This document shows positions 1 to 64,000 of a DNA stretch of 64,000 nt, one piece after another. Under the pieces are notes generated by a model, which did no database searches, was not told where the DNA came from, and saw only the letters and a program-made list of their open reading frames with translations. The position numbers and the translations under genes were made by a program. The stretch is taken from the NCBI GenBank assembly GCA_000497125.2, contig CM035318.1:1422001-1486000 (forward strand). The letters are read 5' to 3'. The stretch's first letter is position 1. Every line of letters begins with the position of its first letter. The DNA comes from Spironucleus salmonicida (Eukaryota; Fornicata; Diplomonadida; Hexamitidae).

Positions 1-2850
1 TCTGTTGATTTTTTATTTTTTCATAGCACCTTAAGAGAAAGCAATAATTAATTGAATAGCATTATGTAAATGTTATTAGTTCTCAGATTCAACAAAATAA
101 ACAGCATTGGGATTATCTATTGGCATTTAATATATTTAAGGCATCTCTGATATAATATCATTAAAATCCAGTTAATCATCAAATGACCACAATTCTGGTT
201 TTTCAAAAATAGATATGACGACTTGAGGATATACAATACATGAATTTTATCGTTTCTATTTATCTTATAATAAGTTTCGATAATGGCAAAGTTTATCAAA
301 AAAATTATCAGTTAAAGGCATATCATCTTCCATTTAATTAATCACCTTTGCTCGCCTCAATATATAGTTTGATTATATTACATTGTTTAATGAAACATAT
401 TTTGATGCTAATATATTATACACTAGCATTGTGAAAGTGGGTATTCTATGTTAAATTTACTTTGATTTTAATTTTAATAGATTGAAATTTTATTCTTATT
501 ATCTACCATGATTTATAAAATTTTATAGTTAAGGAATGTAATAGTTTAACATAATAACTGAAAGAAATAAAAATAGAATCATGTCTGGTACATGATAATA
601 AACACCAGTAATAAAGAATAAAACTATAAAGAAAAGTTTTATGTGCAAGGTAAGTGATACTAATTCTTCTGGCTAAGATAATACTGATAAAGAAACTGCT
701 AAAGTTGTTATAATAAAAAACATCAAGTTTGAAATCAGATGATTGAACGAATATAAATTTCCTTAAAATTATTCTTTTAAAGTTTATCTTGTTGTATAAA
801 TTGAGTAAAATAAAAAGTAGAGAGTACACATCAAGACTACTTCCTGAATAAAGCATACTAACTTTTTACCAATGCCAATTTTTGGTTGTTCTAATGTTTT
901 TGAATCATTAACATTGATTAAATTTTTGATGGCATCAGTCTATAAATTTGAAGAATTATTTACTAATTTGTAGTGGGAAAGTGCTGGCGTAATATTAGTA
1001 ATTATTTAAAGCAAACTTACAAATAGTAAAAGTACAAAACTAATATTATTAAGTTGAAAAATTGTTAAATGTATACCTAAAAAACTTGTGTATACATTAT
1101 CAAAATCAAATTTACTAGAATAATAATAGTTAAGTGGCATGAATATAAATGTTACAAATGTTATGTAAAAATATGGAATACAAGTCGGTCTGGCTTTGAC
1201 TAGAGCTGATTTAAAAAGGGTATTAGATGCCAATTTTTTTTCTTACCATCCTGATAAGTGGAAAAGATAAACTAATTTTTATATAGTTTATAAAAAAAGT
1301 TATTTGAGAATTTTAGCGGATTCTTAAAATGCATTTTAATGCTATAATGTTTCATTTTATATTTCATCTCCTTTTGATCCATTGAATGAGCCATACTGAC
1401 GATTTTTAACTAAACGACCACTATTGATTTATCTTTCAGTACTTCTACCTTTCAACATGCACTTATCTTATTACATCTAAACATCTATCTTATGAAAAAT
1501 AAATATCGATTCTAACTCTTATTACATAGTGAACATCAACTGCGATAATTTAGATTCAATTTCATTTATAATTTGTTCAAACTCTATAAAATTTTCCTTG
1601 TTTTCAAATTATTCAGAATCAATAATTAAAAACTTGTAAGTAAAATATTCTAATAAATGATTAATGGTAATATATGGCGAAATTTTCATGAGATTAATAT
1701 TTTAATCTTTATATAAAAAGTTATTTACAGCTACAACTTCAAATTAAGGTGGACATAAATCTAATATTTTTCTAAATATTTTTTATTTTTCTACTGTGCT
1801 TAAATTAATCTCATGTTCCATTTTTAAAACTAACTCTGAAATTAATGATAATGCTTCGCTATCAGTAGCATTACTTTTTGATTTTTATAGTTAATTATAT
1901 CCAATAATATATAAACCTTAAGACAATTCTTACGACAATTCTCGATTTAATTATGCATTTAAGCTGATTATAATAGTTACTTCTAACAACAATGAGTCAC
2001 AAAAATATTTAAATAAAGATACTAATATAGTTAAATGCTTTTAATTATATCCTAAATATTCTTCAAAATTTACCTAAAAATAATCAATTTCTTCTTATAT
2101 TAATTCTGAACTTGACATTTATATTAACAAACTAATAATGTTTTTAAAATGATTAAGTTTTTTTAATTTAAGATCAGATCCATCATAAGAGCTAATTTTT
2201 AATGACACAAATGTAGTTGATTATTGGTCTAAACTCGAGGTAGATTAATCATTTTCCATAATTTTTCCTTTTGGTATAACAAATATTTTATTAATTTCCT
2301 ATTCTATGCTTATTTAGGGTTTCGTAAATCTAGCTTGACTAGATGAAAAATAAAGCCTCATTCCATAAATTATTGCTTACATGAATAAACTTGATATAAA
2401 TATGATAATAGGACTATACCCTACATTAAATAACTAATACCCCGTAACTATAAATAAACACATAGAATTGATAACATAATATTACGTCTAAACAGGTAGA
2501 TATACTATTTCTAGTATAAAAATTTACTAATGGGCAATAATTTATATATCAGAACTAATTAAGATAGTTTATAAAAATAATTATAGAGCTGATAGCAGCA
2601 TGAAATTTTATCTAAGCAATTGATATCTATTATGGATAATCTAATCTTTTCTTTTTGTCCAGTGCAATTAGAATCTTGGCAGCATCATAAATTATATAAA
2701 TTACAATAGGCCAATACCATATTTTATTAATAAAAGATAATATTTTTTTCTAATATCTGATGTACCATTTACATTAATGATGAATTAAGACATTATAATA
2801 TGTACAAACATTAATACAGCAATTTGCTAATTTTCTTACTGGTAAGACAT
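1..2850 (-). CDS. Large multi-pass membrane protein, C-terminus cut by window edge
   Basis: Open for 950 codons with TGA as only stop; it runs off the left edge. The start is the ATG ending at 2850, just downstream of a very AT-rich stretch. There are at least eight hydrophobic segments: a cluster in the first ~200 residues, then a mainly hydrophilic stretch of ~300 residues with many Gln/Glu/Asn, then a second cluster (roughly residues 540-770). The last ~150 residues are soluble-looking. Many Gln are encoded by TAA/TAG, so the standard code would shatter it. I do not recognise the family; a channel, transporter or membrane cyclase whose catalytic part lies outside the window would all fit. 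It follows the 2941-3279 gene on the same strand after 90 bp of AT-rich DNA. Confidence 0.7.
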
Positions 2851-2940
2851 TTTCGAGCGAAACTTTATATAGATAATATTTATATATAATAATAAATTTA
2901 AATATTGTAATATAATAATAAAATAAATTAAAATATTATA

Positions 2941-3279
2941 TCAATTCAGAGCTTTATCATGAATCTCTTAATTTAATTCATTATTAATTTTTTATAAATT
3001 ATTAATTTTATCTATCAAATGAAAATGCTTTAAGGAAAGTTTCCACTCTTCAACGTGTTCTTATAATTTACTAGTACCATAATATGGACACTTCAGGACA
3101 TAAAAATCATAATCCAGAAAGTTTATCTTAGAAATAATATCTTGATACTGTAAAATAACCAGCAGGTCTTAAATCACGTCATCCTTCCTGCATGTTAGCT
3201 TATGTTTCATTTGTTACAATGTTATAGGCCTATTTTCAACCATAAAAACATTCGCTAAATTTTTAACATTACCCTCCAT
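2941..3279 (-). CDS. Small winged-helix-like plus coiled-coil protein
   Basis: 112 residues, TGA stop at 2941-2943. Residues ~18-65 follow a helix-helix-strand pattern like a winged helix (PITLQQMKHKL, then DVIQDLLVILQYQDIISKI, then YDFYVLK). Residues ~80-110 are helical and rich in Asn/Gln/Glu/Lys with a heptad feel. That order resembles small DNA- or complex-binding factors such as Hop2-type proteins, but the similarity is only in layout and I do not assign a function. The gene is divergent from the 3331 gene with a 51 bp shared upstream region. Confidence 0.55.
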
Positions 3280-3330
3280 TTAATATTAATATTTTACAGT
3301 ATTGGAATATTATAATTTACTTAGTCTAAA

Positions 3331-3933
3331 ATGGGAGTCTGCTCATCTAAAACTGCAACCTCACCGTAATCAGAAACGGTCACTTAAGATCCAGCTACTA
3401 TCAGCAACCCGATCCAAATTGATCCAAACCAGATCCCTACCAACGAAATAGAACATGATAAAACGTCACCTACGCTACCGAAATTCGTAATCCGTGACCC
3501 AGTTTAACCGATCTAAACATAACCAGAGGAACATCATAATCTTCTTCTAGATGAGCCGGCAATGGACGCGTCCGCAGTGGCTAAGTTGGCAGCGAGAGAG
3601 GCAGACGAAAAAACCGAAAAGCTACGGGAAAGACAATACGAGGAGATAGCTAAGAGGAATAAATTAGCTACCCAGAATCCGTAAGTTAAGAGTATTGCAG
3701 CAAATTAGAACGCTGACAAACCAAAGCGAAGAGTAAAGGGTGTATTAGAGCAGATCGCAAAGAAAACCAAGGAGTACGAATTCAATGATGATAAAGAAGC
3801 ACAGATGGTTGCAAATAAGGGTCGCAGCGTTTTTGATTAAATTGAATAGTAGGAAAATGCATAACTAAAAGAGAAGGCCCTTAAAAGACCTGGAAGTGCG
3901 GGAGGCAGAGAAAAGGATATTGATATGGAGTGA
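3331..3933 (+). CDS. Predicted dually acylated (myristoyl/palmitoyl) hydrophilic protein
   Basis: 200 residues. The N-terminus MGVCSSK fits a myristoylation site (Gly2, small residue at 6) with Cys4 as a palmitoylation candidate, so membrane anchoring is expected. Residues ~1-75 are Pro/Thr/Ser-rich and low in structure. From ~78 on there is a charged helical region (AKLAAREADEKTEKLRERQ) rich in Lys/Glu/Arg. Base composition is clearly richer in G+C than its neighbours. The stop TGA at 3931-3933 faces the stop of the next gene 9 bp away. Family unknown; it may be a flagellar or cortical membrane-associated protein by analogy only. Confidence 0.75.
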
Positions 3934-3942
3934 GAGAAAAAA

Positions 3943-6900
3943 TCACGCCGAAATAAGAATAAACTGTTTTGTTATTATAAATAATGTTATCATGCAAGAT
4001 ATGCAGAAAGATACCAATAAGCAAGTGTTGAAAATAGAGGACATCCAGGCTGTGTTGAATCCTAGAATTATTTCAAATACTCCTGACTCCGATATAGGGA
4101 TCCAAAAAATAAAGCATAAAGCTAGTAGTTAAAGAGATATAAAGATTAATATTTTTTTAAGTTAAACAGAAGCTGGCAGTTTCAATCCCCAAATTTATTG
4201 AATTGGATATTTATAAGCAACTAGAAACGCACTTATAGTGTAAGAAGAATAAAAATTACATAAAATAAGTTATATAAAAGGGGATAATTAAATAAGCTAG
4301 TTACTTATATAAAGACTAGAGCCTTGTCCTTATATAGAATAAAAATATAATCCAGGAACCAATGTAATTACTATTGATAATATCATTAAAATAATCTATT
4401 ACTTAAGTTACTATGTTTATATATTATAAGGAAAAAATTTAATTAAATCTGCCAGAATTAAATCTCGATTTCCGATATACTTATTGTTGTTTGAATTACG
4501 TACGATAGGAGGGATCCAAATTACATATGGTAATAGTATTTATAAATAAAATACTTAAAATATCAATAAAATACCAATCGATACTGGAGGATAAAATAAT
4601 GCTTTTGGTGCTAATTTTAACAAATATATACAATTGTTGATTTAATATATACTATTTGTAAATTCAAATATGAAAACGTATACTGTAATAACTAGCATTA
4701 ATATAGATAATAACAATTTTGAGTAAATAGAATTAATGAATACTGATTATAACGTCATCAAAAAATAAGGAACTTCTTAACATAAATCTAAAAAGGATAG
4801 AATATAATCTTAAGCAAAAATAAAACAGTAAGAAATATTTATATTTTTTAATTTGAAAGAAATAGGACAAATTCCATTCTTACTTACTATTAGGAAATCT
4901 TAATCTTATCTCTATTCAATTATCTTATTTTATTCACAAAAAAGCATAGCATCCTAAAATATATCATTTTGTATATAATTACAATCTATAGTATCAATCC
5001 ATGCTACCTTGATTCCTTAACAGTATAATTTTTTTGCAACATTAAATGAATCTTATTTAAAAATGAGATAAATTCCACAGACTTTATCGTGATTTTTTAA
5101 AATATCTAATAGATTATCTAATTGGGTTAAGTAATTATTCTAAAATAATGGATTATTTTATAAGTTAAATTTTCTATTAAAGATTTTTTCAAGTTATTTC
5201 TATTAGGTGGATGATTTTCCTGTAGTTAGAACAATATTCATGTTAAAGCTAGGCTTTTCTATATAATTAAAGAATTATTTCCCCAAATTAGTACTTTTTA
5301 ATATAAAATTGCAACTAAATAGATATATCACTGGGCCATATGATTATAAATCTACTTTATTTTATATACTGTTTTAAGCTATAACTTAGTTTGGAATTAC
5401 AGCAAAATACAATGATTGAAATTGACTATTTATTTATTTAATATATTATTTTCCTTACTTTTTATTATACTCTGAATATGATATTACATTATCTATCAGC
5501 TTAACATTATTAATACCAATATTATTTAATGTTTCTGATCCAATACTTTTATTAGCTATTGAACATATTTTATTAAAATTTATAGATACAATAATTATAA
5601 AACATTATTCATTTATGGAACAGTTAAATAACATTATATCTAAATCAGAACAATATAAAATTTATTAAGCGCGTATATTTTGAGAATAAAATAATTAATC
5701 TTTGTTTTATAATAATAAATTCTTAAAATTATAGTTTTTATTACTTTATAATAAATGTTAACTTATATCTTTATGAGTTAAAGCTATTATTTATTACACT
5801 AGTCTAACATCTTTAAATATCTAACTCTAAGCTGATTAATCCTTTTGCAAATAGTATTACATTGCAAAAATTTTTTATATCGAGAATACTTTATCATATT
5901 TAAGCCCAACTGCAATTTATGATATTTATAATTCAGGTGATAGTAAATAATTTATATCCATAATAATTGTATTAGTAAATCCAATAGATGTTAGACTTTT
6001 AAAAGTAGGTATAAAGATAGACTTTTTTCGTAAGAGAGTTAAATACTTCTTTGAAGATTAATATAAAGGATAAAAGGCTTAAGATTTGTCTAATAAATAA
6101 AATAATGTAAAAATTAGTGATAAGTATGAGCAAATAACTGGTATTACCCCATGAATTAAAAATGAAGACCAAAAATTAACACTAGTTATAAGTTATTGAG
6201 AATAATTTTTTATAAATAGGACTCGTCCAAAGTGCGGTAATATTGATAGCAAGATAATAAATATTTAAAAATACTTGATATTATTTAAAATATTGACAAT
6301 ATTATCACTGAATTAAAATAGTGATAAATATTAGTTTTTTTTGATACTTGTCTTTTAGTAAGTACCTTTGCATTAGTAAATTAAGCAATCATCATTTATT
6401 TGTTATACTTTAAATAAAAAAGTGCGATTATATAATAGCTAAATCTCTTATAAATGTTCTTATAAAGTAAACGCTAGCTAGTCATATGGAAAGTAATTTA
6501 AATGCTATAAATAATTAATTAAAGCTTAGCTAACAATACTATTCTGGTTTAGTGCATTACCGATGGAAAATATTTTTTAACCTGCATATAACTATTAATT
6601 TTAATAAATAATATAGCATCCTAATTTAACCTTTTACTAATAGGAAAGACTAAAAACTTAACAAATTTTATTTAAAGATGGCTAGAGTTTAATATATTAT
6701 ATGCTATTTAATTGGTTAGTCATTCTTTCATTCTAATTTACAATATCATTTGGTAAAACTACACCATCAAAATATAAAATATCTGATTCTTATAATACTA
6801 GAATATCATTTTATTAAACTTGATTCAATAATTTAAACTAATACTACCCTTTATTATAAGCAAGAACTAAATTTTAGTCATAAATTTATTGAAAAATTTT

Positions 6901-7254
6901 ATAAATATAGGAAATTTTCGTTTTATTTTTAGTTTTCTTATGTACAGTATTCTATGTTTTAATTTTATCCTATAATAAAAATTAATCTTTAATTTTTGTG
7001 TCATCGTTATATTTAAATTGCAACTAAATCATGAAATTAATTGGATAGTAAACTAAAAGTGATATAAAATTATTAAAATTAGGAGAATAAAATGTGATTT
7101 CAGATTCGAAAATCCAGCCTATAAAACTTAATAATATGGATAATGAAATAAGTCTATTCTTCCCATATTTAATTATTTTCTTTAACAAAGACTCCTTCAA
7201 ATTATAAATTTTATTTATATTTTCATAAAAACGTATTGATTCGATCTTAGTCAT
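3943..7254 (-). CDS. P5-type ATPase-like membrane protein with degenerate catalytic motifs
   Basis: 1103 residues. The layout matches a P-type ATPase: N-terminal membrane helices; an actuator-like segment (DILVLQESDILYFDGVVLP, then NERMTNQ where P5 pumps have a TGES loop); a short segment resembling the P5 'TGF-T-KG-L-R' stretch (CKGTYQKTSIKK); two membrane helices ending near HGVIPVI (P-type 'P' helix); then a large soluble region and about six C-terminal membrane helices. At the expected phosphorylation site the spacing is right (GFTNTIIMDINYLLSPE), but D-K-T-G-T is D-I-N-Y-L, so autophosphorylation should fail. It may be a pseudo-transporter or regulatory relative, or a very divergent paralogue. 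Spacing argues for P5; no sequence search was possible. Its start lies 75 bp from the divergent BUB1-like gene. Confidence 0.5.
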
Positions 7255-7329
7255 TTTTTAATTTATCGTCAGATTATTTTATTATAATATTCTATATAAT
7301 TAACTTTTTACTAATGATAACCTATCTAA

Positions 7330-8949
7330 ATGAAAACCTAATCATTATCTTAAACTAGATTACATGAAACTATGATAATCACCTACTCATAAATTAAGGA
7401 AAATATAGTTAATCATAGATTATTATAGACACCAGACTCTAGAAAAATATTAAAATAGTAAATAAGATTATATCTGAATCAAAATAAATATTAGAAGACT
7501 GAACAGATAATCGAAATAGCAATTTATTATCTTAATATGTTTAGAGATGGAGATTAGTATATTTAGTGGTTAAATAAGTATAATATTGGTAATGGATAAG
7601 AGAAATTTTATTATGGACTATTAAAATACTATTTGGGACGTTAGTAACTACAAAATATAAATAAAACATACTATTCACTTCCTTATTCATTAAAATAGTC
7701 GAAATTAATATAGAAGATATAGAAAAAAGCAATGCGATTATAGAATATTTCATTTACTGAATCACTAAATGATACAAGTATTTCTTCATAGACAACGCCA
7801 ATATCATAACTTGCAACATAATTAGAAGAGTATAGATATTTATATTATCTATAAGCAGAATTTTCTAACTATCTTAGTTCTATTCGTTAAATAAATCCTT
7901 ATTTAATTCTTGGATAAAACAAATTTATTGTTTCAAAAATGTGCAATTATATATCTCCGTTGAATCATATTTCAGTTTATTACTAGTTTCATTAAAAAAT
8001 AAAGATAACGTAGCAGATTTATATACCTAATAATACTAAATTAAAAATAGTATATTTAGAGTTTATAACAAAAATTAATTCTAACTAACCTATTTAAATC
8101 AAAAACTATGAAATTTAAGTTTTAAAATAGTTAGGATAAGGTGGATTTGGTATTGTTAAAGCTGGAAAAATTAACAATGAAAATATTGCATTAAAATTTT
8201 ATACTAGAGAAAAAGATAATTTACAAGTAATAGATTATGGTGTATCTGCATCATTTTTAAGAGAAGTATATATATTGGCTTTACTATAAAATAATTCTTA
8301 ATTAAATTATTTTCCATCATTTTATTGCGGTATTGTTTCTTAATATGATGGTTGTGTAATATTACAATAAAGATTAAGAGGAAGATCACTCTATGAATTA
8401 ATGAAAGATAATATGAAATACAAAGGTGTAAGTTCAACATGTTTTTAAGAAGAATAAGTAATATTATATTTTCTCTAAATGTTGATTATAATAAGATAAT
8501 TAGTAGTCAATCATATTATTCATTGTGACTGCAAGATTGATAATTGGATGATAAATAATGGATAAATATATATTATAGATTTTGGAAAAGCAATAAACCT
8601 TTAATTATTTAGAGTTGACAATAATATAGTATAATTTCCTGGTGATTGTTTAAATTCTGTTTCCCCCAGTCCAAGTTGTGCGGAAGCATGGGCTTTTGAG
8701 GCTGATTTTTGTGCATTAGCATCATGCTTATTTTCTCTTGTTCAAGGTCGTTTATTGGTTAAGGAGGATATAATTGATAATTAGGTAGTAATGAAAGCTA
8801 GTAAGTATATGAAAAAATCTCAATTGATCCATATAACAATTTAATAGTTATTATTTTCAGAAATGAAATATATTACATATGATTAACAGTAATAAGAAGC
8901 ATTAGAATAAATTGATGAATTAATTTAACAGTTTTCCATTAATGATTGA
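7330..8949 (+). CDS. BUB1-like: BUB1-like spindle checkpoint kinase
   Basis: 539 residues. Residues ~45-110 resemble the Bub1/BubR1 N-terminal TPR region (DGDQYIQWLNKYNIGNG, then FYYGLLKYYLGR). The kinase domain runs from ~260 to the end: Gly-rich loop LGQGGFGIVKAG (~267-278), Lys in ENIALKF, catalytic loop HCDCKIDNWMI (~398-408), metal site IIDFGKAI (~415-422). The HCDxKxDNW form and the 'IDFGKAINLQLF ... FPGDC' continuation are characteristic of Bub1 rather than of general kinases. All catalytic residues are present. It acts at kinetochores in the mitotic checkpoint (family knowledge). The first in-frame ATG after the upstream TGA was chosen. The protein is short for Bub1, with little linker between the TPR and kinase parts. 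Confidence 0.8.
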
Positions 8950-8987
8950 GAGTATAATATATAATAATATTAAAAATTATTATTATA

Positions 8988-9941
8988 ATGAACTTAGTAA
9001 AATAATTTAAACAGACTTATATATCTTTATAAAGTACAATTTATTAATCTTCATAAGCAAAATATACGATATAAGTTGTGACAGAATATAAACTACATCT
9101 AGCAGCAATTCGAGAATATAAAATATTTGATGATGCTTAAGTAAAGTTGTCTATTTTAGTTAGTCAAGAACGTTCAGATTTATTAGTACAACTAATAATT
9201 TCTAAAGCAAAATATTATGGATTACAATGTTTCATGGCATCTATATATTTTAATCCGTTAGATTGTATTTTTTTATAGTATAAAAATTCTCACTATTTAA
9301 TTAGTTTATAAATACAGCCAGAAAAAGAAGAAAATTTATCTTAGTGGTAATTATTTTAGCAATAGTTAGATAACTCGACTAATCAATATATTTCTTTAGA
9401 ACACTTTTTTTCATAACGAGATACACACTAATATATTAGTTACAATATTGTGTAGTTTTTAGAGTTATTTAAAGATTACTAACAGAATCAATTCATTAAG
9501 CTTGATGCAAATATACTTATTCTGTGGAATTATATTAAAATGGATATGACACTTCTTCCACAAATTGTTGCATATAATATTAATAATCTTATATAAATTC
9601 CTTTAGAGATACTTACATCCTAAGAGCTTCTAAATTTCAATTTTTATGATTACGATTTTATTAACAGTATTAAAAATTTTATCATTTATTAAGATACCTT
9701 TGATAGAGACCTAAAACTTATATTGGGATTACCATATGAGCAGATTTATGTTGAGATTGATGAAGATATTCAAAATTTGCTACAATAACTTTAACCATGG
9801 CTTTAATAAAGATTTGTTTAAGTAATATTAAAATCTCATAGTATCATACGAGAATAGCACAAGGGAATATGCTGGAAAAATCAGTATCTTATTGTAGGCG
9901 ATACATTTGATATATAAGACATTATACAAATATTATTCTGA
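8988..9941 (+). CDS. Hypothetical protein, mixed alpha/beta
   Basis: 317 residues, ATG to TGA, 38 bp after the BUB1-like gene on the same strand. The composition is ordinary for a globular protein, with no membrane helix or signal peptide. Regular hydrophobic spacing suggests alternating helices and strands (DLLVQLIISKAKYYGLQCF; LKLILGLPYEQIYVEI). I do not recognise it. The reading frame is closed by stops in the standard code but has no TGA throughout, which is unlikely by chance. Confidence 0.7.
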
Positions 9942-9978
9942 GTAATTTTATGTTTATATTTTATATTTCAATTCTAAA

Positions 9979-10689
9979 ATGAGGAGTATTTTTCGAAATA
10001 AAGTAGTTTAAGGTAGATTTACTCCTAATCCTTTGTAGGTAAAACTTATAACATAAACACCTATATAAAGTTCTTTTAATAAGCAACACATAAATACCCC
10101 ATCATAGTTGTAATATATATACTAAACGCCAAGAAATAAACAATTAGGGCGGCCAATGTCACAGAAATTGTTTACTTCTACAACGAATATTAATTTATAG
10201 TCAATAATAGCATTACGTGATGAAATAGAACCATAAGACACTTTAACATAATAATAGTAAACTAATACGATGTTTACAAAAACCGCTTAAAAAAATTAAG
10301 GATTTAAGTCTTAGTTTACATATGGATAACATGGTCAACCTAAAGTATCAAAATAAGAAGCTAATGCTAAGTAGTTAGACTATTTAAGAAAAATGAAACC
10401 AGAAATGTTTGAATCTGATTAATAATAAATATTTAGACTTCAAAAATAAGCTATAACATACTAATTGATACATTAAAATGATACACAAGTAGAGTTACTA
10501 TAATAACGAATTAAGGAGTAAGTAAATTAACGAGAACTTGAAATGAATTAGCGGGGATCTATCGATTATAAAAAATTGAATATAATGCCTGGGTGTGCCA
10601 CAACACGAGTTTAAATTCCTTCATATGTATAATTGTTATATTAATATTATACTTCTCCAGAAATCGTTTTGAAACGAAATAGCAAATGA
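9979..10689 (+). CDS. Hypothetical Gln-rich protein
   Basis: 236 residues, very rich in Gln, Thr, Asn and Pro, so largely unstructured. A short charged segment around residues 125-185 (DYLRKMKPEMFESDQQQI, then ELLQQRIKEQVNQRELEMN) looks helical. Start ATG at 9979, 37 bp after the previous gene. Stop TGA 20 bp from the convergent 10710 gene. No family recognised. Confidence 0.6.
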
Positions 10690-10709
10690 ATTAATAATAG
10701 ATAATCCAA

Positions 10710-12185
10710 TCAGTCTAACTCGTCATCATTTAGTAAACTAAGTATATCCTATTACATAGTTTCATCTTTGTAACTATTTGCACTTTCTACAAGACCTAAT
10801 TGATGAGACTAGATCTGTTTCTGTTATTATGATTTATCTAAAATCAATATTGGGAATTAATAATCTTAACCAGCAGAAAACTTTAGACAAAACTTTTCAT
10901 TTTGCGATTAATATTTTGATATTTATTGATGTTCAAATGAATCTTCCTTAATTGTTTATTTAATAGGAGATAATTAATTAATATTTAGAAATGAATTATT
11001 CTACTCTTAATGCATTAGTTATGTTTAAGTAAAAGATTAGTTTTAGTTAGTGTGGTCCTAATGTTGTTATATATTAGTATTTTCAATTATAATCTCGCTT
11101 TTTATGCTATCTAGTTGCAAAATACAATTAGCATTTCCTATCTTTCGCTGAAAATATAGATCTCCTAAAGGGGATAAAACAATTAAATTTTGTTTGTTAG
11201 ATGGATGTAGTAAATTTTAACCTTCAATACTATAAACCAGTGAAATAATATCATTACCCAATAACTTGGCAAATTCCTACATTAAAATATTTTTACCAAT
11301 ATTAACACTGATAGCGGAAAAAGATGCATCTTTAAATATTTCTTTTATTGTTTCCTACTCATTTACTAGCTTTTCTACATATTTTTTATCATTAAAAGTA
11401 CTTAAAACACGTTATGCTTAGACTTAACATTAGTTAAAGAAGAATAAATTTTTTCGTTAAAATGTGCACCAAATTTAACGGACAGCTCCTATAGCTGTTG
11501 GATGAAGAAACTTTTGATATTAAATAGTTTTACTACTTATTTTAGCTCTCATATCTTAGTAGTTAACAAAATCGCTAATTTAAATGGAAAATTCAATTTC
11601 TTCATTGCTTTGAAAAGCTTTTAAAATAGCATTAGCAGTAGAAATTCTTGTAGGAAAAATAAAAATTTACTCATTTGAAGTAAATATAGGATGTTATTAT
11701 AAGTCTTAAAAAGATCCATATACCTTAGTTAGATTAATTTTTAGTATAGAATAAATTATTTTATATAATTCAATTAATTCAATGTCTAAATGTGATGAAA
11801 TACACGGAAATTCTATAGAAAGATGTGAATAAAACATAGTTTTATTGCTTTTAGATCGTATTTATCGTTTAAATCGAAGAAAATTTTTGTCACCTAAAAT
11901 TTTTAATGGAAAAATATCTGAAGCATTTAAAATTGAATTTAATTTCTATATATTAAGAGCTGAGAACTCATATATATAGTTCTTAGTATTATTCAATGTT
12001 TAACCATTAAAAGGTTGGTTTGAGCAAAATGTAGTATTTTCTGTGAAAAGGAGTAACTAGGAATGTTCAAAGAAGAATGCTACGTAAAAACGAGTACATA
12101 ATTGACTTATTTATCCAAAATATTTAAATGCTTCTTTAATAGCATAAGAAGTTTCAGAATGTAAAGTTACTTCGAATAAAGACAT
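10710..12185 (-). CDS. Hypothetical protein with Gln-rich C-terminal tail
   Basis: 491 residues. The first ~350 residues look globular (FEVTLHSETSYAIKEAFKYF at the start; SAISVNIGKNILMQEFAKLL near 310). The last ~120 are Gln/Asn/Ser/His-rich and probably disordered, ending in an acidic LNDDELD. A sliding-clamp (Rad9-like) fold was considered because of the N-terminal helix pattern but could not be supported. ATG at 12183-12185, TGA at 10710-10712. It is divergent from the chromodomain gene by 49 bp. Confidence 0.65.
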
Positions 12186-12234
12186 TTTAATATAATAAAT
12201 AATAAATATAATAATAGCAAATATTAATATCTAG

Positions 12235-12849
12235 ATGAATTAAATTACGGAAATTAACTTTAGTTATATAGCGATGAAGATAAATGTATATTTATATAAT
12301 AAACAGGTAATAGATTATGGTTCAATCCTTAAATATCTATAAAAATAATATGATTTGTAATAGAAAATTGATTTATCAACGTTTATTTAGTATTGCGAAT
12401 TATATATTGATAAATATGACGATATATTTGAACCTGAGTATGTAAGTGATATAAAAGTTTATAATAATACGATTAAATATTTAATAAAATGGAAAGATTT
12501 TAAACTATAACCTAGTCATCTAGAAGATTGGGTTACAATTGATGAAATAGATGAAAATCTCATATATGATTTTCTACAAATCCCAAAGAATCTTGAAAAA
12601 ATGTCTGAACTTTTAGCCAATAATAAGTACTAATACGAGTAATTAAATCATCTTAGAATCTATCTAAGTCATCCTACTTTATTACATTTTGCTGTTCTAT
12701 TGAATCTTATTTAGTAACAATTTAGGGCAGTACAGAAGTAAGAGGGCTTAATGCTTGTGGCTATAGGAAATGAATAGTATCTGATAACCCGTACAGTAGT
12801 AGCTAATAATCCAGTTCTATCTTAATTTGTATTAGAAAGTATGGTTTGA
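12235..12849 (+). CDS. Chromodomain-like protein
   Basis: 204 residues. Residues ~65-108 carry the chromodomain pattern: an EPEYVSDIKVYNNTIKYLIK strand pair, then WKDF and EDWVTIDEI, equivalent to 'Y-VEKIL...YLVKWKGY...WEP-ENL'. Two of the three aromatic cage positions look kept. The rest (110-204) is helical with no known domain. Such proteins usually bind methylated histone tails or act in chromatin complexes (family knowledge); the target here is unknown. The stop lies 14 bp from the convergent 12864 gene. Confidence 0.6.
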
Positions 12850-12863
12850 GTGAAATCTAAAAA

Positions 12864-15338
12864 TCAAAGCTCACCAGCAACTTCATTGATAAACTTTCCT
12901 AATTAATCATTTCCAAAATCTTCATAATCCATTTTTTCAATCATACTAATTAAAATAGCTTGAAACTCTTATTCTTTGGCTATATGTTATAAAAATATCA
13001 TACATTTATTTTATACTAGGCTTCTATTTATTCCTTCAAATTATCCTCTTGCAGCAAAAGAATAACAGTATTCAATTAAAGTTTATATATTAGACCTGAT
13101 ATCATCAGCAAAAGATGTTTGAGGAATAAATAATAGGATACATAGTAGAGCATCACAAGCAGCGTTTGAAAATTTATCATCGTCCGCTAAAACAGTAGTA
13201 AATAATTCTTCAGATAATTTCTAATATGCAAAAATAGCCAAATCCTTAGTAATAACAAGAATTCTGACCAATAATTATAACATTTCAGGTGATATCTCAG
13301 TATTAATGACAAAATAAAACAGAAACAATGGAGCAATCTTTGATATATTAGAATTGGCATATAATGTTTTAGAAATTTTTTAGTATATAAACCCAGAGAT
13401 GATATTTCCAACCCCTGAATCTAGAGAAACATTAAAATATTTATCTTCTTAAAACCCACTTTGAATTGCAAATTATGCTAAAATATCATCTTCAAATTAT
13501 CTACCGTGTAGAATACTAAAAATTGCATTAAATTAAGTTGGATTATTAAGTAAATATTAGCATACTGTTTTCAATAGTAATTCTATATCTGGATTATTCT
13601 ATAATTAAGCTTCGCATAAATCAATTTATTATTTTTAAGTCTCTTGAGAAGGTAATTAACTCCCGAGTGCCTCACAAAAAAGTCCACTAAGTTATGTCAT
13701 ATTTTGATAATATCTTTAAATAAAAGATAAAAGACCAATAAAATAATGTGTTGCAGGCAACTCATCACCTAGTTCTATTAATTTCTAATCTATACCCTTT
13801 GATACTTACATAATATTATCAGATTTTATTTAATCAAATGTTTCAATCTTCTTAAAAGATAAAACTAAAAATAGTAACTATTCATAATTAAGGTGCACCA
13901 AATTATTGAAATAAAATTCAAATTCAAATCCATTTGATTCAATAAATAATGGCTTAATTGGTTCTTCATTTTCATCAATTATTTATGAACTAGCTAATTT
14001 CTAATCATTGACAATAAAACCTATTAACCTTAAGAAAGGAAATTCACATTCTAAAATTAGTTTTGGAAACAATGAAAAGCAGCGGATAAACAAATCAATT
14101 GCAACAAATTTATCTGAATCAGGTAATAATACTGCATGTAAGCAATATTTAACACAAGATCTAGCTATTTCTTCATGATACTTATTTTCTTAAGATGCAA
14201 AAATAGTAAAAGCTACTAATACTTCAAATCTTAGTCTATTTTCCGAATAAAGCGGACAAGTATTCTTTAAATTTGTAATAGAACACGATAAGAGTTTATT
14301 GAATGACTAAGGTGTAAGAGTATTTGTACAAGTTAAGCACAATTTAAAGAAATGTGTTAATGAATAGTTTATTAGTGGTATTTCTTTAATTAGTCTTGAC
14401 ATAATTACATTTTAATAAATAATGTATATAGAGTCTGCATTTATCTCTCTAATATGTTTAATAATATCACATAAATAGTCTGTAATAATATCGAATAATT
14501 TTCTAGCACTAGAAGACACTTAGTTAAGAGCTATAACAGACTATAACATAATGACAGCAAAATCGTAAAAAAGTAAATAATCTTCAAGAATACATTCAGA
14601 GATCAAATTAATATCCAAATTGTTTACCAACTATTAACAGACTTTAACACAAAACTCCTAAGGTAAGCGCAATAATAACTAAGGGAACGGATAACAAAAA
14701 TCAGCCCGTGGATCTAGCATTTCAATAAAATCGGTAATCTCTGGGAATGTTGTTATTGATTTTTTACATACCGATGATAAGTGATCAATAAGCTTACGTG
14801 TATTCTCAAATGAACTTCGAGTAAATAATGGCATGTTAAGAGGATAATCAATTTTTAGTGATATATTTTCATTGTTTTAAGAAATTAATCTTGATACATC
14901 AATTGTTTAATACACTTTAGGTAAAGTAGTAGGTGGCGACTTTAATCTTTCTGTATTTCGTGGTATAGTAGGATATACAATCGATGGAACTTACTACCCC
15001 GTGGCATTTTCATAAATAGAGATAAACAGTTTTAAAATTGTCTATTCATCTTTTGCTATAATTCGATCAATTATTTCTTAATTTAAAATAAATGGAAGAT
15101 TATTTTTTCTATGAAGCTGAAGAATACGATCCCAATTATGTTATGAGCACTTAAATGAAGTATTATTTTCTAATGTTCTAGTCTCAAACTTTTCAGATCC
15201 ATGAATTTTTCTCAACAGATGGCCAAAAGCCCACCCATTATGAAAATCATGCTTTAGATGTGCAGTGGGTAAATTTAATTTTAACGACTAAAACCAATTA
15301 GTAACGCATGGGGGAACTTAAATCACCGAAGATTACAT
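12864..15338 (-). CDS. SPATA4-type CH-domain protein with helical C-terminus
   Basis: 824 residues. Residues ~8-115 match the CH-like domain of SPATA4/SPEF1-type flagellar proteins: PPCVTNWFQSLKLNLPTAHL, then HDFHNGWAFGHLLRKI, then HNWDRILQLHRKNNLPF and a closing 'I-AKDEQTILKLFISIY'. A Pro/Thr-rich linker follows (~125-160), then ~640 residues of helical repeats without a name. Proteins with this domain sit in axonemes or on microtubules. The start ATG at 15336-15338 is the only one shortly before the domain. The family link is good for the domain; the overall role is unknown. Confidence 0.6.
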
Positions 15339-15493
15339 TGCGGAATTTAAAATAATAATATTAAATACAATATAAACTCGATGATTTAATTGAAAATTAC
15401 CATTTCACTCCTTCGAATGATTATAGGACGGGCGGACCAATTCTAGTATGCGGATATATCGTCAATTTCTGATTTCAATTATATATATGAGTC

Positions 15494-16267
15494 TCACTAC
15501 TTTTCACTAAGTTTTTTAACCAATGAGTAAAACAGTTTTATATATGTAGTATCCCACTTCTACCATAAATCTAATTCACTAATAAAGATATCTTAATAAC
15601 TTAAATTTAATAATTAATGTGTTTATTGGATCATATATTTAAAACCTTATACGGCCTGCTAAGTACTTTCCGCTTCTTATTCTATTTATTTTTTTCTCAG
15701 CTTGTTACTGCTTCGTTGTTAAAAATATACTGGTATAATATTCACACCTATTTATACCAAAGGTGCTGGTAATACTGGGCTTATTCCTGGTACTTCGTGA
15801 TAAATTAATAGTAGAGCGAATTAATGAATCAGTGCATTAAGTTCTATAAATGTTTGTGGCTATACTGGAATTGGAAACAATTAACTTGGAGTTAACAATA
15901 CTTAATTAGTTTACTACTGGATAATATTATCTGTCTTTAAATAATCTGCGTTCATATTTTGTATCTAAACAGGAACTTCAACAATTGTCACATTATCAAT
16001 TTCTTATTCTACCACATAAGAATCTTATGAATAAGATGAAAATTATACAACTTAATTACTGTCTATCTTTTACAGTTATTTGATGCATTATTGTTGAATG
16101 TTAAACTATTATTATATGGAGTGATCTAAATATAAATTAATTCGATTGAAACAAAGCTAACAGAGCTGATTTTATAATAACAATTAATCAATTTTTAATT
16201 ATGAGCCTAATAAAGGACTCATATAATCCTACAAATCAATGTTTTATCTGCATATTTCGCAGTTCAT
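15494..16267 (-). CDS. Possible Beclin/Atg6-like protein with N-terminal CxxC pairs
   Basis: 257 residues. The N-terminus has CEIC at ~3-6 and CQLC at ~37-40, like the zinc-binding CxxC pairs at the start of Atg6/Beclin proteins. A Gln-rich middle follows. From ~130 there is a segment starting FIELNALIHQFALLL, reminiscent of the 'EINAA-G-T-LLL' start of the Beclin C-terminal fold, and a terminal helical stretch (ISELDLWQKWDTTYIKLFYS). Beclin works in the PI3-kinase complex of autophagy. The match is weak and the protein short, so a generic zinc-ribbon protein is equally possible. The start is 45 bp from the divergent Maelstrom-like gene. Confidence 0.4.
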
Positions 16268-16311
16268 TTGATTTATTAATAGAATTATATATATTTTATA
16301 CTATCTATAAA

Positions 16312-18336
16312 ATGTTTATCCAATTGAATTCAGAATCAGCAGGAATTTTAGCTATTTAAGAACTCTAAAACTAGTATAATGATCAGCTTATTATTTATAT
16401 GTAAATATTATCTTCGATGAACTACACTTATTATATTAAATTTCCAAAGTAGTTTATTGATGAATTATTAGTGAAAAAACATTTTAAGAGTAAAGGTGCT
16501 AAAGTTTATAAATTTGATACCTATATGATGGCTTTTAATATAGAGCTTAATTAAATCTAGTTTACAGAGTAGTAAATTTCAAATTATAATAATGCTATAA
16601 GGATTTAATAAGAGATAACAACTACAAATTAGATACATCCAATTATGATTATAATAATTGATATCTCTTAATATAGAATAGTATAAGATTTAAAATAATT
16701 CATAAATAAAGGTTTGCTTTTAAAATAATACAAATAAGGTTAAAAAAATGTTATCGGAATGTTATTTCCAATTTAAAAGATTAATATTTAAGATATTAGA
16801 GATATAATTTTACCTAATTATAATATATTCAGCTAGTAGTTTATTACGAAAAATAAATTTCTTTTACCTCTAACAATATCCCACTTAACATTTACCACTG
16901 CAGATTGGTAACAGGTTTGCAATATAAACAGTAAAATTATAAGTGCGAAATAAATGTACACTGATTCTACACTTATAGGGCCCAATTTTATTATGAAGTT
17001 TAGTTCGCTTTAGTAATAAAGTTTAATTTTAGATAAAATAAATTCTGTATTTGTATCAGGAGTTATAACAAAAACTTGTAATATTAAAAATTCTTTTTAT
17101 GCTTCAATTTTGTATGCAGCAAACTATATTGACTATCGAATTTTTTGGTACTTAATCCCTAAAGAAATATAAAGATTTTAGTAACATAAACCAATTATGT
17201 ATCCGCCAAAATTTTGTTTGGTTGATGCATTTCCATTATTATGCTATACATAAAGTGAATCATAAAATGTTTAGATTAGTAAAATTGTATATAACAAAAA
17301 AAATTCGATAGGAATGAATTTCCTTATTTATGTTGAAACAGACACAGATATAGAAGTTTTAAAAAACTATTGCTACACTTTCCCGAAAATGCATATATTT
17401 TTTTAATATATTGGAAATTATTTTAGTATACTTGTGCATGATGGTATAATTAATCATTTAACAATCAAACAGTTTTTGAATAGTTAATTTGAATATAATT
17501 ATTCACTGCTATAATTTAAAGCTAAGTAACTTTTACTGAGTTCATAATTATTTTTATAATTATCATTTCCGACCGCACTTTTAGATAGTTTGAATGATAT
17601 CTATGCGTTTTATTAGAGTAATAATATAAATAAGAAATTAATATAGTAATCTCAAGCTTAAAACTAGAAGATACCAATAAGATAAGAAAACAAATTCTTT
17701 ATATAGTAAAATATTGGGATAATTTTTATTGATTTTGAGGCATTTTATTATGATAGAATTAATCAATACCCATCAGAATGTGGAATTTCTATTGTTATAA
17801 ATGACTAAAAATATTAGTCGTACCATTTTTTCATAAAACAAGACAACAATATATTTGATTAATTTACTGAAATATAAAAAGAAAAATTATCTTTAATTGA
17901 AAAAATAACTAATATTCCTTACAATAAATCTATTGTACCATAAGAAAATTATTTTTCTGAACATTAACTGGAATAGTTTATCAAAGACTTAAAAAGGTTT
18001 TCAAGTTTTAATTTATAATAAAAATATTTACACTAATTAGTTAGTAGTACTAGCTTATAATATGAATATTTATAGGAACCATTATTTGTTGCTAAAGGTA
18101 TTAACCTAGAAAACTTAATTTTAAATTAAAAACTGAAACTATAATGTTCACTAATAGAATTTGAAAATATATTATGTGGCTAGTAAATAAATTTAGAAGA
18201 TATGCACTCACTTAATAGACAGTATCAATATTGTGAATATCATTAGCATAATCATAGTGATTTGTGCCAAGTTCATTGTGCGCTTGATGACTGCAGATAT
18301 TTAGAGAGTAAATTTCTAAATAGGGTCATAAAATGA
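16312..18336 (+). CDS. Maelstrom-domain (DnaQ-H fold) protein
   Basis: 674 residues. The C-terminal part (from ~470) carries an RNase-H-like strand followed by the Maelstrom signature: IDFEAFYYDRINQYPSECG, ISIVI and YHFFIKQDN, then NIPYNKSIVP, and near the end YCEYHQHNHSDLCQVHCAL followed by DD. The arrangement 'P-E-G ... YH-FI ... IP ... C-x2-H ... C-x3-H' corresponds to the Glu-Cys-His-Cys set that replaces the exonuclease residues in Maelstrom. In animals Maelstrom works in piRNA silencing of transposons; related domains are known in protists. The first ~450 residues are an unassigned alpha/beta region. The window also holds an apparently intact retrotransposon, but no functional link is shown. 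Confidence 0.5.
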
Positions 18337-18351
18337 TATATTAAATTAAAA

Positions 18352-19038
18352 TCAGTTCTTACCTTTTTCTTTCCTCAGTAATTTCATCTATTTCTTAATG
18401 GCACTATTTTCTACAACAACAGTATATTTAAAATCTGAGTCGCGGATATAGACAACTAATTTGCGTTCACCAAATTTTGAGCAAGAAAATGTAGCAACGA
18501 TCATTGCGACAAAAAATTATAGAAGAAAGCTATAACCTCCACAATATAATAATATTGTGTTGAGAGTTGAGTTACTTTGTAAGTTTTTCACAAAATTATT
18601 ATTTAATAATGTTTTTAATACTTCTTAAAGCTAATTTATTTAATCCACTGATCCAATAAGAATTTATAAATAGTGAAAAGATTCTTCCAAATGAGTTATA
18701 AAATAAAGAATTCCAGAGAAAAATGAAAGAAGAAATGTAATGAAATGTAATATAGATCCAAAATTGAAAAACTTCAAATTTCTACGTTACCTAATCTACC
18801 CTACTATAAATAAAAATAGTAATGAACATGGTAATGACATTATTGTTATTGCTGTAATAGCAGAAGGAGGCATTTATGCTTGATCATTAAATAAATATTC
18901 GAAGGCTGGGAACCAATCTTATAATGCCAAAACATAAATCAATAATGATGTAGAAAGAATAATCATACATGGAAAGGCTCCAACTCTATCTAAAGAGGGT
19001 ATCATTAAAGTAACACGTGTATAAACTGGGTGACTCAT
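18352..19038 (-). CDS. Small four-helix membrane protein
   Basis: 228 residues with four clear hydrophobic segments: ~20-40 (CMIILSTSLLIYVLAL), ~58-80 (AITAITIMSLPCSLLFLFIV), ~92-115 and ~165-190. A soluble C-terminal tail of ~40 residues contains RKLVVYIRDSDFKYTVVV and a basic end. The layout resembles tetraspan proteins, but the Cys pattern of tetraspanins is absent. Function unknown. TGA at 18352-18354 faces the Maelstrom-like stop 15 bp away. Confidence 0.65.
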
Positions 19039-19263
19039 TTATAAAGATTGAACTAATTATAATGAACAAATATTAATATATACTTGGTAATATTTAGTTT
19101 TTAGTTTTTAAATATTATTAACATAATAAAATTGATTTTAATATACTAAAAATCCAATTATATTTCATCATAATTAAATAATATACTAGATTTACATAAA
19201 TTTATATAATTATACATAATATTTATTTCTGCGATTAACTTATTATTAGTGTTTAGAATCACT

Positions 19264-22200
19264 TCAAAATACAAACTTCAGTTAAATACCTTCATCTCTG
19301 GTATAATCACCATTAATAGCACGCTAAATGTTATCAGAAAAGCTAGATATATCAGATATTTATCTTCCAGATAATCCTGCTAGTATTGCTATTTTTTCAT
19401 ACTAATCTGCATATGTTAGCAAATAATTTTCTAATACTTAAAGTAGTTATATATTTAATTCACCTATATTAAAATACGTCAATATTGTAGTTAATATGTT
19501 AACGAATGGTTCAATGCTAGCTTCATCTATATGTTCATTATTTAATATAAATTAATTAATAATATTAACTGAAAATATAGGTAATAGAGATATGATTGGG
19601 CACACCATCTAAATTACACCATTAAATAACTATTTGTTTAATGTTAAGGATCCTTTGGACTAAGAAAAAAAAATAATTTATAAAAAAATTTAATCAAAAG
19701 AATAATTCTAGAATAATACTTAACAAAGAGCAAGAAACTAAATAGATTTTAAACACTCATATTCAATCTTTGACACTAAATAATCCATACTTTCCTATTG
19801 CAACTAAAAATTAAAGCCGGAATATTAACTTATGTCGATTTGATCTATTAAGCAAAAACTATAAATATAATCTAATTCTTTTTTACTAACAATTTAAACT
19901 TTCTATAAAAATTTGTCTAAAGGTAGTGTAAATAAATCTCCAAATTAAAACTATATAAAATCTTAAATAATATATTCATTTTCTTTATTTGTTGTCTTAC
20001 ATAATTATAATTCTGTTTTTAAATCATCTGAAATCTTACAAATTGGTAATATATGTTTCAAAAGATTAGATGAATTTTAATATTCAACTATATTTAATGT
20101 AAGTTTTTCAATATTTTATTCTAAACCAGTATTAGATTATATAAGCTTTTAAAGCACTATAAATAATTATAAATCATCAAGATGTATATTAAATCTTAAA
20201 ATATGATATATTTAATCAATTTATTACTTATTACTTATTAAATTTACCGAATCTTCATCAGCGTTTGTTAAAAAGGCATAAAGCAAGACAATATCTGTAA
20301 TCTTATCTAAATACTTTAATATTTACTTTTATTATAGAATAAAAATATTCGGTTGTAATATTTTTCCTAAATAAGTAATTATTATATAATAAATATTTAA
20401 ATCCTAGGATTTTATAAGACAGGGCTAGTTCATATTTTGGCTTATTTGAATTAAACCTGCTTTTACTACAAAAATTTCATTTTAAAGCTGGCATTAAATT
20501 TAAGCTAACGAAAGGTCAACTATTCGTTAATAATTTTTACTAATAATATCTTTATTAACAATAAGGTAATAATTAATAATAAGACTCAGCTAATAAAATA
20601 AAAAAGTATAAACATCAAAACTTATTAAACAAATTATTTCTATATAATCTAACTATTTTACACTCTAAAAAGTACTTTGTTAATATATTTCTAAAATTCT
20701 TAATAAAATATCAAAAAATATAACTTAATAATCGAACGTCTGCTCTTTAAATTCAAGCAGACTTTTCATAAATTTATTTAATAATTCACCATAATTATAT
20801 TTTTATATATGTATTTATACTAATTAAGGATTGCCCTTTTGGTTAAGAAAATTAACTTAATTTACAAAATATGTTTAAAAACCATAAGATAAATTCTTAG
20901 TAAAATATTTCAAATATTTTGGTAGATATTGTACGTTGCTAAAAAATGATCCATAAAATTCTTTATCAGATATACCACATATGTAATTTCTAGAGTGTTA
21001 TTTAATGATAAAGTCCGCAGTCTTATGCAAAAATAGTTACTCTAAATCATTTATTTCCAAAACACTATCTTACTAACATCTAACATCAAATGTATAACGG
21101 TTTTATAGTTAAATCCATAGTAAATTTGATTAAATCTCCTTTCCGAATTAAATAGTATTATTGCTATATGATTGATTAGTAAACGAATATAAAATTTGAT
21201 AAATACTCTTTTATAGAATTGATGATAATTGATTGCCTTAATATTAATATTTTAAATTAGCATAGTAGCTATTTGAAGGCAGAATAAGTTAGTTTTATAT
21301 TTGTTAAAATTATAGCGGTAGTATAATTTCATATATTATATGTTAAGCATTGTGCAAACCTAAATATTATCCTTAAGCTGCAAACTCATAAAATCCATTA
21401 AATAACCTCATAATTATATTTTTTTTAGTTAAGTTATCAATAAAAGTTGCCTTTTATGAAACTTTCTCTAAAAATAAAGATAATAATTATAGATTATCTT
21501 GAAATAAATGTGAGACTAACAAAATCTACTCAATTTATTCTTGCGTTTAAACATTTTATATAATTTGATAAATTATTTAATTTGAAAAAGGTATACTCTT
21601 GGTATAAACTTACTTAATAAGTATTAATAACTGTCTTAGTATATTAATTTATTAGAACTATATATATTAACTTGTTAAATATACTATAATGCAAAGCATT
21701 CCACTATAATAATTACAAATATCATAAGTTTCTATAATCTATTAAATTGTAGATAAATCAATCTAAATTTTTAATCCTAAAACTTATAGTATAGAAATAA
21801 TGAAATTAATATGAATTATATTTGTCTCGCAATATTATCCTAAATAAAAGTAAATCTAATCTTCTGTAAAAATTAAATTTAAATTAGAAGCATCAAATTT
21901 TGTATTGCATATTAATCCGTTTTACTTGTCAAAAAGCAATTAGAATACTTATTATATTGTAGAATGTGTTATGTTCTGATTCAGTTCCATAATACATTGA
22001 TTAACTGACAATTACTCAGAGCTTAATTAAACTTAGATATTATCTTCTATGTGAGATAGAGTTTAAATAAATACCTTTAATGATAAAAAATTAACTGATC
22101 TTTATAATACATTATTACTTAATATATCTTTTCTTAAATTATCTAAATTATTTAAATAAATTAGCGCTACCATAAAATATGTGAGATGGGGGCTTTCAAA

Positions 22201-24600
22201 GGAGTTACTAAGGGCTAAATTAAAAATTTCATCTGTTATAACTAATTAAATATTTTACTTGGCCTAGAATAAACTTACGAATAAAAATAATGAGTTCAAT
22301 CTGTATTATGATAAATCATTAATTATTTTAATTACAATATAATTGAAATTTGAATCTGTAAAATCTGAAAATCTGGCGTTATATTTTAAAAATACTAATA
22401 TTGAATTAATAATTTCAGTATAAAACTCTTTATTTTAATAAATTTGCGTAGCGTTTGATTCATCTAACAAAAAGATGATGAATGAGAATGTCTATAAAAT
22501 AATTTATATATCCATGGTTCTATTAAATAAAATTATCGTATTACTAGTTTATTATTAGTTCGAAAAAACCAAGCCATCTTTGATTACAAATTATTATCTT
22601 GATAAAGTTGTAGAAGGAATAAAATTAATATAATTAAATTCTTAGGAGCTATATGAATTATCATATTATTCAGTTTCTAACACTGACTAATATTAATACT
22701 ACTTAGAATCTATCAAAGGCAATAGAAAACATTAAATACATTCTTAAATTTAAATTTAAGATTATATATCAAATTTATTGAAAAGACATTAACTTATGGT
22801 AAATTTTATAAAGAGTGTTAAAGCTATACATGCTGAGTATTTACTAAACTATTATAGCAAATTAGATATAACTAGTGCTATATGGAATGGTTTATACTGC
22901 TATGGCTAATAAAATGTTAAATAACTATATAAAAAATCAATATTCTCTGAATATTATACTACTGATAACTTTCTTAGTAAAGGCTATGTTGATTAAAGGT
23001 ACAATTTTTGGATATTATCATCAATTTACTACAAAAATAACAATTACGTCTTGTCTTTATTATTTTTTTCAGATACCATCTAAAATTAAGATAAAAATTC
23101 GTCCTCTTAATTGAAACTGTACAAAAGTTACAATACCTATTATAGTTTTAACTGTTATTAAACTTTTTCAAGAACACTTTCTAAATTAATTCCTTCATTT
23201 AACTAGTTATCATCATGTTGAAATAACAAAAATTATGTATTTAGTTTATAAGGAAGCTTTTCCTAACAATTTACAGTAAAAAACTGCATACTATAGTTCT
23301 GCATTTGAAAAATATCATTTTGAGTAAAATTTGTGACATTAACATCAAACTAAATCTCTTTATTAAAAGTAGATGCTTACATAAACTTGCTTAATATAAT
23401 ATTTTCCTCTTATTGCATCAAGTTATAACACATTTGAGATGTATAAAGCGAAAAATTATAATATTGAACCATGCACCCCAGAACAGCGCCAGTCTGCCTA
23501 GGCATCTCGTTTATTAAGTGAAACAAACACCTAACACACAGCGTGAAGAGGCTTCTACCAATTTAGGAGCAGTTCTCCCTGAGCTTGAAGACGAATTTAA
23601 GGCCAGGAAACTCCCGGTTCATGTTGTTAAGCCCGCGCTCCAACGCTCTATATTCTTCATCTTTTTTCAAGTTTTTGGATCCATATTTCATCTGAAACAC
23701 CTCTAGTTACTCCTTGACTTTCTCCAGCCGCCGAACGCTCAAAACAAGCCCTGGTGGCAGCAGAGCGAACCGCAGCGTCTTGGCAGCGAAGTAGCAGGCA
23801 GCCTTCGCAGCGCACACGAGAACATCGGCCGTTGCCCCTGAAAGTTTCTGTTGGGCAGAAGCAGCTCCCAAAACCAGCAGAACCACTTGCCAAACAGTGT
23901 CAATGACGCCTTTCAGCCGCTCAAACTGCGCAGAAATAAGCGGTTCGCCGCTCTCCACTGGTAGCGGTGGCGGTAAGATCTGCAGGAACTCACCCTACGG
24001 CGCTTCGTCGAAACCGACGAAATTCTGGTAGATTTCTGGCCCAATGAGCTTCAGCAGCAGCACCTGCAGCAGCGCGGAGCTCGCGAACTGGCAAAAGGTC
24101 AGCTTTTGCAGCGAAGCCTGGAAGTGCACCTTTGCTGCCTTGAGCATGAACGAGGCAATATTGGAGCCGAACGAGAACACAAACTGGTCGTCATGCACGA
24201 GCCTTCCCAGCAGGAGGAGCACGAAGTTGATCATCACCTATGATTATGCCGTTGGCATCAGGTCCATCACGTCGTGGAGCGTTGCAACGAGGGGGAATTT
24301 GAAGAAGTTCAGACGGATTCCTGTTATAAGCAGCTTCGCTAACGCAATGGGGATTGCATCTAGTGTGGTAAAGGTATCTATTTGTGTGAAGGATTCGTGT
24401 GCTCGGTGCTGGTCTACTTTTATATAATAGTACGAAGCTAGCACGTTGAAGAGCTATTCCAGATTTAGGTGCTATTTTATTAGTTTTCGATCATCTGTTG
24501 AAATATAGTATTCTAAGAGCTCAAGGAATGAAATTATATCTTAGTGTGGTGTGTTAATTGTTATTTTGTTGATGAGACCTATGATGACTTGTGTGTTCAT
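19264..24600 (-). CDS. 1778-residue helical protein with GC-rich 5' block
   Basis: One uninterrupted TGA-free frame from ATG 24598-24600 to TGA 19264-19266. The protein is nearly all amphipathic helices with no membrane anchor, as in HEAT-repeat or Nup192/205-type nucleoporins and karyopherins; I cannot choose between them. Odd feature: codons read from ~24430 to ~23470 (residues ~58-378) are markedly GC-rich, Ala/Leu/Val-rich and almost free of TAA/TAG Gln codons. Both the first ~57 codons and the rest are strongly AT-rich and full of them. The frame crosses both boundaries without a break (for example ...LGCMVQYYNFSLYTSQM), so this is one gene and not two. Confidence 0.7.
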
Positions 24601-24842
24601 TTATTTAGTTTGGATATATATAATAATATATTATAAAACAACGTTATAGAATGATTAGGTAGGTTTAATTTTTTGTTGATCATATTTAATGTGTGATATT
24701 TAATAGTGGTCTAAGCTGTTATAATATGTACGAAAATAGTGAAATAATTGTTTTATATATAGAAGGTAAGTATTTATCACAAGGATAAAAACTACGTTTT
24801 TAACGCTAAAACTTGATTCTAGACAAAATAAATACTATAAAT

Positions 24843-25328
24843 TCACACTCTACGCTATAAGATAATATACGACTCATTATCAGGAGACTCTTTTGCAATT
24901 ACAAACTTATTTTATTTCCAAAACTAAATTCCTTTATGATTATCAACATCTACCGTAAGAGCAATATACCTAATTGCCAAAAATTATGCAACACCAATGA
25001 TTATTTCTAACTGTTTAGTTCCAAAACTTTATCCTTAAAATTATTTCATTACATGAAATTCATATATGTATAACCTCTTTGAGCCATACTCTGCAATTAA
25101 TCTAAACGAAATAAAAGCTTATAGCGAATAAAGAATGAAAGAATTCTTTGAATAAATAAACTTTTTGAATTCACCATATGATACTTTTTTAAATTCTGAT
25201 ACATTGGCATATCCATATTAAATGACTTCATGAATTTAATCACATTTAAAGGAATTTATAATAATATAGTCAGAATCTTAAATCTTATAGGTTACTAGTT
25301 TTTAATACAACGATACTAAATATTTCAT
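24843..25328 (-). CDS. NAA40-like: NAA40-like (NatD) N-terminal acetyltransferase
   Basis: 161 residues with a GNAT domain: strand RLYIYEFHVMKQF, acetyl-CoA loop QGQSFGTKQLEIII (the Q-x2-x-x-G-x form), then RYIALTVDVDNHKGIQFWKQ (the 'LTV-x-N-x-A-x-F' stretch) and a C-terminal SYIILQRRV that mirrors the SYEILSRR end of NAA40. NAA40/NatD acetylates the N-terminal Ser of histones H4 and H2A, recognising an SGRGK-type start. The H4 in this window begins SGKGK after Met removal, a plausible substrate. The N-terminus is shorter than in animal NAA40 (237 aa). GNAT identity is good; NatD identity is inferred from the tail motif and the LYIYE strand. Confidence 0.6.
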
Positions 25329-25555
25329 TAAAATGTTAAACTAAAATATATAGTATAATTAATAAATATGTAATGTAGTGAAAATAATGAAAATTAACTT
25401 TAACAGCTTCTTGTTTCTAATTAGTTCATTTTAGATATCTTAGATTAAATAATCTTGAATATTACATTTAATATTAAATAATTTAAGAAACTTTAATTAA
25501 AATATTAGTCTTATCCATTTATTTAATCATTTGTGTGTTAATCTGCAACTTATAC

Positions 25556-25885
25556 TCAAATAAAAACTTAATTACAGTTAGTGCACAGTGTTTATCTATA
25601 AAATACGGAAGAGTCTATTAAATCTACAAAGTCATTAATCAGTTAATATAGCTCGTTTCGTAAAATGCTAAACGTGTAGTCGATATCTATTTAGGAATAT
25701 AATAGCTTAATAAAAGATGCATAGATCAAGACTGATACATTAGTTGAGGTATTATAATCTTACTAGTAACAATTTTCATTTTAAATAAAATAAACTTTAC
25801 TTACACATTCATTATAACTTTATAACTAATATAATTAATCATTTTCATTATTAAGTGATTGAAATATACTTAAATTAAATATCAT
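25556..25885 (-). CDS. Small hypothetical protein overlapping the ULK4-like stop
   Basis: 109 residues. Its ATG (25883-25885) shares bases with the TGA of the upstream ULK4-like gene, giving an ATGA overlap in a different frame. The composition is protein-like (Asn/Gln/Ser/Tyr/Leu, acidic stretches such as LINDFVDLIDSSVFY and a CTNC near the end). No family recognised. Whether it is translated by re-initiation, from its own transcript, or not at all cannot be told from sequence; open frames are easy to get by chance when TGA is the only stop. Confidence 0.4.
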
Positions 25886-28800
25886 TTAAACCATTCTTAT
25901 GGCCAGATTACTGCAATACTATTAGTCCTTATTTAATCTAGTCTAAATTTAGCACGCCCAGTAAGTTTTGCACTCAATTAATCACATACTTAATTAAAAT
26001 TTTGCCATCCATCTTCTGTTAATTTTGATGCTGTCTATTGCATAATATCGAGTAAGTTTAAAACCAATAAATCCCCTAAATCGTTATTTTTATAAACAGA
26101 ATTACCAAAGCTCTCAAGTAATGGTATAATCTCTTCGATAGTCTTACTTATTTAAAGATATAAGATGTAATAAGTTAATACCAGCTCTGTTTTGATAATA
26201 ATTGCATTTCTAGAAGCTAATAATGGCTTTTTCAAATATTATACTATGCTAATTATGCATTCTGATGTCAAATCGGTTAAATCTATGATGAATTTTTTCT
26301 TTCTACAAAAATCAGCTAATTTTGTACGATTATTCATTATTTTATCTTGAAAACCTATCTTCAATTGTACTAACAATGTTCTAATAATAGGTAAAAATAA
26401 ATCTGGCTATTATTTGTAGAAATCAATTCTACCTATTTATTAGAACCAAAAATTAGGATCTTCCATTATAAATTATTCAATAAGATCAGATGCTGGTTTT
26501 ACTACCGCAGCTGGTCCATTTAATGAATCTATAGCAATTTATTAAAGTTCCTAAACGGGTCCTAATACTTTACAAGCTAAAATACCAATTTTAAGTGCAT
26601 ACTATGCGGCTAAATCTTTTAATATAAAAATATCTTAATACATTGACTTTGACTATATAAAACGAGTCATAACAGTTTTAGCTAGTTCTGTATATTTTTC
26701 TACAATTTCTATACTAAAAATTTCTCCTTAAATAAGACCTATTGAGAGATTATCTCCAAGAAGAATGAAATTATCTTGATCTTACTAAAACTATTAGTTA
26801 GAGTATATAGATGGAATACAAGGGCCTAATTCTATGAATTTTTATAGAGAATTGTAAATGACTTAAGTCATTTCCGTTCTTAAATATTTAAATATCTTGA
26901 TAGCAAATTTATTTATTTCTGGATTTTGTTAATTTATTGAAGAAATTTAATAAGGATCTTTAATAAGTGATATAATACTATACCAAATTCCTTTAGTCTT
27001 CTTATTTTCTAGTTAATAAAATAAGAACTCTCGAATTTACTTATTCCATGGACTATTCAGATATATTACTGCTAAATTAATAATCTTTGTGACATATTAA
27101 TAAAAGTTTTCATCTACATGTTCGTAAAAGTTCATAACATCTTTGTGTTCTTAAATTTACGGCAAACATGGTGGTCTTATTCCAAATATAGTATTAGCTA
27201 AGCTGAACAATATTGATTCTAATGCCTGAATTTATTTTTAAGTTATCAAAATGGTGTAAGACTAAAAACTTTCTGAGCATAATTTTATTATTACATCTAT
27301 TCCATGAAAACACTTGGCATAATACTTATGATTAACATAGATTGACGTGATAGCGAAGCTTCTAATTGAAGTTAAATTTAAATCAAAGAAAAATTAAAAG
27401 TATGTAACAAGCTATGCAATAGCTTGTAACAAAAATTTATTTTTATATTTAATTCCAGCTCTTTATATCATTTCATCTAATTTAGATTCGAATTTTACAT
27501 CCTAAATTTGTAAAATTCTAAATAATTTCGTATTTCCAGCATTCATTGGATTTTTAAGTATTGGTTCTAAAAACTCATCTGTCATTAATATTGATGAAAG
27601 AAGTATTGCAACACATGCTAATAAAGAGTCATCTTGTGCAGGAAATTACTACAAATTTAAAATTCTATAAATATTTTGTGTGATAAATGATTCTGTTCGT
27701 TTAGTTTTTCTATTATTTATAATAAACTTCTAATTTACAATATCAAATACAGAGAAATGTTCTAGCAGCAAACATTGCTGTAGAGCATGTAATATATTTC
27801 TAGTTGATGAAATATCATGCATTACTCTTGGAAAATCAAAATACGATGGGGTGATTTAATTAAAATCTATAAATTTTGCCAGTCTAAGATCTGTTAATAA
27901 TACCATCGCTTAGCTAGCTCTAAAAGTGCAATTATCAAATAATTTATTTATTAGAGAGCCTCCTATTTATTTTAATTGTGTGACAAAATTATCCTCATGC
28001 GTTGCCATGAATATATTTAATGAAACAGTTAAGAAGTCAGTATAATTAATCACCGAGAAAATATTAAATATAAGTAATTCCTATTCCAATAACATAATCG
28101 TAAGTTAAATATTATTTTAGCAAAAATTATAATAAACAATACATTTACTTAAATGCTATATTATTTACTTTTTATCTAACTAGTTGAGATCAATATTCCG
28201 CAACTTAGTATCAATCTCAGATATAAATTCATTATGTGTATGAATTAAATTTACTCCAAAGAGAACTTAATACTAATCTACTGTGAACGCACCTACCTAA
28301 ATGAAATGATATATTATCGTAATAAATTCACAATACAGAGTTAATCCAGTAAGTGTTTAAAGATATAACTTATGTGTGATAAATAATTAAAATAATTCTT
28401 AGAATGGTTATAATTTGTTAGTTTAAAATAATTAAATAAGCTAACTTCTTTAGTCAAAAAGCAAAACAGTCATACATGCCATAATCCTGTCTAAAATATC
28501 TGGTTAAATTAGCTCATCAGAATTAATACGAGAATCATTCGCTATATTTAATTTCTTTGACTATGCACATTTAATGATTTCAACTATATGAACTAATAAT
28601 TTGAATAAATTTTATTAATCTTAGTAAATATCTTATAATCTATCAATATTATCCTTTAAAATAATTTCTAATTATTACAAAAATTGCTCAACTTTTAGTG
28701 ATAATAATTTTTAAATATTTAGTTGTTTGATAAGTTGCACATCTTTTTATATATCAATAGCTATTAATGGTTATAACTTAAACTATTATTTATTTCTACC

Positions 28801-30063
28801 TATAATAATAGCTGATACCTATCCTGCCCACGTACTAATAAATAAATCGTGATTAAACTTGTTACCTTATACAGAATTTTTTAATTATTAATAGTACTCA
28901 TCAGTTTAATTAACCAAATATTTCAATTATGATTACTTTTTTATTTATTTTACAGTCATATCTGCTCCCTAAGAAAATTCTTAATCCGAATTAGCAGCAT
29001 CTTTTTAATCTTATGCAGATTGTAGTAATTGTTTTTATTTCTATAAAGCCATTAAAATATTGGCGTCATTATTCTGTGTATGTATTACAGCTTCACTTTC
29101 TACTATAACTTTACCTTTTTTATCGAATTATAAATTAATATAGTCTTCACCAAAGACTTTATCTTTACATAATTATATAAGTAAAAGTACATAAGACGGT
29201 TGATTTTATTCTTTAATTAATAATTACTCTCCAAATGTATTAAAAAATCTAAATTTTTATAAATCTGACCATGAACCTCGCTAAAATGGAACTGGTTATA
29301 AGAGCATAAATATAAGTTCATAAAATTCTTATGGTAATTATTACTGAGAATCCAAAGGTGGAATATTTTACTTGAGATGCTCTTTACCAACACTCAAAAC
29401 TTTCTATGCATACTATACATAGTCTCCCTCGTCTAAATCTTAAAATGGAAAGCGATTAAAAGCTAAGAAATATAGAGAGCATCCTAATGAATAGAAATCT
29501 GAAGCATAAGAATAAATACCATCTTTAAGTAAAGTTTCAGGGGCTCTATGCATATAACCACATTTACGTATTGATCTTTCTATATCATCGGTATCCAGAG
29601 GCTTACTTTTTGATATAGTACATGCTGATTCGAATTCAAATAATTTCAATACTCCATTCTGGTTAAGTAAAATATTTTATGGACATAAGTCATTATACAG
29701 AATTTGATTTTAATGTAAATAAGATAATGCATCTCTTAGATCTGCAGAAAATATTGCAATCGAGTTTATTGGTAAAACTTTATCTTTTAAAATAAGCTTT
29801 TGCAACGTATATGGTTAGCAGAGCTCTGTAACTAGAGTGACACCGGTATTAGTTTAAAAATACGAAATAATACTTATTATATTCGGATGCTACAATTAAT
29901 TTAATATGTGCACCTAATGTTTTATGGACTATGCTACTACTGGAACTGATGTATTGAACTCATGAGCTGCTTGAAATACAAGTGATCCATGTTAACGTAC
30001 CCGAAATATTTTAGAGCCTGAATTTCCTATCCCTAATTCCTCATAGATTTTATAGTTCTGCAT
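25882..30063 (-). CDS. ULK4-like: ULK4/RUNKEL-like pseudokinase with HEAT/ARM repeats
   Basis: 1393 residues. The N-terminal ~260 form a kinase-like domain that begins like ULK4/RUNKEL proteins (MQNYKIYEELG). The catalytic loop is ILYNDLCPQNILL with Asp kept. The metal-binding DFG is replaced by FEF in LKLFEFESA, and the glycine loop and active Lys are poorly kept, so catalysis is doubtful, as in animal ULK4. APE and the helix F motif remain (HRAPETLL; ASDFYSLGCSLYF). The remaining ~1100 residues are helical repeats with ARM/HEAT spacing. The family acts in cilia and on microtubules. The start lies 59 bp from the divergent coiled-coil gene. Confidence 0.7.
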
Positions 30064-30122
30064 TTTTAAAATTCAGATAATTATATTGAAACACTATAAT
30101 TAATTCCCTTTCAAATTTTAAA

Positions 30123-32978
30123 ATGGATTTATCAAAATATCAGACTAAATAGCAAAATCATCAATTCCCATCTGTATCAGAATTATTTTAAGATATTGAA
30201 TCGATAAATAACTATCTAGTGTAGGCATTCAGATCTTAAGATGGACCTGTTTTATAATCTTTATCAAGAGATTTTTTAAGACTAAAAACTTAATTTTAAG
30301 CATTATAAAGGATTAAACATATCAATGGTACCTATGAAGAATTATTTGTTAAAAATGGTAGAGCAGCACTTCAAGCTTTATTGAAAAATTGTATATTTGA
30401 TATATGGAACGATGTCACAGAAGCAGCATACTTAAACTTTTGTGTTGAGTACTATTAGAGATGTGATAAATCTTTACTTATGAATAAATATCGTCAGATC
30501 GACACAAACTAAGAATTTAGATTTTTCTTTTAATCTGATAATGGTATCGATGCTAATTTAAGTTTGTTTATTACAATATCTTTATTATAACTTAACGATA
30601 ATAATGATATTGAAATGTTTTTAGAAGGGTAGTATAGAGAAATTTCTCCAAAAAAGAGTAATATTGATATTAAAAATACACAACTTGAGTCAAAAAGTGA
30701 CTTAAGATTTTAATAAATTTAATCTAGTTCCGCACCTAAATAATCTAGCTAAATATATAGCCAGATTCAAAATAGACTTAATTCTTCTTAGAATTAATAG
30801 GATTAAACATATTTATAAAAATAGTTAGATATGCTAAGAGAAGAGCAGTAATAAATAGTTATATCTGCTACAGAAAAAATTGACAAATATAAATAAAAAT
30901 TAGGATAATATAGATCTCTTGAGAAAGAATTATCTAGTAAATTAGGTATTACTGAGACATAAAATGCAGTTCTTAAAGAAGAATTAGCAGGTAAAAATTA
31001 AAGAATATCGTAATTATAGAACAATTTAAATGAAATTGAAAGTAATTTTTAAATGAAATAATAAAATAATTTTTAAATAACATCAGACTATGAAAGATTA
31101 AAATCAGAAAATGAAAGATATATGGTAGACGTAAAAATATACTAAGAGAGAGCTGAATCAGCATAGCATTAACTGAAGGAATGTTCATAAGAACTACAGT
31201 CACTAAGACCATTATTACTGAAATCCTAATCGGAGGCTTCTATATCATAACATTTAAGGTAGAAACTTGTGGAAATGAATAATGAAAATGCTGACTTAGT
31301 GTAAAAATATAACTCTATTGTTGAGCAAGTTAAATAGCTTATCTAATAGTAAAAACTTATTTAGTAAGATAAATAAATTGCTGAGTAACAGGTTAGTAAT
31401 TTTTTGAATGATTAAAAATAGTCTTCGTAAATTCTGTAATAAAATAGTGAATATTAAAATCAAATAATTATCCTTTAAGGATAAGTTTAAAGCCTTAAGG
31501 AATAGTTATAGGTTACTAAAAATAAGTTATCTTAGTAAGATTATACTACTGAGATCTAAGAAAAATCCGAATAGTTATCATAAAAACTTACAGAAAATCT
31601 GAAATTAAAAGAAAGAGTAGCAGTATTTGAGGCTTAAATTCAAAGTAAATAAATAGAAATCTAGGAGTTAACATATAATGATAATTAGAAATAGTAATCA
31701 ATGATATAAGAGATATAGTCATTATAACAAAAACTTTAAGATATTTAAAATGATATTGAATCGACCTAATTCTACAAAACTTAAATTTCTCAAATGAAAA
31801 CTGAAATTTCATCATTTTAAAGTTAAGTTTAATAAAAGAGTTAATTACTTGACGATAAAAACGAAGACATAGGTAAGTTGAAATTATAAATTTAAGCCCT
31901 AACCGCAGATGCTGCTATGTAATCTAAAGCATCTGAACTCTAGGATATAATACGTAAATTGAAAGAATAAATTAATTAATTGGAAAATGAGAACACAGAC
32001 ATATAAAAAGCCACTAGAAAATTAGAAATAGAAGTCATCTCTTCTAAGGGTATTATTGAATAATACGAGTAACTTAAGACAGAATATACTGAAAAATGTG
32101 CATAGGTCAATAAGTAATAATCATAAATTTAAGAATTGAAACAATAATCCGACTAAAAAACTTCTGATATTGAATTGTTAACAAAACAACTTGATTTAGG
32201 GAAAGAGTAACTTTAATAACTTACAGAATAATTTAATGCAATATAAGAGTCTTAGGAGACTGATTTACTTACATCTACTAATGCTTCTGCTATGGAGTAG
32301 CAACTACAAGAAAAAGATGATATCATAAGAGATTTAAGAGATGTAGCGTCCTAGTATTAAAATCAGGCCCATGCTCTCTAAGATCAGTTAAATAATTCGG
32401 TTTCACATGATCGAGTAACTTAACTTCTGGAGTAAACTGAAAAATTAACATTCAAAATAAAAGATTTAGAGTCTGAAAACTCAGAATTAAAGAAAAACTC
32501 TTAAGATACCGATTATTTTGGGCATTCGCTTAATCCGACATAAAGAGAAATATAACTTGAAAAAGAAAATAAATCACTTAAAAATTAACTTGAGACCTAC
32601 GAATTTTCAGGACTGCAAGCAACATAAAATTCCTGCTTTAATTGTAGTTAGCTAAAATAGCAAATAGAAATGAAAACACACGAAATTGAAAATATTAAAG
32701 ACGAATTGGACTCCACAGCATAAGAACTCGAAATGTTGAGAGATTTCAGACTCAAAGAACTAGAGAATGAAATCGCATCACTTAAAATGAATAGTAAATC
32801 TGGAGGAGATGATATGATTAGATTAAAGCTCTAGCATTTAGTAGAAGATGAAATTGACGGTTTAGGCGGCCTAGATTACCTTGATGACGAATTTATGACT
32901 TACCAAGGCGACAAACCAAAGAAAAATTAAGAAGTTGAGAGAATTAAAAACAAAATTAAAGCGCTAATTGATATGTGA
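30123..32978 (+). CDS. Long coiled-coil protein
   Basis: 951 residues. After a ~200-residue globular N-terminus (residues ~60-190, with FDIWNDVTEAAYLNFCVEYY), the protein is an almost unbroken heptad-patterned helix rich in Gln, Lys, Glu, Leu and Ser to ~930. Most Gln are TAA/TAG. It ends with an acidic patch (EDEIDGLGGLDYLDDEF) and a basic tail. The layout is typical of basal-body, golgin or centrosomal coiled-coil proteins. Lying between two cilium-linked kinases, a cytoskeletal role is an inference only. Confidence 0.75.
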
Positions 32979-33003
32979 TAACTTTTAAATTGTATAAAAT
33001 ACG

Positions 33004-38418
<5,415 letters not shown>

Positions 38419-38467
38419 AATTTGACAAACTAACTTAATTATATATGTATAATAAATATTATTAATA

Positions 38468-39236
<769 letters not shown>

Positions 39237-39257
39237 ACAGTGTCAACTTTATTGTTA

Positions 39258-40184
39258 ATGAGATCAAAACATAATTTAAATAAGTAAAACCTAAGTAATA
39301 TTGAAGATAAAATAAACAATCCAGAGGCTGTATTGTTTTTAGATGTCTCGAGTAATAACATAACTAGTCTATAATAATTTAGCAATTTTATTTCAATCTA
39401 AGAACTTAAATTATCATACAATTTTGTTTTTGATCTATAATAAGTGACTTACTTATCAAATTTGCGAAATTTAAAATAATTAGATCTCACATTCAATCCT
39501 GTCTCTTAGAATACTGAATTTCGACTATTTTGCATAAGATTAATTCCAACATTAACAATGCTTAATATGAAACCTGTCACATCAGAAGAGTAAATCTAAT
39601 CTTCGTGTTATTAATTTTAAACACCTATACAATTTCCAGTTAGTCTAGACACACTAAGTCAACCTACTGAATTATTAAAAAATGAGACTTAATAAGAATC
39701 ACCTAAAACTTTAATTCCTAAAATGTAAGATGGTTAAAATATTTCTATTATTCAACAAATTAAAGATTTGTAAGAAGTAGAAGATTCTGATTCTACTTAT
39801 GACTTCCAGTCTTAATAATCTTAAACTTAAATGGTTCCAACTTTAAATCCAAAAGATTAAGTAGCTAAAGATAATACAATATAATAAAGCACATCTTTTC
39901 AAACTATGAGGAAATCTAGTTAGTAAACACGGTAATTACCTACTTTATCAGCCCCATCTATGTAAAAAGGTGGAATGCCTAAATAGGCTAATCCTTTAAC
40001 ACCAAAAAAGGAGAACAAACCGCCAATTAATCCCATTAAGAAGCCTGATATCAAAAAATCTGCTGAAAAATCAGAATTATAGTAAAAATTAATGTAGGCG
40101 ATTATGCCAATGTTAGATCTTTTGGATATACCACATTTAACACTGTTATAAGAAAATATTAATTAAAGAAGATAAAAAAAATGA
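39258..40184 (+). CDS. Leucine-rich repeat protein
   Basis: 308 residues. Residues ~1-105 hold LRRs of the SDS22/axonemal type: VLFLDVSSNNITSLQQFSNF, then LKLSYNFVFDLQQVTYLSNL, then LKQLDLTFNPV and a closing cap (FRLFCIRLIPTLTMLNMKPV). The rest is Gln/Ser/Pro-rich and basic, with a short helical end. The cap followed by a disordered basic tail is common in flagellar LRR proteins. Partner unknown. Confidence 0.7.
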
Positions 40185-40209
40185 TTATAAAAAATTATAT
40201 TATTTATCA

Positions 40210-40632
40210 TCATTCTATTTCTTGAATAGCTTTCTCAAACAACTCTTAATATTACTCTCTATTTCTTTTAAAAATTTCTGCGGCATCTGTATTTGCTGGT
40301 GAATCAGGATTTGCGTCTTCCAAGAGAGAAAGAATGGTAGTTATTATACTAGCAACTGACATGGCTGGCACCCATCTAGAATTTAAAGTATCTAAACAAA
40401 TTCTGCCATCTGACCAAATATTTGGGTGAAATAACTTACATAAAAATTTAGCTTGAGGTGCGACAGACGGAAATGTATCAGGAAATTTTAATTATAACGT
40501 TAATTTTTTGTTATTAAAAATAAAAGAAACCACCCACTATGATAAATCAGATGATATAATTGTATACTAGCTATAATTTTTCTTGATATCTTTAAGATCA
40601 TTAAGTAGCCTACGCTTTCTGATCTAGTCCAT
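40210..40632 (-). CDS. UBE2-like: Ubiquitin-conjugating enzyme E2
   Basis: 140 residues, a full UBC fold. RRLLNDLKDI is the first helix, LTLQLKFPDTFPSVAP the central strand and loop, and HPNIWSDGRICLDTL carries the HPN motif (69-71) with active-site Cys79. RWVPAMSVASIITTILSLL and a final helix complete it. The Trp after the HPN and the PAMSV segment resemble UBE2A/B and related short E2s. It transfers ubiquitin from E1 to substrate with an E3. Start ATG 40630-40632, divergent from the zinc-finger gene with 60 bp between. Confidence 0.85.
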
Positions 40633-40692
40633 AATAAAGTATATATTAATACATATATAATATTCGTATTAATATTAGTTATTTTCACTTTA

Positions 40693-41253
40693 ATGTCTTT
40701 ATTCAAAAAAATATCTAAAGCTAATCATACAGCTATAACAGATTAAAGTATTTCTGATATTTCTAGTGATCATTCTATATCTGAAACTGTACCACCTGCA
40801 ACTTTAATATTTGATATAGAAAAAAGAAAACGTTTTGAGGAGCATCTGCAATCTCCTGAGGATGAGTATTGGTGTTAGGCATGCGATATTTATTTTCAAA
40901 AAGAAGAAGATGTATTAACACATATGTAGACATAAGAGCATCTTGATATCGAGGCCACTTGGAAGGTCAAGAACCCAGAAGATGCTTTTTCTTCAAAAAG
41001 ATATAGATCAGGAAAACCTTCTAGGTAGGAATTAAAGAAATAAGCGCTGTCAGAAAGGAAAAAATTAAGGAAAATGGGTTTATTAGCACCAGCAAAAACG
41101 GGTTAAGGTTTGATAAAAGAAAAATCTAATAAAAAGTTTAATAAAGATGATTACTTTACTATGAAAAGACAGAAAGAAAAAAAAGATACCCGTGCTTAGG
41201 GTCATATTAAATTAAAAACTAAGAAAACTTAGAGGGTTAAAGAAGATAAGTGA
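40693..41253 (+). CDS. U1/matrin-type zinc-finger protein
   Basis: 186 residues with one C2H2 finger, WCQACDIYFQKEEDVLTHMQ then TQEH (Cys61, Cys64, His77, His83; C-x2-C-x12-H-x5-H), the spacing of U1/matrin-type fingers that bind RNA. The C-terminal half is strongly basic (Lys-rich), as in ribosome-assembly or nuclear RNA-binding proteins. Stop TGA at 41251-41253 directly abuts the TCA of the opposite gene. Confidence 0.7.
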
Positions 41254-42807
41254 TCATTATCTGACAAAATATTTTTAGTTCTAATATAATCCATATGCCT
41301 AGATTTCGCTTTTACTAATTTAGGATGCTTCAATGTAACTTATTTTCGAAACTATCAAAGCATAATAAAAATATATATACATTTAAGGACTGATATCATC
41401 TATATATTGGTTAAATATATTGTTAAGGTTAATATAATCAAGATGTGAGTAAACATATTCAATTATTTTATAACCATGTTAATCATTAATCTAGTAGACC
41501 TAATCATTGAGCTCATATAATTAAATTAATGACATTAAATAACTTTCTTATTAAGTCTATTCATATTTTAGTTAATATTAAGTTATAATATCGATTAGTG
41601 ATATGTAATCTTGATTTGAATTTTTTAGTCCTAAAAAGGCCAAGAACTCATCCAATAAATCAAAATTGTAAAAATTATGCTGCTTTAAAATAAGATATAA
41701 AATACCTGTATCTTTTAGTAGTAGGTGAGCAAATTTAAGAAATTTAATATTAGTTAAATGTTACCGTAACTATAAGTTAATTGCACATCCATCTATTAAA
41801 ATCTATGCTAAAATTTAAGATACTAAAGGATGTGGAAATAAAAACAGCAGCTAGATAATAAGTTCTATATTATTTTTGAGTTAATCCTCAATTAAAGACA
41901 TGATGACTGAAATTTGATATAATAATATATTACGCTTATGCTTTACAATAAATTAAAGAATAGACTTATACTCCACTAAGCATATAAATTATATCTGCTG
42001 TGATAATATTTACTGCCGTGATAACTAAAATATTTCCATTAAACACTATGTTATTTTATCTGATAAAATAGAATCTTAAAATTAATCTAAGATATTTAAA
42101 TATTCATCATATATTAGTTATATATATTAAGATAATTAATTTTTCTTAATTTATAATAATTTTATGATTTCTATGAATAATATTTGTTAAAAACCATTTA
42201 GAAATTAAAAATTATTGGTTTCAATACATTTTATTAATACTTTTCTGATAAATATTTATGTGAATTTAGCTTACAATATGTTTTTATTTTAATTTGATAA
42301 ATATAATCCAAACAATACTCCGCTTTTATATGTGAATTATAATCTTTAACTTTATAAAATTAATAAACTATTAGTTCTCATTATATCTAATCCTGTGATA
42401 GATATTTTTAACTAAACAGAAAATAATACCGATAAGCTGAATAGTTCTTCTTTATCTTTTAATTAGTACTTATTCATAATATGCTATGCTTATTTAACTA
42501 TTTATGAATTTTTTTAATTTACATTAATTTGGCTTAAAATACTAATTTAAAATTATACACTTTCTCTATACTTCTAATTTTATGGGAATACTACTTCAAC
42601 CAGAGACAATAGTCGAAAAATAAATTCATATTGAATATAATCAATATTACTAATTGATTTTTCTAAAATTGTACTTATCATTTTTTCATACTCTTATCTA
42701 TAAATATCATTTTTTGTAAACAGCTATGTTTCCTTAATTATGTCATTTAGATTTACTGTTGATTTCAATTGTTAAAATATATCTTACCATGAATTCATTT
42801 AATTCAT
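41254..42807 (-). CDS. Hypothetical all-helical protein
   Basis: 517 residues, rich in Ile, Leu, Gln and Asn, with regular amphipathic helices from end to end (DIYRQEYEKMISTILEKSIS; KFAHLLLKDTGILYLILKQH). ARM/HEAT-like or scaffold-like; not recognised. Two in-frame ATGs lie close together (42805-42807 and 42796-42798); the upstream one is used. Stop TCA at 41254-41256. Confidence 0.65.
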
Positions 42808-42839
42808 ATTAAAATATATAATATAATATATAACTAATT

Positions 42840-43826
42840 ATGAACATAACATTACCTACTAACAAAATACAGCTAGACCAGGTTAATCATTTTATTCAAT
42901 CTATTCTTACTTATACAAAGCCTTAAATGGTTAAAAACTAGATAAAATTTACATGTTGTAATTAAATTTAAAAAATTGTAGTTTATGATAGTTTATATCT
43001 TTAAACAATAAAGAATTCCCATTCACTAACACTCAACAATCTTATCTTGAATACAAATGACTTTACCAGGTAGAATTTTCATTATACTCCCAAAACTTAA
43101 TCTAATATTAAACCTAACAAAAAACTTGTATATATGGATACAGAAATGGTAATGACCACTTAGGGACATAGAATTGCACAAATATCTGTAATTTCCTAAG
43201 CTGGTAAAGTGATAATTAACTCATATTGCAAGCCTAAGCATAAAATAATAGACTACCTAACTAAATATAGCGGTGTTACGAAATAACTGATAGTCAAAGC
43301 ACCTAATTATAAAATTGTGAAAAAATAACTTTTGCACAAGTTAGACAAGCACAAATATATAATTTGTGGGCATGGTTTAGATAACGATCTCAAATTGCTG
43401 AAAATAAAACCAAACTATATAATTGATACTGCTACACTATTTGGACCCAGAAAAATGAAACTACAATTATTGGCGGAATAAATTTTAAATAGAAATATAC
43501 AATAGGGTACTCATAATTCATTGGAAGATGTTTACGCTGTAAAAGATATAATACAAGCCATTTAAGATGCGAGTAATCAAATTAGTACGTTATAAAGTAA
43601 TAAAGTTAAGTAAATTTATGGCTTTGGATTAAGTTTTTATGATAGAATATTAAAAAATTGTGTTATAAGAACGCAAAATATTAGTGAAACTGAAAATGAT
43701 TTTTAAAGGGAGTTAATCATTATTGATAATTATCAGGAGTATATTGAGTTGAAAAATAGACTAGGATGCTCATAAATAGTATATTTTGAAAAACGTTCTG
43801 ATGGTTATCAATGCTTTTGGAAGTGA
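42840..43826 (+). CDS. DEDDh 3'-5' exonuclease (REXO/REX4 type)
   Basis: 328 residues. The domain starts ~94: VYMDTEMVM (Asp100 and Glu102, ExoI), ICGHGLDNDLKLLKI (ExoII Asp, with the REXO-style 'GH-L-ND' form), IIDTATLFGPRKMKLQLLAE, and THNSLEDVYAV (ExoIII His and Asp). The DTATLF and GTHNSLEDV segments are typical of the REX4/ISG20 branch, which trims RNA ends such as rRNA precursors. All five catalytic positions are present. The ~90-residue N-terminus and ~80-residue C-terminus are unassigned. It is followed 25 bp later by the next + gene. Confidence 0.75.
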
Positions 43827-43851
43827 AATTTATCTATTATTATATTCTTAT

Positions 43852-45036
43852 ATGGCTTTCCTAAAAATGAACAATATTTTATAATGTTTTTAATAGGCAT
43901 ACAATTTAAAATAATTAATGCTATAGGGAAAACTACCCTAAAACTATATTGATAAGATATATTCTTTTGTGAATCATGAATTCGACATCATCAAATTAAA
44001 ATTATTAAATACAAAACTATATCTAACATTGACCCAAGTTTTGCATAGTATGAATATTATGATTAATTTATCTGTGTTAATTGATGATTGTGAACGTATG
44101 AACTCACTGATAACTTATCAGTATTTATCATTGGCTATAAAATTACTTAATTCAACTAAAAATAAAAAAGAACTAAAACCGTTTATATTAAAATTTGATT
44201 ATATTTTTTTGGCACATAATAAAAATTTTGGTTAACTATTTTTCGCCATATATAAGAAAGATAAACTTTTAGAACAAATTATTTAAGCGAGAAAATAGAA
44301 AACTAGCTTTCTTATGGCTTATTATTTGTCTGATAAATCAATTCATATTTCATAGCAAATTATTAACTACATTTATTTCCACTAAATACATAATTGTATA
44401 AGAAAAGCTATATCATTAACTGATTTATTGTATCTAGCTAAATTTGAACTCACTGGGAATATTAATTTACTAAATAAAATTATCCCTTAGTAAGTAGACT
44501 TTATGTAAATTAATACTTTAAATTTTACAACATTTGATATAATTATTATAATAACGATATTTATAGACAAGATTACACCTTAAATATATGAAGTTGTCAT
44601 AAAATTTTACCCAATCCTTCAATAGACTGTACAAAATTTATTAAAAATTAAAAAAATATCTAATTTAACAATTATTTAATCTTCATTTATAAACTGGAAG
44701 TCTGACTTAATTGATATAAAAATAATTCAAAAATTTATACCAGATTTTTGTAAAGATATCAAAGGATATGTTTTAAATTAAGAAATAAAGATTTTAGAGA
44801 ATGGAATTATTAAGCAAACAACTTTTTCTAATTTAATCAATAGTAGCAAAAACGATAACTACAATGAATATATATTAAAAGCAAATATACTAAGAGCCCT
44901 AAAATAGTAAAACTTAACCATTTAAGAATTATAAAGATTATTTTTTATTGATGAGTAATAACTATAATAAATACTAAATCACCTTATTGAATAAAATTAT
45001 ATACAAATAAATAGTTAATATTTGGAAATTTTATGA
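43852..45036 (+). CDS. Helical protein with C-terminal winged-helix-like end
   Basis: 394 residues, mostly helical, very AT-biased. The last ~60 (ILKANILRALKQQNLTIQEL, then QLQQILNHLIEQNYIQI) look like a winged helix of the kind that ends cullins, APC2 or PCI proteins. No RING- or neddylation-site evidence. Function unknown. The TGA at 45034-45036 is one base from the stop of the opposite gene. Confidence 0.55.
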
Positions 45037-45037
45037 T

Positions 45038-46318
45038 TCACTCTAACTCAAATTTACTTCTAAGAAATATATATTATATAAAATCTTTACTCTTAACCGA
45101 TGGAATTTTTATAGTATTTTATATCATAGGTTAAAATTAAATTTATTTTATTAACTAAAGTTTTCCTAATTGACTTTATTATATACCTGGTTAAATTTGT
45201 TGTTATTTCCCTCTTACTTTAAGCTTAAGACGAATAACCTCTTATTTAAGAAATTAAACTATGTTAAACTCATCATCTTTTATTAATTAGGTTTTTGAAA
45301 TAATTTATTCATACTATTCTTAGAACTATTAACAATCAAATTCTATTACTAATTAAGTTTCAATGAGGAATAATGAAATATCGATTTTTTAATCTTTTAA
45401 CTAGTGAAACTAGAGTATACTATTGTATAAAATTTCATTTTTCAATATTTAATTAGACGCAAAACTTTACAAAATTATATCAAGAATTTACTATTAAAAA
45501 TCAAAAGATGCTAGAAGTTCCTCATCATTATAATACTCAACTTCGATTGGATTTTTTTAAGATAATTCTAAAAAATATTACGATAATAGCAATGTTAAAT
45601 TATACTAATAGTTATTCTAAGACAATTTGATTAGTTTTTATTTTAAAGAATAATAATGAGAATCTAGTTGCTAAATGCCGCTAATCTAAACAAAGGAATA
45701 AACTAAAAATGATGTAAAAAGTGAGTAATCAAAGGCAGTAATATCAAGTTGTTATTCATTCTTTTTAATAAATGTTATTTTATTAATGAATAAATTCTTG
45801 AAATAACTAGAAATTAATAACAATTAGTGGTTAAATAATAAATCTTATAGACTATATTAAAACTTAATCTATGAATCGGATAGATGTTATATGCTTTAAA
45901 TAAAATTAGTAATTTTAATATTTTCATTTAATCGAATATATTTAGTTAATAAATTACCATCAATTTATTACTACTATAATTAAGCTATTTATTATTCCTT
46001 TCTGATTAAAAGTTCTTTAAACAATATTATTTAATTAAGAGCTGATTTAAGCCCTTCTTCTAATTTTGTATATTAATTTTCACTTAAAATAGATAGTTCT
46101 GAAGGGAAATTAAGAGAAATTGACTACTAATCTTTTCTTAATAAATCAATTTACTATTTCAAAGTAGACACTTACTCATTTAATGAGATATTATCTAAAG
46201 AAACCTTATCATAATTCTATTCTAACGATTTTATTTTATTATTTTATAAAATTATTTGCTTCTTTAGAGCTAATATTTATTCTTATTATACCTTCTAGAT
46301 ATCTACATTTTACTGCAT
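45038..46318 (-). CDS. Coiled-coil-start hypothetical protein
   Basis: 426 residues. Residues ~1-120 are a Gln/Leu-rich coiled coil (ALKKQIILQNNKIKSLEQNY). The middle is helical, and the last ~60 contain IRLKLKVRGKQQQI and a basic segment. ATG 46316-46318, TCA 45038-45040. It is the last gene before the histone array. Not recognised. Confidence 0.6.
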
Positions 46319-46599
46319 TATAAAAATACATTTAAATTTATTATATATTTAATAATTAATAAGTATTATAATTTATTTAAAGCGAACCTGATTAACAATA
46401 CTTCATGATAATCTTATTAAAGCATATAGAGCTTATATTATCAGAATTTATAACCTTATTCTAACCTTAAACTCATAATTTTATGATATTTTATTTCATC
46501 ACCTTGCAATCCATAAGTTAAAAATAATCAATTATCATACTAAAGCAAAACTGTATAATAGTACTATTTGTCACGGCACTAGTTATCTCTGTATATGCT
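46319..46599. other. AT-rich gap between single-copy genes and H4 array
   Basis: Low-complexity AT-rich sequence with no convincing frame. Near 46570-46599 composition rises (CACGGCACTAG...), then the sequence passes directly into H4 coding DNA at 46600. Confidence 0.6.
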
Positions 46600-46674
46600 A
46601 AGACGGTGACGTCGCAGGACGTGGTGTACGCGCTGAAGCGCCAGGGCAAGACGCTCTACGGCTTCGGGATCTGA
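46600..46674 (+). pseudogene. Truncated H4 3' fragment at array edge
   Basis: Encodes only the last 24 residues of H4 ([20 protein letters not shown] then GFGI) plus TGA at 46672-46674. Upstream sequence is unrelated AT-rich DNA, so the array begins inside an H4 gene. It could be a real rearrangement breakpoint or an assembly join. Confidence 0.85.
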
Positions 46675-47959
46675 GTGATGCTATTCTTGTGGTACTCGTT
46701 GTGTGAGCGTGTGGTGCATAGGGCTTCCGTGTCTAGTGGGGTGGCGTACTTCCTGCACAGTGCCATAGTGCATATATGTAATATAATAATACTCATTCGG
46801 GCTTCCCGCAAGTATGATAGTGTATATAAATAATATAATACTAAGGACTCACGATTCCCGCAAAGTACCATACTGCCCGAGTATGGTATAATAGTACCAA
46901 ATTACGGCTCCCGCCCAAATGCCATACTTCACATATGCAACATTATAATCATAATCCTTCATGGCTCCCTTCCACTCGGCTGGTTTCCCATGGGCGGGAT
47001 GTCAAGGGGGCCTTGCCGAAGCCCTTGCCCTTGCCTTTTCCCAACGTCGGTTGGCATGCAGCGTATAATAATGTAATGTTGGTGTCCCTTCCGATATGTT
47101 AAAGTGGGAATAGGCAATATAATAAAGGGGATTTGCCCTTTCCCGCGAAGTATGATAGGGCATATATACGGTATTATAGTGAGTATTCCCGCTCCCCGCA
47201 AAGTACCATACTGCCCGAGTATGGTATAATAGTAGCAAATTACGCCTCCCGCCAAAACAGCATTCTGCACATAAATACGCGTGGGCGTATATAAATAATA
47301 CATATATGGCCTATAGCCACTATATGTGCGAGGTTCCTCTACCACCCCACACGGTATTCATATGCTCATAATGGCGAAGTGGGCCGTCGTCCACCTCGTC
47401 CCCACCAGAGGAGAGAACTCGCCCGGTTTGCCCTTGCCCTTGCCCTTCCCGGACGTCCGCAGGAGCTCGTCCGGAGGCTGGCAGTACCGCCCGGTCTCGC
47501 CCGGCGTGGCACGCACTTGCTTGGGCGGCGTGCGATGGCGCGAGATGACACCCGATGCATGGCACGGCGCGAGATCATCTTAGATGGCCTGCCTGCCGTG
47601 CCCCGCGCCCCGCGCCCATATGGGGCCTACGGGGCCGAGATATGGAGTTCCGGTGAAAATGAGTCTGCAGTTCTGCATATTGAACACGGTAAATTTAGTA
47701 GATAGATATTTGTATACATCACATATAACATACATACCTATATTCCATAAATCCCTATATGCATCTATATATACTTATACCTATATTCGCACACCGCAAC
47801 TACTTTCGTCACTATAACTATATATTATTCATATTAAAACTCGCTCCCGCCCCCGCCCCAACATATATATTTTATATAGCATATATAAGTATGGGTTCGC
47901 GAACCGATAGCTGGTTTCATCACCAACCTCATAATGCAGGAGTGAGGGTGCTATCAACA
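46675..47959. other. H4 array spacer 1
   Basis: 1285 bp between H4 copies. Contains two 9 bp-arm hairpins in diverged direct repeats, two inverted H4 N-terminal relics (47009-47047 and 47427-47456, minus strand), a GC-rich block (~47340-47640) and an AT-rich run before the H4 ATG. Open frames inside it are not convincing as genes. Confidence 0.8.
47700..47959 (+). promoter_or_regulatory. Likely H4 promoter region
   Basis: An AT-rich stretch with TATA-like runs (ATATATATTTTATATAG near 47861-47880) sits 80-100 bp before the H4 ATG. It is preceded by a short G/C-rich tract (CTCCCGCCCCCGCCCC near 47845) and followed by a TTCGCGAA palindrome near 47896. The same block precedes every H4 in the array. 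Function is inferred from position and conservation. Confidence 0.4.
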
Positions 47960-50900
47960 ATGTCTGGAAAAGGAAAGGGAAAAGGTTTTGGAAAGGCGAC
48001 AGACTCGGAGAACACTAGCGATAGTGTAGACCCTGTTGCTCTCACCGCCTAATAAATTCGTATTAGAAGCCTGTTCAAACAGGCACCTGCTCTACCCCAA
48101 CCCCAACCCCAGTCGATCGCTAGTCACATTTCTTCTACCATGAAGAAGCAATAGGCACCTCCAACGTCTAATGGTGACCCCTCGACTTTGACATATTCCC
48201 CCTTCACATAAGTTTCAAGCGTGAGACTGTTCAAGCAGGGCCAGGCAAGCCGGGAGGCTCCTGTGCTCTCAGATAAGACCAATAAATCTATCATGAGCTT
48301 CGTGAAAGCAAGAGAAGAAGAAAGAGCCCCGCAAGGTGCTCCGGACACTTCGGCTGCCGACACTCAGAATCGCGCGCAATTCCCTTCCACACAAATTCAC
48401 GGGGAAACTACAGCTGCGCTCGTTAACTGCCAAGACGAGTAAGCTTAGGAGGTAGCTAGTCTAGCTGCCCCTAACGCAGCGGAAGTGACTGAACAACCGC
48501 CCTCCTCATAGGTTGCCAGTTAAGAAGGGGCCCCAACCGATTAACCTAGCCTCTAACCAGAGAGCTAAGAGGAAAGCGAGGCCCCGCCTCGCCCGGATCC
48601 CCCAGATGCTCCGGACTACGGGATAGACCCACCAATTCCCAGGCTACCCTCACAAAACATACCGGTAGAGCCCAGAGTCAGACCTCAACTGAATTCAATC
48701 ACCCGGTATGGTATCGTCCACGAGACGAGATCTCAGACAAGACTTATTCCTGAGACACGTGCCCCAAGCACAACAGAAAGTAACGAACACGCTAGACCAA
48801 GGAACCCTGACAAGCCTTTTGAATGTCAGGCATGCACCTTCGCGTCGTCCGACCCCACGAGCCTGCTGAGACATCACGCGCTCACGAGAGGCGGATAGCA
48901 CGATATAAAGTTCCCGCTACTTAGATACAAAGAAGTTTACGAAGACCCCAAACTCTTCAGATTCTACTGTGGAATCTGTAATCACCCTTTTACGAAGAAA
49001 TTAAATGTCATGCTCCACCTAATGGATGGAAAATGCAAGAACAAGTAAGGAATGACAAACGAAGCTGCCCAATTGCTAGTAAGAAATAGAGATGTCTATA
49101 GCCTCGAACTAGAGGAATAGCTGGCAAAAGCATCGGCCGCCAAGGCGGCAAGAGCGAAGAGTATAGCAGAATAAATAACTGCACCCAAAATAGGACTTCC
49201 ACCGGAAGCGACGATCAACCTATCTCCTTTAGGTTGCGCTACGGACAAGAAGAATTTAGCATTACGTTTTATCCAGATGAAACTGGAGATTGAAAACGGA
49301 GCTGACATCCTAGACGCCTTTAACTAATTCATAGGCGCATTCAGAAGAAAACAGGCATGTAACACCAGACGCGATACCAATCAAAAATAGATAGATTTCT
49401 GCTTTTAGAGAGGACAGACTGGAAAGGCATGGAACCTTATTAAGGAAAATTAGAACAAGTAGAACCTATCCCCAGAAAACGCCAGCTCCAGACCGGACCT
49501 GGTTAGAGAGTTATTTTAGGAAAACCGGAAACCCGAATATGAATCGGCATCGCGGTAGGGATCAGTAAGAACAGCGCTGCAAGCGCCAACGGCAGAAGAG
49601 ATTACGAAGATAATCCTATAGTACCGGGATGGCAAAGCAGGCGGCCCGAGTGGCATTCTTCCAGCCCACCTGAAAGAACTTGAGAAGTCTCATCACATCT
49701 CAAACATTCTTGCGAAGGTATACAAACTAATACTTGATACACCATCCCTAGTGAACAAGACTAGGAGACTATTCGAATACCGGATAATCTTCATCCCAAA
49801 GAACGCGACCAAGTTTAGACCGATTTGCATACAGGAGTTATTCCTATAAGTCCTGCACAAAGCACTGGCAGAGAAGATGAAGCAGCAACTAACCCTAGGC
49901 AATTATCAATTCGCCTTTACCAAAAACGCTCTCCTCAGAGCCAAATATTAAGCTAATATCATGCTTAAGAATGGGCTCACCCTTACTTCCCTTGACGTAC
50001 GAAACGCCTTTAACGCCGTACCTCATAAAGTAATCGAAGAAGAACTCGTGAAAGCCGGCCTAGCACCGGAAACCAACCAATACATCCAAGCCTTTTTGAT
50101 GGCGCGGAATGCGGAGGGGTTGGAAAGGCTAGGCACCGGCGTCCCCCAAGGGGATCCATTGTCCATGATGCTATTCTGTGTTGTAATGCGCCCGATCCTA
50201 GATCGGCTCGCAGGCAAATACAAGGTTATCGCATCGTACGCGGACGATGTCCTGATAGGTCACGATTCAGGAGTAAACCTCAAAGACTGTGAAAGCGTCT
50301 TTGCAGACTACGGGCTAACCCTGTCTGTGGAGAAATGCATAACAGCCTCCCCCACCCAAGCGATTAAATTCGTTGGGTAAGAATTTAAGGACAAACCGAT
50401 ACCGTTAACAGATCACTTGCTCCAAACCGCTCAGGATGCCTTCCTACTCCTCGAGCAATCGAAGCTCGGGACCACCCAATAACGGTTCCAGATGTTTGTA
50501 CAATGTATTGTTCCCTCAGTCAACTATGGCCCACTTGTGGACGTCACGGATGACTAGGAAGCCGGATATACGAAGATAGACGACAGCCTTGTTGCCACCA
50601 CCTCGCTGATAGCGGGACTAAGCATAAAGATTGAAACTCTATTGGATAGCTAGATCCGGGGTGGAATGAACGTGATCACACCTGGTCGCTTCTACCCACT
50701 CATGACCGCAGCACGCGATGAATTCCATGAGAACAATCACTGCGTCTTTAGAAATATCAGGGAGAAAATCAAAGAACTCGTTCCGGACGATCCAGATCCT
50801 GGACGCCCGATGATTTTCCCCTGCATCTTAGGAGCCACCAGGCTCCCTGGACAGTCTGTCCAGTATCTCTTGAACTCGGCTTTCGGCCCGGTAGCGACAC

Positions 50901-51520
50901 CCAGTAAAACCCATTTGTGTACGCTATGCGGTACCCCTAAGATTGGAGATCACGACCAAAAATGCAATAGAAATAGCGGAATCCGAATAGTTAGACACAA
51001 CAAGGCTGTCTCAGCCGCGATGAACTGCCTAGCGAAGTACGAGCCCCGTGAAATAACACGTCAATAAGCTCCTGAAGGAAAGTTTTATCCGGACTTCAGA
51101 ATCATTGTAAGTAAAATCCTGACAGTAGACCTAGATGTCACGTTTACTTCGCAAGAGAATATGGACGCGAAATTTGCAGAAAAGGTTAGAAAGCATAAAT
51201 TGCCTGACCCTAACCAGACTATAATCCCAATGGTTATCTCACATGAACTTTAAATTCATCGCGAGACACTCAAGTTGTTGAAATTCCACTTCCCGGAGTT
51301 CAACTACAGGAAATTTATGGAAGCGGTGGGAACTGCGACCTGTTTCTATAGACAGGACTCAGTTCGAAACAACACTGCACGATAGATCATAGCTCTCCAG
51401 GATAGGAACTATGGTTTAGAGGAAGACGTTGCAATACGTCTTAATTGGAGAAATGCTGCGAAGAATAACAATCGCAGGCGCCAGCACGCCAGAGGGAGTG
51501 CTGTCGCACCCGGGCCGTGA
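47960..51520 (+). CDS. R2-like element ORF, in frame with H4 start codon (copy 1)
   Basis: Open from the H4 ATG for 1186 residues; the first ATG inside the element is 48140 (1126 residues). Positions from the H4 Met: C2H2-like finger with CQAC at ~289; second finger CGIC ... HLMDGKC at ~337-359; RT motif A LDVRNAFNAVPH (~678); motif B QGDPLS (~730); catalytic YADD (760-763); CCHC CTLCGTPKIGDHDQKC (~987); PD ... DLD of the restriction-like endonuclease (PDF at ~1044, VDLDVTF at ~1056). TGA at 51518-51520. Many Gln are TAA/TAG, so the frame works only in the host code. All RT and endonuclease hallmarks that I can judge are intact. Translation may start at the H4 ATG or at 48140. Confidence 0.85.
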
Positions 51521-51610
51521 GGCCAGGGAAAACAAGAAAACCCCCCCCGACAGGGGCAGTAAAGATCCCATATACGCAATGAGGAATGGCAGTACTCGAG
51601 TGATCTTTTA

Positions 51611-51642
<32 letters not shown>
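48000..51642 (+). mobile_element. R2-like (RLE-type) non-LTR retrotransposon in H4, copy 1
   Basis: 3643 bp insertion ending in a 31-nt A run. It has no terminal repeats, one long ORF, and a ~90 bp 3' UTR with a run of eight C. Domain order (zinc fingers, reverse transcriptase, CCHC, restriction-like endonuclease) is that of the R2/NeSL group, which inserts by target-primed reverse transcription at fixed sites. The site here is inside the H4 coding sequence. The full-length ORF and poly(A) suggest recent activity. The second copy at 57976 is nearly identical. Confidence 0.9.
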
Positions 51643-51643
<1 letters not shown>

Positions 51644-52086
51644 AAATCCGAGAAGGATGCACTCACAGGCATCACCAAGCCTGCCATACGCAGGTTGGCG
51701 CGCAGAGGTGGCGTGAAGAGGATCTCGTCCACGATCTACCCCCAGACGCGCGAGGTGCTGAAGGCGTTCCTGGACGTGGTCATCAGGGACTCGCTGACCT
51801 ACACTGAGCACGCGCAGCGCAAGACGGTGACGTCGCAGGACGTGGTGTACGCGCTGAAGCGCCAGGGCAAGACGCTCTACGGCTTCGGGATCTGAGTGAT
51901 GCTATTCTTGTGGTACTCGTTGTGTGAGCGTGTGGTGCATAGGGCTTCCGTGTCTAGTGGGGTGGCGTACTTCCTGCACAGTGCCATAGTGCATATATGT
52001 AATATAATAATACTCATTCGGGCTTCCCGCAAGTATGATAGTGTATATAAATAATATAATACTAAGGACTCACGATTCCCGCAAAG

Positions 52087-52109
52087 TACCATACTGCCCG
52101 AGTATGGTA
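52087..52109. repeat. Hairpin 1 of spacer (9 bp arms, 5 nt loop)
   Basis: TACCATACT-GCCCG-AGTATGGTA is a perfect inverted repeat. It lies inside a ~55 bp block (CCCGCAAAG ... CAAATTACG) that recurs 338 bp downstream and, diverged, elsewhere in the spacer. About 190 bp after the H4 stop, so it is too far away and unlike the metazoan histone 3' stem-loop. Confidence 0.75.
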
Positions 52110-52229
52110 TAATAGTACCAAATTACGGCTCCCGCCCAAATGCCATACTTCACATATGCAACATTATAATCATAATCCTTCATGGCTCCCTTCCACTCGG
52201 CTGGTTTCCCATGGGCGGGATGTCAAGGG

Positions 52230-52268
52230 GGCCTTGCCGAAGCCCTTGCCCTTGCCTTTTCCCAACGT
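52230..52268 (-). pseudogene. Inverted H4 N-terminal relic A
   Basis: On the minus strand 13 codons read [13 protein letters not shown], matching H4 residues 1-13 ([13 protein letters not shown]), with ATG changed to ACG and TCT to TTG. Codons differ from the gene (GGC/AAG instead of GGA/AAA), so it is not a recent copy. Similarity stops after GKA, the same codon where the retrotransposon enters H4. Equivalent positions: 47009, 53815, 55400, 56985, 62206 and 63791. Confidence 0.7.
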
Positions 52269-52424
52269 CGGTTGGCATGCAGCGTATAATAATGTAATGT
52301 TGGTGTCCCTTCCGATATGTTAAAGTGGGAATAGGCAATATAATAAAGGGGATTTTCCCTTTCCCGCGAAGTATGATAGGGCATATATACGGTATTATAG
52401 TGAGTATTCCCGCTCCCCGCAAAG

Positions 52425-52447
52425 TACCATACTGCCCGAGTATGGTA
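52425..52447. repeat. Hairpin 2 of spacer (same arms)
   Basis: Second copy of the TACCATACT/AGTATGGTA inverted repeat. In the unit at 62403-62423 and in the last partial unit the loop reads GGCCG instead of GCCCG, while the arms are unchanged. Confidence 0.75.
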
Positions 52448-52647
52448 TAATAGTAGCAAATTACGCCTCCCGCCAAAACAGCATTCTGCACATAAATACG
52501 CGTGGGCGTATATAAATAATACATATATGGCCTATAGCCACTATATGTGCGAGGTTCCTCTACCACCCCACACGGTATTCATATGCTCATAATGGCGAAG
52601 TGGGCCGTCGTCCACCTCGTCCCCACCAGAGGAGAGAACTCGCCCGG

Positions 52648-52677
52648 TTTGCCCTTGCCCTTGCCCTTCCCGGACGT
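52648..52677 (-). pseudogene. Inverted H4 N-terminal relic B
   Basis: On the minus strand ten codons read [10 protein letters not shown], like H4 [10 protein letters not shown] with ATG changed to ACG and TCT to TCC. It sits in the GC-rich block. The preceding codons (PGETGRYCQPPDELLR in the same frame) faintly recall histone H3 'PG...RYQ..TELLR', which is too weak to call. Equivalent copies: 47427, 54233, 55818, 57403 and 62624. Confidence 0.55.
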
Positions 52678-53180
52678 CCGCAGGAGCTCGTCCGGAGGCT
52701 GGCAGTACCGCCCGGTCTCGCCCGGCGTGGCACGCACTTGCTTGGGCGGCGTGCGATGGCGCGAGATGACACCCGATGCATGGCACGGCGCGAGATCATC
52801 TTAGATGGCCTGCCTGCCGTGCCCCGCGCCCCGCGCCCATATGGGGCCTACGGGGCCGAGATATGGAGTTCCGGTGAAAATGAGTCTGCAGTTCTGCATA
52901 TTGAACACGGTAAATTTAGTAGATAGATATTTGTATACATCACATATAACATACATACCTATATTCCATAAATCCCTATATGCATCTATATATACTTATA
53001 CCTATATTCGCACACCGCAACCACTTTCGTCACTATAACTATATATTATTCATATTAAAACTCGCTCCCGCCCCCGCCCCAACATATATATTTTATATAG
53101 CATATATAAGTATGGGTTCGCGAACCGATAGCTGGTTTCATCACCAACCTCATAATGCAGGAGTGAGGGTGCTATCAACA

Positions 53181-53480
53181 ATGTCTGGAAAAGGAAAGGG
53201 AAAAGGTTTTGGAAAGGCGAAAAGACACAAATCCGAGAAGGATGCACTCACAGGCATCACCAAGCCTGCCATACGCAGGTTGGCGCGCAGAGGTGGCGTG
53301 AAGAGGATCTCGTCCACGATCTACCCCCAGACGCGCGAGGTGCTGAAGGCGTTCCTGGACGTGGTCATCAGGGACTCGCTGACCTACACTGAGCACGCGC
53401 AGCGCAAGACGGTGACGTCGCAGGACGTGGTGTACGCGCTGAAGCGCCAGGGCAAGACGCTCTACGGCTTCGGGATCTGA
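53181..53480 (+). CDS. H4: Histone H4 (intact copy 1)
   Basis: 99 residues, stop TGA. The core matches H4 well: [20 protein letters not shown], then [30 protein letters not shown], and [18 protein letters not shown]. The N-terminal tail is short and unusual ([20 protein letters not shown]), about four residues shorter than the usual 103-residue H4, with KRHK around the K16/K20 region kept. The first 13 codons use AT-ending forms (GGA, AAA) while the rest is GC-rich with G/C-ending codons and no TAA/TAG. It packages DNA in the nucleosome with H3. I take the ATG at MSGKG as start although an in-frame frame opens further upstream. Confidence 0.97.
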
Positions 53481-54765
53481 GTGATGCTATTCTTGTGGTA
53501 CTCGTTGTGTGAGCGTGTGGTGCATAGGGCTTCCGTGTCTAGTGGGGTGGCGTACTTCCTGCACAGTGCCATAGTGCATATATGTAATATAATAATACTC
53601 ATTCGGGCTTCCCGCAAGTATGATAGTGTATATAAATAATATAATACTAAGGACTCACGATTCCCGCAAAGTACCATACTGCCCGAGTATGGTATAATAG
53701 TACCAAATTACGGCTCCCGCCCAAATGCCATACTTCACATATGCAACATTATAATCATAATCCTTCATGGCTCCCTTCCACTCGGCTGGTTTCCCATGGG
53801 CGGGATGTCAAGGGGGCCTTGCCGAAGCCCTTGCCCTTGCCTTTTCCCAACGTCGGTTGGCATGCAGCGTATAATAATGTAATGTTGGTGTCCCTTCCGA
53901 TATGTTAAAGTGGGAATAGGCAATATAATAAAGGGGATTTTCCCTTTCCCGCGAAGTATGATAGGGCATATATACGGTATTATAGTGAGTATTCCCGCTC
54001 CCCGCAAAGTACCATACTGCCCGAGTATGGTATAATAGTAGCAAATTACGCCTCCCGCCAAAACAGCATTCTGCACATAAATACGCGTGGGCGTATATAA
54101 ATAATACATATATGGCCTATAGCCACTATATGTGCGAGGTTCCTCTACCACCCCACACGGTATTCATATGCTCATAATGGCGAAGTGGGCCGTCGTCCAC
54201 CTCGTCCCCACCAGAGGAGAGAACTCGCCCGGTTTGCCCTTGCCCTTGCCCTTCCCGGACGTCCGCAGGAGCTCGTCCGGAGGCTGGCAGTACCGCCCGG
54301 TCTCGCCCGGCGTGGCACGCACTTGCTTGGGCGGCGTGCGATGGCGCGAGATGACACCCGATGCATGGCACGGCGCGAGATCATCTTAGATGGCCTGCCT
54401 GCCGTGCCCCGCGCCCCGCGCCCATATGGGGCCTACGGGGCCGAGATATGGAGTTCCGGTGAAAATGAGTCTGCAGTTCTGCATATTGAACACGGTAAAT
54501 TTAGTAGATAGATATTTGTATACATCACATATAACATACATACCTATATTCCATAAATCCCTATATGCATCTATATATACTTATACCTATATTCGCACAC
54601 CGCAACCACTTTCGTCACTATAACTATATATTATTCATATTAAAACTCGCTCCCGCCCCCGCCCCAACATATATATTTTATATAGCATATATAAGTATGG
54701 GTTCGCGAACCGATAGCTGGTTTCATCACCAACCTCATAATGCAGGAGTGAGGGTGCTATCAACA
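53481..54765. other. H4 array spacer 3
   Basis: 1285 bp; same content as spacer 2 (hairpins, relics at 53815-53853 and 54233-54262, promoter block). Confidence 0.8.
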
Positions 54766-55065
54766 ATGTCTGGAAAAGGAAAGGGAAAAGGTTTTGGAAA
54801 GGCGAAAAGACACAAATCCGAGAAGGATGCACTCACAGGCATCACCAAGCCTGCCATACGCAGGTTGGCGCGCAGAGGTGGCGTGAAGAGGATCTCGTCC
54901 ACGATCTACCCCCAGACGCGCGAGGTGCTGAAGGCGTTCCTGGACGTGGTCATCAGGGACTCGCTGACCTACACTGAGCACGCGCAGCGCAAGACGGTGA
55001 CGTCGCAGGACGTGGTGTACGCGCTGAAGCGCCAGGGCAAGACGCTCTACGGCTTCGGGATCTGA
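54766..55065 (+). CDS. H4: Histone H4 (intact copy 2)
   Basis: Encodes the same 99-residue protein as the copy at 53181, exactly 1585 bp downstream of it. Confidence 0.97.
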
Positions 55066-56350
55066 GTGATGCTATTCTTGTGGTACTCGTTGTGTGAGCG
55101 TGTGGTGCATAGGGCTTCCGTGTCTAGTGGGGTGGCGTACTTCCTGCACAGTGCCATAGTGCATATATGTAATATAATAATACTCATTCGGGCTTCCCGC
55201 AAGTATGATAGTGTATATAAATAATATAATACTAAGGACTCACGATTCCCGCAAAGTACCATACTGCCCGAGTATGGTATAATAGTACCAAATTACGGCT
55301 CCCGCCCAAATGCCATACTTCACATATGCAACATTATAATCATAATCCTTCATGGCTCCCTTCCACTCGGCTGGTTTCCCATGGGCGGGATGTCAAGGGG
55401 GCCTTGCCGAAGCCCTTGCCCTTGCCTTTTCCCAACGTCGGTTGGCATGCAGCGTATAATAATGTAATGTTGGTGTCCCTTCCGATATGTTAAAGTGGGA
55501 ATAGGCAATATAATAAAGGGGATTTTCCCTTTCCCGCGAAGTATGATAGGGCATATATACGGTATTATAGTGAGTATTCCCGCTCCCCGCAAAGTACCAT
55601 ACTGCCCGAGTATGGTATAATAGTAGCAAATTACGCCTCCCGCCAAAACAGCATTCTGCACATAAATACGCGTGGGCGTATATAAATAATACATATATGG
55701 CCTATAGCCACTATATGTGCGAGGTTCCTCTACCACCCCACACGGTATTCATATGCTCATAATGGCGAAGTGGGCCGTCGTCCACCTCGTCCCCACCAGA
55801 GGAGAGAACTCGCCCGGTTTGCCCTTGCCCTTGCCCTTCCCGGACGTCCGCAGGAGCTCGTCCGGAGGCTGGCAGTACCGCCCGGTCTCGCCCGGCGTGG
55901 CACGCACTTGCTTGGGCGGCGTGCGATGGCGCGAGATGACACCCGATGCATGGCACGGCGCGAGATCATCTTAGATGGCCTGCCTGCCGTGCCCCGCGCC
56001 CCGCGCCCATATGGGGCCTACGGGGCCGAGATATGGAGTTCCGGTGAAAATGAGTCTGCAGTTCTGCATATTGAACACGGTAAATTTAGTAGATAGATAT
56101 TTGTATACATCACATATAACATACATACCTATATTCCATAAATCCCTATATGCATCTATATATACTTATACCTATATTCGCACACCGCAACCACTTTCGT
56201 CACTATAACTATATATTATTCATATTAAAACTCGCTCCCGCCCCCGCCCCAACATATATATTTTATATAGCATATATAAGTATGGGTTCGCGAACCGATA
56301 GCTGGTTTCATCACCAACCTCATAATGCAGGAGTGAGGGTGCTATCAACA
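55066..56350. other. H4 array spacer 4
   Basis: 1285 bp, same content as spacer 2. Confidence 0.8.
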
Positions 56351-56650
56351 ATGTCTGGAAAAGGAAAGGGAAAAGGTTTTGGAAAGGCGAAAAGACACAA
56401 ATCCGAGAAGGATGCACTCACAGGCATCACCAAGCCTGCCATACGCAGGTTGGCGCGCAGAGGTGGCGTGAAGAGGATCTCGTCCACGATCTACCCCCAG
56501 ACGCGCGAGGTGCTGAAGGCGTTCCTGGACGTGGTCATCAGGGACTCGCTGACCTACACTGAGCACGCGCAGCGCAAGACGGTGACGTCGCAGGACGTGG
56601 TGTACGCGCTGAAGCGCCAGGGCAAGACGCTCTACGGCTTCGGGATCTGA
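56351..56650 (+). CDS. H4: Histone H4 (intact copy 3)
   Basis: Encodes the same protein as the copies at 53181 and 54766; the unit before it is 1585 bp. Confidence 0.97.
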
Positions 56651-57935
56651 GTGATGCTATTCTTGTGGTACTCGTTGTGTGAGCGTGTGGTGCATAGGGC
56701 TTCCGTGTCTAGTGGGGTGGCGTACTTCCTGCACAGTGCCATAGTGCATATATGTAATATAATAATACTCATTCGGGCTTCCCGCAAGTATGATAGTGTA
56801 TATAAATAATATAATACTAAGGACTCACGATTCCCGCAAAGTACCATACTGCCCGAGTATGGTATAATAGTACCAAATTACGGCTCCCGCCCAAATGCCA
56901 TACTTCACATATGCAACATTATAATCATAATCCTTCATGGCTCCCTTCCACTCGGCTGGTTTCCCATGGGCGGGATGTCAAGGGGGCCTTGCCGAAGCCC
57001 TTGCCCTTGCCTTTTCCCAACGTCGGTTGGCATGCAGCGTATAATAATGTAATGTTGGTGTCCCTTCCGATATGTTAAAGTGGGAATAGGCAATATAATA
57101 AAGGGGATTTTCCCTTTCCCGCGAAGTATGATAGGGCATATATACGGTATTATAGTGAGTATTCCCGCTCCCCGCAAAGTACCATACTGCCCGAGTATGG
57201 TATAATAGTAGCAAATTACGCCTCCCGCCAAAACAGCATTCTGCACATAAATACGCGTGGGCGTATATAAATAATACATATATGGCCTATAGCCACTATA
57301 TGTGCGAGGTTCCTCTACCACCCCACACGGTATTCATATGCTCATAATGGCGAAGTGGGCCGTCGTCCACCTCGTCCCCACCAGAGGAGAGAACTCGCCC
57401 GGTTTGCCCTTGCCCTTGCCCTTCCCGGACGTCCGCAGGAGCTCGTCCGGAGGCTGGCAGTACCGCCCGGTCTCGCCCGGCGTGGCACGCACTTGCTTGG
57501 GCGGCGTGCGATGGCGCGAGATGACACCCGATGCATGGCACGGCGCGAGATCATCTTAGATGGCCTGCCTGCCGTGCCCCGCGCCCCGCGCCCATATGGG
57601 GCCTACGGGGCCGAGATATGGAGTTCCGGTGAAAATGAGTCTGCAGTTCTGCATATTGAACACGGTAAATTTAGTAGATAGATATTTGTATACATCACAT
57701 ATAACATACATACCTATATTCCATAAATCCCTATATGCATCTATATATACTTATACCTATATTCGCACACCGCAACCACTTTCGTCACTATAACTATATA
57801 TTATTCATATTAAAACTCGCTCCCGCCCCCGCCCCAACATATATATTTTATATAGCATATATAAGTATGGGTTCGCGAACCGATAGCTGGTTTCATCACC
57901 AACCTCATAATGCAGGAGTGAGGGTGCTATCAACA
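56651..57935. other. H4 array spacer 5
   Basis: 1285 bp, same content as spacer 2. Confidence 0.8.
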
Positions 57936-60900
57936 ATGTCTGGAAAAGGAAAGGGAAAAGGTTTTGGAAAGGCGACAGACTCGGAGAACACTAGCGATAG
58001 TGTAGACCCTGTTGCTCTCACCGCCTAATAAATTCGTATTAGAAGCCTGTTCAAACAGGCACCTGCTCTACCCCAACCCCAACCCCAGTCGATCGCTAGT
58101 CACATTTCTTCTACCATGAAGAAGCATTAGGCACCTCCAACGTCTAATGGTGACCCCTCGACTTTGACATATTCCCCCTTCACATAAGTTTCAAGCGTGA
58201 GACTGTTCAAGCAGGGCCAGGCAAGCCGGGAGGCTCCTGTGCTCTCAGATAAGACCAATAAATCTATCATGAGCTTCGTGAAAGCAAGAGAAGAAGAAAG
58301 AGCCCCGCAAGGTGCTCCGGACACTTCGGCTGCCGACACTCAGAATCGCGCGCAATTCCCTTCCACACAAATTCACGGGGAAACTACAGCTGCGCTCGTT
58401 AACTGCCAAGACGAGTAAGCTTAGGAGGTAGCTAGTCTAGCTGCCCCTAACGCAGCGGAAGTGACTGAACAACCGCCCTCCTCATAGGTTGCCAGTTAAG
58501 AAGGGGCCCCAACCGATTAACCTAGCCTCTAACCAGAGAGCTAAGAGGAAAGCGAGGCCCCGCCTCGCCCGGATCCCCCAGATGCTCCGGACTACGGGAT
58601 AGACCCACCAATTCCCAGGCTACCCTCACAAAACATACCGGTAGAGCCCAGAGTCAGACCTCAACTGAATTCAATCACCCGGTATGGTATCGTCCACGAG
58701 ACGAGATCTCAGACAAGACTTATTCCTGAGACACGTGCCCCAAGCACAACAGAAAGTAACGAACACGCTAGACCAAGGAACCCTGACAAGCCTTTTGAAT
58801 GTCAGGCATGCACCTTCGCGTCGTCCGACCCCACGAGCCTGCTGAGACATCACGCGCTCACGAGAGGCGGATAGCACGATATAAAGTTCCCGCTACTTAG
58901 ATACAAAGAAGTTTACGAAGACCCCAAACTCTTCAGATTCTACTGTGGAATCTGTAATCACCCTTTTACGAAGAAATTAAATGTCATGCTCCACCTAATG
59001 GATGGAAAATGCAAGAACAAGTAAGGAATGACAAACGAAGCTGCCCAATTGCTAGTAAGAAATAGAGATGTCTATAGCCTCGAACTAGAGGAATAGCTGG
59101 CAAAAGCATCGGCCGCCAAGGCGGCAAGAGCGAAGAGTATAGCAGAATAAATAACTGCACCCAAAATAGGACTTCCACCGGAAGCGACGATCAACCTATC
59201 TCCTTTAGGTTGCGCTACGGACAAGAAGAATTTAGCATTACGTTTTATCCAGATGAAACTGGAGATTGAAAACGGAGCTGACATCCTAGACGCCTTTAAC
59301 TAATTCATAGGCGCATTCAGAAGAAAACAGGCATGTAACACCAGACGCGATACCAATCAAAAATAGATAGATTTCTGCTTTTAGAGAGGACAGACTGGAA
59401 AGGCATGGAACCTTATTAAGGAAAATTAGAACAAGTAGAACCTATCCCCAGAAAACGCCAGCTCCAGACCGGACCTGGTTAGAGAGTTATTTTAGGAAAA
59501 CCGGAAACCCGAATATGAATCGGCATCGCGGTAGGGATCAGTAAGAACAGCGCTGCAAGCGCCAACGGCAGAAGAGATTACGAAGATAATCCTATAGTAC
59601 CGGGATGGCAAAGCAGGCGGCCCGAGTGGCATTCTTCCAGCCCACCTGAAAGAACTTGAGAAGTCTCATCACATCTCAAACATTCTTGCGAAGGTATACA
59701 AACTAATACTTGATACACCATCCCTAGTGAACAAGACTAGGAGACTATTCGAATACCGGATAATCTTCATCCCAAAGAACGCGACCAAGTTTAGACCGAT
59801 TTGCATACAGGAGTTATTCCTATAAGTCCTGCACAAAGCACTGGCAGAGAAGATGAAGCAGCAACTAACCCTAGGCAATTATCAATTCGCCTTTACCAAA
59901 AACGCTCTCCTCAGAGCCAAATATTAAGCTAATATCATGCTTAAGAATGGGCTCACCCTTACTTCCCTTGACGTACGAAACGCCTTTAACGCCGTACCTC
60001 ATAAAGTAATCGAAGAAGAACTCGTGAAAGCCGGCCTAGCACCGGAAACCAACCAATACATCCAAGCCTTTTTGATGGCGCGGAATGCGGAGGGGTTGGA
60101 AAGGCTAGGCACCGGCGTCCCCCAAGGGGATCCATTGTCCATGATGCTATTCTGTGTTGTAATGCGCCCGATCCTAGATCGGCTCGCAGGCAAATACAAG
60201 GTTATCGCATCGTACGCGGACGATGTCCTGATAGGTCACGATTCAGGAGTAAACCTCAAAGACTGTGAAAGCGTCTTTGCAGACTACGGGCTAACCCTGT
60301 CTGTGGAGAAATGCATAACAGCCTCCCCCACCCAAGCGATTAAATTCGTTGGGTAAGAATTTAAGGACAAACCGATACCGTTAACAGATCACTTGCTCCA
60401 AACCGCTCAGGATGCCTTCCTAATCCTCGAGCAATCGAAGCTCGGGACCACCCAATAACGGTTCCAGATGTTTGTACAATGTATTGTTCCCTCAGTCAAC
60501 TATGGCCCACTTGTGGACGTCACGGATGACTAGGAAGCCGGATATACGAAGATAGACGACAGCCTTGTTGCCACCACCTCGCTGATAGCGGGACTAAGCA
60601 TAAAGATTGAAACTCTATTGGATAGCTAGATCCGGGGTGGAATGAACGTGATCACACCTGGTCGCTTCTACCCACTCATGACCGCAGCACGCGATGAATT
60701 CCATGAGAACAATCACTGCGTCTTTAGAAATATCAGGGAGAAAATCAAAGAACTCGTTCCGGACGATCCAGATCCTGGACGCCCGATGATTTTCCCCTGC
60801 ATCTTAGGAGCCACCAGGCTCCCTGGACAGTCTGTCCAGTATCTCTTGAACTCGGCTTTCGGCCCGGTAGCGACACCCAGTAAAACCCATTTGTGTACGC

Positions 60901-61496
60901 TATGCGGTACCCCTAAGATTGGAGATCACGACCAAAAATGCAATAGAAATAGCGGAATCCGAATAGTTAGACACAACAAGGCTGTCTCAGCCGCGATGAA
61001 CTGCCTAGCGAAGTACGAGCCCCGTGAAATAACACGTCAATAAGCTCCTGAAGGAAAGTTTTATCCGGACTTCAGAATCATTGTAAGTAAAATCCTGACA
61101 GTAGACCTAGATGTCACGTTTACTTCGCAAGAGAATATGGACGCGAAATTTGCAGAAAAGGTTAGAAAGCATAAATTGCCTGACCCTAACCAGACTATAA
61201 TCCCAATGGTTATCTCACATGAACTTTAAATTCATCGCGAGACACTCAAGTTGTTGAAATTCCACTTCCCGGAGTTCAACTACAGGAAATTTATGGAAGC
61301 GGTGGGAACTGCGACCTGTTTCTATAGACAGGACTCAGTTCGAAACAACACTGCACGATAGATCATAGCTCTCCAGGATAGGAACTATGGTTTAGAGGAA
61401 GACGTTGCAATACGTCTTAATTGGAGAAATGCTGCGAAGAATAACAATCGCAGGCGCCAGCACGCCAGAGGGAGTGCTGTCGCACCCGGGCCGTGA
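57936..61496 (+). CDS. R2-like element ORF, in frame with H4 start codon (copy 2)
   Basis: Same 1186-codon frame as copy 1 (first internal ATG at 58116; TGA 61494-61496). YADD, QGDPLS, both zinc fingers, CCHC and the endonuclease residues are unchanged. Being intact in both copies suggests recent spread or recent unit duplication. Confidence 0.85.
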
Positions 61497-61618
61497 GGCC
61501 AGGGAAAACAAGAAAACCCCCCCCCCGACAGGGGCAGTAAAGATCCCATATACGCAATGAGGAATGGCAGTACTCGAGTGATCTTTTACAAAAAAAAAAA
61601 AAAAAAAAAAAAAAAAAA
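57976..61618 (+). mobile_element. R2-like non-LTR retrotransposon in H4, copy 2
   Basis: 3643 bp, almost identical to copy 1. Differences seen: A/T at 48154 vs 58130 (Gln to His), C/A at 50443 vs 60419 (Leu to Ile), C run of 8 vs 10 in the 3' UTR, and A tail of 31 vs 29. Three intact H4 genes lie between the two copies. Confidence 0.9.
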
Positions 61619-61871
61619 CAAATCCGAGAAGGATGCACTCACAGGCATCACCAAGCCTGCCATACGCAGGTTGGCGCGCAGAGGTGGCGTGAAGAGGATC
61701 TCGTCCACGATCTACCCCCAGACGCGCGAGGTGCTGAAGGCGTTCCTGGACGTGGTCATCAGGGACTCGCTGACCTACACTGAGCACGCGCAGCGCAAGA
61801 CGGTGACGTCGCAGGACGTGGTGTACGCGCTGAAGCGCCAGGGCAAGACGCTCTACGGCTTCGGGATCTGA

Positions 61872-63156
61872 GTGATGCTATTCTTGTGGTACTCGTTGTG
61901 TGAGCGTGTGGTGCATAGGGCTTCCGTGTCTAGTGGGGTGGCGTACTTCCTGCACAGTGCCATAGTGCATATATGTAATATAATAATACTCATTCGGGCT
62001 TCCCGCAAGTATGATAGTGTATATAAATAATATAATACTAAGGACTCACGATTCCCGCAAAGTACCATACTGCCCGAGTATGGTATAATAGTACCAAATT
62101 ACGGCTCCCGCCCAAATGCCATACTTCACATATGCAACATTATAATCATAATCCTTCATGGCTCCCTTCCACTCGGCTGGTTTCCCATGGGCGGGATGTC
62201 AAGGGGGCCTTGCCGAAGCCCTTGCCCTTGCCTTTTCCCAACGTCGGTTGGCATGCAGCGTATAATAATGTAATGTTGGTGTCCCTTCCGATATGTTAAA
62301 GTGGGAATAGGCAATATAATAAAGGGGATTTTCCCTTTCCCGCGAAGTATGATAGGGCATATATACGGTATTATAGTGAGTATTCCCGCTCCCCGCAAAG
62401 TACCATACTGGCCGAGTATGGTATAATAGTAGCAAATTACGCCTCCCGCCAAAACAGCATTCTGCACATAAATACGCGTGGGCGTATATAAATAATACAT
62501 ATATGGCCTATAGCCACTATATGTGCGAGGTTCCTCTACCACCCCACACGGTATTCATATGCTCATAATGGCGAAGTGGGCCGTCGTCCACCTCGTCCCC
62601 ACCAGAGGAGAGAACTCGCCCGGTTTGCCCTTGCCCTTGCCCTTCCCGGACGTCCGCAGGAGCTCGTCCGGAGGCTGGCAGTACCGCCCGGTCTCGCCCG
62701 GCGTGGCACGCACTTGCTTGGGCGGCGTGCGATGGCGCGAGATGACACCCGATGCATGGCACGGCGCGAGATCATCTTAGATGGCCTGCCTGCCGTGCCC
62801 CGCGCCCCGCGCCCATATGGGGCCTACGGGGCCGAGATATGGAGTTCCGGTGAAAATGAGTCTGCAGTTCTGCATATTGAACACGGTAAATTTAGTAGAT
62901 AGATATTTGTATACATCACATATAACATACATACCTATATTCCATAAATCCCTATATGCATCTATATATACTTATACCTATATTCGCACACCGCAACCAC
63001 TTTCGTCACTATAACTATATATTATTCATATTAAAACTCGCTCCCGCCCCCGCCCCAACATATATATTTTATATAGCATATATAAGTATGGGTTCGCGAA
63101 CCGATAGCTGGTTTCATCACCAACCTCATAATGCAGGAGTGAGGGTGCTATCAACA
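61872..63156. other. H4 array spacer 6
   Basis: 1285 bp, same as spacer 2 except the first-repeat/second-repeat loop change (GGCCG near 62409-62413). Confidence 0.8.
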
Positions 63157-63456
63157 ATGTCTGGAAAAGGAAAGGGAAAAGGTTTTGGAAAGGCGAAAAG
63201 ACACAAATCCGAGAAGGATGCACTCACAGGCATCACCAAGCCTGCCATACGCAGGTTGGCGCGCAGAGGTGGCGTGAAGAGGATCTCGTCCACGATCTAC
63301 CCCCAGACGCGCGAGGTGCTGAAGGCGTTCCTGGACGTGGTCATCAGGGACTCGCTGACCTACACTGAGCACGCGCAGCGCAAGACGGTGACGTCGCAGG
63401 ACGTGGTGTACGCGCTGAAGCGCCAGGGCAAGACGCTCTACGGCTTCGGGATCTGA
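63157..63456 (+). CDS. H4: Histone H4 (intact copy 4)
   Basis: Encodes the same 99-residue protein as the other intact copies, 5221 bp after the interrupted gene at 57936. Confidence 0.97.
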
Positions 63457-64000
63457 GTGATGCTATTCTTGTGGTACTCGTTGTGTGAGCGTGTGGTGCA
63501 TAGGGCTTCCGTGTCTAGTGGGGTGGCGTACTTCCTGCACAGTGCCATAGTGCATATATGTAATATAATAATACTCATTCGGGCTTCCCGCAAGTATGAT
63601 AGTGTATATAAATAATATAATACTAAGGACTCACGATTCCCGCAAAGTACCATACTGCCCGAGTATGGTATAATAGTACCAAATTACGGCTCCCGCCCAA
63701 ATGCCATACTTCACATATGCAACATTATAATCATAATCCTTCATGGCTCCCTTCCACTCGGCTGGTTTCCCATGGGCGGGATGTCAAGGGGGCCTTGCCG
63801 AAGCCCTTGCCCTTGCCTTTTCCCAACGTCGGTTGGCATGCAGCGTATAATAATGTAATGTTGGTGTCCCTTCCGATATGTTAAAGTGGGAATAGGCAAT
63901 ATAATAAAGGGGATTTTCCCTTTCCCGCGAAGTATGATAGGGCATATATACGGTATTATAGTGAGTATTCCCGCTCCCCGCAAAGTACCATACTGGCCGA
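63457..64000. other. H4 array spacer 7, cut by window edge
   Basis: First 544 bp of the next spacer, including relic A at 63791-63829. It shares the GGCCG loop variant with spacer 6. Confidence 0.8.

Follow-up and report, generated by a model that had tools for sequence, protein, structure and literature searches.

In Spironucleus salmonicida, a hexamitine diplomonad and a parasite of salmon, a full-length non-LTR retrotransposon interrupts the histone H4 gene directly after codon 13 (H4 ATG at 47960). The element is probably a target-specific non-LTR retrotransposon of the Giardia type that encodes a restriction-like endonuclease (RLE) and resides at a single position of the H4 coding sequence; it would then be an H4-specific variant among the non-LTR elements that carry an endonuclease and insert at defined targets. 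The analysed stretch of 64,000 nucleotides (the window) belongs to contig C3. The features discussed below are as follows, in window positions.

47960..51520, + strand: open frame with UAR read as Gln, 1186 codons, TGA stop at 51518-51520 (frame analysis)
47960..47998, + strand: H4 codons 1-13, read in the frame of the element ORF; the fusion protein probably begins here (P0002 begins at the same ATG)
47999..51642, + strand: retrotransposon copy 1, poly(A) included (junctions compared with H4)
48824..49036, + strand: two N-terminal zinc-finger-like motifs (pattern and weak profile matches)
49793..50383, + strand: RT core, RVT_1 with YADD (profile match, translation)
50918..51193, + strand: CCHC knuckle and R-H / PD...DLD...K restriction-like endonuclease (motifs, profile alignment)
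51521..51611, + strand: short 3' UTR, with AGTGA at 51599, 8 nt ahead of the A tail (sequence; PMC3916229 for the signal)
51612..51642, + strand: poly(A) tail of 31 (sequence; 28-34 among the six copies)
51643..51895, + strand: rest of the interrupted H4 gene, minus 6-8 bp (comparison with the empty site)
53181..53480, + strand: intact H4 gene in the next array unit (1585 bp), target site empty
57975..61618, + strand: retrotransposon copy 2, in another array unit (junctions compared with H4)

A preliminary description of this DNA had placed a full-length element at one exact nucleotide after H4 codon 13, and the junction was confirmed (47999-51642). Six copies were found in the assembly, four on C3 and two on contig C30, all within the H4 array. 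When the copies and their flanks were mapped, as that description had proposed, all six were full length, lay in the H4 orientation and entered H4 at the same nucleotide; none was found outside H4 or elsewhere in H4. Poly(A) and single-site junctions were observed in every copy, and neither a 5'-truncated copy nor a junction variant was present among the six. Each insertion had removed 6-8 bp of H4 relative to the empty site, the range arising because A's are common to both junctions, and the target was not duplicated. Apart from tail length, the copies differed from one another by three substitutions and, in the 3' UTR, one 2-bp indel. Those on C3, a contig of 1.816 Mb, were located at ~1.47-1.50 Mb, a position that is not telomeric. 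As the array makes up ~0.34% of the assembly (limits set by eye), six copies at one nucleotide are above chance if the copies are independent.

The array unit was 1585 bp long, composed of a 1285-bp spacer and a 300-bp H4 gene, and an occupied unit measured ~5.2 kb. When the last 49 residues of H4 were used as a genome query, all 18 scored candidates matched (16 full, 2 partial), every one of them in the C3 array or on C30. C3 carried 13 H4 gene starts, 4 of which were occupied, and a truncated H4 end at the left array edge, giving 9 intact and 5 broken H4 genes with four RTs. On C30, two of the three H4 starts were occupied. The empty target site was found 10 times with up to 3 mismatches allowed; all 10 matches were exact and lay in the array or on C30. 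The intact H4 genes (n = 10) were identical in sequence to one another, and that 10 of the 16 H4 copies were intact fits the earlier suggestion that the histone array may serve as a safe multicopy target. The C3 counts agree with what passages of a 2022 paper describe for chromosome 3 of this species, namely nine H4 and five pseudo H4 copies with four RTs interspersed (PMC9509377).

Other properties of the region were also recorded. At its left edge (window position 46600), the array starts within the 3' end of an H4 gene, which is joined there to unrelated sequence. Over window positions 44001-64000, G+C was ~25% in the flanking genes and reached ~50% in the array and the element, a rise for which biased gene conversion within the array is one candidate cause. 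The H4 tail of the gene at 53181-53480 deviates from what we take to be the usual eukaryotic H4 tail.

Searching the whole genome with the element DNA gave 6 matches out of 6 scored, and the element protein gave 6 matches among 16 candidates (best only scored), all of them in the array or on C30. The RVT_1 family, with the best candidates scored, likewise gave 6 of 6 matches, which were the six copies. Thus, no copy or recognisable remnant outside H4 was found in 14.47 Mb by DNA, protein and RVT_1 searches with the best candidates scored, within a reach below which old remnants may fall, and no other RT was found in the genome among the best candidates scored in the RVT_1 search. In other hexamitids, a 139-aa query for UAR-interrupted fragments of relatives returned 19 candidates, none of them at E 0.01. 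An assembly artefact that fused a repeat to H4 is extremely improbable. The region is repeat-rich and one fragment (C30) is unplaced; however, the identical junction occurred six times across two contigs, and passages of the 2022 long-read paper (PMC9509377) also place RTs within the H4 array, probably in the same assembly and so not as a fully independent observation.

The six copies could have arisen from one insertion, since they are nearly identical and the array spacers recombine. According to this explanation, a single chance insertion in one H4 unit was multiplied by unequal crossing-over or gene conversion, and the element has no preference for H4; we regard this as unlikely. The spacers contained three variable positions in four combinations, and each spacer type occurred with occupied units. 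Two spacer markers were present in all four mutual combinations, showing that recombination does occur in the array. At a marker 198 bp upstream of the site, the occupied units had 3 T and 3 C and the empty units 5 T and 5 C, indicating that occupation was unlinked to this marker; either recurrent insertion or recombination within 198 bp would give this result. C30 (17,628 bp, unplaced; loci L034 and L035) showed a shorter alternative arrangement of the left array edge. It had 10,994 bp in common with the left array edge of C3 at 99.97%, with the left flank and the first occupied unit as in C3, followed by an occupied unit in place of the empty one of C3. C30 is probably a shortened recombinant or another allele of this edge, and because of this appearance its two copies and those on C3 may not be separate events. 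Such a rearranged edge also suits multiplication of one insertion. Against it, no copy or remnant was found elsewhere in the 14.47 Mb, an uncommon situation for a non-specific element that is active and has intact frames, and occupied units spanned all four spacer types without linkage to the 198-bp marker, although recombination could also do so. The case for H4 specificity rests mainly on the failure to find copies elsewhere, the class of the element and the uniform site.

The RT with YADD, the CCHC knuckle, the PD...DLD endonuclease and the poly(A) named in the preliminary description were all recovered. The element protein matched RVT_1 with E 3.6e-23, as is characteristic of an RLE-type non-LTR element, the C-terminal CCHC and PD...D/K endonuclease were identified by motifs and profile alignment, and the tail was A31. 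Compared with the R2 endonuclease in solved structures, the endonuclease gave i-Evalues of 1.5e-5 and 1.9e-5 for two chains and 0.018-0.28 for three others. Two zinc fingers had also been claimed. The first (C2HC) was found by pattern at residues 336-358 of P0001; the second (C2H2-like) was seen as weak zinc-finger matches only, at residues ~267-316, with a best E of 0.0099.

TGA is the sole stop codon of Spironucleus salmonicida according to passages of PMC3916229, and many long frames in the window were open only when UAA and UAG were read as Gln. The 1173 codons of the element frame included 32 UAA/UAG codons, and the frame is open because the host reads these as Gln. There was no in-frame TGA, whereas the two other forward frames contained 26 and 20; at their rate the chance of finding none is ~8e-11. 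We considered a decayed element and rejected it, since UAR as Gln accounts for the stops and the in-frame TGA count was 0. The element frame, with 1173 codons in each copy, was unbroken from the H4 ATG in all six, and the 1186-codon ORF read from this ATG would encode a fusion of H4 tail, RT and endonuclease. Its first codon is also where the database protein P0002 (1186 aa) starts.

The first ATG inside the element was at 48140, 47 codons in. Codon usage over these 47 codons scored 0.034 in frame 0 and 0.046 in frame 1, values that do not decide their coding status. The A content upstream of the ATG was 0.4 for the H4 ATG, 0.1 for the internal ATG at 48140 and 0.4 for that at 48293; the H4 value fell within the range of 14 ORFs in the window (0.3-0.8). 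Judged from the sequence, translation likely starts at the H4 ATG, because this ATG is the first, is in frame and is where P0002 starts. One copy of an N-terminal motif, [LIVM]F[KR][KRQS], lay upstream of the first internal ATG and would favour the H4 start; within the first 140 residues it occurred in only two of ten Giardia-type proteins tested (P0003 and P0004). The motif was discarded as proof of the H4 start, the pattern having been picked after the sequences were seen.

Six intact frames that are in frame with H4, in copies that account for every RVT_1 match found in the genome, would also suit a domesticated H4-RT fusion gene kept for a host function, e.g., chromatin or telomere maintenance. 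However, the poly(A) tail, the adjacent empty sites and the complete endonuclease are marks of a mobile element, and recent amplification by itself accounts for the intact frames. Domestication is therefore highly improbable.

The element had been called R2-like, and as to kinship the protein matches and the best trees did not bear this out. The closest proteins were Giardia-type reverse transcriptases with ~25-31% identity when the best 7997 candidates by word sharing were scored; among these, P0003 had 31% identity with 86% of the query covered. Names among the closest proteins included Giardia lamblia P15 RT (P0005) and Giardia duodenalis reverse transcriptase/endonuclease, which are presumably GilM/GilT (GENIE in one nomenclature). 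A 30-row RT tree was built from 35 proteins minus P0002 (the element's own copy), P0009, P0020, P0027-P0030 and P0034, plus three R2 stretches; a 23-row tree further omitted P0007, P0008, P0021, P0025, P0031, P0032 and P0033. The element grouped with 13 Giardia-type proteins in the 23-row tree (support 96/96) and fell in the Giardia-type group, P0021 included, in the 30-row tree (support 93/84). The best trees of both sizes separated the element RT from R2. The element branch was long, its letter composition was unlike the rest of the alignment, and the AU test rejected neither an R2-type placement (p = 0.195) nor a placement with the P0010 group (p = 0.198). A SVNYGPLVD block following the RT, which was recognised as a marker in the present analysis and is not an established criterion, was shared by the element, P0021 and P0020; it was present in 10 of the 13 Giardia-type rows and in none of 18 other proteins. 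Together these comparisons suggest that the nearest relatives of the element RT are the Giardia-type proteins rather than R2, the AU test not being decisive.

P0021 (776 aa, unnamed, source ena) appeared as a distant relative with SVNYGPLVD that is neither Giardia-type nor the present element; it is possibly another lineage of the same kind. The C termini of many Giardia-type proteins had a recurrent LPPIFK/R or LPSFFK-like ending, which we take to resemble a PCNA-binding box.

AGTGA is described as the putative poly(A) signal of Spironucleus salmonicida, with tails ~14 bp downstream, in passages of PMC3916229. Its position 8 nt before the A tail of the element fits an RNA 3' end made by the host machinery, and would be consistent with retrotransposon RNA finished in this way. 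An Rfam search of 46600-52200, which covers the element and its flanks, gave no match with E up to 5, and a 5' ribozyme known to Rfam was discarded as a candidate. H4-derived sequence in the element ends was also discarded, as the matches were no better than shuffles: the H4 scores were reached by 1755 and 997 of 2000 protein shuffles and by 167 and 131 of 200 DNA shuffles.

An H4-specific element could use its site as follows. Transcription would proceed from the H4 promoter and translation from the H4 ATG, giving a protein with an N-terminal H4 tail, and the end of the transcript would be set by the host AGTGA signal and then polyadenylated. The zinc fingers of the protein may bind H4 DNA. 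The bottom strand would be nicked beside CAAATCC, where poly(A) would prime reverse transcription, and a top-strand cut 6-8 bp upstream would lead to the loss of that stretch. The uniform, full-length 5' ends would be accounted for if the H4 leader of the RNA anneals to the target upstream. Meanwhile, intact units would continue to supply H4, and copies would turn over by recombination in the array. We put forward more tentatively, at somewhat short of even chances, that the protein-coding histone gene is both the obligate home and the expression cassette of the element, which would have no start of its own, borrow the H4 promoter and start codon, and make an H4-tail-RT-endonuclease fusion that recognises H4 DNA.

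Known RLE elements have their homes in ribosomal, spliced-leader, snRNA and tRNA genes, telomeres and simple repeats; NeSL and CRE/SLACS target spliced-leader genes. The Giardia LINE-like RT/endonucleases have zinc fingers, RT, CCHC and PD...D endonuclease in common with the present element, and most of them have SVNYGPLVD. Passages of PMC10999387 describe GilM and GilT as telomeric, whereas the present element is in a histone coding exon, in frame with H4. R2 (28S rDNA), as published abstracts describe it, likewise combines zinc fingers, RT and RLE with one site of a tandem multicopy gene. It differs in that the RT of the present element groups with Giardia-type proteins (the AU test not being decisive), that the target is protein-coding H4 in six of the six copies found and not 28S rDNA, and that the 5' end of the element had no Rfam ribozyme match (E up to 5, 46600-52200). 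Insertion of R2 also brings a small target deletion. Utopia is an RLE element in U2 snRNA genes, even where these are low-copy host genes, according to passages of PMC4640811. Utopia, NeSL and CRE/SLACS thus reside in host genes too, but in non-coding RNA genes rather than an H4 exon.

The RTs of PMC9509377 are from the same locus, and the passages of that paper seen here make no mention of a position inside H4 at one nucleotide, a common frame or target specificity. The author of the preliminary description knew of no described member with a histone-gene target. The literature matches listed (titles and abstract starts) included no non-LTR element with specificity for a histone gene, in agreement with that statement; the presence of RTs in the H4 array has been in print since 2022 (PMC9509377).

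A histone coding exon as the home of such an element would be new, extending target choice to an essential multicopy protein gene. In-frame fusion to a host protein is not known to us from Utopia, NeSL or CRE/SLACS and, to our knowledge, no other retrotransposon of the RLE class is specific for a coding exon. If the proposed expression is true, a host start codon is reused by a genomic parasite. The element would offer a testable system for the origin of target specificity and for its tolerance by a host with ~ten intact H4 copies, and its protein would be a natural one directed at a new site in DNA.
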